Assembly: GCA_004210915.1 (NCBI GenBank)
Contig: SEGS01000001.1
Coordinates: forward strand, 1 to 64,000
Source of the DNA: Variovorax sp.
GTDB taxonomy: Bacteria > Pseudomonadota > Gammaproteobacteria > Burkholderiales > Burkholderiaceae_C
Length of the DNA: 64,000 nucleotides
Direction of reading: 5' to 3'
Shown: positions 1-64,000 of the stretch, one piece after another
Layout: every line of letters starts with the position of its first letter
Numbering within the stretch: position 1 is the first letter of the stretch
The notes under the pieces: model-generated
Told to the model about the DNA's origin: nothing
Seen by the model: the letters and a program-made list of their open reading frames with translations, nothing else
The model's database searches: none
Made by a program: the position numbers and the translations under genes

Positions 1-1413
1 CCCCCGCCTCCGCCGCCAGCACCCACGCCCGAGGAGACGCGGGTGCAGGACAGCCGCCAGGCCTTCGCGCCCTCGGCGGCCGACGCTGCAGCCACCACAT
101 TCCCTGCCTTGGCAACAGCATCGGACGACGTGACCGACAACAGCAAGACCAGCCGCTGGTCCGGCGTCCTGGGCGGCGCGCTGTACCACGTCGAAGTGCC
201 GGAAACCTGGAACGGCAAGCTCGTCATGTACGCCCACGGTTATCGCGGCGAAGGCAACCTGCTCTACGTCGACGACGCGCCCGGTCTGCGCCGCTACCTC
301 ATCCAGCAGGGGTACGCGTGGGCCGCTTCGAGCTATAGCAAGAACTTCTACGACGTGCGCGCCGGCGTCGAGGACACCAATGCACTGGCGCTCGAGTTCA
401 ACAAGATTGCCGCTGCCAACGGGCGCGCGCTCGAGGTGCCGACAAAGATCTACATCGCCGGGCATTCGATGGGCGGTCACATCACGGCAGCGGCCATCGA
501 CGACGAGACTTACGCCGCAGCCAATCACAAAGTGAAGTACGCCGGCGCACTGCCGATGTGCGGCGTGGTGGGCGACACCGAGCTGTTCGACTATTTCGCC
601 GCCGCGCAAGTGACGGCGCAGGCACTGGCCGGACAGGCCAATCACCCGTTCGCCGACTGGAGCACCATTTCGAACCAGGTGCTCGGCACCCTGTTCGACA
701 TGACCGATCCGTCCACGCTGGCACCCAAGGAGGGGGCAGGCTTGGCCTACTACTCGGTGATCCAGAACCTGACCGGCGGCACACGGCCGATGTACGACCT
801 TGGGTTCCTGAAGGGCCAGTCGTTCTACGCGCCGCTGGGCCTGTTCGGCAGCGACGGCACGGTTAACGGCATCCTCAACAAGAGCGTGGTCGACACCAAC
901 CGCTTCGTCTACCAGATCGATGGCGACACGGCAGCTTCCACCGCGCTGAACACCGCCGCGCAGAAGCTGACGGCCGACGCGGACGCCAACCGGCCGCGCA
1001 CCGACGGCCTGCGCTGGATTCCGAAGACCAACGGGCAGTTCAGCGTCCCGGTCGTCACGCTGCACACGCTGGGCGACCTCTTCGTGCCGTTCAGCATGGA
1101 GCAGATCTTCAACCAGCGCGTGGCCGCAAAGGGCAACAGCAACTGGCTGGTGCAGCGCGCGATCCGTGGCATCACGCATTGCGATTTCACGACGGCGGAG
1201 CAAAGCGCTGCACTCGACGCCATGCTCAAGTGGGAGCGCGATGGCATCAAGCCCGAAGGCGACGACGTGGTGACGCCTGCGGTGGTGGCGGCCCCGAGTT
1301 ACGGCTGCAAGTTCAGCAACAGCGCGCTCACCATCGACGACACAGGGCAAGCGGCGGCGAACACGCGGCCGGGCGCCGACCTCGCACGCCCCTGCGTGGC
1401 ACCAGCGACCTGA
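1..1413 (+). CDS. alpha/beta hydrolase-fold protein, 5' end truncated by window; Pro-rich N-terminal linker
   Basis: Open from base 1 (PPPPPPAPTPEETR...) to stop at 1413; GHSMGG nucleophile-elbow motif; listed ORF start at 43 is probably internal. Confidence 0.75.
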   Translation, partial: PPPPPPAPTPEETRVQDSRQAFAPSAADAAATTFPALATASDDVTDNSKTSRWSGVLGGALYHVEVPETWNGKLVMYAHGYRGEGNLLYVDDAPGLRRYLIQQGYAWAASSYSKNFYDVRAGVEDTNALALEFNKIAAANGRALEVPTKIYIAGHSMGGHITAAAIDDETYAAANHKVKYAGALPMCGVVGDTELFDYFAAAQVTAQALAGQANHPFADWSTISNQVLGTLFDMTDPSTLAPKEGAGLAYYSVIQNLTGGTRPMYDLGFLKGQSFYAPLGLFGSDGTVNGILNKSVVDTNRFVYQIDGDTAASTALNTAAQKLTADADANRPRTDGLRWIPKTNGQFSVPVVTLHTLGDLFVPFSMEQIFNQRVAAKGNSNWLVQRAIRGITHCDFTTAEQSAALDAMLKWERDGIKPEGDDVVTPAVVAAPSYGCKFSNSALTIDDTGQAAANTRPGADLARPCVAPAT

Positions 1414-1431
1414 CAGGCGCGGGGCGGCGCC

Positions 1432-1863
1432 TCAGCGCCGCCGCATCGGCATGCGGTCGATCTCGGCGAACACCGCGTCGAGGTCGACGCCCGGCCCCTC
1501 CGTCATCTTCACCCCACCGTCCTTGCCCACCAGAACGAAGGTGGGCGGGCCGGCAGCGTCGAGCCGCAGTGCACTCAACATTGCGCGGGTTTCGGCCGGT
1601 GCCAGCGGCGCCGCGTTGCGCCGCCCCTCGCCGCCCGCCACCGTGTAGAGCACCATCTCCCGATCGATGAACGCCTCGCGCGTCGCCGTTCGGGCGAGCG
1701 CGGATTCGACTCGCCGCAGCAAGGCGTCGTCGCGCGTCGGCACCACCACGATGACCGGCCGCGTCTTCCAGCGTTCGGCCACGAGCGGGTTGCTGTCGGA
1801 AGCGGTGGTGGGGAGCGACGTCGCCAGCAAGCCGGCGGCAATGAGCCATGCGCTATGTTTCAT
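1432..1863 (-). CDS. DUF4174-like secreted protein
   Basis: ORF with signal peptide from MKHSAWLIAAGLLATSLPTTA; contains VVVPTRDDALL and PTFVLVGKDGGVKM; start trimmed from the 173-aa ORF. Confidence 0.6.
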   Translation of the reverse strand: MKHSAWLIAAGLLATSLPTTASDSNPLVAERWKTRPVIVVVPTRDDALLRRVESALARTATREAFIDREMVLYTVAGGEGRRNAAPLAPAETRAMLSALRLDAAGPPTFVLVGKDGGVKMTEGPGVDLDAVFAEIDRMPMRRR

Positions 1864-2005
1864 GGTTGTGATCGTCTGCGGAACGCGGTGCCACGTCGTC
1901 GGTCGAAGACGGACGCGGTTGCCGGACGCCGGCCTCACCTGCCTTGTCACCACTTTTTAATAGCTTCGGGCCACCCGAGTCACGGGGCTACGACCACTTC
2001 CACAC

Positions 2006-2743
2006 ATGAACATCAGCTGGAGCCGGGCCATCGCCTGGGGCGTGTTGGCTACGCTGGGGGGCCTCGGCTTCGCCGTCTACAGCGGCGCCATCGCCGTGCC
2101 CGAGCGCTTCAATCCGTGGGCGCCGCTCGACGTGAAGGCACCGCCCAACGCGCTCACCGGCTTCAAGCTGGCGCACGCGCGCGACGATGCCACGCGCTGC
2201 CTGCAAGCCCTGTCGCAGACCGGCATGCAGTTTGACCTGGTGCCCGACCGGGTGACCGGCCCGGGTTGCGGCTTCGAGAACGCCGTGCGCCTGCGCCAGG
2301 CCAATGTGCGCTTCGGCGCGCCGCTCACGCTGAGCTGCCCGATGGCGCTGTCGTTCTTCATGTGGGAGCGACACGCGTTGCAGCCGGCCGCGGCGCAGCA
2401 CTTCGGTCAGTCGGTGGCGAGCATCGACCACCTGGGCAGCTACGCCTGCCGCAACATCAACCGGGGCGACGGCGGCACGACCGCGCTCGGCGTGCGCAGC
2501 CGCCACGCCACGGCCGACGCGCTCGACGTGGCTGGGCTGACGCTGCGCGGCGGCCAGCGGATCACGGTGCTGAAAGACTGGCCGGTGCCACAGGGCGCCG
2601 AGCCCGGGCCGGCGGCGGCCCTGTTGCGCGACCTGCAGCGGGGTGGCTGCAGCTACTTCGGCGGCGCGCTCGGGCCCGACTACAACGCCGTGCACCGGGA
2701 TCACTTTCATTTCGAGACGGGCGGCTTCTCGCTCTGCCGTTGA
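2006..2743 (+). CDS. extensin-like C-terminal domain protein
   Basis: 245 aa, N-terminal TM, HRDHFHFE metal-binding-like C-terminus typical of the extensin-like family. Confidence 0.75.
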   Translation: MNISWSRAIAWGVLATLGGLGFAVYSGAIAVPERFNPWAPLDVKAPPNALTGFKLAHARDDATRCLQALSQTGMQFDLVPDRVTGPGCGFENAVRLRQANVRFGAPLTLSCPMALSFFMWERHALQPAAAQHFGQSVASIDHLGSYACRNINRGDGGTTALGVRSRHATADALDVAGLTLRGGQRITVLKDWPVPQGAEPGPAAALLRDLQRGGCSYFGGALGPDYNAVHRDHFHFETGGFSLCR

Positions 2744-2768
2744 GCGGCGCGGCGCCAGGACACGACGC

Positions 2769-3635
2769 TCAGTCGGCTTTCCACTGCCCATCGACCTGGG
2801 CCAGCTCCATCACCAACGCGCCGTCCTTCTCCTTGAGCACCGCGGCGGCACGGTCGCTCCGCACGATCACGCGGTCGAACTTGCCGATTTCGGCCGTCAT
2901 CTGCGCGCCCATCTTCTGCATGCCGCGCTTGAAGTCGGCGTCGGAGATCGATGCCGCGCGGCGTTGCGCATCACGTTGCGCAAACGAGCGTGCGGTGGTG
3001 AGCTGCTTGACGCCGGCCATGTCGCCGGCCTTCATCGCCGCGGCGAGCTGGCGAAGCACCTTGATTTGAGGGCTGCCTTGCGCGGCCGCCTTGCCCTTCA
3101 GGTCCGCTGTCACGGCCGCGTCGTGCACGATCGGTGTGTCGAAGGACAACGCGTACACCCCCCAGGGGCGGTCGAAGCCGCCCGAGGGTTTCGTGTCCTG
3201 GCGCTCCACCTCGCCGCTGACGCGCTCGGCGCTCATGCTCACCTTCTTCCACTTGTCGCCGCCCGACACCGAGGCCGGCGACTCGCCGGGCTCACCGCTG
3301 AACCAGATCGCCCGCACGGTGTCCGGCTTGCCGGGCGTCATCGACAGCATCACGCCGCGCACCTCGCCCTGCATCGCCAGGCCCCAGACCGGCGGAAAGC
3401 CCACGCCGGCGAGCGACCCGGCAGGCAATGCCCGGTCAACCAGCGCGATGCGAAGCTCCGGCGCCTCGGCAAAGCCCTCGGCGTTGTCGGTCTGGTGCGC
3501 GTACACATGGGTCACGGCAATCGGCTTGCCGTTCAGCTGCAGGGTGCCCTGCACCTTCGACGGTGCAGGCTCTGCGGCCCACACCGGCGCGACGGCGCAA
3601 CTCAGGGCAACGATCAGCGTGGCGAACTTCGGCAT
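2769..3635 (-). CDS. secreted hypothetical protein
   Basis: Signal peptide from MPKFATLIVALSCAVAPVWA; upstream part of the 353-aa ORF is probably non-coding. Confidence 0.6.
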   Translation of the reverse strand: MPKFATLIVALSCAVAPVWAAEPAPSKVQGTLQLNGKPIAVTHVYAHQTDNAEGFAEAPELRIALVDRALPAGSLAGVGFPPVWGLAMQGEVRGVMLSMTPGKPDTVRAIWFSGEPGESPASVSGGDKWKKVSMSAERVSGEVERQDTKPSGGFDRPWGVYALSFDTPIVHDAAVTADLKGKAAAQGSPQIKVLRQLAAAMKAGDMAGVKQLTTARSFAQRDAQRRAASISDADFKRGMQKMGAQMTAEIGKFDRVIVRSDRAAAVLKEKDGALVMELAQVDGQWKAD

Positions 3636-3796
3636 GGGGGCTCCTCGGCGAAAAGAGTGCCGACCGTATCGCGACACGGGCCATCTCCATCCCTTCAAAA
3701 GACCTAGCCCGAACGGCGGCGGCAGACGCCCCCGCGGCACCGCCCGCCCAGTCTTTCTAGAATTCCCGCTTCGGACTCGACCGACTTCGGCCGCGC

Positions 3797-3919
3797 CCTT
3801 ATCCGAAATCGGCCTTCCAACGCCTCGCAACCCGCATGGGCACTGGCGAATATGCTTATCCGCATAAGGCGCGCACCAGAAAATCGTTTGCTTCCATAAG
3901 GCGAGCTTTTACAGTGCCG
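3797..3919 (+). promoter_or_regulatory. putative cysI promoter/regulatory module (copy A)
   Basis: CCTTAT (3797), palindrome CTTATCCGCATAAG (3855-3868), TTCCATAAGG (3892); candidate -35 TTGCTT / -10 TACAGT with 16-bp spacer; matches 12826-12948 without gaps. Confidence 0.6.
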
Positions 3920-3968
3920 GTCCCTGGATTGGCGACGGACGCGCTGCCTTCAGAACTTTCATTTCACG

Positions 3969-5747
3969 ATGTACCAATACACAGATTTCGACCGCCAGTT
4001 CGTGCGCCAACGCGCCGCGCAGTTCCGCGACCAGCTCGAGCGCTGGCAAGCGGGCACGCTCGCCGAAGACGAATTCAAGCCGCTTCGCCTGCAGAACGGC
4101 TGGTATGTGCAACGCTATGCGCCGATGCTGCGCGTGGCCGTGCCTTACGGCGAGTTGTCGAGCGCGCAGTTGCGCGTGCTGGCCCGCATCGCCCGCGAAT
4201 ACGACGAACCCGAAGCGGCCGTGTACCAACTCGCGACCCAGAAGCAAGGCGCGATGGGCACCAAACACCTGCCCACGCACTACGGGCACTTCACCACGCG
4301 CCAGAACGTCCAGTTCAACTGGATTCCGCTCGCCAAAAGCGCCGACGTGATGGACTTGCTGGCCACGGTCGACATGCACGGCATCCAGACCAGCGGTAAC
4401 TGCATCCGCAACATCACGAGCGACGAGCGCGCCGGCGTGGCGCACGACGAGATCGCCGATCCGCGCCCCTTCGCAGAAATCATGCGGCAGTGGAGCACGC
4501 TGCACCCGGAGTTCGCGTTCCTGCCGCGCAAGTTCAAGATTGCGATCACCGGCGCCACCGAAGACCGCGCCGCGACCGGCTGGCACGACGTGGGCCTGCA
4601 CCTCATCAAGAACGACGCGGGCGAACTGGGTTTCCGCGTGCAGGTCGGTGGCGGCATGGGCCGCACGCCGATCATCGGCACCGTGCTGCGCGAGTTTTTG
4701 CCTTGGAACCAGATCATGAATTACCTTGAAGCGGTGGTTCGGGTCTACAACCGCTACGGCCGGCGCGACAACATCTACAAGGCGCGCATCAAGATCCTGG
4801 TGAAAGCCGAAGGCCAGCGCTACATCGACGATGTCGAGGCCGAGTACAAGCAGATCGTCGAGCACGACGGCGCCCCGCACACCATCACGCAGGCCGAGTA
4901 CGACCGCGTGGCCGCCTCCTTCGTGCCGCCCGCCCTGGCCAGCCGCGTGCTGCAGAGCGCCGAGCAAACCGAGCGCGATCTGCAGGCCCATGCGGCCGAC
5001 GACGTGATGTTCGCGCGCTGGCTGTCGCGCAACGTCGCGCCGCACAAGAACCCCGCGCTGCGCGCCGTCACGCTGTCGTTCAAACGCCTGAAGCAGGCGC
5101 CCGGCGACGCATCGGCCGACCAGCTCGACATTGCCGCGCGCCTGGCCGACCGCTTCAGCGCCGGCGAAGCGCGCGTGACGCACGACCAGAACCTGCTGCT
5201 GCCCTGGGTGCATGCCGAAGACCTGCACGCCCTGTGGCTGGCCGCGCGCGAAGCCGGCTTTGCCAGCGCGAACGTGCGCCTGCTGACCGACATGATCGCC
5301 TGCCCCGGCGGCGACTTCTGCGACCTGGCGAACGCCCGCTCGATCCCGATCGCCGAAGCCATCACCGAGCGTTATCAGGATCTCGACGAGCTCGACGACC
5401 TGGGCGAAATCGACCTGCACATCAGCGGCTGCATCAACAGCTGCGGCCACCACCACAGCGGCCACATCGGCATCCTGGGCGTCGACAAGGACGGCAAGGA
5501 GTGGTACCAGGTCACGCTGGCGGGCTCGGACGGCTCCAGCCTGAGCGGCAACGCTCAGGCCGGCAAGGTGGTCGGCCCTTCGTTCACCGCAGCCGAAGTG
5601 CCCGAGGTGATCGAAGCCGTGCTCACCGTCTACCGCGACACGCGCTCGACCGGCGAGACCTTCATCGACACGCTGCGCCGCGTCGGCCACGACCCGTTCA
5701 AGGTCGCGGCCAACGGCGCGCGCTTCAAGGTGGAGGCCACCGCATGA
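3969..5747 (+). CDS. cysI: nitrite/sulfite reductase hemoprotein (CysI type)
   Basis: 592 aa; siroheme/4Fe4S cysteine pattern ACPGGDFCDLA...SGCINSCGHH. Confidence 0.92.
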   Translation: MYQYTDFDRQFVRQRAAQFRDQLERWQAGTLAEDEFKPLRLQNGWYVQRYAPMLRVAVPYGELSSAQLRVLARIAREYDEPEAAVYQLATQKQGAMGTKHLPTHYGHFTTRQNVQFNWIPLAKSADVMDLLATVDMHGIQTSGNCIRNITSDERAGVAHDEIADPRPFAEIMRQWSTLHPEFAFLPRKFKIAITGATEDRAATGWHDVGLHLIKNDAGELGFRVQVGGGMGRTPIIGTVLREFLPWNQIMNYLEAVVRVYNRYGRRDNIYKARIKILVKAEGQRYIDDVEAEYKQIVEHDGAPHTITQAEYDRVAASFVPPALASRVLQSAEQTERDLQAHAADDVMFARWLSRNVAPHKNPALRAVTLSFKRLKQAPGDASADQLDIAARLADRFSAGEARVTHDQNLLLPWVHAEDLHALWLAAREAGFASANVRLLTDMIACPGGDFCDLANARSIPIAEAITERYQDLDELDDLGEIDLHISGCINSCGHHHSGHIGILGVDKDGKEWYQVTLAGSDGSSLSGNAQAGKVVGPSFTAAEVPEVIEAVLTVYRDTRSTGETFIDTLRRVGHDPFKVAANGARFKVEATA

Positions 5748-6139
5748 ACAAGACGCTGAAGATCCTCGCTGCCGAAGAGCACATCGACGACGGCGACCCG
5801 AAGGTGCTGCAGCTCGCCAACGACGCCGACCCGTTGGCCATCGAGGTGTGCCTGGCCGACATCGAACGCATCGACCTCGTCTTCCCGAAGTTCACCGACG
5901 GCCGCGCCTACAGCCAGGCCTTCCTGCTGCGCCGCCGCCTCGGCTTCACGGGCGACATCCGTGCCACCGGCGACGTGCTGATCGACCAGCTGGTGCAGAT
6001 GGAGCGCACCGGGTTCACAAGCGCCGTGTTGAGGGAAGGCGTCGACGCATCGGCCGCGCAGCGCCAGTTCGATCGGTTCCCGCGCTTCTACCAGGGCGAC
6101 GCGGTGCAGACGGCCCCGCACTTCGCGGCGAACGCCTGA
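5744..6139 (+). CDS. DUF934 domain-containing protein, sulfite-reductase associated
   Basis: MNKTLKILAAEEHIDDGD...FPKFTDGRAYSQAFLLRRRLGFTGDIRATGDVLIDQ; ATGA overlap with cysI. Confidence 0.85.
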   Translation: MNKTLKILAAEEHIDDGDPKVLQLANDADPLAIEVCLADIERIDLVFPKFTDGRAYSQAFLLRRRLGFTGDIRATGDVLIDQLVQMERTGFTSAVLREGVDASAAQRQFDRFPRFYQGDAVQTAPHFAANA

Positions 6140-6207
6140 GCACTTTGCTGAGCGTGCGATCCCGCGCCGCCGGCACTCACGGGCCTTGCGTGAGCGGCAG
6201 GCGGACT

Positions 6208-7737
6208 TCAAGGCGCTGCGCACCCTTGCGCACGCACGTCCTCGGAGGCCATGCGGGTGCCGTCCGGCGCGCCCAGATGGCAGCGTGACTTGAAGTAGAA
6301 CGACAGTCGGTCGCGCACCGGCAACCCCGCGATGCGATAAGGCTGGTTGCCAGCCATGACCGAGCCCGCAGCATCTGCCGCAGCGGCGCTGTAGCGGCCT
6401 TGGCTGATGTTGTGGCGATCCGCAGCGTCGCTGAAGGTCGTGGCAGTGAGGCGCAGGAATGCGTCCTGCGCAAGCGCCGGATCGTGCGCGCCCTTGAGGT
6501 AGCGGTCGAACCAGGCAAGCGTGTAGTAGTTGATGACCGACTCACCAAGTCGCGTCGCGGGCCCGCCGAACAACGAGTAGTCCAAGTGCGTCGCGGCGCG
6601 CGGAACGATCAACATGGTGTCAATGCCAGCAGCTCGCAGTTCCTGGTAACCAGGATCTTTGGGATGCGGGCCTGCGCCCCGTCCACGTCCGCCCTGCGTA
6701 TTGCTCGCAGCGGGTTCGGGCGGCAGGTGGAGAGCTTCCGGGACGAAGTTGTAATCGGCTCCGAACCCGAGCGCCGGCGTGCGCAAGATCAGATCGGCCG
6801 GAGGATCGATGCCAATCTTGTCCACCCAGCCAGTGCGCAGCGCGGTGAGGTTGTCCCACGCCACGATCGCGCTCAGCCGAGGGTCTGTTTGCCCGATCAG
6901 GCTGGCAGTGCTGGCACCCTGCGAATGCCCCGCGATACCGACCATGCGAATGTCGAGGCTGGCCCACCATGGGAAGTAGCTGCCATCGGGGCGCGGTGCC
7001 GTCGGCGTAGAAAAGAGCCAGTCAATCACATCCTGGGTGTCCGGTCCATGGGTGCCCACGGGGGAAGTCGTGTCCAGCGCGATCGTCATGTAGCCGGCTT
7101 CGGCAAGCGACTGCGTGGCCGAGCGATGCAGTCGCTTCGAACTGCCGCCGCCATGCACCACGACCACGGCCGGGTACGGTCCGTCTGCGCGCGCGAGCGT
7201 CGCAGGCATCAGCGGGCACGATGCAGCGTCGCAAGGGCGGTAGAGCTCAATCGCGATGGCTTTGCTGCCCCGCGAAGGCGCCGTCGTCTCAAGAAAGCGG
7301 AAGCGCACGTCCGCATGCAGGGCCGGCACGCGGTAAGCATCGATGGCGGGCGTCTTGCCGGGCTTGAACAGCGCGGCAGGGTGCTCCGCAAAGTCGGCGA
7401 TGCGCTCGCTCGCACAAGCCAGATTGTCCGCATCGCGCTCTTTCCACGCAGCGCTGCCCGGCTCAGGGCTTTCATGACGCGGCGCAGCCTCGCAATCGCG
7501 GGCGGCCACCGGGGAGTCGAGCGGCGGGTCCGTGGGGGTGATGGGCGGAGATGGGGTGACCGTCGCAGGAGGCCCGACTGGAGTCACGGGCTGTTCAGGG
7601 GATGCCGCTGCGATCGGTTGCAACACAGCTTGGCCGCTGGACCCGCCGCCGCCGCAGGCGACCACGAATGCGCTGGCGGCCACGGTTGCCCAGACGCGTC
7701 CCTGGCACAGTGCGTGCCTGAAAAAAGGAGAGGTCAT
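6208..7737 (-). CDS. putative lipoprotein alpha/beta hydrolase
   Basis: Signal/lipobox AFVVACGGGG at N-terminus, VVVVHGGG and AGHSQG motifs. Confidence 0.7.
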   Translation of the reverse strand: MTSPFFRHALCQGRVWATVAASAFVVACGGGGSSGQAVLQPIAAASPEQPVTPVGPPATVTPSPPITPTDPPLDSPVAARDCEAAPRHESPEPGSAAWKERDADNLACASERIADFAEHPAALFKPGKTPAIDAYRVPALHADVRFRFLETTAPSRGSKAIAIELYRPCDAASCPLMPATLARADGPYPAVVVVHGGGSSKRLHRSATQSLAEAGYMTIALDTTSPVGTHGPDTQDVIDWLFSTPTAPRPDGSYFPWWASLDIRMVGIAGHSQGASTASLIGQTDPRLSAIVAWDNLTALRTGWVDKIGIDPPADLILRTPALGFGADYNFVPEALHLPPEPAASNTQGGRGRGAGPHPKDPGYQELRAAGIDTMLIVPRAATHLDYSLFGGPATRLGESVINYYTLAWFDRYLKGAHDPALAQDAFLRLTATTFSDAADRHNISQGRYSAAAADAAGSVMAGNQPYRIAGLPVRDRLSFYFKSRCHLGAPDGTRMASEDVRAQGCAAP

Positions 7738-7747
7738 GGTGCGCGCC

Positions 7748-9670
7748 TCAATCCAGGTTGCGCTGAATAAAGGCTGCCAGCGGCCGCACCACCTGGTTCG
7801 TCTCGTTGTCATCGGCCGACAGGACATCGACGTGCGTGTACCCCTCACTGATGAAAACCTCGAACCCGCCCGCGGCGCCACCGTATTGGCGGTCGGCGAC
7901 CAGCGCGGGCTGTCCGGGCGAGGTCCGCGGCGTGCCCGCCGTGCAACTGCGCGCCGTACAAGGGGCGATCGCTTCCGCAAAGCCACGCCAGATGCCCGCG
8001 ACCGGTGTCAGTCCGTTGCTACCGCCAAAAGCGATGACAGGAATGTCGATCCGGCGCGCCTGCGTCTGGTTGACGATGTCCGCGCGTCCTCGCCCGCCCT
8101 GACTTACCGGAAGTGACAACGCGCTGGTATCCAGGCCAAGGTTGGCACCGCCACTGCCTGCGGCATTGCCCAGCAGCAGGCCCGAGCTAGGGTAGTACCA
8201 GTCGCTGAAAGTCGTGTCACCCTGAAAGAAGCCGCGCGCGATGCGCTTCAGGCTGGTCGCCTCGACTTCCTTGCCCCACGCCGGGGTGGCAAGGCTCACG
8301 GTGGCGGGCATCGGGCCAAAGTCGCGGAAGGCCGCAGCCGGCAACGGATCGGTGTTGTCGAGCCAGATGCGCAACCCGTCAGCGCGCGCCGCGCCCAGGT
8401 AGCCCATCGAAATCGAATAGAAGACTGTGCGGGGCAGGTTGTCATCGTCCATGAACGTGCCGATCGATGCCCCTGCGGTCAGGGGGAACGGGCGCTGTGT
8501 GAAGTCGGCCAGGCGTTGATAGACGTTGTTGCCCGCAATGCCAAGCTGGTCTGCCTGCAGCAACGCCTGGCTGCCATTTAGCGCGCCCTCGAACTCGATT
8601 TGCATGCCTGAGACTTCCGTCGCTGCGCTGACGCGCGGCGTCAGTCCGGGTCGGGAAACGAATGCCGGCTCGCTTCCCGAGGCGACGGCGGCATGCAGGC
8701 CGCCCTCGGCGGCCGCAATGACCGCATCCAGTTGTGCGTCGGTGGGCGCTGCGACACTCAGTGCGCCGCCTGGCCCTTCAAACAACACCAGTCCCTTGAC
8801 TTTGGCGAAGCCCGGTTGCACCGGTCCGCTGCCGCTGAGGTTGAAGTCCGTGGCGGCATAGCGTGCCACGAAGCCGGTGCCTGCCGAGTGGCCGCCGAGG
8901 AACACGTTGCCGCCGCGCGCGACCTGGCTGGCCGCGTCCACCACGGCATCGATGTCATGCGAATGGACCTGTGGCGTCCAGTCCGCCAGAAAAGAAATAT
9001 CCGTGTGATCGTGGAACACCGCGCGCCGAGGCAGCTTCGCATCGAGAGGCAAGCCGAGTTCGGCGCCATAGAGAAAGTCCAGGCCCAGGGCAGCGTTGCG
9101 CTCGCGTTCGGCGATCTGCAGGCCAACCATGTCCTGGAGCGCCACCGAGCGGCGATCCACGCCCCACAACTCGACGACAAGGCCGTGGTCCTTCCACATT
9201 CGTCGCACCAGGTTCTCGGCAAGGACGAGGTAGCTGTGGGAAGCAGCAAGAGTGCCTGGAATGCCCACCAGGATGGCGTCCACAGGTCGCGTCGAACTGG
9301 CGGCAAGGGCATACCGGGTGTAGCGCACGCGATTCAAATCCACATCGGTGCGACCGAACTGGCGGGCCACCGTGCCCGCCGGGTCCAGCGTCACGCCTGG
9401 CGTGCCGGGCGTTCGGGCTGCCTTGGCGCGGCTCGCCAACTCGTGCGTCGTGATACTGAATTCCGCTACGGGCGGGCCCGGTGGCTCGGGCGTCACCGGC
9501 GTTGCTGGCACATCAGGCGCTGGAGTGGGTGCCGGTGTGGGCGCGGGTACAGGCACCCATGGCTGACCAACCACAGTGCCGCCACCGCCCCCCCCACAGG
9601 CTGCGAGCACTGCAGTGACGCAAAGGGCCAGGGCCGTGGGCCGCCAGCCGGCTGGGTGAAATCGATGCAT
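7748..9670 (-). CDS. putative lipoprotein alpha/beta hydrolase with Pro-rich linker
   Basis: MHRFHPAGWRPTALALCVTAVLAACGGGGGG followed by PVPAPTPAPTPAPDVPATP; GGHSAGTG motif. Confidence 0.7.
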   Translation of the reverse strand: MHRFHPAGWRPTALALCVTAVLAACGGGGGGTVVGQPWVPVPAPTPAPTPAPDVPATPVTPEPPGPPVAEFSITTHELASRAKAARTPGTPGVTLDPAGTVARQFGRTDVDLNRVRYTRYALAASSTRPVDAILVGIPGTLAASHSYLVLAENLVRRMWKDHGLVVELWGVDRRSVALQDMVGLQIAERERNAALGLDFLYGAELGLPLDAKLPRRAVFHDHTDISFLADWTPQVHSHDIDAVVDAASQVARGGNVFLGGHSAGTGFVARYAATDFNLSGSGPVQPGFAKVKGLVLFEGPGGALSVAAPTDAQLDAVIAAAEGGLHAAVASGSEPAFVSRPGLTPRVSAATEVSGMQIEFEGALNGSQALLQADQLGIAGNNVYQRLADFTQRPFPLTAGASIGTFMDDDNLPRTVFYSISMGYLGAARADGLRIWLDNTDPLPAAAFRDFGPMPATVSLATPAWGKEVEATSLKRIARGFFQGDTTFSDWYYPSSGLLLGNAAGSGGANLGLDTSALSLPVSQGGRGRADIVNQTQARRIDIPVIAFGGSNGLTPVAGIWRGFAEAIAPCTARSCTAGTPRTSPGQPALVADRQYGGAAGGFEVFISEGYTHVDVLSADDNETNQVVRPLAAFIQRNLD

Positions 9671-9767
9671 GGGAAGTCTCCTTGGATTGGAAGTGCAAAA
9701 ACAAAAGGGCAAGGCTGCGCAGCCCGGCAGCCAGCGGGAATCGCGAAAACAGGAAGTAGCCGACCCT

Positions 9768-10448
9768 CTAGGAGGGGGGCGGGATGGTCCGCATGCCGGC
9801 TTCGAGGTAGTCCATGAACTCGCGCCGTTCGCGTGCTTCATTGCCAGCCTCGGCCAGCGGCATGGGGCCGAAGGGCGACCGCTTGAGGTAGTTGCGGTAG
9901 GAGACGCCGTAATACACCGCATTCATGCTGACGATGAGCCGGAACTGCAGCGTCTCAACGCCTGCTTCCGGCACGCACTCCTGAAGGCGCGCCAGCGCAC
10001 GCGCAAGGATCTGGCGATGAAGATCGGCCGACAGTTCTTGCCCGCGTTCGCCGAAGTCCCACCCCAACCGTCCGATGAAGGCAACGGCGTCGCGTCCCCA
10101 GCGACGGTCTTCGAGCAGCTCCAGCACAGGGCCGAAGGTGGCCTCCATCACATCGCGCAGTGAAAAGGCAGTGCCCGCCATCGCGTCCAGGCGCGCACAG
10201 GCGCGCGGCTCCAAGCGTTGTCGAAGCCTTTCGGCAATCGCCGCAACCAGCCCTTCGCGGGTGCCGAAGTGGTAGTGAAGGGCGGATGGATTTTGGGCGC
10301 CCGCTGCCTGCACCACGCGGCGCAACGAGACTGCATTCATGCCCTCCCGTGCGAAGAGCCGCATGCCTTCCTCTGCGATCCGCGCCGGCGTGTCCAGCGT
10401 TGCGTCATCGCTGGGAGGGGGCGCTTCGTCGATAGTGGATGGTTCCAT
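9768..10448 (-). CDS. TetR/AcrR family transcriptional regulator
   Basis: N-terminal HTH (ARIAEEGMRLFAREGMNAVSLRRVVQAAGAQNPSALHYHFGTREGLV); start chosen at MEPSTID because upstream Met codons lie in an operator-like palindrome. Confidence 0.85.
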   Translation of the reverse strand: MEPSTIDEAPPPSDDATLDTPARIAEEGMRLFAREGMNAVSLRRVVQAAGAQNPSALHYHFGTREGLVAAIAERLRQRLEPRACARLDAMAGTAFSLRDVMEATFGPVLELLEDRRWGRDAVAFIGRLGWDFGERGQELSADLHRQILARALARLQECVPEAGVETLQFRLIVSMNAVYYGVSYRNYLKRSPFGPMPLAEAGNEARERREFMDYLEAGMRTIPPPS

Positions 10449-10458
10449 CATCTGCAAA

Positions 10459-10488
10459 TAATGCACTCGAATTAATCCACGTGCATTA
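10459..10488. promoter_or_regulatory. putative TetR operator palindrome
   Basis: Perfect 8-bp inverted repeat TAATGCAC-N14-GTGCATTA just upstream of the TetR gene. Confidence 0.5.
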
Positions 10489-10615
10489 GAAAAAACCCCA
10501 AGTTCACCGGCGAGAGGACGCCTTCGCGGTCAGAAATCTGACCTCACCGCACCTGAGAAGGGCCTCTCCTGCCCTTGCGCAATCGGCCTGTGGCTCCCTT
10601 GCTATCCGATCCCGA

Positions 10616-11911
10616 TCAGGCGTTAAGCCGCGCGCCGGCCTCGATGGTGGATGGCGCGGCATTGAGCGTCTCGATCGCAAAGCCAGCCGCCGCCTTGTAG
10701 CGCGCCATGTAGGCCTCGCGCTCCGCTGCGGGCACGACCTGTTCGATGTCGTCGAACACGCCGCCGCAGCGCTCGTCGACCAAGCCCAGGATGCCGAAAG
10801 GGCCGGAGCCGCGGTTGCGCAGCACCAGCGCCGAAATGTCGGCGCAGAGCTTGTCGTCGTAGGCCTTCAGCGCGGCCGGCGTGAGGCCGTGGTTCAGCAG
10901 CGCCGCCCCCAGCACGCGCGCATCGACGATGGCCTGGCTCGCGCCGTTCGAGCCCACCGGGTACATCACGTGCGCCGCATCGCCGAGCAGCGCGACGCGG
11001 CCGTCGACCCAGGTCGGCACCGGGTCGCGGTCGATCATCGGGTACTCGAACACCTCCTTCGCGCCGCGCAGCATCGCGGGCACGTCGAGCCAGCCGAAGT
11101 CCCAGCCCTCGAAGTGGTGAATGAAGTCGTCGATGGCCACGCGCCGGTTCCAGTCGCCCTGCGTCCAGCCCTGCGAGTTGTCGACGGTGATCTCGGCGAT
11201 CCAGTTGATCGTGGCCAGGCCGGTCGTCGGGTCGGGCGGCGAGATCGGGTACAGCACGACGCGGTGCTTGAGCGAGCCGACGCCGACGAAAGAAGCGCCA
11301 CCGCGAATCGGCAGGCCCGGCGTGGTGCCGCGCCACATGATCGCCCCACCCCACTGGATCGGCGGCTGCGTGGGGTGCATCTGCGCGCGCACCGCCGAGT
11401 GCAGGCCGTCGGCGGCCACGAGCAGGCTGCCTTCGATGTCCATGCGCTGGCCGTCGCGCGTTTCCACCGTCGCGGTCACGCCGTCGTCGGTCTGGCGGTA
11501 GCCGGTGACGCGGTGGCCCAGGCGGATCGCATCGGTGCCGAGGCGCTCGAGCACCGTGCGGTAGAGCAGCATTTGCAGCTCGCCGCGGTGCAGCGAATAC
11601 TGCGGCCAGCGGTAGCCCGCCTGCAGCCCGCGTGGCTCAGCGTAGATCTCGCTGCCGTTGCGCCCCACCAGCGCCCATTCGCGCGCCTGCAAACCGATGC
11701 GATCGAGGACGTCGGCATCGAGGCCGAGGTCGTACAGCTCGCGCACGGCATTGGGTTGCAGGTTGATGCCCACGCCCAGCGGCTGGATCGCCGGCACGGC
11801 TTCGAGCACCACGCAGGGCACGCCAATCTGATGGAGCGTGAGGGCCAGTGCGAGGCCGCCGATGCCGCCACCTGCAATAAGAACGGGCCGTGTGTCGGGA
11901 GAAGAAGTCAT
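10616..11911 (-). CDS. FAD-dependent monooxygenase (salicylate hydroxylase-like)
   Basis: Rossmann GGGIGGLALALTLHQIG; DG motif AADGLHSAVR; GDAAHVMYPVGSNGASQAI. Confidence 0.85.
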   Translation of the reverse strand: MTSSPDTRPVLIAGGGIGGLALALTLHQIGVPCVVLEAVPAIQPLGVGINLQPNAVRELYDLGLDADVLDRIGLQAREWALVGRNGSEIYAEPRGLQAGYRWPQYSLHRGELQMLLYRTVLERLGTDAIRLGHRVTGYRQTDDGVTATVETRDGQRMDIEGSLLVAADGLHSAVRAQMHPTQPPIQWGGAIMWRGTTPGLPIRGGASFVGVGSLKHRVVLYPISPPDPTTGLATINWIAEITVDNSQGWTQGDWNRRVAIDDFIHHFEGWDFGWLDVPAMLRGAKEVFEYPMIDRDPVPTWVDGRVALLGDAAHVMYPVGSNGASQAIVDARVLGAALLNHGLTPAALKAYDDKLCADISALVLRNRGSGPFGILGLVDERCGGVFDDIEQVVPAAEREAYMARYKAAAGFAIETLNAAPSTIEAGARLNA

Positions 11912-11921
11912 GGGCGAATTT

Positions 11922-12764
11922 TCATTCAGGGGTCTGTCCAGCCCGGTTGGCATCGAACTCCGCGCGGTTGAAGAGCCCGAAGTACAGCACCTCCGACCAG
12001 TTCGTGAGGCCGATGGGGTGTTCCGTCATGCGGGTGCGCGTGCGGGTGTTGTCGCAGTCGTCGTCGAAGCGCAGGCCGAAGAAGGCGTCGAACGGCGCGG
12101 GGCCTCGCCCGCTGGCCGCGCCGCGCAGCACACGCGCGGCCTCGGCCGTGTCCGTCGGCAGCGCCTCGAAGGCCGCGCCGACGTGGCGGCAACGCGCGAT
12201 CTCGGCTTCAACGCAGGCGCGCAGCGGGCCCTCCCCGCCATGCATCATGGTGTCGATCTCGATGGTCTCGAGCAGAAAGAACGTGTCGCGGTGCGCGTCG
12301 AGAAAGGCGACGGTGGCGTCCAGCCAGCCGGGCAGGTGTTCCACCGTCGCGGCCGCGGGGGCAGGCGTGGGGGCCGTCGCGGGGGACGGCGAAAACGCCT
12401 TCTTGAGACGACCCAAGAAGGACGCGGGCGCAGGCGCCGCGGCCGCTGGCACGACCGGTGCAGCCGACGCCGCGGGTGTGTTCGCCACCATCCAGCGCAC
12501 GATCTCCACGAAGCGCTTCACCCGCTCGACGCCCACGTCGCAGGGGCTGCTGATCGCGTGGAGACGCGTCTTGCGCGGCGGCTCGTCACCGTCCAGACCG
12601 TCGGCAATCAGCGAAGCGCAAATCTGCGGATCGCCCGACACCAGCAGGCGGTAGATGAAGGGCACGTCATAGGCCCATTCCGAAATGCCGGAGATCGTGT
12701 CGGGCCGATCCTCGTACGAAGTGGGCTGATTGCTGAGCCTGTAGAGGTAAGACCGGTTGGCCAT
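11922..12764 (-). CDS. hypothetical protein with Ala/Pro-rich linker
   Basis: MANRSYLYRLSNQPTSYEDRP... ORF with coherent composition; internal low-complexity SPSPATAPTPAPAAAT segment. Confidence 0.6.
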   Translation of the reverse strand: MANRSYLYRLSNQPTSYEDRPDTISGISEWAYDVPFIYRLLVSGDPQICASLIADGLDGDEPPRKTRLHAISSPCDVGVERVKRFVEIVRWMVANTPAASAAPVVPAAAAPAPASFLGRLKKAFSPSPATAPTPAPAAATVEHLPGWLDATVAFLDAHRDTFFLLETIEIDTMMHGGEGPLRACVEAEIARCRHVGAAFEALPTDTAEAARVLRGAASGRGPAPFDAFFGLRFDDDCDNTRTRTRMTEHPIGLTNWSEVLYFGLFNRAEFDANRAGQTPE

Positions 12765-12825
12765 CGAAGCTCCCATATTGCGTTGTGCGGGCAGTTTAGT
12801 GAGGGGCCGAACAGCGTCGCGCGAG

Positions 12826-12948
12826 CCTTATCCAGCCTGGCCCTCAAACCGCCCCACAACCCGCATGAACACTGCTGCATTTGCTTATCCGCATAAAGCG
12901 CGAACTAAAAGATCGTTTGTTTCCATAAGGGCTCTCCCTACAGTGCGG
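12826..12948 (+). promoter_or_regulatory. putative cysH promoter/regulatory module (copy B)
   Basis: CCTTAT (12826), CTTATCCGCATAA (12884), TTCCATAAGG (12921), TACAGT -10; identical spacing to 3797-3919. Confidence 0.6.
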
Positions 12949-12969
12949 GCTCCACGGAATTTCAGCGAC

Positions 12970-13590
12970 ATGAGCATCGATCTCGAACACGTCAACGCCG
13001 AACTGGGCCGCAATTCGCAAGGCCTGGTCGACTGGGCCATCGGCCTCGGCCAACCGGCCATCGTCACCACCAATTTCCGGCCCTTCGAGGCGGTGATCCT
13101 GCACATGGTCACGCGCGCCAAGGCCGATGTGCCCGTGGTCTGGATGGACAACGGCTACAACACCGAAGCCACCTACCGTTTTGCCGACGAGGTGACCCGG
13201 CAGCTGGGCCTGAAGCTGCACATCTACCTGCCGCGCCGCTCGCGTGCGCACCGCGAAGCGGTCGAGGGCGCGACGCCGGCACTGGACGATCCGCGCCACG
13301 CCGCGTTCACCGAAGAAGTGAAGCTCGAACCCTTCGCCCGCGCGCTGCGCGAAACAGCGCCGAAGGTGTGGTTCACCGCCCTGCGCGCCACCGACACCGC
13401 CGTGCGCGCGACGATGGACCCGGTCAGCATCAACCCTGACGGCCTCATCAAAGTGGCGCCGCTGTTGCATTGGTCGTCCAAAGACCTCTACGAATACTGC
13501 GAGAAGCACGGCCTGCCGAACAACTTCGACTACGTCGACCCGACCAAGGGCGAAGACAACCGCGAGTGCGGCTTGCACCTTGCGCACTGA
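12970..13590 (+). CDS. cysH: phosphoadenylyl-/adenylylsulfate reductase
   Basis: MSIDLEHVNAELG...; PAPS reductase features (WMDNGYNTEATYRFADE; C-terminal ECGLH). Confidence 0.9.
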   Translation: MSIDLEHVNAELGRNSQGLVDWAIGLGQPAIVTTNFRPFEAVILHMVTRAKADVPVVWMDNGYNTEATYRFADEVTRQLGLKLHIYLPRRSRAHREAVEGATPALDDPRHAAFTEEVKLEPFARALRETAPKVWFTALRATDTAVRATMDPVSINPDGLIKVAPLLHWSSKDLYEYCEKHGLPNNFDYVDPTKGEDNRECGLHLAH

Positions 13591-13605
13591 CCACCGAAGC
13601 CACCC

Positions 13606-14559
13606 ATGAACGCACGTACCGAAGCCGATCTGCTGCAGCCCGCCATGCACTCTCCCGCGCGCCTTTCCAACACCCACCTCGATGCGCTCGAGGAAGAGAC
13701 CATCTTCATCCTCCGCGAAGTCGCAGCAGCCTTCGAGCGCCCCACCCTGCTGTTCTCGGGCGGCAAGGATTCGCTGGTGCTGCTCAAGTGCGCCGAGAAG
13801 GCCTTCGGCACGGGCCGCATCCCCTATCCGCTGCTGATGATCGACACCGGCCACAACTTTCCCGAAGTGACGGCGTTTCGCGACCACCGCGCCAAGGAAC
13901 TGGGCGCCGAGCTCATCGTGCGCAGCGTCGAGGATTCGATGGCGCGCGGCACCGTGCGTCTGGCGCACGCCGGCGAGTCGCGCAACGCGCACCAGTCGGT
14001 CACGCTGCTCGAAGCGATCGAGGAATTCCGCTTCGACGCGCTGATCGGCGGCGCCCGCCGCGACGAGGAAAAGGCGCGCGCCAAGGAGCGCATCTTTTCG
14101 CACCGCGACGCCTTCGGCCAGTGGCAGCCGAAAGACCAGCGGCCCGAACTCTGGACGCTCTTCAACACGCGCCTGGCGCCCGGCGAACACTTCCGTGTGT
14201 TCCCGATCTCGAACTGGACCGAGCTGGACGTCTGGCAGTACATCGAGCGCGAGCACGTCGAACTGCCCTCTATCTACTACACGCACAAGCGCAATGTGGT
14301 CGAACGCCGCGGCCTGCTGGTGCCGGTGACCGATCTCACGCCGCCGCGCGCCGGCGAAACCGTGCAGACGCGCGACGTGCGCTTTCGCACCGTGGGCGAC
14401 ATCACGACCACCTGCCCGGTCGAGAGCCTCGCGGCCGACGCCGGCGACGTGGTGCTCGAAACCCTGAGCGTGGACGTGAGCGAACGCGGCGCGACGCGCA
14501 TGGACGACATGACCTCCGAAGCCTCGATGGAAAAACGCAAGAAAGACGGGTACTTCTGA
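13606..14559 (+). CDS. cysD: sulfate adenylyltransferase subunit 2
   Basis: LLFSGGKDSLVLL PP-loop; KRNVVERRGLLVPVTDL; C-terminal MEKRKKDGYF. Confidence 0.95.
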   Translation: MNARTEADLLQPAMHSPARLSNTHLDALEEETIFILREVAAAFERPTLLFSGGKDSLVLLKCAEKAFGTGRIPYPLLMIDTGHNFPEVTAFRDHRAKELGAELIVRSVEDSMARGTVRLAHAGESRNAHQSVTLLEAIEEFRFDALIGGARRDEEKARAKERIFSHRDAFGQWQPKDQRPELWTLFNTRLAPGEHFRVFPISNWTELDVWQYIEREHVELPSIYYTHKRNVVERRGLLVPVTDLTPPRAGETVQTRDVRFRTVGDITTTCPVESLAADAGDVVLETLSVDVSERGATRMDDMTSEASMEKRKKDGYF

Positions 14560-15887
14560 TGACCGCCACCACCCTCGAATCCAACGTCGCCACCGACACC
14601 GGCACCGCGCTGCGCTTCATCACCTGCGGCAGCGTCGACGACGGCAAGAGCACACTGATCGGCCGGCTCCTGGTCGACAGCAAGACGGTGCTGCAAGACC
14701 AGCTCGCCGGCGTGCAGCGCGGCGGTGAAACCGATCTGGCCTTGCTCACCGACGGCCTCTCGGCCGAGCGCGAACAGGGCATCACGATCGACGTTGCCTA
14801 CCGCTACTTCTCGACCGCCAGGCGCAAATTCATCATCGGCGACGCGCCCGGCCACGAGCAGTACACGCGCAACATGGTGACGGCCGTGTCGTCGGCCGAC
14901 GCCGCGGTGGTGCTGGTCGATGCGACCAAGCTGGCGTGGGCGGCCGAGGTCTCCGACGGCGAAGTGGTCAAGCGCGAGTTGCTGCCGCAGACCCGCCGCC
15001 ACACGCTGCTGGCCAACCTGCTGCGCGTGCAGTCGATCGTGTTCGCGGTCAACAAGCTCGATGCCATCGACGATGCCGAGCTGGCGTTCGAGCGCATCGG
15101 GACCGCGCTCACCGCGTTCGCCGACGCGGCCGGCGTGCAGGTCGCAGCCATCGTGCCGATCTCTGCGCTCAAGGGCTGGAACGTGGCCACGCGCCAGGCT
15201 GAATGGGCCGGCTATGAGGGCCCGAGCTTGCTCGAGCTGCTGGAAGACCTGCCCGTGACCGCGCAGGACGAGGCCGTGCCCTTCGCCTTCCCCGTGCAAT
15301 GGGTCGAGAAGTTCTCGTCCTCATCGGACACCTCGCAGGGCCGCCGCGTGTTCTGGGGCCGCGTCGCTTCGGGCCATGTCGAGCCCGGCCAGCGCGTGAC
15401 CGTGCTGCCCAGCAACCAGACCGCCACCGTCGCGCAGGTTCTGAGCCACACGCGCCAACCGAAGTCGGTGCATGCGGGGCACAGCGCGGGCATCATCCTC
15501 GACCGCGAACTCGACGTATCGCGCGGCGACTGGCTGCTGGCGCCCGAGGCGTTCGAGCCCGTGCGAGAGATCACCGCCACCGTCGCCTGGCTCGATGACG
15601 AGCCGCTGGTGGCGGGCCGCGTTTACTGGGCGCTGCAAGGGCATCGCTGGGTCAAGGCCAAGGTGGCGCGCATCGTCGATCGGCTGAACATCACGACGCT
15701 CGACGCCGAGCCGGCCGACCGGCTCGAAGCCAACGCCATCGGCGACGTGGTGCTGGCATTGCAGCAGCCGCTGGCCGTGCTGCCTTTTGCCCAATCTCGC
15801 GCGCTCGGCTCGCTGGTGCTGGTCGACACTGCCACCCACAAGACCACAGCGGCCGTGTTGGTGCGGCCCGCCAGCGCGACGGCCTGA
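14559..15887 (+). CDS. cysN: sulfate adenylyltransferase subunit 1 (GTPase)
   Basis: [17 protein letters not shown]-loop, [16 protein letters not shown]. Confidence 0.95.
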
Positions 15888-15940
15888 CGCAAACGCCTAA
15901 AATCACGGGTTTCCCCGAACAACGACTTCGCTCCAAGAAC

Positions 15941-16270
15941 ATGACCCACGTCGTCTCCGAATCCTGCATCCGTTGCAAATACACCGACTGCGTGGACGTG
16001 TGCCCCGTGGACTGCTTCCGCGAAGGCCCCAACATGCTGGTGATCGATCCGGACGAGTGCATCGACTGCGCGGTCTGCATCCCCGAGTGCCCGGTCAACG
16101 CGATCTACGCCGAGGAAGACCTGCCGGCCGACCAGATCGCCTTCATCAAGCTCAACGCCGAACTGGCGCTGGCCGACGGCTGGAAGAGCATCACCAAGCG
16201 CAAGCCCGCGCTGCCCGATGCCGAAGAATGGAAAGACGTTACCGCCAAGATCGGCGAACTGGTCCGCTGA
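15941..16270 (+). CDS. fdxA: ferredoxin FdxA, 7Fe-8S type
   Basis: [29 protein letters not shown]...[16 protein letters not shown]. Confidence 0.93.
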
Positions 16271-16277
16271 AGCCGGT

Positions 16278-17300
16278 TTGACCAAGAGCACGGGCCCCAT
16301 CGAGACCGACGCGCTGGTCATCGGCGCTGGCCCGGTCGGATTGTTCCAGGCCTTCCAGCTCGGCCTGCTCGAAATCTCCTGCCACGTCGTCGACGCGCTG
16401 CCCCAGGCGGGCGGCCAGTGCGTGGCGCTCTACGGCGACAAACCCATCTACGACATCCCGGGCACGCCGGTGACCACCGGTCGTGCGCTCGCGCAGTCGC
16501 TGCTCGAGCAGGTGGCGCCGTTCAAGCCGCAGTTCCATTTCGGTGAACAGGTCGCGACGCTGGAACGACAGGCTGACGACCGTTGGCTGCTCGGCACGTC
16601 GACGGGCCAACGCTTTTTGGCGAAGACCGTGTTCATCGCCGCCGGGGTCGGCGCCTTCGTGCCGCGGCGCATCGCCATCGACGGCATCGCACGCTTCGAG
16701 GGCGAGCAGCTTTTCTACCACCCCGAATCCCTGGAGCGCTTCACAGGCCAGACCGTGGTGGTCAATGGCGGCGACGACGCGGCGCTCGACACGGCCATCG
16801 CCCTCACTCGCATCGCGAAGCAGGTCACCTTGCTGCACCGGCGCGACGGCTTCCAGGCCGACGAAGCCACGGTCGCCGCGATGCGCGTGCTGGTGGCCGA
16901 TGGCCAGCTGAATCTGCAGATCGGCCAGCCGACGGCCTTCGACGGCACGCGCCTGCAGGTCGGCACGCCCGACGCGCAGACCGTCGACCTGCCGCTCGAT
17001 GCGCTCATCGCATGCCTGGGCATCTCGCCGCGCCTCGGGCCCATCGCCGACTGGGGCCTCGAACTCGAACGCAAGCAAGTCCCGGTTGATACCGCGAAGT
17101 TCGAGACGCGCGAGCGCGGCGTCTTCGCGGTGGGCGACATCAATACCTACCCGGGCAAGAAGAAGCTCATCGTCTGCGGCTTCCACGAGGCCACGCTTGC
17201 CGCCTGGGCGGCCACGGAGATCGTGTTTCCCGGCAAGTCCGTTCCGCTGCAGTACACGACCACCAGCACGCGGCTGCACGCGCTGCTGGGCGTCGGCTGA
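16278..17300 (+). CDS. ferredoxin--NADP reductase / NAD(P)-FAD oxidoreductase
   Basis: GAGPVGLFQAFQLGLL FAD motif, GVFAVGDINTYPGKKKLIVCGFHEA; probable TTG start. Confidence 0.85.
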   Translation: MTKSTGPIETDALVIGAGPVGLFQAFQLGLLEISCHVVDALPQAGGQCVALYGDKPIYDIPGTPVTTGRALAQSLLEQVAPFKPQFHFGEQVATLERQADDRWLLGTSTGQRFLAKTVFIAAGVGAFVPRRIAIDGIARFEGEQLFYHPESLERFTGQTVVVNGGDDAALDTAIALTRIAKQVTLLHRRDGFQADEATVAAMRVLVADGQLNLQIGQPTAFDGTRLQVGTPDAQTVDLPLDALIACLGISPRLGPIADWGLELERKQVPVDTAKFETRERGVFAVGDINTYPGKKKLIVCGFHEATLAAWAATEIVFPGKSVPLQYTTTSTRLHALLGVG

Positions 17301-17340
17301 GCCTGCGCCTACAATCCATTCCGCTTCGCCATCGTGCGAA

Positions 17341-17440
17341 GCACACGCTAGGGGTGCCGGCAAACGATCTCGTATCGCGCGCAGGCTGAGAGAGTCCCTT
17401 TGAACCTGATTGAGGTAATCCTCGCGCAGGGAAGCTGGTC
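17341..17440 (+). ncRNA. TPP riboswitch
   Basis: CTAGGGGTGCC, GGCTGAGA, CCCTTTGAACCTGATTGAGGTAATCCTCGCGCAGGGAAG; sits upstream of cytX. Confidence 0.93.
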
Positions 17441-17523
17441 TGGCGGCCGTCACGATGTCTCGCGTGAAGATCCGACCGCCTGGGCCGTGCCCACCTGCCA
17501 AACACTTGCGCTGGAGCAACTGA

Positions 17524-18852
17524 ATGGCACATTCTTCTTCCCCCAATGAAGCCCTGACGCCGCTGGCCGAAAGCCACCGCGTCTTCCGCTGGAACGACCA
17601 CGCCGCCCTGTGGTTCAGCCTCGGCGTCGGCCTGCTGGTGATGCAGATCGGCGCCTACCTGGTGCCGGCGGTCGGCACCCGCGACGCGGTGATCGCGATC
17701 CTGCTCGGCTCGTGCCTCGGCGCCGGCCTGCTCGCCTGGACGGCCCGGCTCGGCTGCGAAAGCGGCCTGGCCAGCGCCGGCCTGATGCACGCGACCTACG
17801 GCAGCGCCTTCGCGCGGCTCCCGGTGCTGCTCAACATCGTCCAGCTGATCGGCTGGACCACCTTCGAGCTGGTCATCATGCGCGAGGGCACGCAAGCCAT
17901 CGGGCAGCAGGCCTTCGGCATTGCGCTCGGCGGACCGCTGGGCACCGTGCTGACGACGCTGCTCTGGGGCGCCGTGCTGCTTGCGCTGCTGGCCGGCTCG
18001 ATGGTGAAACTGGTGCGCCGCTTCGTCAGCCGCTTCGGCCTGCCGCTGGTGGTCGTGTCGTTGATCTGGCTCACCTGGCAGTTCGCCGGCCAGTTGCAGG
18101 CCAAGGGCATGGACGCGTTTTGGTCGCGGCCGGGCAACGGCAGCATGGGCATGTTCAGTGCGCTCGACCTGGTGATCGCGATGCCGGTGTCCTGGCTGCC
18201 GCTGGTGGCGGACTATGCGCGGCACGGCAAGCGCAGCGGCAAGGGCCTCGGTGGCGCTTTCAGCGGCACGTGGATTGGCTACGCGCTGGCGAACATCTGG
18301 TGCTACGCGCTCGGCGTGATGGTGGTGAGCGTCGCCGAGCCCGGCACCAATTTGGTGACGGCGCTGCTGCTGGCGCAGGGCGGCCTGATCGCGCTCGGCC
18401 TGATCCTCATCGACGAACTGGACAACGCCTACGGCGATGTGTACTCGGGCTCGGTGTCGACGCATAGCCTGCTGCCGCGCTGGAGCGTGCGCCGCTGGGG
18501 CCTGATGCTGGCGGTGGTGTGCATCGGCTTCGCGATGGTGCTGCCCATGCACACGCTCGAGCCCTTCCTGCTGATGCTCAGTTCGGTTTTCGTGCCGCTC
18601 TACGGCGTGATCCTCGGCCGGCTGGGCACCGGTGCCGCGCCCTCCAGCGTGGGAACGCGCCGCGTCGACCTGGGCGCCGCGCTGATCTGGATCGGCGGCA
18701 TCGCGCTGTACCACGCGTGCGCCAAATGGGCGCCGCAGTTCGGCTCCGCGCTGCCGACGCTGGCAACGACCTTTGTGCTGGCCTGGCTCAGCCGGCCGCG
18801 GGGCGTGTCGACGGCAGGCGGTGCGTCGGCACTGGCGCAAAGCCGTGGTTGA
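17524..18852 (+). CDS. cytX: NCS1-family permease, putative hydroxymethylpyrimidine transporter CytX
   Basis: 442 aa polytopic membrane protein directly behind TPP riboswitch. Confidence 0.82.
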   Translation: MAHSSSPNEALTPLAESHRVFRWNDHAALWFSLGVGLLVMQIGAYLVPAVGTRDAVIAILLGSCLGAGLLAWTARLGCESGLASAGLMHATYGSAFARLPVLLNIVQLIGWTTFELVIMREGTQAIGQQAFGIALGGPLGTVLTTLLWGAVLLALLAGSMVKLVRRFVSRFGLPLVVVSLIWLTWQFAGQLQAKGMDAFWSRPGNGSMGMFSALDLVIAMPVSWLPLVADYARHGKRSGKGLGGAFSGTWIGYALANIWCYALGVMVVSVAEPGTNLVTALLLAQGGLIALGLILIDELDNAYGDVYSGSVSTHSLLPRWSVRRWGLMLAVVCIGFAMVLPMHTLEPFLLMLSSVFVPLYGVILGRLGTGAAPSSVGTRRVDLGAALIWIGGIALYHACAKWAPQFGSALPTLATTFVLAWLSRPRGVSTAGGASALAQSRG

Positions 18853-19663
18853 GCGGGCCGTGGCCCTGGCCGACCTGCACATTGGCGCCGGCCTGCATGG
18901 CGCCGATGACGTAGGCGCGCGCCAATGCCACAGCCTCGGACAGCCCATGGCCCAGCGCCAGATGCGCGGCGATGGCCGACGACAGCGTGCAGCCTGTGCC
19001 GTGCAGGTTGCGGCTCGCGATGCGGGTCGACGACAGGCGCCGGCGCGCGCCGTTCGCCTCGGCCAGCACATCGACCACCTCCTCGCCCGGCAGATGCCCA
19101 CCCTTGAGCAACACCGCGCGCGCGCCGAGCGCGAGCAATTCATCGGCCGCCCCGTCGAGCGCGCCGATGCCGTCGATCGGATGGCCGATCAGCAAGGCGG
19201 CCTCGTCGAGGTTGGGCGTGACGACCACCGCGCGCGGGAACAGCTCGCGCACCAGGCCCTGCACGGTCTCGGCCGCGATCAGGCGGTCGCCGCTGGTCGC
19301 GACCATCACCGGGTCGAGCACGACGTGCGGCAGTTGGTAGTGGTCGATGGCCCAGGCCACGACCTCGACCACCTCGGGCGCATGCAGCATGCCGAGCTTG
19401 ACGGCGTCGACGCCGATGTCTTCGACCACCGCCTGGATCTGCGCCTTGAGGAAGTCGGGCGGCACGCCGTGGATGCCCGTCACGCCGCGCGTGTTTTGCG
19501 CCGTGAGCGCGGTGATCGCGCTCATGCCGTAACAGCCCAGGGCCGCGAAGGTCTTGAGGTCGGCCTGGATGCCGGCGCCGCCTGCGCTGTCGGACCCGGC
19601 GATGGTGAGCACGCGCGCGTAGCGTGTGGTGGCGTTCGGCGCTGGCGAGAATGCAGGGGTCAT
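18788..19663 (-). CDS. thiD: hydroxymethylpyrimidine/phosphomethylpyrimidine kinase
   Basis: VLTIAGSDSAGGAGIQADLKTFAALGCYGMSAITALTAQNT; VLLKGGHL; HGTGCTLSSAIAA. Confidence 0.93.
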   Translation of the reverse strand: MTPAFSPAPNATTRYARVLTIAGSDSAGGAGIQADLKTFAALGCYGMSAITALTAQNTRGVTGIHGVPPDFLKAQIQAVVEDIGVDAVKLGMLHAPEVVEVVAWAIDHYQLPHVVLDPVMVATSGDRLIAAETVQGLVRELFPRAVVVTPNLDEAALLIGHPIDGIGALDGAADELLALGARAVLLKGGHLPGEEVVDVLAEANGARRRLSSTRIASRNLHGTGCTLSSAIAAHLALGHGLSEAVALARAYVIGAMQAGANVQVGQGHGPLNHGFAPVPTHRLPSTRPAAG

Positions 19664-19725
19664 GCTGAAAATTATCTGCGACGCGCAAGGTCGCGCTGCG
19701 TTGAACGACTGAGTCGCACACGGCC

Positions 19726-20847
19726 ATGAGTTCCATCGCCCCACCCGCTGCACTGCCTTTTGCCTCTGCCGCCATCCTCGGCGCCGGGCTCATGGGCCGC
19801 CTGCTCGCGGTCGCGCTCGCGCAGGCGGGCTGCCGCGTCGATCTGTTCGAAGCCGGCAGCGGCGAGGGCGAAGGCGCCGCCGCTCGCGTGGCCGCGGCCA
19901 TGCTCGCGCCGCTGGCCGAATCGGCGATCGCGCCCTTGCCCATCGTGCGCATGGGGCATCACGCGCTCGCGCGTTGGCCCGCGTTGCTGCAAACGCTCGA
20001 CGCGCCTGTGTTCTTTCAGCGCGAAGGCACGCTGGTGCTGTGGCACCGGCAGGATGCGGCCGAGGCTTCGCGGCTGGCGCGCGTGCTGGCACACACCGGC
20101 GAGCAATTGCCAGCGCTCCCGGCCATGCAGTCGCTCGACGGCGCAGGCATCGCGGCGCTGGAGCCCGCGCTCGCGCAGCGCTTTGCGCAGGGCCTGTTCC
20201 TGCCCGAAGAGGGCCAGCTCGACAACCGCGCGCTGCTGGCATCGCTGCGCGCCACGCTGGAAGCGCACCCGCTCGTCACCCTGCGCTGGCACAGCGCGCG
20301 CGGCGTCGACGACTTCGCGCCCGGCACCGCGGGCCAGCCCGAGCGCGTGATCGACTGCCGCGGGCTCGGTGCCCGGCCGCAGTGGGATGCTTTGCGCGGC
20401 GTGCGCGGCGAGGTCATTCGCGTGCACGCGCCCGGCGTCCATCTCACGCGGCCGACGCGGCTCGTGCATCCGCGCTATCCGCTGTACATCGCGCCCAAGC
20501 CCGACCACCTGTTCGTGATCGGCGCGACCGAGATTGAGTCCGACGACATGTCGCCCGCCAGCGTGCGATCGACGCTCGAGCTCCTGAGCGCGGCCTACGC
20601 GGTGCACAGCGGCTTCGCCGAAGCGCGCATCGTGGAGATCGCCGTGCAGTGCCGGCCGACGCTGCCCGACAACCTGCCGGCCATCGCGCAGCCGCGGCCG
20701 AACGTGCTGCAAATCAACGGCCTGTACCGACACGGTTTTCTGATCGCACCTGCCATGCTGGACGTGGCGCTGGAGCTGCTGACCGACGGCCACTCGCCGC
20801 TGGCGGCGCGCTTCGGCATGACGACACCGACACCCGAGCTGCGATGA
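19726..20847 (+). CDS. thiO: glycine oxidase ThiO-like FAD-dependent oxidoreductase
   Basis: FAD-binding N-terminus AAILGAGLMGRLLAVALAQAG; gene order before thiS-thiG. Confidence 0.83.
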   Translation: MSSIAPPAALPFASAAILGAGLMGRLLAVALAQAGCRVDLFEAGSGEGEGAAARVAAAMLAPLAESAIAPLPIVRMGHHALARWPALLQTLDAPVFFQREGTLVLWHRQDAAEASRLARVLAHTGEQLPALPAMQSLDGAGIAALEPALAQRFAQGLFLPEEGQLDNRALLASLRATLEAHPLVTLRWHSARGVDDFAPGTAGQPERVIDCRGLGARPQWDALRGVRGEVIRVHAPGVHLTRPTRLVHPRYPLYIAPKPDHLFVIGATEIESDDMSPASVRSTLELLSAAYAVHSGFAEARIVEIAVQCRPTLPDNLPAIAQPRPNVLQINGLYRHGFLIAPAMLDVALELLTDGHSPLAARFGMTTPTPELR

Positions 20848-21041
20848 ACATCCTGATCAACGACACTCCCTTCACCCTCGCACCGTCGGCGACGGTGGCC
20901 GACGCACTGTTCGCGCTGAACGTCGTGCCGCCTTACGCGGTCGCGGTCAACCGCGAATTCGTGCCGCGCTCGGCGCACGCCACTCACACGCTGCAACCCG
21001 ACGACAAGGTCGAAGTGATCCGCCCCGTGACGGGCGGCTGA
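20844..21041 (+). CDS. thiS: sulfur carrier protein ThiS
   Basis: 65 aa, C-terminal RPVTGG, ATGA overlap with thiO. Confidence 0.93.
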   Translation: MNILINDTPFTLAPSATVADALFALNVVPPYAVAVNREFVPRSAHATHTLQPDDKVEVIRPVTGG

Positions 21042-21050
21042 GGACACGCC

Positions 21051-21875
21051 ATGACTGCCCAAGAGACAACGAGCCCGAACGATTCGATGGTGCTGTACGG
21101 CCAGCACTTCCAGAGCCGGCTGCTGCTGGGCACGGCGCGCTACCCGTCGCCCGACCTGCTCGAAACCGCGGTGAAGCGCGCGAAGCCCGCCATGCTCACG
21201 GCCTCCCTGCGTCGGCAGACCGCGCACCCCGGCATGGGTGCGACCGACAACGGCTTCTGGGAACTGCTGCGCCGGCTCGGCGTGCCCGTGCTGCCCAACA
21301 CCGCCGGCTGCCACAGCGTCCAGGAGGTCATCGCCACGGCGCAGATGGCGCGCGAGCTGTTCGAGACGCCGTGGATCAAGCTCGAACTCATCGGCGACGA
21401 CTACACGCTGCAACCCGACACGCTGAACCTGGTCGATGCCGCGTCGCAGTTGATTCGCGATGGCTTCCAGGTGCTGCCCTATTGCACCGAAGACCTCGTG
21501 CTGTGCCAGCGCCTGGTCGACGTGGGCTGCCAGGCCGTCATGCCCTGGGCCGCGCCCATCGGCACCGGCCGCGGCCCCGTCAATCCGTACGCGCTGCAAC
21601 TGCTGCGCGAACGCCTGCGCGTGCCGATGCTGGTCGATGCCGGACTGGGCCTGCCGTCGCACGCTTGCCAGGTGATGGAATGGGGCTACGACGGCGTGCT
21701 GTTGAACAGTGCCGTCGCGCTCGCGCAGGACCCGGTCGCCATGGCCGGCGCCTTTGCCGATGCCGTGCAGGCGGGCCGCGCCGCGCACCGTGCGGGCGCC
21801 ATGGCCGCGCAGGATTCCGCGCAACCGAGCACGCCCGTGCTCGGCACCCCTTTTTGGCACCACGACGCACCATGA
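21051..21875 (+). CDS. thiG: thiazole synthase
   Basis: [39 protein letters not shown]. Confidence 0.95.
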
Positions 21876-22831
21876 CCCAACTCCTGCATACATCCGCCGA
21901 GATCGCCCGCGCCGTCGTGACGGCCCACGGCGCGCGCTTCGGTGCGACCGACGAGCTTGCGGTGCCGGCCGTATCGGGCGGCGACGCGGTGCAGGCCGGC
22001 GTTCGTGCGGCCTGCACCGCTCTCGGCTTCATCGCCATCGATGCCGACGCGCTCGCGCGCGCCTGGCAGGCGCAGACCACGCGCACGGGCCGCTTCGATC
22101 CCGACCAGTGGCCCGATACACCCGTCGATTTCGGCATGGGGGCGATCCCGCCGGCCGAACGCGCAGCGGCGTTCCCGCCCTGCCCAGAACGGCTCGGGCT
22201 CTACGCCGTGCTGCCCGACGCAGCGTGGGTCGGCCGCATGGCGCGCGCCGGCGTGCCGACCGTGCAGTTGCGCTTCAAGTCGACCGATGCGACGGCCGTG
22301 GAACGCGAGGTTCATGCAGCCGTCGACGCCGTGCGCGGCACACCGGCGCTGCTGTTCATCAACGACCACTGGCAACTCGCCATCGCGGCCGGCGCCTATG
22401 GCCTGCACCTGGGCCAGGAAGACCTCGATGCACTCACGCCCGACGAGTTGCAGCAGATCCGTGGATCGGGCATTCGCCTGGGCGTCAGCACGCATGGCTA
22501 TGCGGAGATGCTGCGCGCCGACGAGGTGAGCCCGAGCTACATCGCGATGGGCGCCGTCTACCCGACCACGCTCAAGCGGATGGCGACAGCGCCGCAGGGC
22601 GTGGCGCGCCTGGCCGCATACGCCCGGTTGCTGCGCGGCTACCCTCAGGTCGGCATCGGCGGCATCGACGAAGCACGGCTGCCCGAGGTGCTCGCGACCG
22701 GTGTCGGCTCGGTCGCGGTGGTGCGCGCGATCGTTGCATCAGCCGACCCCGAAGCGACGGCCGCGCACTGGATGAAACTCATCGATGAAAATTCTGCGCT
22801 GCCTCCGAAGCCCACCAAAACCGCGCTATAA
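21872..22831 (+). CDS. thiE: thiamine phosphate synthase (N-terminally extended)
   Basis: [47 protein letters not shown]. Confidence 0.9.
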
Positions 22832-22843
22832 TCTGAGGCTTGT

Positions 22844-22919
22844 TCCTCGATAGCTCAGTCGGTAGAGCGCCGGACTGTTAATCCGTAGGTCCCTGGTTCG
22901 AGCCCAGGTCGAGGAGCCA
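22844..22919 (+). tRNA. tRNA-Asn (GTT)
   Basis: 76-nt cloverleaf TCCTCGATAGCTCAGTCGG...CTGTTAAT...GGTTCGAGCCCAGGTCGAGGAGCCA; encoded CCA. Confidence 0.97.
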
Positions 22920-22942
22920 CCATTCGCCGTTAAGGCAATTGA

Positions 22943-22974
22943 AAAGCCCGTCATTTCGATGACGGGCTTTTTTC
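22943..22974 (+). terminator. Rho-independent terminator after tRNA-Asn
   Basis: AAGCCCGTCATTTCGATGACGGGCTTTTTT hairpin plus U-tract. Confidence 0.85.
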
Positions 22975-22996
22975 ATGTTTGCCACTTACTTGGCAC

Positions 22997-23502
22997 CTAC
23001 CAAGTTGCCAGTAGTTTCCCCCAGTTCGCGTAGTCGATAAAGATCGAAGCCGGCCGCACGCTCAGCAGGCTTAGCGGGTTGAAGTTATCAACGTTGGCCA
23101 GTTTCGCCACCGCACCGAAGCGCTGGATTGCCAGCAGTGACTTCTCCGGCATGGCGTCGTCGATCTTCTGCACTTGGTCGTGCGCGATGCCGGCGAGCCG
23201 GTGCGCATTGGCCGCGGCGAACTCTGCGGCGCCGGCCATGTGCGTGGAGATGTTCCGCAGGCGATCGGCCAGCGTGATTGCCGACGCCTGTTCGAAAAGC
23301 GTCAGGCCTTTAGCGAGTCCTCGGCTGCAAGTATTTGATTCGCAACGCTTTTCACCTTTCCGCCAGATTCGGAAAAGCGTTCGGAAACCGTTGCGTGGCT
23401 GACTTTGAACTCCTTGGCCAGTGCCGAAGGTTTCTCGCCGGCCACGATGCGCCGGCCTATCTGCTCCCACTGCTTGTCGGAGAGCTTGGAGGGTCGTCCC
23501 AT
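22997..23502 (-). pseudogene. frameshifted phage-type HTH / small-terminase-like protein
   Basis: MGRPSKLSDKQWEQIGRRIVAGEKPSALAKEFKVSHATVSERF...AAEDSLKA ends at 23302; homologous-looking continuation LTLFEQASAITLADRLRNISTHMAGAAEFAAANAHRLAGIA is in another frame. Confidence 0.6.
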
Positions 23503-23865
23503 AGTTGCCTTTCGAGGGTGTCGCCCATCGGGCTGCGGTGGTGGTCACCGCTGGGCGGCTGCCGGTCGCACCTCTCGTGATGACGGTGGTGCAGTCGTTG
23601 GAGACACGCCGCGTTTACCCGCGCGGCGCCAGGTCACATTCCTGGATGATTCGGGGGCCCGCATGGCGGGGTTGAGTTCGGAAGCAGCGCCACGGGCCAG
23701 AAGGGGCCTTGGCAGCGGCGGTGGGCCTGTTTCGCGTTGGACCAAACCTTGGCCCTGTGCCTGACGCTTCTTCAACGGCCTAGCGCGAGCGGTGGATCAC
23801 CGTTTCACGCTGGACGTACAAGCGGCGGAGCACTGCGATCGACTTGCACCGGCTGTCACCGAAAG

Positions 23866-23941
23866 TGGTTGCGGAGGAGGCGCTCGCATCCTCGACGGTC
23901 GGGTTATGAGCCCGATGCTCTGCTGACTGAGCTACTCCGCA
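23866..23941 (-). tRNA. tRNA-Met (CAT), T-arm slightly degenerate
   Basis: TGCGGAG/CTCCGCA 7-bp acceptor, GCTC/GAGC D-stem, TCGGG-CTCATAA-CCCGA anticodon arm, encoded CCA; T-stem GAGGA/GCCTC has one mismatch and loop TGCGAGC. Confidence 0.75.
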
Positions 23942-23984
23942 GAAGCTGGTGGCGGCGGCACCGTCGGATACCGCTCCAGGAAAC

Positions 23985-24476
23985 TCATGTCGCAGCGTGC
24001 CCGCAGGTGCGGGAGGAGGAACGCCCCTCGGGTGCGCACCGTTTCAACGATTGCAGGCACAACTCGCACCGCTCAAGAAACTCTGCCTTCGTCATTTCTG
24101 CGTGGGCGGTGGTGATGACCTCCAACCCGATGCGGAATGCGCGCAAGTTCGCGTACACGTAGACCGTGTGTTCGGTCAGTTGATGCCCGAGCAGGCCGAG
24201 TTTCCCGACCGACGCGTCGAAGAACAAGTCGACCGGTCGCTCGATGGGCCGGAATGTCAGATGCAAATCTGACGAGGCTGCCGTCATCCAACCCCGGATG
24301 CGAGGAGCCAGCACTTCGGCGCCGCCTCGGTACGCGCTGAGTTCTCCCAAGATGCCCGCTGCGACCGCTGATCCATCGTGGAACCGCCTGTACTTTTCCG
24401 CGACGAACTGCGCAATGAAGGCGCCCAGGAGGGCTGTAGCTGCAGCCAGCAAGGCAGAAACAATGGGGTCGGTCAT
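23985..24476 (-). CDS. small membrane-anchored hypothetical protein
   Basis: MTDPIVSALLAAATALLGAFIAQFVAEKYRRFHDG: single N-terminal TM then soluble domain. Confidence 0.55.
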   Translation of the reverse strand: MTDPIVSALLAAATALLGAFIAQFVAEKYRRFHDGSAVAAGILGELSAYRGGAEVLAPRIRGWMTAASSDLHLTFRPIERPVDLFFDASVGKLGLLGHQLTEHTVYVYANLRAFRIGLEVITTAHAEMTKAEFLERCELCLQSLKRCAPEGRSSSRTCGHAAT

Positions 24477-24511
24477 CTCAGCTCCTCGTTATCGGAGCCA
24501 CAGTATCAGCC

Positions 24512-24541
24512 GAAAAAAAGCCGCCTATGTGGGCGGCTCGC
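24512..24541 (-). terminator. putative terminator, minus strand
   Basis: Minus-strand GAGCCGCCCACATAGGCGGCTTTTTTTC hairpin plus U-tract. Confidence 0.7.
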
Positions 24542-24671
24542 TGCGGATACACCTTCCCTGTCAGGTGTGGCGGCCGGCGCCGGAGCGGCGGCAGGTGTTC
24601 GGCAGAGGTTTGAGGGCAGCAGCCTCAGCAGGCTGCGCGATCTCGGTGCGAATTTTCGTCGAATGCGCATC

Positions 24672-25367
24672 CTACGCAATGACTGCTTTGTAGAGATTCC
24701 ACAAGCACGTCATGAACGCTGCCGTTGCCAAGGCGATGGGCCAGATAACCTCAAGCGCCCCTTTGGAATAGATGATGGCCACAACCAGCGACGAGATTTT
24801 TTGCTTCAGTCCCAGCAATCTACTCGGCGAATACACCAGCCCAGATGCTGACGGCGGATTCGTGGACCAAGTTTCGTTCCAGCGCAACTGGAGAACAAAA
24901 GTTGCAGGAATCAGAGGAACATCATCAGAAAAAGCAAAGTTGAGCTTGTATCCCCGAGTCTCATCACTCTGGAAGGTCCTTCGATTTTCAACCTGTTCGT
25001 CAAGGAATTGCTTGATCCTCATACCGAGCTCATCGTCTAAGTGGCGGCCCTGTGCAGCATCACTCACGCGACGCTGCACGGCTTTTCTCACTCTTGTGGA
25101 TAAGCCTTGCCGCCAAGCGGCTGTAGCCGCCTCAACACCTTTGACTACCTCAGTCGAGAATCGAAAGCGCAAGGCTAAATAAGCTAGCAAGGCTATTGCG
25201 GCAATCCAAACACGCTCAGCTTCAAGTGATATTGGCGTGGTGTTTTTATTCGTTCCTAGAAGACGCTCGGCCAATTGATCTAGCGGGAGATCTAGCCAGG
25301 CAAGCAAAAGAACAATAGCGCTTGCCGCAACTAAGTTGCGCCTGATTTTCCCGTCTTCATCATCCAT
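24672..25367 (-). CDS. hypothetical membrane protein, 231 aa
   Basis: Two N-terminal hydrophobic segments (NLVAASAIVLLLAWLDL; VWIAAIALLAYLALRF) and a hydrophobic C-terminus (IWPIALATAAFMTCLW). Confidence 0.6.
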   Translation of the reverse strand: MDDEDGKIRRNLVAASAIVLLLAWLDLPLDQLAERLLGTNKNTTPISLEAERVWIAAIALLAYLALRFRFSTEVVKGVEAATAAWRQGLSTRVRKAVQRRVSDAAQGRHLDDELGMRIKQFLDEQVENRRTFQSDETRGYKLNFAFSDDVPLIPATFVLQLRWNETWSTNPPSASGLVYSPSRLLGLKQKISSLVVAIIYSKGALEVIWPIALATAAFMTCLWNLYKAVIA

Positions 25368-25732
25368 CAGCGCATGCTACTCGACGCTTCGAAACTTCTC
25401 AGCCGGCGGCCGATAGACGCCCTGGCCCGCTCGACGCACTGATCGAGCCAACAGGCCAGCCGGCGCCCCTCCTGCTGATGCGGCACCTCGCGCAGGCCGA
25501 TCCCACCACAGGGCCGGCAGATCTTGGCGCCGTGCCGGTTGGTGCCTTCGACCACTTGGAACTTCGTTCCTGAGCAGACAGTGCACCGCTGCGAAAAGCA
25601 TCAGCGGATGCCCTCGCAAGGCCTACTGCTTCACGCAGGTTGCCGGTTCGCCGCATGATTGGCAACTCCAATCAGCAAGGCCAGCATCCACGCGACTTTC
25701 GGCCCATTCGGTCATCTGCATGTTGATCTCTG

Positions 25733-25808
25733 TTCTAGCCCAGGTCGAGCAGCCACTACAGGCCCCTAGGCAAATGGAGAGCCCGTCGTTTCGATGCCAA
25801 GCTCTTTT
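25733..25808 (+). repeat. degenerate copy of tRNA-Asn 3' end and terminator (att-like or tRNA pseudogene)
   Basis: TTCTAGCCCAGGTCGAGCAGCCAC...AGGCAAATGGAGAGCCCGTCGTTTCGATG aligns to 22897-22973 with a single 1-nt gap. Confidence 0.7.
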
Positions 25809-25825
25809 CTTGCCTGCATGGCAAG

Positions 25826-26026
25826 TCAGCGGCTCGCGCGCACACCCTCTTCCACCGGCCGCAGCCACTCGGCCGCGGCTAGCGCGGGCGCGAGATCGCG
25901 CAAACGCGGATCGACATAAATCTCACCGGCCACCGCTTCGAGCTCGATCGGATCGACGGTGTGCCAGTGTTCCTGCAGCCGGTGCGCGCACGCTGCAATC
26001 CAGAGGGGTCGGGGCATGGAAGTCAT
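25826..26026 (-). CDS. small hypothetical protein, 66 aa, possibly SOS-regulated
   Basis: MTSMPRPLWIAACAHRLQEHWHTVDPIELEAVAGEIYVDPRLRDLAPALAAAEWLRP; LexA-like box 21 bp upstream of the start. Confidence 0.55.
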   Translation of the reverse strand: MTSMPRPLWIAACAHRLQEHWHTVDPIELEAVAGEIYVDPRLRDLAPALAAAEWLRPVEEGVRASR

Positions 26027-26047
26027 GGGGGGTCAGTTTAACCACCA

Positions 26048-26067
26048 TGCTGTTTTTATATCCAGTA
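26048..26067 (-). promoter_or_regulatory. putative LexA (SOS) box
   Basis: Minus strand TACTGGATATAAAAACAGCA, close to CTGT-N8-ACAG (CTGG-N8-ACAG). Confidence 0.6.
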
Positions 26068-26294
26068 TTTCTCATGGGGCGCGGCAGCACGTCGGCGCCG
26101 CAAGAGACCCGTGCTGACGATTCAATCGAATGATTTGCCGAGCCCCACGAACGGGGCATTTTCCGACACCGCAAGCGGACGACGCACCTTGCCCGGCGCA
26201 GGGTCTCCGGGTTGAATGAACGCAGATTCACCCGAATCGATGGCGGACCGTTTCTGGCTCTGCCGCAGATCTCGACCCAGAAGGAAATCTCGAC

Positions 26295-28184
26295 GTGAAT
26301 CACTCCATCCTCGACGCCCAGGACGCCTATCTGTTCCAGGAGGGAACGCATGCCCGGCTCTATGACAAGCTCGGCTGCCGCCTGAGGGAAGGTGGCGGTG
26401 CAGATTTCGCGGTGTGGGCGCCCAACGCGGCGTCGGTTTCGGTCATCGGCGACTGGAACTACTGGTCCGGCGATGCCGACCCGCTGACGCTGCAGCCCGA
26501 TGGCACCGGCGTGTGGCACGGCTTTGCACCCCATGCCGCCCATGGGCAGGCGTACAAGTACCGGATTCACTCGCGCCACAACGGCTACACCGTCGAGAAG
26601 GCCGATCCGTTTGCCATCTATGCGGAGCATGCGCCCGCCACGGCATCGCGCGTATGGGCACTCGACTATGCGTGGAACGACAGCGCGTGGATGGCCGAAC
26701 GCGCGAAGCGGAACGCGCTCGATGCCCCGATGTCCGTCTATGAAGTGCACCCCGGTTCCTGGCGGCGCCAGGGCGGCGAATTCCTGGGCTATCGCGAGTT
26801 GGCACACCAGCTGGCGGACTACGCCACGCAGATGGGCTTCACGCATGTGGAACTGATGCCGGTGACCGAGCATCCGTTCTATGGCTCGTGGGGCTACCAG
26901 ACCACGGGCTACTTTGCGCCGACATCGCGCTACGGCACGCCGCAGGACTTCATGTACTTCGTCGATCACATGCACCAACGCGGGATCGGCGTGCTGCTTG
27001 ACTGGGTGCCCTCCCACTTTCCGACGGACGAGCATGGCCTCAGCTACTTCGACGGCACACACCTGTTCGAGCACGCCGATCCGCGGCAGGGCTTCCACCC
27101 GGAATGGAATTCGAGCATCTTCAATTACGGGCGCAACGAGGTCCGGAGCTTCCTCGTGTCATCCGGTCTGTTCTGGCTCGACAAATACCACCTCGACGGC
27201 CTGCGCGTCGATGCCGTGGCGTCGATGCTGTACCTGGATTACGCGCGCAAGGACGGCGAGTGGATTCCCAACCGCGAAGGCGGGCGCGAGAACCTCGAAG
27301 CCATCGACTTCCTGCAGACCCTCAACCGCGCGGTGTACCGCGAGCAACCGGGCACGCTGACGATCGCCGAAGAATCCACGTCCTGGCCGCGCGTTTCGCG
27401 CCCGACCGACATGGGCGGCCTGGGCTTCGGCATGAAGTGGAACATGGGCTGGATGCACGACAGCCTGGCCTACATGAAGCAGGAGCCCGTTCATCGCAAA
27501 TACCACCACCATCAGCTGACCTTTTCGCTGGTCTATGCCTTCACCGAGAACTTCATGCTGCCGCTCTCGCACGACGAGGTGGTGCACGGCAAGGGCTCGC
27601 TGATCAACAAGATGCCCGGCGACCCGTGGCAGCAGTTCGCGAACCTGCGCGCGTTGCTGGGGCTGATGTGGACGCATCCTGGCAAGAAGCTCCTTTTCAT
27701 GGGGGGCGAGTTCGGCCAGCGACGCGAGTGGGCCCACGACGGCGAACTCGACTGGGGCGCCACCAGCGACGAAGGCCACGGCGGCCTGCAGCGCCTGGTC
27801 GCGCGGCTCAACGCCGTGTACCGCGAAACGCCGGCGCTCTACCAGCTCGATTTCTCACCCGCCGGTTTCGAATGGGTCGATGCGGACGACGCCGAACAGA
27901 GCGTGTTCGCCTTCCTGCGCAAGAGCGCCGACGGCAGCCCGCCCGTGCTGGTCGTCCTCAACATGACGCCGGTGCCGCGCTACAACCAGTTGCTTGGCGT
28001 GCCGCACGCCGGTGTCTGGCGCGAGATCGTCAACAGCGATGCCGTCGAATTCGGCGGCTCTGGCATGGGTAACCCCGACGACATCGAGGCGGCCCCCGTG
28101 CGCGCGCACGGCCGCCGGCAGACCCTCTGCCTTACCCTTCCCCCACTCTCTGTCCTCATCCTGGAACCTGCAACTCATGGCTAA
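26295..28184 (+). CDS. glgB: 1,4-alpha-glucan branching enzyme
   Basis: FAVWAPNAASVSVIGDWNYW; GVLLDWVPSHFPTD; GLRVDAVASMLYLDY; LPLSHDEVVHGKGSL. Confidence 0.95.
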   Translation: MNHSILDAQDAYLFQEGTHARLYDKLGCRLREGGGADFAVWAPNAASVSVIGDWNYWSGDADPLTLQPDGTGVWHGFAPHAAHGQAYKYRIHSRHNGYTVEKADPFAIYAEHAPATASRVWALDYAWNDSAWMAERAKRNALDAPMSVYEVHPGSWRRQGGEFLGYRELAHQLADYATQMGFTHVELMPVTEHPFYGSWGYQTTGYFAPTSRYGTPQDFMYFVDHMHQRGIGVLLDWVPSHFPTDEHGLSYFDGTHLFEHADPRQGFHPEWNSSIFNYGRNEVRSFLVSSGLFWLDKYHLDGLRVDAVASMLYLDYARKDGEWIPNREGGRENLEAIDFLQTLNRAVYREQPGTLTIAEESTSWPRVSRPTDMGGLGFGMKWNMGWMHDSLAYMKQEPVHRKYHHHQLTFSLVYAFTENFMLPLSHDEVVHGKGSLINKMPGDPWQQFANLRALLGLMWTHPGKKLLFMGGEFGQRREWAHDGELDWGATSDEGHGGLQRLVARLNAVYRETPALYQLDFSPAGFEWVDADDAEQSVFAFLRKSADGSPPVLVVLNMTPVPRYNQLLGVPHAGVWREIVNSDAVEFGGSGMGNPDDIEAAPVRAHGRRQTLCLTLPPLSVLILEPATHG

Positions 28185-30315
28185 ACAACCCGTCACCACC
28201 GCGCCGAAGCCCAAGGCAAAGCCGCGGCGTGCCGCAGAGGTCGCCGTCGCCGCGCCGGAGAACGCACAAGAGAACACCGCGCCAGTGCCACCGTCGCCGG
28301 CAGTCGAAGGCGACGGCCGCATTCGCGCCGTGATCGATGCGGTGCTGCCTGTCGTCGACGGCGGTCGCTTCGCGGTCAAGTGCGTGGTGGGTGAACCCTT
28401 CCAGGTCACCGCGCACTGCCTGACCGACGGCCACGACGCATTGCGCGTGATGCTGTGGTGGCGGCAGGATGGCCCCGACCAGACCGCTGCAGAGCGCGAG
28501 GTGCCGATGAAGGCGCTGCCGAACGACGTGTGGACCGGCGAGTTCACGCCACCGGCCATCGGGCGCTATGTCTACGGCGTCGTAGCCTGGGTCGACCCGT
28601 TCGAATCGTGGCGCCACGAGATGGTGCGTCGTGTCGATGCCGATGACATCCGCATCGCGTCGCAGGTCGGTGCGCTCGAAATCCGCGCTGCCGCAGCGCG
28701 CGCGGGCGATGGTCCTGAGGCCCAGATGCTGACCAACTGGGCCGACGAGCTGATCGCTGCAGCGCTCGACCCGCAGGCCAACGCCGACGCCTTGAAGGCC
28801 CGCGCCCTCGACGAAGTCATGGTCGGCATCGCGCAACGCTACCCCGATCGCCGGCTGGCGATTCGCCACCCTGTCGAGTTGCCGCTGGTGGTCGACCGTG
28901 CGCGCGCGCGCTTCAGCAGCTGGTATGAGCTCTTCCCGCGCTCGGCATCGCCCGAGCCCGGGCGTCATGGCACGTTCAAGGATGTCGAAGGCCGCCTGCC
29001 TGCGATCGCGGCCATGGGGTTCGACGTGCTGTACTTCCCGCCGATTCATCCGGTGGGCCGCATCCAGCGGAAGGGCCGCAACAACCAGCTCGTGACCGAA
29101 GAAGGCGATGTGGGCAGCCCCTGGGCCATCGGCGCCGCGGAAGGCGGACACAAGTCGATCCTGCCCGCGCTCGGGACGCCGGAAGACTTCCGGCACCTGG
29201 TCGCCGAAGCGCAGGGCCATGGCATCGAGATCGCGCTCGACATTGCTTTCCAGTGCGCGCCGGATCACCCTTACGTCAAGGCGCATCCGGAGTGGTTCCG
29301 ATGGCGGCCCGACGGGACGGTCCAGTACGCGGAAAACCCCCCGAAGAAGTACCAGGACATCTATCCCTTCAATTTTGAAAGCGACGACTGGCGCGCGTTG
29401 TGGGCCGAGCTCAAGAGCGTGCTCGACCACTGGATCGGCGAAGGCGTGCGCATCTTCCGCGTGGACAACCCGCACACCAAAGCCTTCCCGTTCTGGGAAT
29501 GGGCAATCACCGAGGTCAAGCGCGCGCACCCCGATGTGATCTTCCTGGCCGAAGCCTTCACCCGTCCGAAGGTGATGCACCGGCTGGCCAAGCTGGGCTT
29601 CACGCAGTCGTACACCTACTTCACGTGGCGCAACACAAAGAGTGAGCTCACCGAGTATTTCGAGGAACTGTCCGCCGGCCCCGGCGTGGACTATTTCCGG
29701 CCGAATGCCTGGCCGAACACGCCGGACATCCTGCACGAGCAGCTGCAAACCGGCGAACCTGCCGTGTACATGGCACGGCTCGTGCTCGCTGCAACCTTGT
29801 CATCGAACTACGGCATCTACGGCCCCACGTACGAATTGCTGGACCACCTGCCCCGCGGGCCGGGCAGCGAGGAATACCTGGACTCCGAGAAGTACCAGTT
29901 GCGCCATTGGAACCACGACGACCCTGGCAGCCTCGCGCCGTTCATCGCGCGGGTGAACCGCATTCGCCAGCAGAACGCCGCGCTGCACGACAACCGCAGC
30001 CTGCGCTTCCTGCCCATCGACAACGACCAGCTGCTGGCGTATGCGAAAGCGTCGCCCGATGGAAGCAACGTGGTCGTCACCGTGGTGAACCTCGATCCGC
30101 ACCAGCCGCAGACGGGGTGGGTCGGCATCGATCCCGCGTCCATCGGTGTCGAGCCTGGCCAGCCCTACCAGATGCACGACCTGCTGACCAACCAGCGCTT
30201 CGTGTGGCAAGGTGAATACAACTACATCCGGCTCGACCCGGCGGTGGTGCCTGCGCATGTATTCGTCGTCCGGCGCCGTGCCGCCGACGAGCGCGATTTC
30301 GACAACTTCCTGTGA
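28177..30315 (+). CDS. glgE: alpha-1,4-glucan:maltose-1-phosphate maltosyltransferase
   Basis: ARFSSWYELFPRS; VLYFPPIHPVGRIQRKGRNN; FRVDNPHTKAFPFWEW; EAFTRPKVMHRLAKLGFTQSYTYFTWRN. Confidence 0.94.
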   Translation: MAKQPVTTAPKPKAKPRRAAEVAVAAPENAQENTAPVPPSPAVEGDGRIRAVIDAVLPVVDGGRFAVKCVVGEPFQVTAHCLTDGHDALRVMLWWRQDGPDQTAAEREVPMKALPNDVWTGEFTPPAIGRYVYGVVAWVDPFESWRHEMVRRVDADDIRIASQVGALEIRAAAARAGDGPEAQMLTNWADELIAAALDPQANADALKARALDEVMVGIAQRYPDRRLAIRHPVELPLVVDRARARFSSWYELFPRSASPEPGRHGTFKDVEGRLPAIAAMGFDVLYFPPIHPVGRIQRKGRNNQLVTEEGDVGSPWAIGAAEGGHKSILPALGTPEDFRHLVAEAQGHGIEIALDIAFQCAPDHPYVKAHPEWFRWRPDGTVQYAENPPKKYQDIYPFNFESDDWRALWAELKSVLDHWIGEGVRIFRVDNPHTKAFPFWEWAITEVKRAHPDVIFLAEAFTRPKVMHRLAKLGFTQSYTYFTWRNTKSELTEYFEELSAGPGVDYFRPNAWPNTPDILHEQLQTGEPAVYMARLVLAATLSSNYGIYGPTYELLDHLPRGPGSEEYLDSEKYQLRHWNHDDPGSLAPFIARVNRIRQQNAALHDNRSLRFLPIDNDQLLAYAKASPDGSNVVVTVVNLDPHQPQTGWVGIDPASIGVEPGQPYQMHDLLTNQRFVWQGEYNYIRLDPAVVPAHVFVVRRRAADERDFDNFL

Positions 30316-30320
30316 GGGCG

Positions 30321-33300
30321 ATGCCCATGAATGTGCCTGTGCCTGCCCTGACGCTCGAAAACACCGAGATCGACAGCAGCGACGATCCGCTGTGGTACCG
30401 CGATGCAGTGATCTACCAACTCAACGTCAAGGCTTTCTTCGATACCAACGACGATGGCATGGGGGACTTCAAGGGCGTGACGGCCAAGCTGGACTACGTG
30501 AAGGACCTGGGGGTCAACACCATCTGGCTGATGCCCTTCTACCCGTCGCCGCTGCGCGATGATGGCTACGACATCGCCGAGTATGAGGACGTGCACCCGC
30601 AGTACGGCACGCTGGCCGACTTCAAGGAGATGCTGGACGAGGCGCACAAGCGCGGGCTGCGTGTGATCACCGAGCTGGTGATCAACCACACCTCGAACGA
30701 CCACCCGTGGTTCCAGCGCGCACGGAACGCGCCCGCCGGCTCGCCCGAACGCGACTTCTATGTGTGGAGCGACACCGACCAGATCTACCAGGGCACGCGG
30801 ATCATCTTCACCGACACGGAGACCTCGAACTGGACGTGGGACCCGGTTGCCAAGCAGTTCTTCTGGCATCGCTTCTTCAGCCACCAGCCCGACCTCAACT
30901 TCGACAACCCGGCGGTGCTCGAAGCGGTGCTCAAGACCATGCGCTTCTGGCTCGACCTGGGCGTCGACGGCTTCCGCCTGGATGCCATTCCGTACCTCGT
31001 CGAGCGTGACGGCACGAGCAACGAGAACCTGCCCGAGACGCACGCAGTAATCAAGAAGATCCGCGCGGTGATCGATGCCGAATACAAGAACCGCTTCCTC
31101 CTGGCTGAAGCCAACATGTGGCCCGAGGACGTGCGCGAATACTTCGGCGATGGCGACGAGTGCCACATGGCGTACCACTTCCCGCTGATGCCGCGCATGT
31201 ACATGGCCATCGCACAGGAAGACCGGCATCCGATCGTCGAGATCATGCAGCAGACGCCGGAGATTCCCGATGGCTGCCAGTGGGCCATCTTCCTGCGCAA
31301 CCACGATGAGCTGACGCTCGAGATGGTGACGAGCAAGGAGCGCGACTACATGTACAACATGTACGCCGCCGACATGCGCGCGCGCATCAACCTGGGCATC
31401 CGCCGCCGCCTCGCGCCGCTGATGGAGAATGACCCGGACCGCGTCAAGCTGATGAACGGCATGCTGCTGTCGATGCCCGGCTCGCCGATCATCTATTACG
31501 GCGACGAGATCGGCATGGGCGACAACGTTTTCGTGGGCGACCGCAACGGCGTGCGCACACCCATGCAATGGAACCCGGACCGCAACGCCGGCTTTTCACG
31601 CGCCGACCCGCAGCGGCTGTACCTCCAGCCGATCATGGACGCGATGTACGGCTATGAGGCGCTCAACGTCGAGGCCCAGGCGCGCGACAGCAGCTCGCTG
31701 CTCAACTGGACCAAGCGCATGCTCGCCGTGCGCAAGACCAGCCACGCTTTCGGGCGCGGCAAGCGCACCTTCCTCAAGCCCGGCAACCGCAAGATCCTCG
31801 CGTACCTGAGCGAATACGAGGGGGACACCATCCTCACCGTGTTCAACCTCTCGCGCGCGGCGCAGCCGGTCGAACTTGACCTCTCGGCCTTCAAGGGCCG
31901 CGTGCCGGTCGAGATGCTCGGGCGCGTGTCGTTCCCGCCAGTGGGCGAACTGCCCTACCTGCTGACCATGCCTTCGTACGGCTTCTACTGGTTTCGCCTG
32001 GCGACCGACGTCGAGATCCCGAGCTGGCACCAGGAAGGCGTCGCGCTGCAGGAGCGCCCGACGCTGGTGCTGTTCGATGGCTGGACCAGCTTCTTCCGCG
32101 ACCGCGTGATGCCCTGGCGCATCGGCATGGCCGAACGCATGCGCACCCAATTCGAGACCGACACGCTGCCGCGTCACATCGAAATCCAGCGCTGGTATGC
32201 CTCCAAGGGCACGCCGGTCGACCGCGCCCGCGTGGTCGACCACGCGGTCTGGGAGTCAGGCGAATCCAGCTGGATGCTGCCCGTGCTGCAACTCGACGGC
32301 CCGGCCGAAGAATCGAACTACTTCATGCCACTGGCACTGGCATGGGAAGACCGCGACGAGGAGCGCGTGCAGCGGCTCACGCCGGCAGCGCTCGCGAAAG
32401 TGCGACAGCAAGCCAACGTGGGCGTGATGGGTGACGCGTTCTACGACGAAGCCTTCGCGCGCGAAGTCGTGCTGGCCATCGGCGCCGGGCTCGAGCTGCC
32501 GACCGCACAGGGCAAGCTGCGCTTCCAGGCCACGGGCGCCTTCGGCGACCTGGCGCAACGCGTGCCCGAACTCGAGGTCAGCCGGCCGAGTGCGGCCAGC
32601 AGCAACACGGTGGTCACGCTCGGAGAGGCGCTGTTCCTCAAGGGCTACCGGCGCGTGCGCCCGGGCCTGAACCCCGAGCTGGAAATGGGCCGCTTCCTGA
32701 CCGAGGTTGCGAAGTTCCCCAACTGCGTGCCGGTGCTGGGCGCACTCGAATACTTCGGCAAAGACGGCCGGGTGCTCACGCTGGCGCTGGTGCAGTCGTA
32801 CGTTTCGAACCAGGGCGATGGCTGGGAGTACACGCTGGGCTACGTCGAGCGTTTCCTCGAGGAATGCCGGACCACCAGCGACGCGCCGTTGCCTGCGCTG
32901 GAGGCCCACGGCGGCTTCCTGGCGCTGGCCGCCACGCTGGGCGAGCGCACCGCGCAACTGCACCAGGCGCTCGCTTTGCGCAGCGGCGACGCGGCTTTCG
33001 ATCCCGAGCCGCTGGAGGCGGCCGACGTGACCGCCTTCCGCGAGCGTGCGACCCGCGAAGCCACCAACACGATGGCCCTGCTGCGTGCCAACCTGACGCA
33101 ACTGCCCGCCGCCGTGCAGGAAGACGCCGAGCGCTTGCTGCGGCAGCAGGACGCCCTGCTCGCCCGCATCTCGACACTCGACACCGCAGCGCCGGTGGGC
33201 TTGAAGACCCGCTATCACGGCGATTACCACCTGGGCCAGGTGCTGGTCAGCGGCAATGATTTCGTCATCATCGACTTCGAGGGTGAACCTGCGCGGACCT

Positions 33301-33659
33301 TTGACGAGCGGCGGGCCAAGAGCTCGGCGCTGCGCGATGTGGCGGGCATGTTGCGCTCGTTCAACTACGCGCGCTGGTCGGGCCTGCGCCGCGTGGCGCA
33401 GAGCGCGGAAGAGGTGGAGCGGCTCGAACCCGTCGCCCGCGAGTGGGAAGCGGCGACGCGCGATGCGTTTCTTGCGGCCTACCTCGACACCATGGCCGGC
33501 GGCGCGCAGGCCACCCCGGTGGACAAGAGCCTGCTCGATCTGTTCGAACTGGAAAAGGCGCTGTACGAACTGCGTTACGAACTCAACAACCGCGTCGACT
33601 GGGCGCAGGTTCCGCTGCAGGGCGTGCTGGCCCTGATCGCATCGACACCGGGCCGCTGA
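30321..33659 (+). CDS. treS: maltose alpha-D-glucosyltransferase (trehalose synthase) fused to maltokinase
   Basis: N-terminal GH13 (WYRDAVIYQLNVKAFFDTNDDGMGDFKG, DGFRLDAIPYL); C-terminal kinase-like HGDYHLGQVLV...IDFEGEP. Confidence 0.94.
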   Translation: MPMNVPVPALTLENTEIDSSDDPLWYRDAVIYQLNVKAFFDTNDDGMGDFKGVTAKLDYVKDLGVNTIWLMPFYPSPLRDDGYDIAEYEDVHPQYGTLADFKEMLDEAHKRGLRVITELVINHTSNDHPWFQRARNAPAGSPERDFYVWSDTDQIYQGTRIIFTDTETSNWTWDPVAKQFFWHRFFSHQPDLNFDNPAVLEAVLKTMRFWLDLGVDGFRLDAIPYLVERDGTSNENLPETHAVIKKIRAVIDAEYKNRFLLAEANMWPEDVREYFGDGDECHMAYHFPLMPRMYMAIAQEDRHPIVEIMQQTPEIPDGCQWAIFLRNHDELTLEMVTSKERDYMYNMYAADMRARINLGIRRRLAPLMENDPDRVKLMNGMLLSMPGSPIIYYGDEIGMGDNVFVGDRNGVRTPMQWNPDRNAGFSRADPQRLYLQPIMDAMYGYEALNVEAQARDSSSLLNWTKRMLAVRKTSHAFGRGKRTFLKPGNRKILAYLSEYEGDTILTVFNLSRAAQPVELDLSAFKGRVPVEMLGRVSFPPVGELPYLLTMPSYGFYWFRLATDVEIPSWHQEGVALQERPTLVLFDGWTSFFRDRVMPWRIGMAERMRTQFETDTLPRHIEIQRWYASKGTPVDRARVVDHAVWESGESSWMLPVLQLDGPAEESNYFMPLALAWEDRDEERVQRLTPAALAKVRQQANVGVMGDAFYDEAFAREVVLAIGAGLELPTAQGKLRFQATGAFGDLAQRVPELEVSRPSAASSNTVVTLGEALFLKGYRRVRPGLNPELEMGRFLTEVAKFPNCVPVLGALEYFGKDGRVLTLALVQSYVSNQGDGWEYTLGYVERFLEECRTTSDAPLPALEAHGGFLALAATLGERTAQLHQALALRSGDAAFDPEPLEAADVTAFRERATREATNTMALLRANLTQLPAAVQEDAERLLRQQDALLARISTLDTAAPVGLKTRYHGDYHLGQVLVSGNDFVIIDFEGEPARTFDERRAKSSALRDVAGMLRSFNYARWSGLRRVAQSAEEVERLEPVAREWEAATRDAFLAAYLDTMAGGAQATPVDKSLLDLFELEKALYELRYELNNRVDWAQVPLQGVLALIASTPGR

Positions 33660-33696
33660 CACCGCGCCGCCCTGCCCACCCCTCACGGAGAACCCC

Positions 33697-34407
33697 ATGG
33701 ACACATTCGCCATTCAGCTCGAGCCCGTCAGGGCCTTCCTCTTCCAGCTCGGCGCCTTCCTGCCGCGCCTGCTGGTCGCGGCCATCGTCGTCGTTGCGGG
33801 CTGGCTGCTCGCGAAGGTCGTGCGCCTCGTTATCACCAAGGCCCTGCGCGCCATCAACTTCAACGTGCTCACCGAGCGCTCGGGTCTCGACGGTTTCCTG
33901 CGCCAGGGCGGCGTCACGGGCGACACGACCAGCATCTTCGGGGTGCTGGCCTACTGGCTGGTCATCCTCGCGGCGCTGCTCATCGCGTTCAACGGGCTGG
34001 GGCTGACCTACATCACCGACCTCCTGGGGCGTGTGGTCTGGTTCGTGCCCAACGTGTTCGTCGCTCTGCTGGTGCTGGCCTTCGGCTCGTACTTCGCGCG
34101 CTTCGTGGGCGATGCGGTGCTGACCTACTGCCGCAACGTGAAGATGCGCGACGCCGCGTTGCTGGGCAAGCTCGCCCAGTACGCGGTGCTGGTGTTCGTG
34201 ATCCTCATCGCGCTGGACCAGATCAAGGTGGGCGGAGACATCGTGCGCCAGAGCTTCCTGATCATCCTGGCCGGCGTCGTCTTTGCCCTGGCGCTCGCCT
34301 TCGGGCTCGCCGGCAAGGGCTGGGCCGCCGAGCAGATCGAACACTGGTGGCCGCGGCAGAAGAAGGATGAGACCCGCCTGCCGCCCATCGACAAGTTTCC
34401 ACGCTGA
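33697..34407 (+). CDS. TM-helix / mechanosensitive-channel-like membrane protein
   Basis: Repeated hydrophobic segments and FGLAGKGWAAEQIEHWW end. Confidence 0.75.
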   Translation: MDTFAIQLEPVRAFLFQLGAFLPRLLVAAIVVVAGWLLAKVVRLVITKALRAINFNVLTERSGLDGFLRQGGVTGDTTSIFGVLAYWLVILAALLIAFNGLGLTYITDLLGRVVWFVPNVFVALLVLAFGSYFARFVGDAVLTYCRNVKMRDAALLGKLAQYAVLVFVILIALDQIKVGGDIVRQSFLIILAGVVFALALAFGLAGKGWAAEQIEHWWPRQKKDETRLPPIDKFPR

Positions 34408-34458
34408 ACCCGGGATCGCATTGATCCCCTTCCCCTGCAGAGAGCCCTTGGGCGAGTC

Positions 34459-36617
<2,159 letters not shown>

Positions 36618-36621
<4 letters not shown>

Positions 36622-38456
36622 AGCGCGCGCACACCATGCCTTTCGGCACGCGGATGCTCGATGGCGGCGGCGTCGGCTTTCGCCTCTGGGCGCCCGGCAT
36701 CGACAAACTCACGCTCGAACTGGGCGCACCGGGCGGCGCCACGTCGCACCCCATGGTCCGCGACGCCGCCGGCTGGCACGCCGTGGACCTGCAAGCGGCG
36801 CGCGCCGGCGACGACTACCGTTTCGGCTTGCCCGATGGGCTGGCCGTGCCCGATCCGGCGTCCCGCTTCAACCCGGCCGATGTGCACGGTCCGAGCCGCG
36901 TGGTCGACCCGGACGCCTACGACTGGCAGGACGCCGGCTGGACCGGCCGACCGTGGGAAGAGGCAGTGATCTATGAACTCCACGTCGGCACGTTCACGCC
37001 CGAAGGCAGCTTTTCCGCCGCCCGGGAGCGCTTGCCTGCGCTGGCCCGCATGGGCATCACTGTCGTGGAGCTGATGCCGCTGGCCGACTTCCCCGGCGCC
37101 CGGAACTGGGGCTACGACGGCGTGCTGCAATTCGCACCCGATGCGAGCTATGGCGCACCCGACGAGCTCAAGGCGCTGGTCGATGCCGCGCACGGCTTGG
37201 GCATGATGGTGCTGCTGGATGTGGTCTACAACCACTTCGGCCCCGAAGGCAATTACCTGCACGCGTTCTGCCCCGAGTTCTTCAACCCGGCCCACCAGAC
37301 GCCCTGGGGCGCCGCCATCAACTACGACGGCGCGAACGCGCGGCCGGTGCGCGACTTCTTCGTGCACAACGCGCTCTACTGGGTCGAGGAATTCCGCTTC
37401 GACGGCCTTCGCATGGATGCCATCCATGCCATCTGCGACGAATCGCCGGTGCACATCGTGCGGGAGATCTGCAGCGCGCTGCGCGAAGGACCGGGGCGCG
37501 AACGGCACTTGCACATCGTGCTCGAGAACGAGCACAACCAGGCCTCGATGCTGGCGCGCGATGCGGCTGGCGCCCCCCGCGTCGCCACGGCGCAATGGAA
37601 CGACGACATGCACCATGCCGTGCACGTGCTGACCAGTGGCGACACCGACGGCTACTACATCGATTACGCCGAAGCGCCGGTGGCCCATTTGGGTCGGGCG
37701 CTGGCGGAAGGCTTTGCGTACCAGGGCGAGGCTTCGACCTTCAAGCATGGCGAGACGCGCGGCGAGCCCAGCGGCCACCTGCCGCTCGGCGCCTTCGTTT
37801 CCTTTCTGCAGACGCACGACCAGGTCGGCAACCGCGCGTTCGGCGAGCGGATCACGGCCCTGGGCGATCCGGTGCTGCTGCGCGCCGCTTACGCGTGCGT
37901 GCTGCTGTCGCCGCATGCGCCGATGCTGTTCATGGGCGAGGAGTACGCGGCTTCGACGCCGTTCCAGTTCTTCTGCGACTTCGGGCCGGAACTGGCAGCG
38001 GCGGTCTCCGAAGGGCGCCGGCTCGAGTTCGGCCGCTTCACTGCGTTCACCGACGAGGCAGCGCGGGCACGCATTCCCGATCCGAACGCCGAGCCGACCT
38101 TCATGGCGTCCAAGCTCGACTGGGCCGAGCGCGACGCGTCGCCGCACCGCGAGTGGCTGACGTACATCAGCGGGCTGCTCGCAGTCCGCAACGAGCGGCT
38201 CGCGCCGCACCTCGCGGGCGCGCATGGTGGCGGCCAGTTCGAATGCCTGGAGGGCCAGACCCTGCGCGTGCAGTGGCCGCTCGCCGGACACGCGCTGTAT
38301 CTGGTTGCGCACTTTGGCGACGCCATGGCCGAAAACGTGCTGGCGCTGCCCGGCGAGGTGCTTCACACCCAAGGCGTGAGCGCCGGTCCCGGGGGCACCC
38401 TTTGTCTTGAACGCGGCGCCGTGCAGGTGACGCTGGAGGAGTCCCGTCTTGGCTGA
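36618..38456 (+). CDS. treZ: malto-oligosyltrehalose trehalohydrolase
   Basis: YELHVGTFTPEGSFSAA; DVVYNHFGPEGNYL; FLQTHDQVGNRAFGERI. Confidence 0.93.
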
Positions 38457-41400
38457 TCAATGGAACGATGGCGACGCGGAGGCGCTGGGCCGCCTCTGCA
38501 CGCATTTCGGCATCGCGCCGCACTATCACGACATCTGGGGCACGCGCCATCCGGTGGCACGCAGCAACCTGGTGCGGCTCCTGGCCGAGTTCGGCGTCAA
38601 TGCCGGCGAAGCGGAATCGCCCTCGGCCCTGCTCGACAGCTGCCACCGTGCCGACTGGGTGCGCGCGCTGCCGCCGGTCGTGGCGATCACGGCGTCGACG
38701 GCAGGCTGGTCGATCACGGTGCGCTTGCCGGCGGCGCTGCCAAAGGTGCGATGGCTTCTGACCGAAGAAGACGGCGTGGTGCACGAAGGCGAGATCGACC
38801 TGCATGCGGTCGCCGAGGTGGCCCGCATCGACCGCGACGGCACGCCATGGTCGGCACGCCAGGTCGCGCTGCCAATTGACCTGCCTGCCGGCTACCACCG
38901 GCTGCGGCTGGCGGGCCACGCTGGCGAGACGCTGGTCATCAGCGCGCCCGAACGTTGCTATCGCCCGCCGGCACTCGCCCGGGGCGAACGCATCTGGGGG
39001 CCGGCCGTACAGCTCTATTCGCTGCGTTCGCCGCGCAATTGGGGCATCGGTGACTTCACCGATCTGGCGCAACTGGTGGTGCAGGTCGCCGCCCGCGGCG
39101 CGCACATCGTCGGCCTCAACCCGCTGCACGCGATGTTCACGCACAACCCGGCGCACGCGAGCCCCTACAGCCCGTCGTCGCGGCGGCAGCTCAACGTGCT
39201 GTACATCGACGTCGAGGCGGTCACCGAGTTCCAGACCTCGGAGCCCGCCCAGCGCGTGGTCCGCTCTCCCGCCTTCCAGTCCCGGCTCGCCGGGCTGCGC
39301 GAAGGGGCGCTGGTCGACTATCCCGGCGTGGCCGCCGCGAAGTTCGAGGTGCTCGAACTCCTGCATGACGATTTCGTGCAGCGCCACCTGGCCGCCGACG
39401 GCCGGAGCGCACGGACGGCGCGCGGTCAGGCCTTCCTCGACTTCGTGGCCGAGCGGGGCGACGCGCTGCAACTGCATGCCTTGTTCGAGGCGCTGCAGGC
39501 ACACCTGCATGCCGAAGACCCGGCGGTGTGGGGCTGGCCCGCGTGGCCCGAGGCTTACCGCGATCCCGAAGGTGAAGCCGCCCGCGCCTTCGCCGCCTCG
39601 CACGCCCAGCGCGTGCGCTACCACTGCTACCTGCAATGGCTGGCCGCCGAACAGCTCGCGCGCGCCGGCGAGGCTTGCCGCGCGCTCGGCCTGGCGGTCG
39701 GGCTCTTTCTTGATCTCGCCGTGTCGGTCGACCGCGCCGGCTCCGACGTCTGGGGCGAGCGCGCCTCCTTCGCCGCCGGTGCCAGCGTGGGTGCGCCGCC
39801 CGACGAATTCAATCCCGCCGGGCAGAACTGGGGCCTGCCGCCGCTGCGCCCGGACGCCCTGCGCACGACGGGCTACCGGGTCTTCATCGACACGCTGCGC
39901 GCCAACATGCACGGCGCGGGGGCCTTGCGCATCGACCATGTGATGGGCCTCATGCGCCTGTTCTGGATTCCCGAGGGCGGCACGGCGCACGACGGTGCCT
40001 ATGTGCACTACGCGCTCGACGAGATGCTTGCGATCGTCGCGCTGGAGAGCCAGCGCCATCGCTGCATGGTGATCGGCGAGGATCTGGGGACAGTGGCCGA
40101 CGAGATGCGCGCCGCGCTCTCGCGCTCCGACGTGCTCTCGTACCGCCTCATGTATTTCGAGCGTGGCGAGCACCACGACTTCAAGCCCGCCGCCGACTAT
40201 CCGGCGGCCGCGCTGGTCGCCGTCAGCACGCACGACCTGGCGACGCTCGCGGGCTGGTGGTCGTCGCACGACCTGCGCCTTCGCCTGCAGCTGGGGCTGT
40301 TCCCGGCGATCGAAGTCTTCGAAAAGCAGCTGCTCGACCGCGCCGCGGAGCGCGTGCGCCTGCTACTTGCCGTGCAACGGACCGGCCTGCTCACGTCGGA
40401 CCAAGTGGCCGACGCCACCGCGCGCGAGACGCTGCCGCCGGACGCCGTGATCGCGATCCATGCCTTCCTCGCGGCCGCGCCTTCGACCTTGATGCTGGTG
40501 CAGATGGAAGACGTGGCCGGCGCGGTCGAGCAGGTCAACATGCCCGGCACCACCGATGCGCAGCCCAACTGGCGGCGCAAGCTGCCGATCGATCTCCAGG
40601 CGCTGGGCGCCAGCGCGCACTGGCAGGCGCTGGCCGAGCGCCTCCGTGCCGAGCGGCCCGGGACCACCGCCGCCCGCCAGGCACGCGACGCGCAGCCGCG
40701 CATCCCGCGCGCCACCTACCGGCTGCAGTTCCACAAGGACTTCGGCTTCGATGACGCCATTCGCACCCTGCCCTACCTCGCGCGGCTGGGCGTGAGCCAT
40801 GTGTACTGCTCGCCGATCCAGCGGGCGCGCGCGGGCAGCATGCATGGCTACGACGTGGTGGCACACGACGAAATCAACCCCGAGCTCGGCGGTGCCGAAG
40901 GTTTTGCGCGCTTCGTCGCGGCGCTCGCCGACAACGGGCTGGGCCAGCTGCTGGACATGGTGCCCAACCACATGGGCGTGCTCGGCGCCGACAACGCGTG
41001 GTGGATGGATGTGCTGGAAAACGGTGCCGCGTCCCTCTATGCCCAGCACTTCGACATCGACTGGCAGCCGCTCAACCCCGAGCTGACCGGCAAGGTGCTG
41101 CTGCCCGTGCTCGGCGGGCACTACGGCGACGTGCTAGACAACGGCGAGCTCGCGCTGCACTTCGAGGCAGCGTCCGGCAGCCTGGCGCTGCAGTACTTCG
41201 ATCACCGCTTCCCGCTCGCGCCCGAAAGCTACCCGCAGGTGCTACAGCCCGCGGCGGCGCGGCTGGACGATCTCGACCTGACGGCCGCGCTGGGCAGCAT
41301 CGCCACCGCCTTCGGCAACCTGCCGAGCCGCGACGCGGCTGCGGACGCACTGGACACCTCGTCCGCGCGCGCCGATCGCGCACGCGACAAGGACTTGCTG

Positions 41401-43623
41401 CAATCCCGCCTCGCGCGCCTGGCCGCGCGCCAGCCGGCCGTGCTGCAGGCGATCCTGGCGGCGGTGGCAGAGCTTCAGCTGGCCAGCGCACGCGATGCGC
41501 TGCACGCGCTGATCGAGGTGCAGGCCTACCGGCTCGCCTACTGGCGCGTTGCGGCCGACGACATCAACTACCGCCGCTTCTTCGACATCAACGAGCTGGC
41601 GGCGCTGCGCATGGAGCGCCCTGAGGTGTTCGAGGCCACGCAGTCGTTTGCCCTCGACTTGGCCGCGGCCGGTGTGGTCGACGGCCTCCGGATCGACCAC
41701 CCCGACGGGATGCACGACCCTGCAGCCTACTTCCGCGACCTGCAGGTCGGCTACGCGCGCCGCACGGGCCTGACGCTGCCGGAGCAGGATGCGGACGGAC
41801 GTCCCGCACGCCCGCTTTATGTGGTCGCCGAAAAGATCGCCGCCGGCCATGAAGAGGTGCCCGAGAGTTGGCACATCCATGGCACCACCGGCTACCGTTT
41901 CGCCAACGTGGCGAACGGCGTGCTGGTCGACACCGCAGCGGCCGGGCGCTTCGACACGCTGTGGCGCAACTTCACGGGCCAGCAGCAGGGCTTTGCCGCG
42001 CTCTCGCGCATCGGCAAGCACGACGTGATCCGCAGCGCGCTCGCGTCAGAGCTGACGGTGCTGTCCACGCAACTGGTGCGCATCGCGCGGGCCGACCGCC
42101 GCACGCGCGACTACACGCTCAATGCGGTGCGGCGCGCGCTCGCCGAAGTGGCGGCGTGCATGCCGGTCTACCGCACCTACTTCATCGACAGCGCTTCCGA
42201 GCAGGACGTGCACTTCGTCGACGCCGCGGTGAAGGCGGCCGAAAGCCACAGCCGCGATGCGGACCTCTCGATCTTCGCGTTCCTGCGGCAGGCCCTGCTT
42301 GGCGAGGCCGTGCCCGGTGCGCCGGACGCCCTGCGCGAGCGGGTCCGACGCTTCGCGATCCGCTTCCAGCAGTTCAGCGCACCGGTGGCGGCCAAGGGCG
42401 TAGAAGACACGGCGTTCTACCGTTACTTTCCGCTGAGTTCGCTCAACGAAGTGGGCGGCGAGCCGGACGTCTTCGGCATGACGGTGGCGCAGTTCCATGC
42501 CGCCAGCGCGGACCGCGCCGCGCGCTGGCCCCACACGATGCTGGCAACCTCGACGCATGACAACAAGCGCTCGGAAGACGTGCGCAACCGCATCGACGTG
42601 CTGTCCGAAATGCCGGCGACCTGGCGCTTCGCCTTGCGACGCTGGCGCCAGCTGAACCGCGGCATCCGCGATGCGCTCGAAGCCGGCGGCGCGCCGGCCG
42701 GCATGCCATCTGCCGCCGATGAATACCTGCTGTACCAGACGCTGCTGGGCACCTTGCCGCCCGGCGGGCTCGACGCCGCTTCGCGCGAGGCCTACGCCGA
42801 CCGCATCGTGCGCTACATGCAGAAGGCCGCACGCGAATCGAAGGTGCACACGCGCTGGACCCATCCCGATGCCGGTTATGAGGATGCGCTGGAAGGCTTC
42901 ATCCGTGCACTGCTCGGGACCATCGAAGACAACCCCTGCCTGACCGACATCCAGTGGCTCGCTCGCTCGCTGGCGCACTTCGGCGCGTGGAACAGCCTGA
43001 CGCTCATGCTGTTGAAGTACACCTCCCCCGGCGTGCCCGACCTGTACCAGGGCAACGAGCTGATGGACCTGAGCCTGGTCGACCCGGACAACCGCCGGCC
43101 GGTCGACTACACCGCGCGGGCAGCGCGCCTGGCGGCGCTGGAAGCGATGGCGGCGACGCACGGGCTGCCCGTGCAGGTCGCCGAGCTCGTGCGCGCCCCC
43201 CATGAGGGCGATGCCAAGCTGTGGTTCATCTGGCGGCTGCTCTCGCTGCGGCGCGAAGACCGCGCGCTATTCGACGACGGCAGCTACGAAGGTCTGGTCG
43301 TCGAAGGCGACAGGTCGGGCCACGCGCTGGCCTTCGCGCGACGGCATGGCGACGATGCGCTGGTGGTGATTGCCGGCCGGCTCTTCGTCGGGCTCTGCGG
43401 CACCGATGGCCTTGGCGACGCGGTGTTGCCGGCGCTGCCGGGCGCCGACCACTGGGCCGACACGCGGGTGCTGCTGCCCGGCCTGCCCAATGGCACGCGA
43501 CTGCGTGACGCGCTCACTGGCGCCGTGTGCACCGTCGAAGATGGCGGGCTGCGCCTGTCAAAGGCGCTGGCCGCGATGCCTTGGGCTGCGCTCCGTGTGC
43601 TCAGCGCGGGTGATAGCCCGTGA
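38449..43623 (+). CDS. treY: fused 4-alpha-glucanotransferase (MalQ) - malto-oligosyltrehalose synthase (TreY)
   Basis: 1724 aa; N-terminal MalQ motifs (YSLRSPRNWGIGDFTDL, RIDHVMGLMRLFWIP); TreY from about aa 751 (IPRATYRLQFHKDFGFDDA...DMVPNHMGVLG; TSTHDNKRSEDVR). Confidence 0.94.
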   Translation: MADQWNDGDAEALGRLCTHFGIAPHYHDIWGTRHPVARSNLVRLLAEFGVNAGEAESPSALLDSCHRADWVRALPPVVAITASTAGWSITVRLPAALPKVRWLLTEEDGVVHEGEIDLHAVAEVARIDRDGTPWSARQVALPIDLPAGYHRLRLAGHAGETLVISAPERCYRPPALARGERIWGPAVQLYSLRSPRNWGIGDFTDLAQLVVQVAARGAHIVGLNPLHAMFTHNPAHASPYSPSSRRQLNVLYIDVEAVTEFQTSEPAQRVVRSPAFQSRLAGLREGALVDYPGVAAAKFEVLELLHDDFVQRHLAADGRSARTARGQAFLDFVAERGDALQLHALFEALQAHLHAEDPAVWGWPAWPEAYRDPEGEAARAFAASHAQRVRYHCYLQWLAAEQLARAGEACRALGLAVGLFLDLAVSVDRAGSDVWGERASFAAGASVGAPPDEFNPAGQNWGLPPLRPDALRTTGYRVFIDTLRANMHGAGALRIDHVMGLMRLFWIPEGGTAHDGAYVHYALDEMLAIVALESQRHRCMVIGEDLGTVADEMRAALSRSDVLSYRLMYFERGEHHDFKPAADYPAAALVAVSTHDLATLAGWWSSHDLRLRLQLGLFPAIEVFEKQLLDRAAERVRLLLAVQRTGLLTSDQVADATARETLPPDAVIAIHAFLAAAPSTLMLVQMEDVAGAVEQVNMPGTTDAQPNWRRKLPIDLQALGASAHWQALAERLRAERPGTTAARQARDAQPRIPRATYRLQFHKDFGFDDAIRTLPYLARLGVSHVYCSPIQRARAGSMHGYDVVAHDEINPELGGAEGFARFVAALADNGLGQLLDMVPNHMGVLGADNAWWMDVLENGAASLYAQHFDIDWQPLNPELTGKVLLPVLGGHYGDVLDNGELALHFEAASGSLALQYFDHRFPLAPESYPQVLQPAAARLDDLDLTAALGSIATAFGNLPSRDAAADALDTSSARADRARDKDLLQSRLARLAARQPAVLQAILAAVAELQLASARDALHALIEVQAYRLAYWRVAADDINYRRFFDINELAALRMERPEVFEATQSFALDLAAAGVVDGLRIDHPDGMHDPAAYFRDLQVGYARRTGLTLPEQDADGRPARPLYVVAEKIAAGHEEVPESWHIHGTTGYRFANVANGVLVDTAAAGRFDTLWRNFTGQQQGFAALSRIGKHDVIRSALASELTVLSTQLVRIARADRRTRDYTLNAVRRALAEVAACMPVYRTYFIDSASEQDVHFVDAAVKAAESHSRDADLSIFAFLRQALLGEAVPGAPDALRERVRRFAIRFQQFSAPVAAKGVEDTAFYRYFPLSSLNEVGGEPDVFGMTVAQFHAASADRAARWPHTMLATSTHDNKRSEDVRNRIDVLSEMPATWRFALRRWRQLNRGIRDALEAGGAPAGMPSAADEYLLYQTLLGTLPPGGLDAASREAYADRIVRYMQKAARESKVHTRWTHPDAGYEDALEGFIRALLGTIEDNPCLTDIQWLARSLAHFGAWNSLTLMLLKYTSPGVPDLYQGNELMDLSLVDPDNRRPVDYTARAARLAALEAMAATHGLPVQVAELVRAPHEGDAKLWFIWRLLSLRREDRALFDDGSYEGLVVEGDRSGHALAFARRHGDDALVVIAGRLFVGLCGTDGLGDAVLPALPGADHWADTRVLLPGLPNGTRLRDALTGAVCTVEDGGLRLSKALAAMPWAALRVLSAGDSP

Positions 43624-43963
43624 ACATGCTGGCCAGGTCGGAGTCCAGAGGCAATCGCGGCGCCGGTGCGTCCGACCTCGCAGTCTCGGAAGGCGGCGTT
43701 GGCACAGCGGCCCGATCGTCCAATTTGAACGTCCGCCCGACCGGTGGGCGCTTTCCGAACGGCGCCAGGCCCTGCAGCGTGCGCAGCGCGCTGGCCCCTT
43801 CGATCAGGGCTTCCGTGTAGGTGCTCGATCCGCGCATCGACGAATCGACCGGGCGGTAGCCCAGGCACTCCTCGGACTCGGCCTGGACAGCTTCCATCAA
43901 GACCCAATGGAATTCATCGGGTTCGAGTTCGAGCACGGTCAGAGCGATATCGCGGAATGTCAT
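43601..43963 (-). CDS. hypothetical protein, 120 aa
   Basis: MTFRDIALTVLELEPDEFHWVLMEAVQ... ; tail overlaps treY 3' end. Confidence 0.5.
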   Translation of the reverse strand: MTFRDIALTVLELEPDEFHWVLMEAVQAESEECLGYRPVDSSMRGSSTYTEALIEGASALRTLQGLAPFGKRPPVGRTFKLDDRAAVPTPPSETARSDAPAPRLPLDSDLASMFTGYHPR

Positions 43964-44127
43964 GGGACCACCTTCAAGCAAGACAGGTCGCAATTGTTTC
44001 TGAGTGTGAAACTAACGCCGAGGAACTTTTGCACGCTGCGCGGCCGTGCGCGTCATCCGGGCGGGCAATCGGTCACGCATCGGGCCGCGATGTGCGTCGT
44101 GGCGCGCCGTGGCGCCCGATTCGTCTG

Positions 44128-48526
<4,399 letters not shown>

Positions 48527-48599
48527 GGCGCTTCCTTGTGGGGGTCTCGCTGCACTATAGGGGCCTTGAGCGGAGGCGAAGCCGTGTATACCTCGGGGG

Positions 48600-49352
48600 A
48601 TGCAACTTCCCTGGCTTGAACCCGGCGACCCGCTGCCCGATCCCTCGACCGCGTGGGGCGAACAGGACCCTGTGCCCGGGCTGCTGGCCGCCGGCGGCGC
48701 GCTGGATGTGCAGACGCTGCAGCGCGCCTACGCCCGCTGCATCTTTCCGTGGTTCAGCGACGGTCAGCCGATCCTCTGGTGGAGTCCGGATCCGCGCATG
48801 GTGCTCGATGTGTCACGCTTCAAGCTGCATCGCTCACTGCGCCGCACGCTCTTGCAGTTTTCGCAGACGGCCCGCTGCGAAATCCGCATCGATCACAGCT
48901 TCGAAGCCGTCATTGCTGCCTGTGCCGGCGCGCCGCGCCCCGGACAGTCGGGCACCTGGATCCTGCCGGAAATGGTGGCCGCCTACACCGCCTTGCATCG
49001 CGCCGGGCACGCCCACAGCGTCGAGACGTGGATCGACGGCGAACTCGCGGGCGGGCTCTACTGCGTCGCGGTCGGCCAGGCGGTGTTCGGAGAGTCGATG
49101 TTCACAAAGCGGCCCGACGCCTCGAAGATCGCGCTGGCGGCACTGGTCGCCTTGTGCCGGCGCCACGGCGTCGAAATGATCGACTGCCAGCAGAACACCG
49201 CGCACCTCGCGAGCCTGGGCGCCGCCGAAATGCCGCGCGAGCGCTTTGTCCATCACGTGGCCAAGGCGTGCCGGGCGCCGGCTCCCGCGTGGCAATTCAC
49301 GCCCGTATACTGGTCCGAACTCCTGCCTGCGCGAGCCTCTTTCACGCCGTGA
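48600..49352 (+). CDS. aat: leucyl/phenylalanyl-tRNA--protein transferase
   Basis: [45 protein letters not shown]. Confidence 0.94.
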
Positions 49353-50098
49353 CGCACCTCAAGGATCTACCGCTCCATACGTTGCAGTTCTACGCAACGG
49401 CGCCGTATCCCTGCAGCTACCTGCCGGACCGGCAAGCGCGCTCGCAGGTCGCGACGCCCAGCCACCTGATCCACAACGACACGTACTCGGAGCTCGTGCT
49501 CAACGGCTTCCGGCGCAGCGGCATGTTCACCTACCGCCCCTACTGCGACGGCTGCACGGCCTGTGTGCCGCTGCGCGTGAAGGCGAATGCGTTCAAGCCC
49601 TCTCGCAGCCAGCGCCGCGCGCGCGCGCAGCACGCCAATCTGCAGGCGCGGGTGCTCAAGCTGTGCTTCGTGCCGGAGCATTACCAGCTCTATCTCCGCT
49701 ACCAGAACGGCCGTCACGCCGGCGGGGGCATGGACCACGACAGCATCGACCAGTACACGCAATTCCTGCTGCAGAGCCGCGTGAACTCGCGGCTGGTGGA
49801 GTTTCGCGAGACGCTGCCCGACGGCAGCGCGGGGGCGCTCAAGATGGTGTCGATCCTCGACGTGCTGGACGACGGCATCTCGGCGGTCTACACCTTCTAC
49901 GAGCCCGACGCGGGCGCAGCGTATGGCAACTACGGCGTGGTCTGGCAGATCGAGCAGGCGCGAGAACTCGGGTTGCCACACGTGTACCTCGGCTACTGGA
50001 TCGCCGACAGCGCCAAGATGAACTACAAAGCGCGCTATGTGCCCCACGAACTGCTGGTGGACGGCCGCTGGCAACCGCAAGGCAATTTCACAAAGTAA
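49349..50098 (+). CDS. bpt: aspartate/glutamate leucyltransferase (arginyltransferase family)
   Basis: [35 protein letters not shown] start overlapping aat stop. Confidence 0.93.
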
Positions 50099-50128
50099 AA
50101 TCGCGGCCAGTCTCTTCTGCACTGCGCC

Positions 50129-50926
50129 ATGACAAAACCCCAATCCGATGCTCCCGCCACGCCTGTCATTCAGGTGCTGGAGCGCATGTTTTCGCTGATC
50201 GATGTGCTTGCCTCCCGCGAGGAGGCGATCTCGCTCAAGGAGATCAGCGCCAGAACCGGCCTGCACCCCTCCACGACGCACCGCATCCTGAACGACCTGG
50301 CGGTCGGACGCTTCGTCGACCGGCCCGAGGCAGGCAGCTACCGGCTGGGCATGCGGCTGCTGGAGCTGGGCAATCTGGTCAAGGGCCGGCTCAACGTTCG
50401 CGATGCGGCGCTCGCGCCCATGCGCGAATTGCACAAGCTCACGCAGCAGCCGGTGAATCTCAGCATGCGACAAGGCGATGAGATCGTCTACATCGAGCGC
50501 GCCTACAGCGAGCGATCGGGGATGCAGGTGGTCCGCGCGATCGGCGGGCGCGCGCCGCTGCACCTGACCTCCACCGGAAAGCTCTTCCTCGCCGCCGACG
50601 ATGCGCAACGCGTGCGCAGCTATGCAACGCGCACCGGCCTGGCGGGCCACACGCGCAACAGCATCACGCAACTGCCCGTGCTGGAGCGGGAGCTCTCGAA
50701 GGCACGCCAATACGGCATTGCGCGTGACAACGAAGAACTCGAACTGGGGGTGCGATGCATGGCGGCCGGCATCTACGACGACCAGGGCAAGCTCGTAGCC
50801 GGCCTGTCGATCTCGGCGCCGACCGACCGGCTCGACGAAGGCTGGCTGCCCAAGCTGCAAGCCACGGCCAACGAAATCTCCGGTGCTTTAGGCCACAGCG
50901 CGGAAGCGGCCGCGCCCGCAGCCTGA
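50129..50926 (+). CDS. IclR family transcriptional regulator
   Basis: HTH AISLKEISARTGLHPSTTHRILNDL; LHLTSTGKLFLA. Confidence 0.9.
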   Translation: MTKPQSDAPATPVIQVLERMFSLIDVLASREEAISLKEISARTGLHPSTTHRILNDLAVGRFVDRPEAGSYRLGMRLLELGNLVKGRLNVRDAALAPMRELHKLTQQPVNLSMRQGDEIVYIERAYSERSGMQVVRAIGGRAPLHLTSTGKLFLAADDAQRVRSYATRTGLAGHTRNSITQLPVLERELSKARQYGIARDNEELELGVRCMAAGIYDDQGKLVAGLSISAPTDRLDEGWLPKLQATANEISGALGHSAEAAAPAA

Positions 50927-51010
50927 GCGGAGCGCCTTCCAATCGGTCGAGGGGTGGTGCGGGGCAGCATGGCCGCGCGGGGCGCGGACTGCCGGTCCGC
51001 GATCAGCCGG

Positions 51011-52186
51011 TCAGCCTGCTACGTGGCCGGCGTGCAGCAACGGGCTGGTGTGCTGGGTGGCTTCGAGCCAGCGGCGCACGCGCTCGGCATCGCCGATGCG
51101 GCTGAACTTGCCCGCTGAGTCCAGGAACACCATGATCAGCTTGCGACCGGCGATCCGCGTCTGCATCACCAGGCACTGACCGGCTTCGGAGATGTAACCG
51201 GTCTTCTGCAGGCCGATTTCCCAGTCGGGACTGCGCACCAGGCTGTTGGTGGTGTTGTACTGCAAGGTGCGGTTGCCCACCTCGATCTGATGCTCTGGCG
51301 AGGTCGACAGTGCACGCACGGTGGGGTCGGCATGCGCGGCATTCACCAGCAACGCCAGGTCCTGCGCACTCGCCTGGTTGCGGCTCGACAGACCGGTGGG
51401 CTCAACGTAACGCGTGTCCTTCATGCCGAGCATCCGCGCCTTGGCGTTCATCACGCTCACGAATGTCGCCAGGCCGCCCGGGTAGGTCCGGCCCAGCGCA
51501 TGCGCGGCACGGTTCTCGCTGGACATCAGCGCCAGATGCAGCAGTTCGCCGCGCGACAGCGTGGTGCCCACCGTCAAGCGCGAGCGGCTTCCCTTTTCCG
51601 TGTCGACATCGTCCTGGGTGATGGTGATCAACTCGTCGGCAGGCAGACGCGCCTCGCTGATCAGCAGGCCCGTCATCAATTTGGTGAGCGATGCAATCGG
51701 CAGCACCGCGTGGTCGTTCTTGCTGAAGAGCACTTCGTGGGTGTCCTGGTCGATCACCAGGGCCACGCTGGATTTGAGATCCAGCGCATCATTCACGCTG
51801 TGCAGGCCTGCCATCTGGCCAAAGGACTGCCGCGCCGGCGTTTCAACCCGGACCACCGAGCGGCGCTCGACCGCGACCACGGTTTTGCCACCCTTCTTCC
51901 GGATGGTCGCGACCACGTTGCGGCCGCCGCTCACCGTCTTTTCAGCCTGCGTCCGGCCCTTGACATCGCGCTTGGACGCCACGGCACGCGCCGGCTGAGC
52001 CGACGACTTGGCCGCCTTGCGCTTGCCGTCCGTTGCAACTTGGGATTTCTTCGCGGCTGGTGCCTTCTTCGCAGCGGCCTGTGCGCCGGGCAGCAAAAAC
52101 GCCGTGGCGCAAAGCGCGACGGCGAGCATGCGGCAAGCAGAGATAAAGCGCCGGCTGGAGGTGCGAGGAGACAGGACTGGTGGCAT
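51011..52186 (-). CDS. D-alanyl-D-alanine endopeptidase (PBP7-like, S11)
   Basis: PIASLTKLMTG SxxK, SSENRAAHALGRTYPGG, LQKTGYISEAGQCLVM; signal peptide. Confidence 0.9.
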   Translation of the reverse strand: MPPVLSPRTSSRRFISACRMLAVALCATAFLLPGAQAAAKKAPAAKKSQVATDGKRKAAKSSAQPARAVASKRDVKGRTQAEKTVSGGRNVVATIRKKGGKTVVAVERRSVVRVETPARQSFGQMAGLHSVNDALDLKSSVALVIDQDTHEVLFSKNDHAVLPIASLTKLMTGLLISEARLPADELITITQDDVDTEKGSRSRLTVGTTLSRGELLHLALMSSENRAAHALGRTYPGGLATFVSVMNAKARMLGMKDTRYVEPTGLSSRNQASAQDLALLVNAAHADPTVRALSTSPEHQIEVGNRTLQYNTTNSLVRSPDWEIGLQKTGYISEAGQCLVMQTRIAGRKLIMVFLDSAGKFSRIGDAERVRRWLEATQHTSPLLHAGHVAG

Positions 52187-52303
52187 CAAAAACTCTCCGG
52201 CAGCGTGCGATTGGGAAGCGCAGTGTATCCAAATCAAAAAAAGCACGCAATATCAGTTACTTGCAACTTCTTTCTCAATTGAAACAAAAGAGTTACCGCG
52301 CAA

Positions 52304-53842
52304 CTAGCCCTGTGCGGCCACTCTCTCAGATTGGCTTTGTAACTTGTTGAGGGCGCTCAGGTATGCCTTTGCAGACGCCACAACGATGTCCGGATCTGCA
52401 CCGACCCCGTTGACCACGCGCCCGGCATTTTGTAACCGAACCGTAACCTCACCTTGGCTCTCGGTCGATCCGCTGATCGCGTTCACCGAATAGAGCACCA
52501 TCTCGGCGCCGCTGTTCACGTGGGTCTCGATCGCCTTCAACGAAGCATCAACCGGGCCATTGCCATCGGACTTGCCGGTGACTTCTTTGCCCTGCACGGT
52601 AAACACGATGGTGGCTTCGGGCCGCTCGCCGGTTTCGCTGTGCTGCGACAAAGACACAAAGGCAAACTGTTCGTTAACGTGCGCCACCTCTTCCGCGCTG
52701 ACAAGCGCAAGGATGTCTTCGTCGAAGATCTCGCTCTTGCGGTCGGCTAGTTCCTTGAAGCGCAGGAAGGCGGCGTTGATGTCGGCTTCGCTCTCCATGG
52801 TCACGCCGAGTTCGATCAGGCGCTGCTTGAAGGCGTTGCGTCCACTCAACTTGCCCAGCACGATCTTGTTGGCGGTCCAGCCCACGTCCTCCGCCCGCAT
52901 GATTTCGTAGGTGTCGCGCGCCTTGAGCACGCCGTCCTGGTGGATGCCCGAGGCGTGTGCGAACGCGTTGGCGCCGACGACCGCCTTGTTCGGCTGCACG
53001 ACGAAGCCGGTCGTCTGGCTCACCATGCGGCTGGCAGCGACGATGTACTGCGGATCGATGTTCATCTCGAGGCCGAAGTAGTCCTTGCGGGTCTTCACGG
53101 CCATGACGATCTCTTCGAGCGAGCAGTTGCCGGCGCGCTCGCCCAGGCCGTTGATCGTGCACTCGACCTGGCGCGCGCCGCCGATCTTCACGCCGGCCAG
53201 CGAGTTGGCCACCGCCATGCCCAGGTCGTTGTGGCAATGCACCGACCAGATCGCCTTGTCGCTGTTGGGCACACGCTCGCGCAAGGTCTTGATGAAGGTG
53301 CCGTACAGCTCCGGAATTGCATAGCCCACGGTGTCCGGCACGTTGATCGTTGTAGCGCCCTCGTCGATCACGGCCTCGAGCACGCGACAGAGAAAGTCCA
53401 TGTCGCTGCGATAGCCGTCTTCCGGGCTGAACTCGACGTCGCCGATCTGGTTGCGCGCAAAACGCACCGCCAGCTTGGCCTGCTCGAACACCTGGTCGGG
53501 CGTCATGCGCAGCTTCTTTTCCATGTGCAGCGGAGAAGTCGCAATGAAGGTGTGGATGCGTCCCCGCGCAGCGCCTTTGAGCGCCTCCGCGGCACGGCCG
53601 ATGTCACGATCGTTGGCGCGCGACAAGCCGCACACGGTCGAATCCTTGATCGCATTTGCAATCGCCTTGACGGCCTCGAAGTCGCCGTTCGAGCTGGCCG
53701 GAAAGCCAGCTTCGATCACGTCAACCTTGAGCTTTTCCAGGAGCTTGGCGATGCGCATCTTCTCGTCGCGCGTCATGGAAGCGCCCGGCGATTGCTCGCC
53801 GTCACGCAGGGTGGTGTCGAAAATAATGAGTTGGTCGGTCAT
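52304..53842 (-). CDS. leuA: 2-isopropylmalate synthase (512-aa form)
   Basis: [34 protein letters not shown]; LeuA C-terminal regulatory domain. Confidence 0.95.
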
Positions 53843-53886
53843 CGTGGATCTCCTTGAATTCTTGCCACCTTGCGGGACGGGGTGCC

Positions 53887-55584
53887 TCAGGCGAGCGCAA
53901 CCGTCGATTGTGCGCCGAGTGCGCCGCGGCTCTTCGCGCGCTGCAGGCCCGCGACGATGGCCTTGAGCGACGCAGACAGGATGTCGGCATCAATGCCCAC
54001 GCCGAACAGCGTTTGCGATTCGTCGATGCGCAGTTCGAGGTAGGCAGCCGCCTTGGCATCGGCGCCGGCACCGATCGCGTGCTGGTGATAGTCGATCACG
54101 CGGACGGCGTGGCCGGTGGCCTCGGCGAAGGCATGGATGAAGGCGTCGATCGGGCCGTTGCCGCGGCCTTCAATGCGCCGAATTTCCCCCTCCCACGGCA
54201 GGTCGCCACGCAGGACCACCGATGCGTTGGCACCCTCGCCCTGCTCTTCGATCACGCGGTGCTGCAAAGCCTGCACGGTCTTGAGGCCGTACTCGCGCTC
54301 GAACAGCGCGTAGAGGTCGGCTGCGCTCAGTTCCTTGCCGCCGACATCCATCACGCGCTGCACGGTCTGCATGAACTCGATCTGCAGACGGCGCGGCATC
54401 TCGATGCCGTATTCGCTTTCGAGCAGGTACGCCATGCCACCCTTGCCCGACTGGCTATTCACGCGGATCACGGCCTCGTAGCTGCGACCCAGGTCCTTCG
54501 GGTCGATGGGAAGGTAGGGAATGGCCCAGACGTCGTCGTCCTTGCGCAGCGCAAATGCCTTCTTGATCGCGTCCTGGTGCGAGCCCGAGAACGAGGTGTA
54601 GACCAGATCACCCGCGTACGGATGGCGCGGATGCACCGGCAGCTGGTTGCAGTGCTCGACCTCGGCGCGAATGGCGTCGATGTCGGAGAAGTCGAGGTTC
54701 GGCGTGACGCCCTGCACATAAAGGTTGAGCGCGACGTTCACCACGTCGAGGTTGCCGGTACGTTCGCCGTTGCCGAAGAGGCAGCCTTCGACACGGTGCG
54801 CGCCTGCCATCAAGGCGAACTCGGCGGACGCAGTGCCCGTGCCGCGATCGTTGTGCGGATGGACCGAGACCACGACGTTGGGCCGGTCGGCAAAACGGCG
54901 GCACATCCACTCGATCTGGTCGGCGAAACCATTGGGCGTGCTGATTTCCACCGTCGTCGGAAGATTGAGGATGATCGGCCGCCCTGCACCCCACGCGGTG
55001 ATCGCCGTTTCGCAGGCCTGCAACGACACATCGAGTTCAGTCATACAGAACACCTCGGGCGAATATTGAAGCACCCACTCGGTTTCGGGCTGAGCGTCCG
55101 TCAGGCGCTTGATTTGGCCCACGCTGCGGTCAATGAGCGCCATGACCTCGGGCACGCTCATACCGAACACCACTTCCCGCCACACCGGCGCCACCGCGTT
55201 ATAGACATGAACGATCGCCTTCCGCGCACCGCGCAGCGATTCGACGGTGCGCGCAATGAGCTCTTCGCGCGCCGGCGTCATCACCTGGATGGTCACATCA
55301 TCAGGAATGCGATCTTCGTCGATGAGCTTGCGCAGGAAGTCGAACTCCACCTGCGACGCGGCCGGAAAGCCGACCTCGATTTCCTTGAAGCCGATGCGCA
55401 CGAGCAAATCGAACATGCGCAGCTTGCGATCCAGGTCCATCGGCTCGATGAGCGCCTGATTGCCATCGCGCAGGTCGGTCGACAGCCAGATCGGGGCCTT
55501 CGTCAGCACGGCGTCGGGCCAGGTGCGGTCCTTGAGGCCGATCGGTGCGAATGCGCGGTACTTGGCTTGCGGGTGCTTCAACAT
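53887..55584 (-). CDS. leuA: 2-isopropylmalate synthase (565-aa form)
   Basis: [25 protein letters not shown]; start at [23 protein letters not shown]. Confidence 0.95.
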
Positions 55585-55630
55585 GTCGATTTCTCTGTGG
55601 TGGTGTGACCACCAGCAACCCCCAAACAAA

Positions 55631-55659
55631 ACGGCCCGTTGCTGGTGCGAACGGGCCGT
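55631..55659 (-). terminator. attenuator-type intrinsic terminator upstream of leuA
   Basis: Minus strand ACGGCCCGTT-cgcaccagc-AACGGGCCGT then TTTGTTTG: perfect 10-bp stem. Confidence 0.85.
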
Positions 55660-55680
55660 GGTGAGGGATTTGCGCGCGCG

Positions 55681-55734
55681 CTACCGTCTCCGCCCGTGGG
55701 GCAGGTTTAGTAGGGACAGCGAAATCTTGTTCAT
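55681..55734 (-). CDS. leuL: leucine-rich leader peptide MNKISLSLLNLPHGRRR
   Basis: ATG AAC AAG ATT TCG CTG TCC CTA CTA AAC CTG CCC CAC GGG CGG AGA CGG TAG; four Leu codons including tandem rare CTA, followed by terminator and leuA. Confidence 0.8.
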   Translation of the reverse strand: MNKISLSLLNLPHGRRR

Positions 55735-55775
55735 GAGGACTGGAAATATAGCACGGTCAGGCAAGCCGGTGCCCT

Positions 55776-56600
55776 TCACTTATGCAGGCCGCGTTCATCT
55801 GGCTCGTCAGTCGACATGCTGATCACGCTGACAGGTTGGCCTTTGGCCTTGCGCCAACCGTAGACCACGTAGCCGCTCAAGCCATACGCGACGAACACGC
55901 CGAACAGCACCGTCGGCGGATGGATGTTAATGACCGCGATGCCCAGTGCGATCAGCACGATCACCACAAAGGGCACGCTCTTCTTCATCTGGATATCCTT
56001 GAAGCTGTAGAACGGCGCGTTCGTCACCATCGACAAGCCCGCATACAGCGTGAAAGCGAAAGTGATCCAGGTGATCTGCGTCCACGAGAGGTACAACACC
56101 TCGTCGCCGCGCTTGCCCCACTCGGTCATCAACCAGATGAAACCGGCCACGAGCGCCGCGGCCGCCGGTGATGGCAAGCCCTGGAACCAGCGCTTGTCGA
56201 CCACATCGGTGTTCACGTTGAAGCGCGCCAGCCGCAATGCCGCGCAAGCGCAGTACACGAAGGCTGCAATCCAGCCCCACCGCCCCAGCCCCTTGAGCGA
56301 CCACTCGTACGCGATCAAGGCCGGCGCCGCGCCGAAGGAGACCATGTCGGACAGCGAATCCATCTGCTCGCCAAACGCGCTTTGGGTATTGGTCATGCGC
56401 GCCACACGACCATCGAGGCTGTCGAGGATCATCGCGGCGAACACGCCGAGCGCGGCCAGGTCGAAGCGCGCATTCATCGCCATCACGACCGAATAGAAGC
56501 CGCCGAACAACGCGGCGAGCGTGAACAGGTTCGGCAGGACGTAGATGCCCTTGCGGCGCTTGCGCGGCTGGATCTCGTCGGGAAGGGTGTCGTCGTGCAT
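55776..56600 (-). CDS. pssA: CDP-diacylglycerol--serine O-phosphatidyltransferase
   Basis: DSLDGRVARMTNTQSAFGEQMDSLSDMVSFGAAPALI CDP-alcohol motif. Confidence 0.94.
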   Translation of the reverse strand: MHDDTLPDEIQPRKRRKGIYVLPNLFTLAALFGGFYSVVMAMNARFDLAALGVFAAMILDSLDGRVARMTNTQSAFGEQMDSLSDMVSFGAAPALIAYEWSLKGLGRWGWIAAFVYCACAALRLARFNVNTDVVDKRWFQGLPSPAAAALVAGFIWLMTEWGKRGDEVLYLSWTQITWITFAFTLYAGLSMVTNAPFYSFKDIQMKKSVPFVVIVLIALGIAVINIHPPTVLFGVFVAYGLSGYVVYGWRKAKGQPVSVISMSTDEPDERGLHK

Positions 56601-56635
56601 TGGTGTCAGTTTAGTTCAGGCGTCGTTGCGGCCTG

Positions 56636-56665
56636 CAAAGAAAAAGGCCACCGCAAGCGGTGGCC
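56636..56665 (-). terminator. intrinsic terminator after ilvC
   Basis: Minus strand GGCCACCGCTTGCGGTGGCCTTTTTCTTTG. Confidence 0.85.
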
Positions 56666-56684
56666 TCGTCAGCAGATCAGGCGA

Positions 56685-57713
<1,029 letters not shown>

Positions 57714-57748
57714 CTAATTAATTCAGGCACCCAGTAGGGCGCGTTCGC

Positions 57749-58012
57749 TCACAGTTGGCCGGAGGAATTCCGGTCTTTCATTTGCTGGTTGATGGACACG
57801 AGGTTGTCGTGAATGCGGAACAGCAGGATCAGCAATTCGCTGTAGACGCGAACCATGATCGCGCCGAAAACCAGAACACCAATGGCCATCAGAAAGCGGC
57901 CCTGGAACAGAGACGCAATGCTCGTCCCGAGCACGGCCAGCAGTCCGAGAAAATACAGAATCCTGATGATGACAGGCGTCACCATCTTGTCGAAACCCAG
58001 CAGGTCTTGCAT
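57749..58012 (-). CDS. DUF4282-like membrane protein
   Basis: MQDLLGFDKMVTPVIIRILYFLGLLAVLGTSIASLFQG...; two TM segments. Confidence 0.7.
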   Translation of the reverse strand: MQDLLGFDKMVTPVIIRILYFLGLLAVLGTSIASLFQGRFLMAIGVLVFGAIMVRVYSELLILLFRIHDNLVSINQQMKDRNSSGQL

Positions 58013-58063
58013 TCACTTCTCCTCTTGTATTGATAACGGATGAAACGGGGGATCTGCGCCCCT

Positions 58064-58555
58064 CTACACGCGCAGAATGCGCTCGCCCCGGCCGATGCCG
58101 CTGGCGCCAGTGCGCACGGTTTCCAGAATGGCGCTGCGCTCGATGGCTTCGAGGAAAGCGTCGTTTTTGCCGTGGTCGCCGGTCAGCTCGATGGTGTAGC
58201 TCTTGTCGGTGACGTCGATGATGCGGCCGCGAAAAATCTCGGCCATGCGCATCATTTCTTCGCGCTCCTTGCCCACCGCGCGCACCTTCACCATCATGAG
58301 CTCGCGCTCGGTGTACGAGCCCTCGGTCAGGTCGACGACCTTCACGACTTCGATCAGGCGGTTGAGATGCTTGGTGATCTGTTCGATCACTTCATCGGAG
58401 CCGGCGGTGACGATGGTCATGCGCGACAGGCTCGCGTCTTCGGTCGGTGCGACGGTGAGCGATTCGATGTTGTAGCCGCGGGCCGAGAACAGGCCGACCA
58501 CGCGGGAGAGTGCACCGGGCTCGTTCTCGAGCAGCACGGCAATGATGTGTTTCAT
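58064..58555 (-). CDS. ilvH: acetolactate synthase small subunit
   Basis: MKHIIAVLLENEPGALSRVVGLFSARGYNIESLTVAPTED. Confidence 0.96.
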   Translation of the reverse strand: MKHIIAVLLENEPGALSRVVGLFSARGYNIESLTVAPTEDASLSRMTIVTAGSDEVIEQITKHLNRLIEVVKVVDLTEGSYTERELMMVKVRAVGKEREEMMRMAEIFRGRIIDVTDKSYTIELTGDHGKNDAFLEAIERSAILETVRTGASGIGRGERILRV

Positions 58556-58637
58556 AAGCGAAGAACTCCTCTTTTCGGTGCCCTCCCCGCGCGGCGGTAA
58601 CCGTGCGGCTTGGCAGCCAATAGATTCGTCTTGAGTT

Positions 58638-58674
58638 AAGAGAAGAAAACCAGGCCAGCGCTTTGCCGGTCTGG
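58638..58674 (-). terminator. putative (leaky) terminator/attenuator between ilvI and ilvH
   Basis: Minus strand CCAGACCGGC-AAAGC-GCTGGCCTGG followed by TTTTCTTCTCTT. Confidence 0.5.
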
Positions 58675-58684
58675 AGCTTGTGCT

Positions 58685-60469
58685 TTAAAGGTCCTCGGCG
58701 CCCAACAGCATTTCGGTGATGCCCGCGCCGGCCTTGACCATCGGGAACACGTTCTCGGTGGGATCGGTACGGAAGTCCAGGAACACGGTGCGGTCCTTGA
58801 GCTTGCGCGCTTCGCGCAGCGCGGGCTCCACATCCTGCGGCCGCTCGATCAGCATGCCGACGTGGCCATAGGCCTCGGCCAATTTCACGAAGTTGGGCAG
58901 CGCGTCCATGTAGCTGTGGCTGTAGCGGCCGGAGTACTCGATCTCCTGCCATTGGCGAACCATGCCCAGGTAGCGGTTGTTGAGCGAGCAGATCTTGATC
59001 GGCGTGTTGTACTGCAGGCAGGTCGACAGTTCCTGGATGCACATCTGCACCGAACCTTCGCCGGTGATCGTGAACACCTCGGCCTCGGGCTTCGCGAGCT
59101 TGATGCCCATCGCGTACGGGATGCCAACGCCCATCGTCCCGAGGCCGCCCGAGTTGATCCAGCGGCGCGGCTCGTCGAAGCGGTAGTACTGCGCTGCCCA
59201 CATCTGGTGTTGACCCACATCCGACGTGATGTACGTGTCGGTGTCCTTGGTCATGTTCCAGAGGGTCTCGACCACGTACTGGGGCTTGATCACGTCCTTG
59301 TTGTCGCGGTCGTACTTCAGGCAATCCTTGCTGCGCCACGCTTCGATCGTGGTCCACCAGTCGGACAGCGCACCGGCATCGGGCCGCGTCGTGCTTTCCT
59401 TGACCATCGTGATCAGTTCGGTCAGCACATCCTTCACGTCGCCGACGATCGGAACGTCGACCTTCACGCGCTTGGAAATGCTCGACGGGTCGATGTCGAC
59501 ATGGATGATCTTGCGGTCGTTCTGCGCGAAGTGCTTCGGATTGCCGATCACGCGGTCGTCGAAGCGCGCGCCCAGCGCCAGCAACACATCGCAGTTCTGC
59601 ATCGTGTTGTTGGCTTCCACCGTGCCGTGCATGCCGAGCATGCCGAGGAACTTGCGGTCGCTGGCCGGGTAGGCGCCGAGGCCCATGAGCGTGCTAGTGA
59701 CCGGGTAGCCGAGCATGTCGACCAGCGTGCGGACTTCGTTGGTCGCATTGCCCAGCAGCACACCGCCGCCCGTGTAGATGTACGGGCGCTTGGCGTTCAG
59801 CAACAGTTGCAGCGCCTTGCGGATCTGCCCACCGTGGCCCTTGCGCACCGGGTTGTACGAGCGCATCTCGACCTTGTCGGGATAGCCAGCGTACACAGCC
59901 TTCTTGAATGACACGTCCTTCGGGATGTCCACGACTACAGGGCCGGGGCGGCCGGTGCGGGCGATGTGAAACGCCTTCTTCATGGTCATCGCCATGTCGC
60001 GCACGTCCTTCACCAGGAAGTTGTGCTTGACCACGGGACGCGTGATGCCGACGGTGTCGCATTCCTGAAACGCATCGGTGCCGATCTGCGCGGTCGAGGT
60101 CTGGCCGCTGATGATGACCATGGGAATCGAGTCCATGTAGGCCGTCGCGATGCCGGTGACCGCGTTGGTCAGCCCGGGGCCGGAAGTCACCAACGCCACG
60201 CCGACCTCGCCGGTCGCACGCGCAAAGCCGTCCGCCGCGTGGACCGCGGCCTGTTCGTGCCGCACCAGCACATGCTGGATGGTGTCTTGCTTATAAAGCG
60301 CGTCGTAGATGTACAGAACGGCACCGCCGGGGTAGCCCCAGAGGTATTGCACACCTTCGGCCTGCAGTGCCTTAACCAGCACTTCAGCGCCCATGAGCTC
60401 TTGAGTTTGGGTGCCCATCCCCGAGGATGCGGCTGCTGCAGAAGCGATTTCTGCTTTCGAGATTTCCAT
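58685..60469 (-). CDS. ilvI: acetolactate synthase large subunit
   Basis: MEISKAEIASAAAASSGMG...MGAEVLVKALQAEGVQYLWGYPGGAVLYIYDAL; ThDP motif. Confidence 0.96.
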   Translation of the reverse strand: MEISKAEIASAAAASSGMGTQTQELMGAEVLVKALQAEGVQYLWGYPGGAVLYIYDALYKQDTIQHVLVRHEQAAVHAADGFARATGEVGVALVTSGPGLTNAVTGIATAYMDSIPMVIISGQTSTAQIGTDAFQECDTVGITRPVVKHNFLVKDVRDMAMTMKKAFHIARTGRPGPVVVDIPKDVSFKKAVYAGYPDKVEMRSYNPVRKGHGGQIRKALQLLLNAKRPYIYTGGGVLLGNATNEVRTLVDMLGYPVTSTLMGLGAYPASDRKFLGMLGMHGTVEANNTMQNCDVLLALGARFDDRVIGNPKHFAQNDRKIIHVDIDPSSISKRVKVDVPIVGDVKDVLTELITMVKESTTRPDAGALSDWWTTIEAWRSKDCLKYDRDNKDVIKPQYVVETLWNMTKDTDTYITSDVGQHQMWAAQYYRFDEPRRWINSGGLGTMGVGIPYAMGIKLAKPEAEVFTITGEGSVQMCIQELSTCLQYNTPIKICSLNNRYLGMVRQWQEIEYSGRYSHSYMDALPNFVKLAEAYGHVGMLIERPQDVEPALREARKLKDRTVFLDFRTDPTENVFPMVKAGAGITEMLLGAEDL

Positions 60470-60769
60470 GATGAACCTTTGGCGTTTTTTCGGGAACGAA
60501 AAACCTTGGGTGCCCCTTGCCAACCCTTGTGGGGCCGCGCCAGGACTTGAGGCCAACACCATGGGCGGACTGGATGCGCCGCCGGACGATGACCCGTTTG
60601 CTTGATTTGCCGATTGCTTTTGAAAGCAAGGCGGATTATGACACCGGCGGCGAGCCTCTCCGGCCGACTGCTGTGCGGGACACGCTGCAAGGCATAATTC
60701 TCTGAGACAAAAACACAACAGTCGCAAGAGACAACAACCACACGGCGCCCACGTCGGCGCCCCTCTCGC

Positions 60770-61336
60770 TTGGCCACAGAAACCGAACTCTCCGACTTCC
60801 TGAAGAATGTGGAGCGGCGCGCGTTCAAGCGCTCGGTCTACCACGTGCGGGACGAGGAAGCGGCGCTCGACATCGTGCAGGACAGCATGATGAAGCTGGC
60901 CCAGCACTACGGCGACAAGCCGGCCAACGAGTTGCCGATGCTGTTCCAGCGCATCCTGTCGAACTGCACGCTCGACTGGTTCCGCCGACAGAAGACGCGG
61001 CGCGCCCTGTTCTCGAACCTCAGCGATTTCGAGTCCCCGGACGACGATGGCGATTTCGATCTGCTCGGCAGCTATGTTGGCCCTGCAGATTCCCGCGAGA
61101 CGGAGAGCGCCGAAGACACGACGCGGCGCGCCCAGATTTTTCACGCGATCGAAGAACAGGTTGCAGCCCTTCCGGGCCGTCAACGCGAGGCGTTCCTGAT
61201 GCGTTACTGGGAAGAAATGGACGTGGCCGAAACCGCTGCGGCCATGGGCTGCTCCGAAGGCAGCGTCAAAACCCATTGTTCGCGTGCTGTCCACGCCCTG
61301 AGCAAGGCGCTCAAGGCCCGGGGAATTTCTTTATGA
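60770..61336 (+). CDS. RNA polymerase sigma factor (sigma-70 family, ECF-like)
   Basis: VRDEEAALDIVQDSMMKLAQHY region 2; LPGRQREAFLMRYWEEMDVAETAAAMGCSEGSVKTHCSRAVHAL region 4; TTG start. Confidence 0.88.
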   Translation: MATETELSDFLKNVERRAFKRSVYHVRDEEAALDIVQDSMMKLAQHYGDKPANELPMLFQRILSNCTLDWFRRQKTRRALFSNLSDFESPDDDGDFDLLGSYVGPADSRETESAEDTTRRAQIFHAIEEQVAALPGRQREAFLMRYWEEMDVAETAAAMGCSEGSVKTHCSRAVHALSKALKARGISL

Positions 61337-61758
61337 CCACTGTGCCTTCAAACACCTCCGCCGCCGAAGACCAGTTCGGGCGTCGCCTGGCGGGCCGGCT
61401 CACAGCAGGCTCCCACGAGTTGCCGCACGCCGTGGGGGAGCGACTGCGCGTTGCCCGCATGCAGGCGCTGGCCCAACGCAAAACAGTTCCGCAGCTGCGC
61501 CCCGCGCCTGTGGTGGTGCAGGCAGGAAACAGCGCAATGCTCGACGGCGGCTGGTGGACCCGCGTCGGCGCTCTGGTGCCGCTGATCGCGCTGGTGGTCG
61601 GGCTCTTCGTCATCAGCGCGGTGCAGGACGACGACCGCGCCAGCGAACTGGCCGATGTGGATGCCGCGCTGCTGACTGGCGACCTGCCGCCTGCCGCCTA
61701 TGCCGACCCGGGTTTCGCCCAGTTCCTGCGGTCCGAGAGCAACGGCGCGGACCGGTGA
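61333..61758 (+). CDS. DUF3619-like single-TM protein
   Basis: MTTVPSNTSAAEDQFGRRLAGRLT...; TM LVPLIALVVGLFVISAV; overlaps sigma stop. Confidence 0.72.
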   Translation: MTTVPSNTSAAEDQFGRRLAGRLTAGSHELPHAVGERLRVARMQALAQRKTVPQLRPAPVVVQAGNSAMLDGGWWTRVGALVPLIALVVGLFVISAVQDDDRASELADVDAALLTGDLPPAAYADPGFAQFLRSESNGADR

Positions 61759-62417
61759 ACGCTCCCGTGTCTTTGCGGGTCTCCCGCTTGCTTTCCATGG
61801 TGCCTGCGCCTTCTCGCACGCCCACGCGCCGGTCGCTGACTTCCATGGCTTTCGCCTGCGTGTTGGCATCGGGCACGTTCAGCCTGTGGCCTGAGATATC
61901 GCGCGCCCAAACCGCAGCCAAAGCGGCACCAGCCGCGACCACGCCCGTCGCAGCCCGTCCGCAGTGGAAGGATCTGGAAAACGCGCAGCAGCAAGCGCTC
62001 CGCCCCCTGGCACCGCATTGGGACGAACTCAGTGCCGGACACAAGCGCAAGTGGCTCGCGCTGTCGCGCAACTACAAGGCTATGCCGCCGGACGAGCAAG
62101 CCCTGCTCCACAGCCGGATGACCGAGTGGGCGGCGCTCAGCCCCCAGCAGCGCACGCAGGCACGTTTCAATTTCGCAGAAGTCAAACGACTGCCGGCGGA
62201 CGAACAGAAGGCCAAATGGGCCGAGTACCAGGCGCTGAGCGATGACGAAAAGCGCCGCCTGGCCGAACGTGCGCCCGCACGCCCTCGGGGCGCCGCCGTC
62301 CCTGTGCGTCCCGTCTCCCCGCAGAAATTGGTGCCGGTGCCGGCCACCGCGCCCAAGGGCCAGCACACGCCCCGGCTCGAGCGCGGGCCCGGCGCAGGAA
62401 GCAAACCCGCGCCCTGA
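61755..62417 (+). CDS. DUF3106-like exported protein
   Basis: WKDLENAQQQALRPLAPHWDELSAGHKRKWLALSRNYKAMPPDEQALLHSRMTEWAALSPQQRTQAR; GTG start overlapping previous stop. Confidence 0.75.
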   Translation: MNAPVSLRVSRLLSMVPAPSRTPTRRSLTSMAFACVLASGTFSLWPEISRAQTAAKAAPAATTPVAARPQWKDLENAQQQALRPLAPHWDELSAGHKRKWLALSRNYKAMPPDEQALLHSRMTEWAALSPQQRTQARFNFAEVKRLPADEQKAKWAEYQALSDDEKRRLAERAPARPRGAAVPVRPVSPQKLVPVPATAPKGQHTPRLERGPGAGSKPAP

Positions 62418-62429
62418 GACAATGGGAGG

Positions 62430-62996
62430 ATGCGCTCCCGTTCCCCTGCGAATCTCGCCTCCCCCGGGCCGACAACCTCCGCCCCAGCCCCGTCGATCAC
62501 CACCACCCTGACCACGCCCGGTCTCTGGCGGCGGATGGCTTGCTGGCTCTACGAAGGCATGCTGCTCTTTGCGGTCGTCTTCGTCGCTGCCTGGCTGTTC
62601 AGTACGCTCGGCCAGATGCGCGACGCCATGGACGCGCGCCGCAATCTGCTCCAGGCGTTCGTCTTCGTCATCTTCGGCGTGTACTTCACCTGGTTTTGGG
62701 CCAAAGGCCAGACGTTGGCCATGAAGACGTGGAACATCCGGGTGGTCGACCGCCTCGGTCGCCCGGTGACGCAGGCGCGCGCATTCTGGCGCTATTTGTT
62801 GAGTTGGGTATGGTTTCTGCCGCCCCTCGCGGGCATCGCGCCGTTCAAGCTGTCGGGCGGCGAATCCGCGGTGCTGATCATCGGCTGGGTCATCGTCTGG
62901 GCCCTGCTGGCGCGCTTTCATCCTGACCGCCAGTTCTGGCATGACGCATGGGCCGGCACCCGCCTGATCACTTCGGCCCCGATGAGCCGCCGATGA
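62430..62996 (+). CDS. RDD family membrane protein
   Basis: LWRRMACWLYEGMLLFAVVF ... QTLAMKTWNIRVVDRLGRPVTQARAFWRYLLS. Confidence 0.85.
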   Translation: MRSRSPANLASPGPTTSAPAPSITTTLTTPGLWRRMACWLYEGMLLFAVVFVAAWLFSTLGQMRDAMDARRNLLQAFVFVIFGVYFTWFWAKGQTLAMKTWNIRVVDRLGRPVTQARAFWRYLLSWVWFLPPLAGIAPFKLSGGESAVLIIGWVIVWALLARFHPDRQFWHDAWAGTRLITSAPMSRR

Positions 62997-63394
62997 ACCG
63001 CCCGCTGCCCGACCCCGCCGTCAACCCGCAAAAAGCCCGCAAAGGGCTGGAGCGCGTTTTCCATGCGACCTTGATCTCCTTGCAGGGCCTGCGCGCCGGC
63101 TGGGGAGAGCCCGCCTTCCGGCAAGAAGCCATCCTCGCCCTCGTTCTGATTCCAGCCGCCTTCTGGGTCGGCCGGAACTGGGTCGAGGTCGCCCTGCTGG
63201 CCGCCACCGTGGTGCTCGTTCTGATCGTCGAACTGCTCAATACGGCGGTCGAAGCGGCCATCGACCGCATCGGACCCGAATGGCACGACCTCTCCAAGCG
63301 CGCCAAGGACATGGGCAGCGCCGCGGTGCTGCTGTCGCTCCTCCTGTGCAGTGCCACCTGGGCAGCTGCGATCTGGCAACGCCTGACAACCTGA
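62993..63394 (+). CDS. dgkA: diacylglycerol kinase
   Basis: GWGEPAFRQEAILAL; IVELLNTAVEAAIDRIGPEWHDLSKRAKDMGSAAVLLSL. Confidence 0.93.
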   Translation: MNRPLPDPAVNPQKARKGLERVFHATLISLQGLRAGWGEPAFRQEAILALVLIPAAFWVGRNWVEVALLAATVVLVLIVELLNTAVEAAIDRIGPEWHDLSKRAKDMGSAAVLLSLLLCSATWAAAIWQRLTT

Positions 63395-63401
63395 TTTACC
63401 G

Positions 63402-63992
63402 ATGACCGCGAAATTTTCTGTGTGTGTGTACTGCGGCTCGCGTCCGGGCGAGCGCGAAGAGTTCGCCAGCGCGGCGGTCGCCGTCGGCCGGTGGATCGGC
63501 GAGCGCGGCGGCCAATTGGTCTACGGCGGCGGCCGTACCGGCTTGATGGGCACCGTGGCGGAAGCGACGCGCGCCGCCGGTGGCCGCGTGGTCGGCATCA
63601 TCCCCAAGGCGCTGGTCGACAGAGAGCTTGCCAACACGCTGTGCGACGAGCTGCACATAGTCGACACCATGCATGAGCGCAAAGCCATGATGGGCGAACG
63701 CGCCGATGCGTTCATCGCCCTGCCCGGCGGCATCGGTACCTTCGAGGAGCTGTTCGAGATCTGGACCTGGCGCCAGCTCGGCTACCACAACAAGCCGGTC
63801 GGCATCCTCAACGTGGCTGGTTACTACGACACGATGCTCGCCTTCCTGGCGCACGGCGTGCGCGAGGGCTTCATGGGCGAATGGCAGATGGACCTGATCC
63901 GGTCAGGCACCGAGGTTCAGCCCCTGCTCCAGGCGCTGCACGACGAATCGCGCCGCCAGCCGGGCGCGGACAAGCTCGCCGAAGTGGTCTGA
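63402..63992 (+). CDS. LOG family protein (TIGR00730)
   Basis: VCVYCGSRPG; GGGRTGLMG; MHERKAMM; LPGGIGTFEELFEIWTW. Confidence 0.93.
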   Translation: MTAKFSVCVYCGSRPGEREEFASAAVAVGRWIGERGGQLVYGGGRTGLMGTVAEATRAAGGRVVGIIPKALVDRELANTLCDELHIVDTMHERKAMMGERADAFIALPGGIGTFEELFEIWTWRQLGYHNKPVGILNVAGYYDTMLAFLAHGVREGFMGEWQMDLIRSGTEVQPLLQALHDESRRQPGADKLAEVV

Positions 63993-64000
63993 GCGGCGCC

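Follow-up and report, generated by a model that had tools for sequence, protein, structure and literature searches.

The leuA gene of the Variovorax sp. studied here is very probably regulated by a classical, ribosome-mediated leucine transcription attenuator. This reading rests on a short leader ORF biased towards CTA codons, on three conserved alternative RNA helices and on a LeuA-like protein that is encoded directly downstream wherever the element was collected. Past the terminator lies a further segment, designated D, whose predicted helix with the terminator loop is well supported, by covariation.

Leader, promoter and terminator between pssA and leuA

All positions refer to the 64,000-nucleotide stretch as a whole (the window). 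On its minus strand, the interval from pssA to leuA contains a −10 box, a 17-codon ORF, a 10-bp terminator with a U-rich tail and segment D, in that order. The features are as follows, with the basis for each in parentheses.

55776, minus strand: end of the stop codon of pssA, the upstream gene
55745–55753, minus strand: extended −10 box, TGC-TATATT (TGTGnTAnAnT conserved; spacing to the ATG)
55681–55734, minus strand: leuL, predicted 17-aa leader ORF MNKISLSLLNLPHGRRR, stop codon TAG (read from the sequence; conserved in relatives)
55708–55713, minus strand: putative control codons CTA CTA, codons 8–9; CUACU is segment 1 (position bias of CTA)
55692–55697, minus strand: segment 2, ACGGGC, codons 13–15, candidate antiterminator strand (pairs with GCCCGU)
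55681–55685, minus strand: GGUAG, including the leuL stop codon, 1:2 partner of CUACU (paired cells in alignments)
55650–55659, minus strand: segment 3, terminator 5′ arm ACGGCCCGTT (covariation of the 3:4 helix)
55631–55640, minus strand: segment 4, terminator 3′ arm AACGGGCCGT (covariation of the 3:4 helix)
55623–55630, minus strand: U-rich tail TTTGTTTG (sequence; related loci)
55638–55647, minus strand: C′ CACCAGCAAC, the terminator loop plus the first 3 nt of the 3′ arm (partner of D)
55610–55619, minus strand: D GTTGCTGGTG, ending 25 nt before the leuA ATG (duplex energy; partner-swap test)
53887–55584, minus strand: leuA, 2-isopropylmalate synthase, long type, 565 aa, the putative regulated gene (LeuA-like protein downstream in relatives)

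The codons of leuL (55734–55681) are ATG AAC AAG ATT TCG CTG TCC CTA CTA AAC CTG CCC CAC GGG CGG AGA CGG TAG, so that 4 of the 17 encode Leu. The whole hairpin, ACGGCCCGTT-CGCACCAGC-AACGGGCCGT (55659–55631), has 10 perfect pairs and a 9-nt loop; it is followed by the U-rich tail, and the leuA ATG is at 55584. When the minus strand was read again, every statement of sequence and position in the sequence-only reading that preceded this analysis proved correct, including the perfect 10-bp hairpin with its U-rich tail (55659–55623) and the complementarity of ACGGGC (55697–55692) to GCCCGT in the 5′ arm of the terminator. A generic promoter and terminator scan of the window listed neither the −10 box nor the hairpin, probably because the scan required a −35 element and allowed loops of at most 8 nt.

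The box TATATT (55750–55745) is situated 10 nt before the leuL ATG, and the TG at 55753–55752, which had previously been overlooked, makes it an extended −10 box. The motif TGTGnTAnAnT was conserved among 152 promoters aligned on the −10 box; the TA.A.T columns of this alignment are partly fixed by the search pattern and the TGTG columns are not. A −35 element was looked for in the same promoters, and every position from −32 to −4 carried less than 0.25 bit. The distance from the −10 box to the leader ATG was 6–10 nt in all of 147 leaders (6–7 nt in 91, and 10 nt in 33, including that of the window), and an SD-like motif was observed in only three. Transcription that starts about 7 nt after the box, as is usual, would begin at the ATG or at most 4 nt before it. 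As judged from the −10 box, then, the leuL transcript is predicted with moderate confidence to be leaderless or nearly so, and the near-leaderless leuL that had been suggested from the window holds as a sequence feature of the relatives as well.

Conservation, codon choice and alternative pairings

Within the genome collection, Variovorax sp. N23 has the LeuA closest to that of the window (93% identity), which places the window in the Comamonadaceae. Eighty leuA loci from named genomes were compared; the comamonad loci share the leader, and a covariance model (R1) was built from 34 of them. Within the family, this model found a match in 205 of 301 genomes, representing 105 of 141 genera; in a sample of the order it did so in 7 of 200 genomes, two of them from outside the family. 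Ten of 14 model-negative genomes that were checked carry a diverged, Leu-rich short ORF with CTA codons, near which a −10-like box, mostly of the same type, was found; the figure of 205 in 301 is therefore probably a lower bound.

Each of the 171 collected elements is followed immediately, on the same strand, by a gene for a LeuA-like protein. The downstream gene is of the long type, as in the window, at 116 of these loci and of the short type at 55, which argues that the attenuator is kept regardless of the type of leuA. The short type is that of the second, tandem leuA of the window. The two tandem genes behind the single attenuator (53887–55584 and 52304–53842, minus strand; 565 and 512 aa) thus differ in type, and they are about 28% identical. 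Conservation of the leader codons across relatives had been named beforehand as the check on the attenuator, and it is apparent that the leader, its CTA codons, the antiterminator, the terminator and the promoter box are kept in about 105 of the 141 genera.

Among 147 distinct leaders, the typical one contains 3–6 Leu codons. Those of the comamonads typically read MNKISLALLLIP(H/F/Y)GRRR, with the codons CTG-x-CTA-CTA-CTN and small changes between loci; apart from its Leu run and GR ending, the peptide is highly variable. CTA accounts for 349 of the 631 Leu codons (55%) in the 147 leaders, each of which has at least one, as compared with 4 of 2555 (0.16%) in 56 related leuA genes and 1 of 235 in seven genes of the window. 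The enrichment of CTA in the leader is beyond chance, in line with the earlier impression that the tandem CTA codons, rare in such DNA, look selected. Position matters also: Leu codons starting 18–21 nt before GGGC are CTA in 82–88% of cases (up to 100% in smaller bins), and those 6–9 nt before it in 0 of 19. CTA thus clusters at the distance at which a stalled ribosome would free the core of the antiterminator, segment 2. The stop codon lies 12 nt after GGGC in 126 of 145 leaders. In 127 of 147 leaders this stop is TAG, as its pairing with CUA would require.

The three predicted classical pairings, 1:2, 2:3 and 3:4, are all conserved. They were assessed in two alignments, of which A3 was fitted to 1:2 and 3:4, not to 2:3, and A1 to none. 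The 1:2 helix (CUACU:GGUAG) was paired in 96.9% of cells in 45 sequences of A1 and in 93.2% in 100 sequences of A3, which is fitted to it, with three pairs changed on both sides. For the 2:3 helix (ACGGGC:GCCCGU), 95.6% of the cells of A3 were paired, and several changes from G-C to G-U keep the pairing; roughly one sequence in five lacks its outer A-U pair. The 2:3 core is short (5–6 pairs) and nearly invariant, so it offers little covariation of its own. Changes on both sides were seen in 5 of the 10 pairs of the 3:4 helix (50 cells in A3, fitted to this helix).

The footprint of a ribosome extends about 12 nt from the A-site codon, and the window leader was folded with this footprint removed. 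With the A site at codon 8 or 9, the 2:3 helix forms (−15.3 to −17.1 kcal/mol); with a stall at codon 11 it does not, and with the ribosome at the leuL stop only 3:4 is found. Folding with no ribosome yields a fold containing 1:2, together with 3:4. The two CTA codons are therefore the only stall sites for which antitermination is predicted, and a classical attenuator behaves in this way. At equilibrium the terminator is more stable than 2:3 in every masked state, so that antitermination must be kinetic, as it is in classical attenuators generally. Of the pairing scheme put forward in the sequence-only reading, the antiterminator stands; two things had been missed, the covarying segment D and a further helix, 1:2, between the CTA codons and GGUAG.

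A predicted helix past the terminator

Segment D (GTTGCTGGTG in the window), which follows the U tract, is complementary to C′ (CACCAGCAAC), that is, to the terminator loop and the first 3–4 nt of the 3′ arm. In 157 distinct loci the energy of the C′:D duplex averaged −16.5 kcal/mol, versus −9.7 kcal/mol for shuffled downstream sequence. At 111 of these loci p was 0.01 or lower (at most 1 of 100 shuffles with a better duplex energy), and at 129 it was 0.05 or lower. The two partners change together across genera, as in ACCAGCGAC/GTCGCTGG, CCCGCAACG/CGTTGCGGG and ATCCGCAAC/GTTGCGGAT, among others; ATTCGCAAC/GTTGCGAAT and TAGCGCAG/CTGCGCTA are further examples. For 34 C′ variants, pairing with their own D gave −12.9 kcal/mol, versus −9.3 kcal/mol with a swapped D (Wilcoxon p 7e-8, an optimistic value since the loci are related). 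Changes from A-U to G-C at a stem position, seen in the unfitted alignment A1, indicate that the pairing reaches into the terminator stem.

D starts a median of 14 nt after the terminator arm, and in most loci it lies 23–43 nt before the leuA ATG (distance from its end, median 27 nt, quartiles 25–32). An H-type pseudoknot on the terminator would fit these spacings, and the 3–4 nt of pairing within the stem would also permit a mutually exclusive hairpin in place of the upper part of the terminator. The C′:D pairing is thus probably an H-type pseudoknot in the readthrough mRNA, or else an alternative hairpin. Because D lies beyond the U tract and is transcribed after the termination decision, it would have no direct effect on intrinsic termination and must act in the readthrough mRNA. 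A separate hairpin of the Variovorax sequence, GGTGGTCACACCACC (55599–55613, minus strand), sits between D and the leuA start; several Variovorax loci have GGTTG...CAACC hairpins like it, which overlap D at its end.

Three functions for D were considered and rejected. It does not appear to free or hide the leuA SD, as blocking D in 132 loci left the mean predicted accessibility of the SD region unchanged (0.543 versus 0.542), with 24 loci up and 26 down. Neither does it appear to lock the antiterminated fold: in a comparison made without pseudoknot energies, 2:3 plus C′:D had a median stability 6.5 kcal/mol below that of the terminator fold, and the deficit of the antiterminated fold was 4.3 kcal/mol before D emerges, so D brings no improvement. 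Nor is D likely to represent a widespread target in trans, its 12-nt string occurring only twice elsewhere in the genome, near the level of a reversed-pattern control. A tentative proposal, somewhat less likely to be right than wrong, is that the terminator loop serves as a second functional element, forming with D a conserved pseudoknot or replacement hairpin in readthrough transcripts just upstream of the leuA ribosome-binding site. Such a structure might add a post-transcriptional layer (protection of the mRNA or tuning of leuA translation) to attenuation from a leaderless leader ORF.

Proposed mechanism, alternatives and known leucine leaders

In the proposed mechanism, RNA polymerase would use the extended −10 promoter and begin transcription at the leuL ATG. 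The transcript would be leaderless or nearly so, and a ribosome would translate leuL on it. With leucine plentiful, the ribosome would reach the UAG and cover segment 2 (ACGGGC), and the 3:4 hairpin would terminate transcription. With leucine short, it would stall on the rare CUA codons 8–9; segment 2, thereby freed, would pair with segment 3 (GCCCGU), the terminator would not form in time and leuA would be transcribed. If leuL were not translated, 1:2 (CUACU:GGUAG) would form and the terminator would act. In the readthrough mRNA, about 25 nt ahead of the leuA start, D would form its helix with the terminator loop and the first part of segment 4.

The position of D, which in most loci is 23–43 nt from the leuA ATG, and the ability of its end to pair in Variovorax with the CAACC beside the SD, might instead suggest translation attenuation, in which the leader ribosome and D switch access to the leuA ribosome-binding site. 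This is unlikely, given the unchanged mean predicted SD accessibility at the 132 loci and the intrinsic terminator, which is strong, covaries and has a U tract; moreover, the CAACC hairpin is, by eye, not conserved beyond Variovorax-like genera. The complementarity of the exposed loop to D could likewise be read as intermolecular, the terminated leader serving mainly as a trans-acting small RNA or peptide, like rnTrpL/peTrpL, whose loop pairs with D of the leuA mRNA or with other targets. There is a precedent in the trpL of Sinorhizobium meliloti, which yields a leaderless attenuator sRNA with functions in trans (PMC7298713). That reading is markedly less probable still: the covariation of D extends into the terminator stem, which is more like pairing within one molecule, the two occurrences of the 12-nt D string elsewhere in the genome are close to the one found for the reversed-pattern control, and peptide residues outside the Leu run and GR ending vary widely.

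That the hairpin is simply a constitutive terminator of an ilvBHC-pssA transcript, accompanied by a chance ORF, is hardly credible. It does stand directly after pssA, where it would separate two transcription units, but the ORF, its CTA codons, the promoter box and the 1:2 and 2:3 pairings are all conserved, and LeuA stays the downstream neighbour even though the type of leuA differs. The classical leucine attenuator is accordingly the reading retained.

The leu attenuator of E. coli and Salmonella (leuL; Rfam Leu_leader) is similar in that a leader ORF with a CTA run and a terminator lie upstream of leuA, and its antiterminator is mutually exclusive with the terminator. The E. coli leuL, at 28 codons, is longer than the 17-codon leader seen here, and its terminator loop is short where the present one has 9 nt; the present leader differs also in its extended −10 box 6–10 nt before the ATG, its lack of an SD and its segment D, nothing like which is found, by inspection, in E. 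coli. The general features of classical leu attenuators have their counterparts. Clustered codons for the regulated amino acid in a short ORF correspond to the 4 Leu codons in 17, enriched in CTA, of the predicted leuL, and the intrinsic terminator between leader ORF and first gene to the covarying 10-bp stem with its U-rich tail. An antiterminator exclusive with the terminator and a 1:2 protector are both indicated by the alignments and the masked folding, and the spacing of control codons that frees segment 2 is matched by the CTA peak 18–21 nt before GGGC. In the Salmonella leu leader, replacement of CUA by CUG lowered the sensitivity of the control (Carter et al. 1986, as cited in PMC1183508). 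The citing paper names CUA as the best of the control codons in the enterobacterial leu attenuator (PMC1183508). The predicted switch works in the manner of enterobacterial leu attenuation, and differs from it in leader size, SD, promoter placement, loop and segment D.

A transcript that begins at or next to the leader ATG is known from rnTrpL/peTrpL of S. meliloti (PMC7298713). That attenuator is leaderless, as the leuL transcript may be, or nearly so, to judge from the −10 box, but it responds to tryptophan and is alphaproteobacterial. The LEU element found upstream of leuA in Actinobacteria comprises a Leu-rich leader peptide and a proposed pseudoknot. In LEU the run of Leu codons pairs with the leuA SD, and the mechanism proposed for it is that a regulatory protein binds, not attenuation (PMC1262725). 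Here the Leu codons would pair instead with GGUAG at the leader's own stop codon, which sets the element apart from LEU; LEU, moreover, lacks an attenuation terminator and has another topology, whereas a strong intrinsic terminator and a pairing of its loop with a downstream segment are present here.

Other betaproteobacterial leuA genes, from the same taxonomic order, are also preceded by a Leu-rich short ORF, with different peptide ends: ...LPIGC(R/L)A in Cupriavidus and Collimonas, and ...LLLAGLLLR(L/P)AR in other families. The LPIGC(R/L)A-ending leader is well conserved upstream of leuA in Cupriavidus, Ralstonia and a relative (L059, L066, L070, L075 and L081) and in Collimonas and Glaciimonas (L060–L062), and is followed by a conserved hairpin of the GTGGCAG...GCCAC type. 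Across the order, a Leu-rich short ORF ending in ...LLLAGLLLR(L/P)AR or similar often precedes leuA (L205, L209, L221, L224–L228 and others), mostly without an intrinsic terminator by search. In a terminator search of 29 leuA regions from the order sample, 24 yielded no terminator-like hairpin and two yielded the terminator described here; one of these two belongs to the family of the window.

Nine loci and 14 kb of the window were searched against Rfam. In the 14 kb around the element, Rfam 15 gave no family for the leuA leader (E up to 1), no leucine leader matched at three of the loci (L002, L029 and L040; E up to 0.5), and among the loci examined for the LPIGC(R/L)A-type leader no Rfam match was obtained there at L059, L061, L066, L072 and L078. 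A strong match to the ilvH RNA (RF02993; 80.7 bits, above the gathering score) was observed at 58563–58630 on the minus strand, just upstream of an ilvH-like ORF (58555–58064), in the gene row ilvB-ilvH-ilvC-pssA-leuA. A literature search whose coverage excluded older subscription papers returned no report of this leuA attenuator in the Comamonadaceae; a survey of proteobacterial attenuators by Vitreschak et al. (FEMS, 2004) may mention betaproteobacterial cases.

These results point to a concrete control point for leucine synthesis in a large betaproteobacterial family, one that is absent from Rfam. The principle is known from E. coli, and what is added here is a conserved RNA pairing past the terminator, together with a choice of rare codons that is tuned by position across about 100 genera. 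The data also suggest that attenuation can proceed from leaders that have no ribosome-binding site, in which case the timing between polymerase and ribosome must differ from that in E. coli. A covarying RNA helix located after the terminator, finally, goes beyond what the standard model of attenuation explains.
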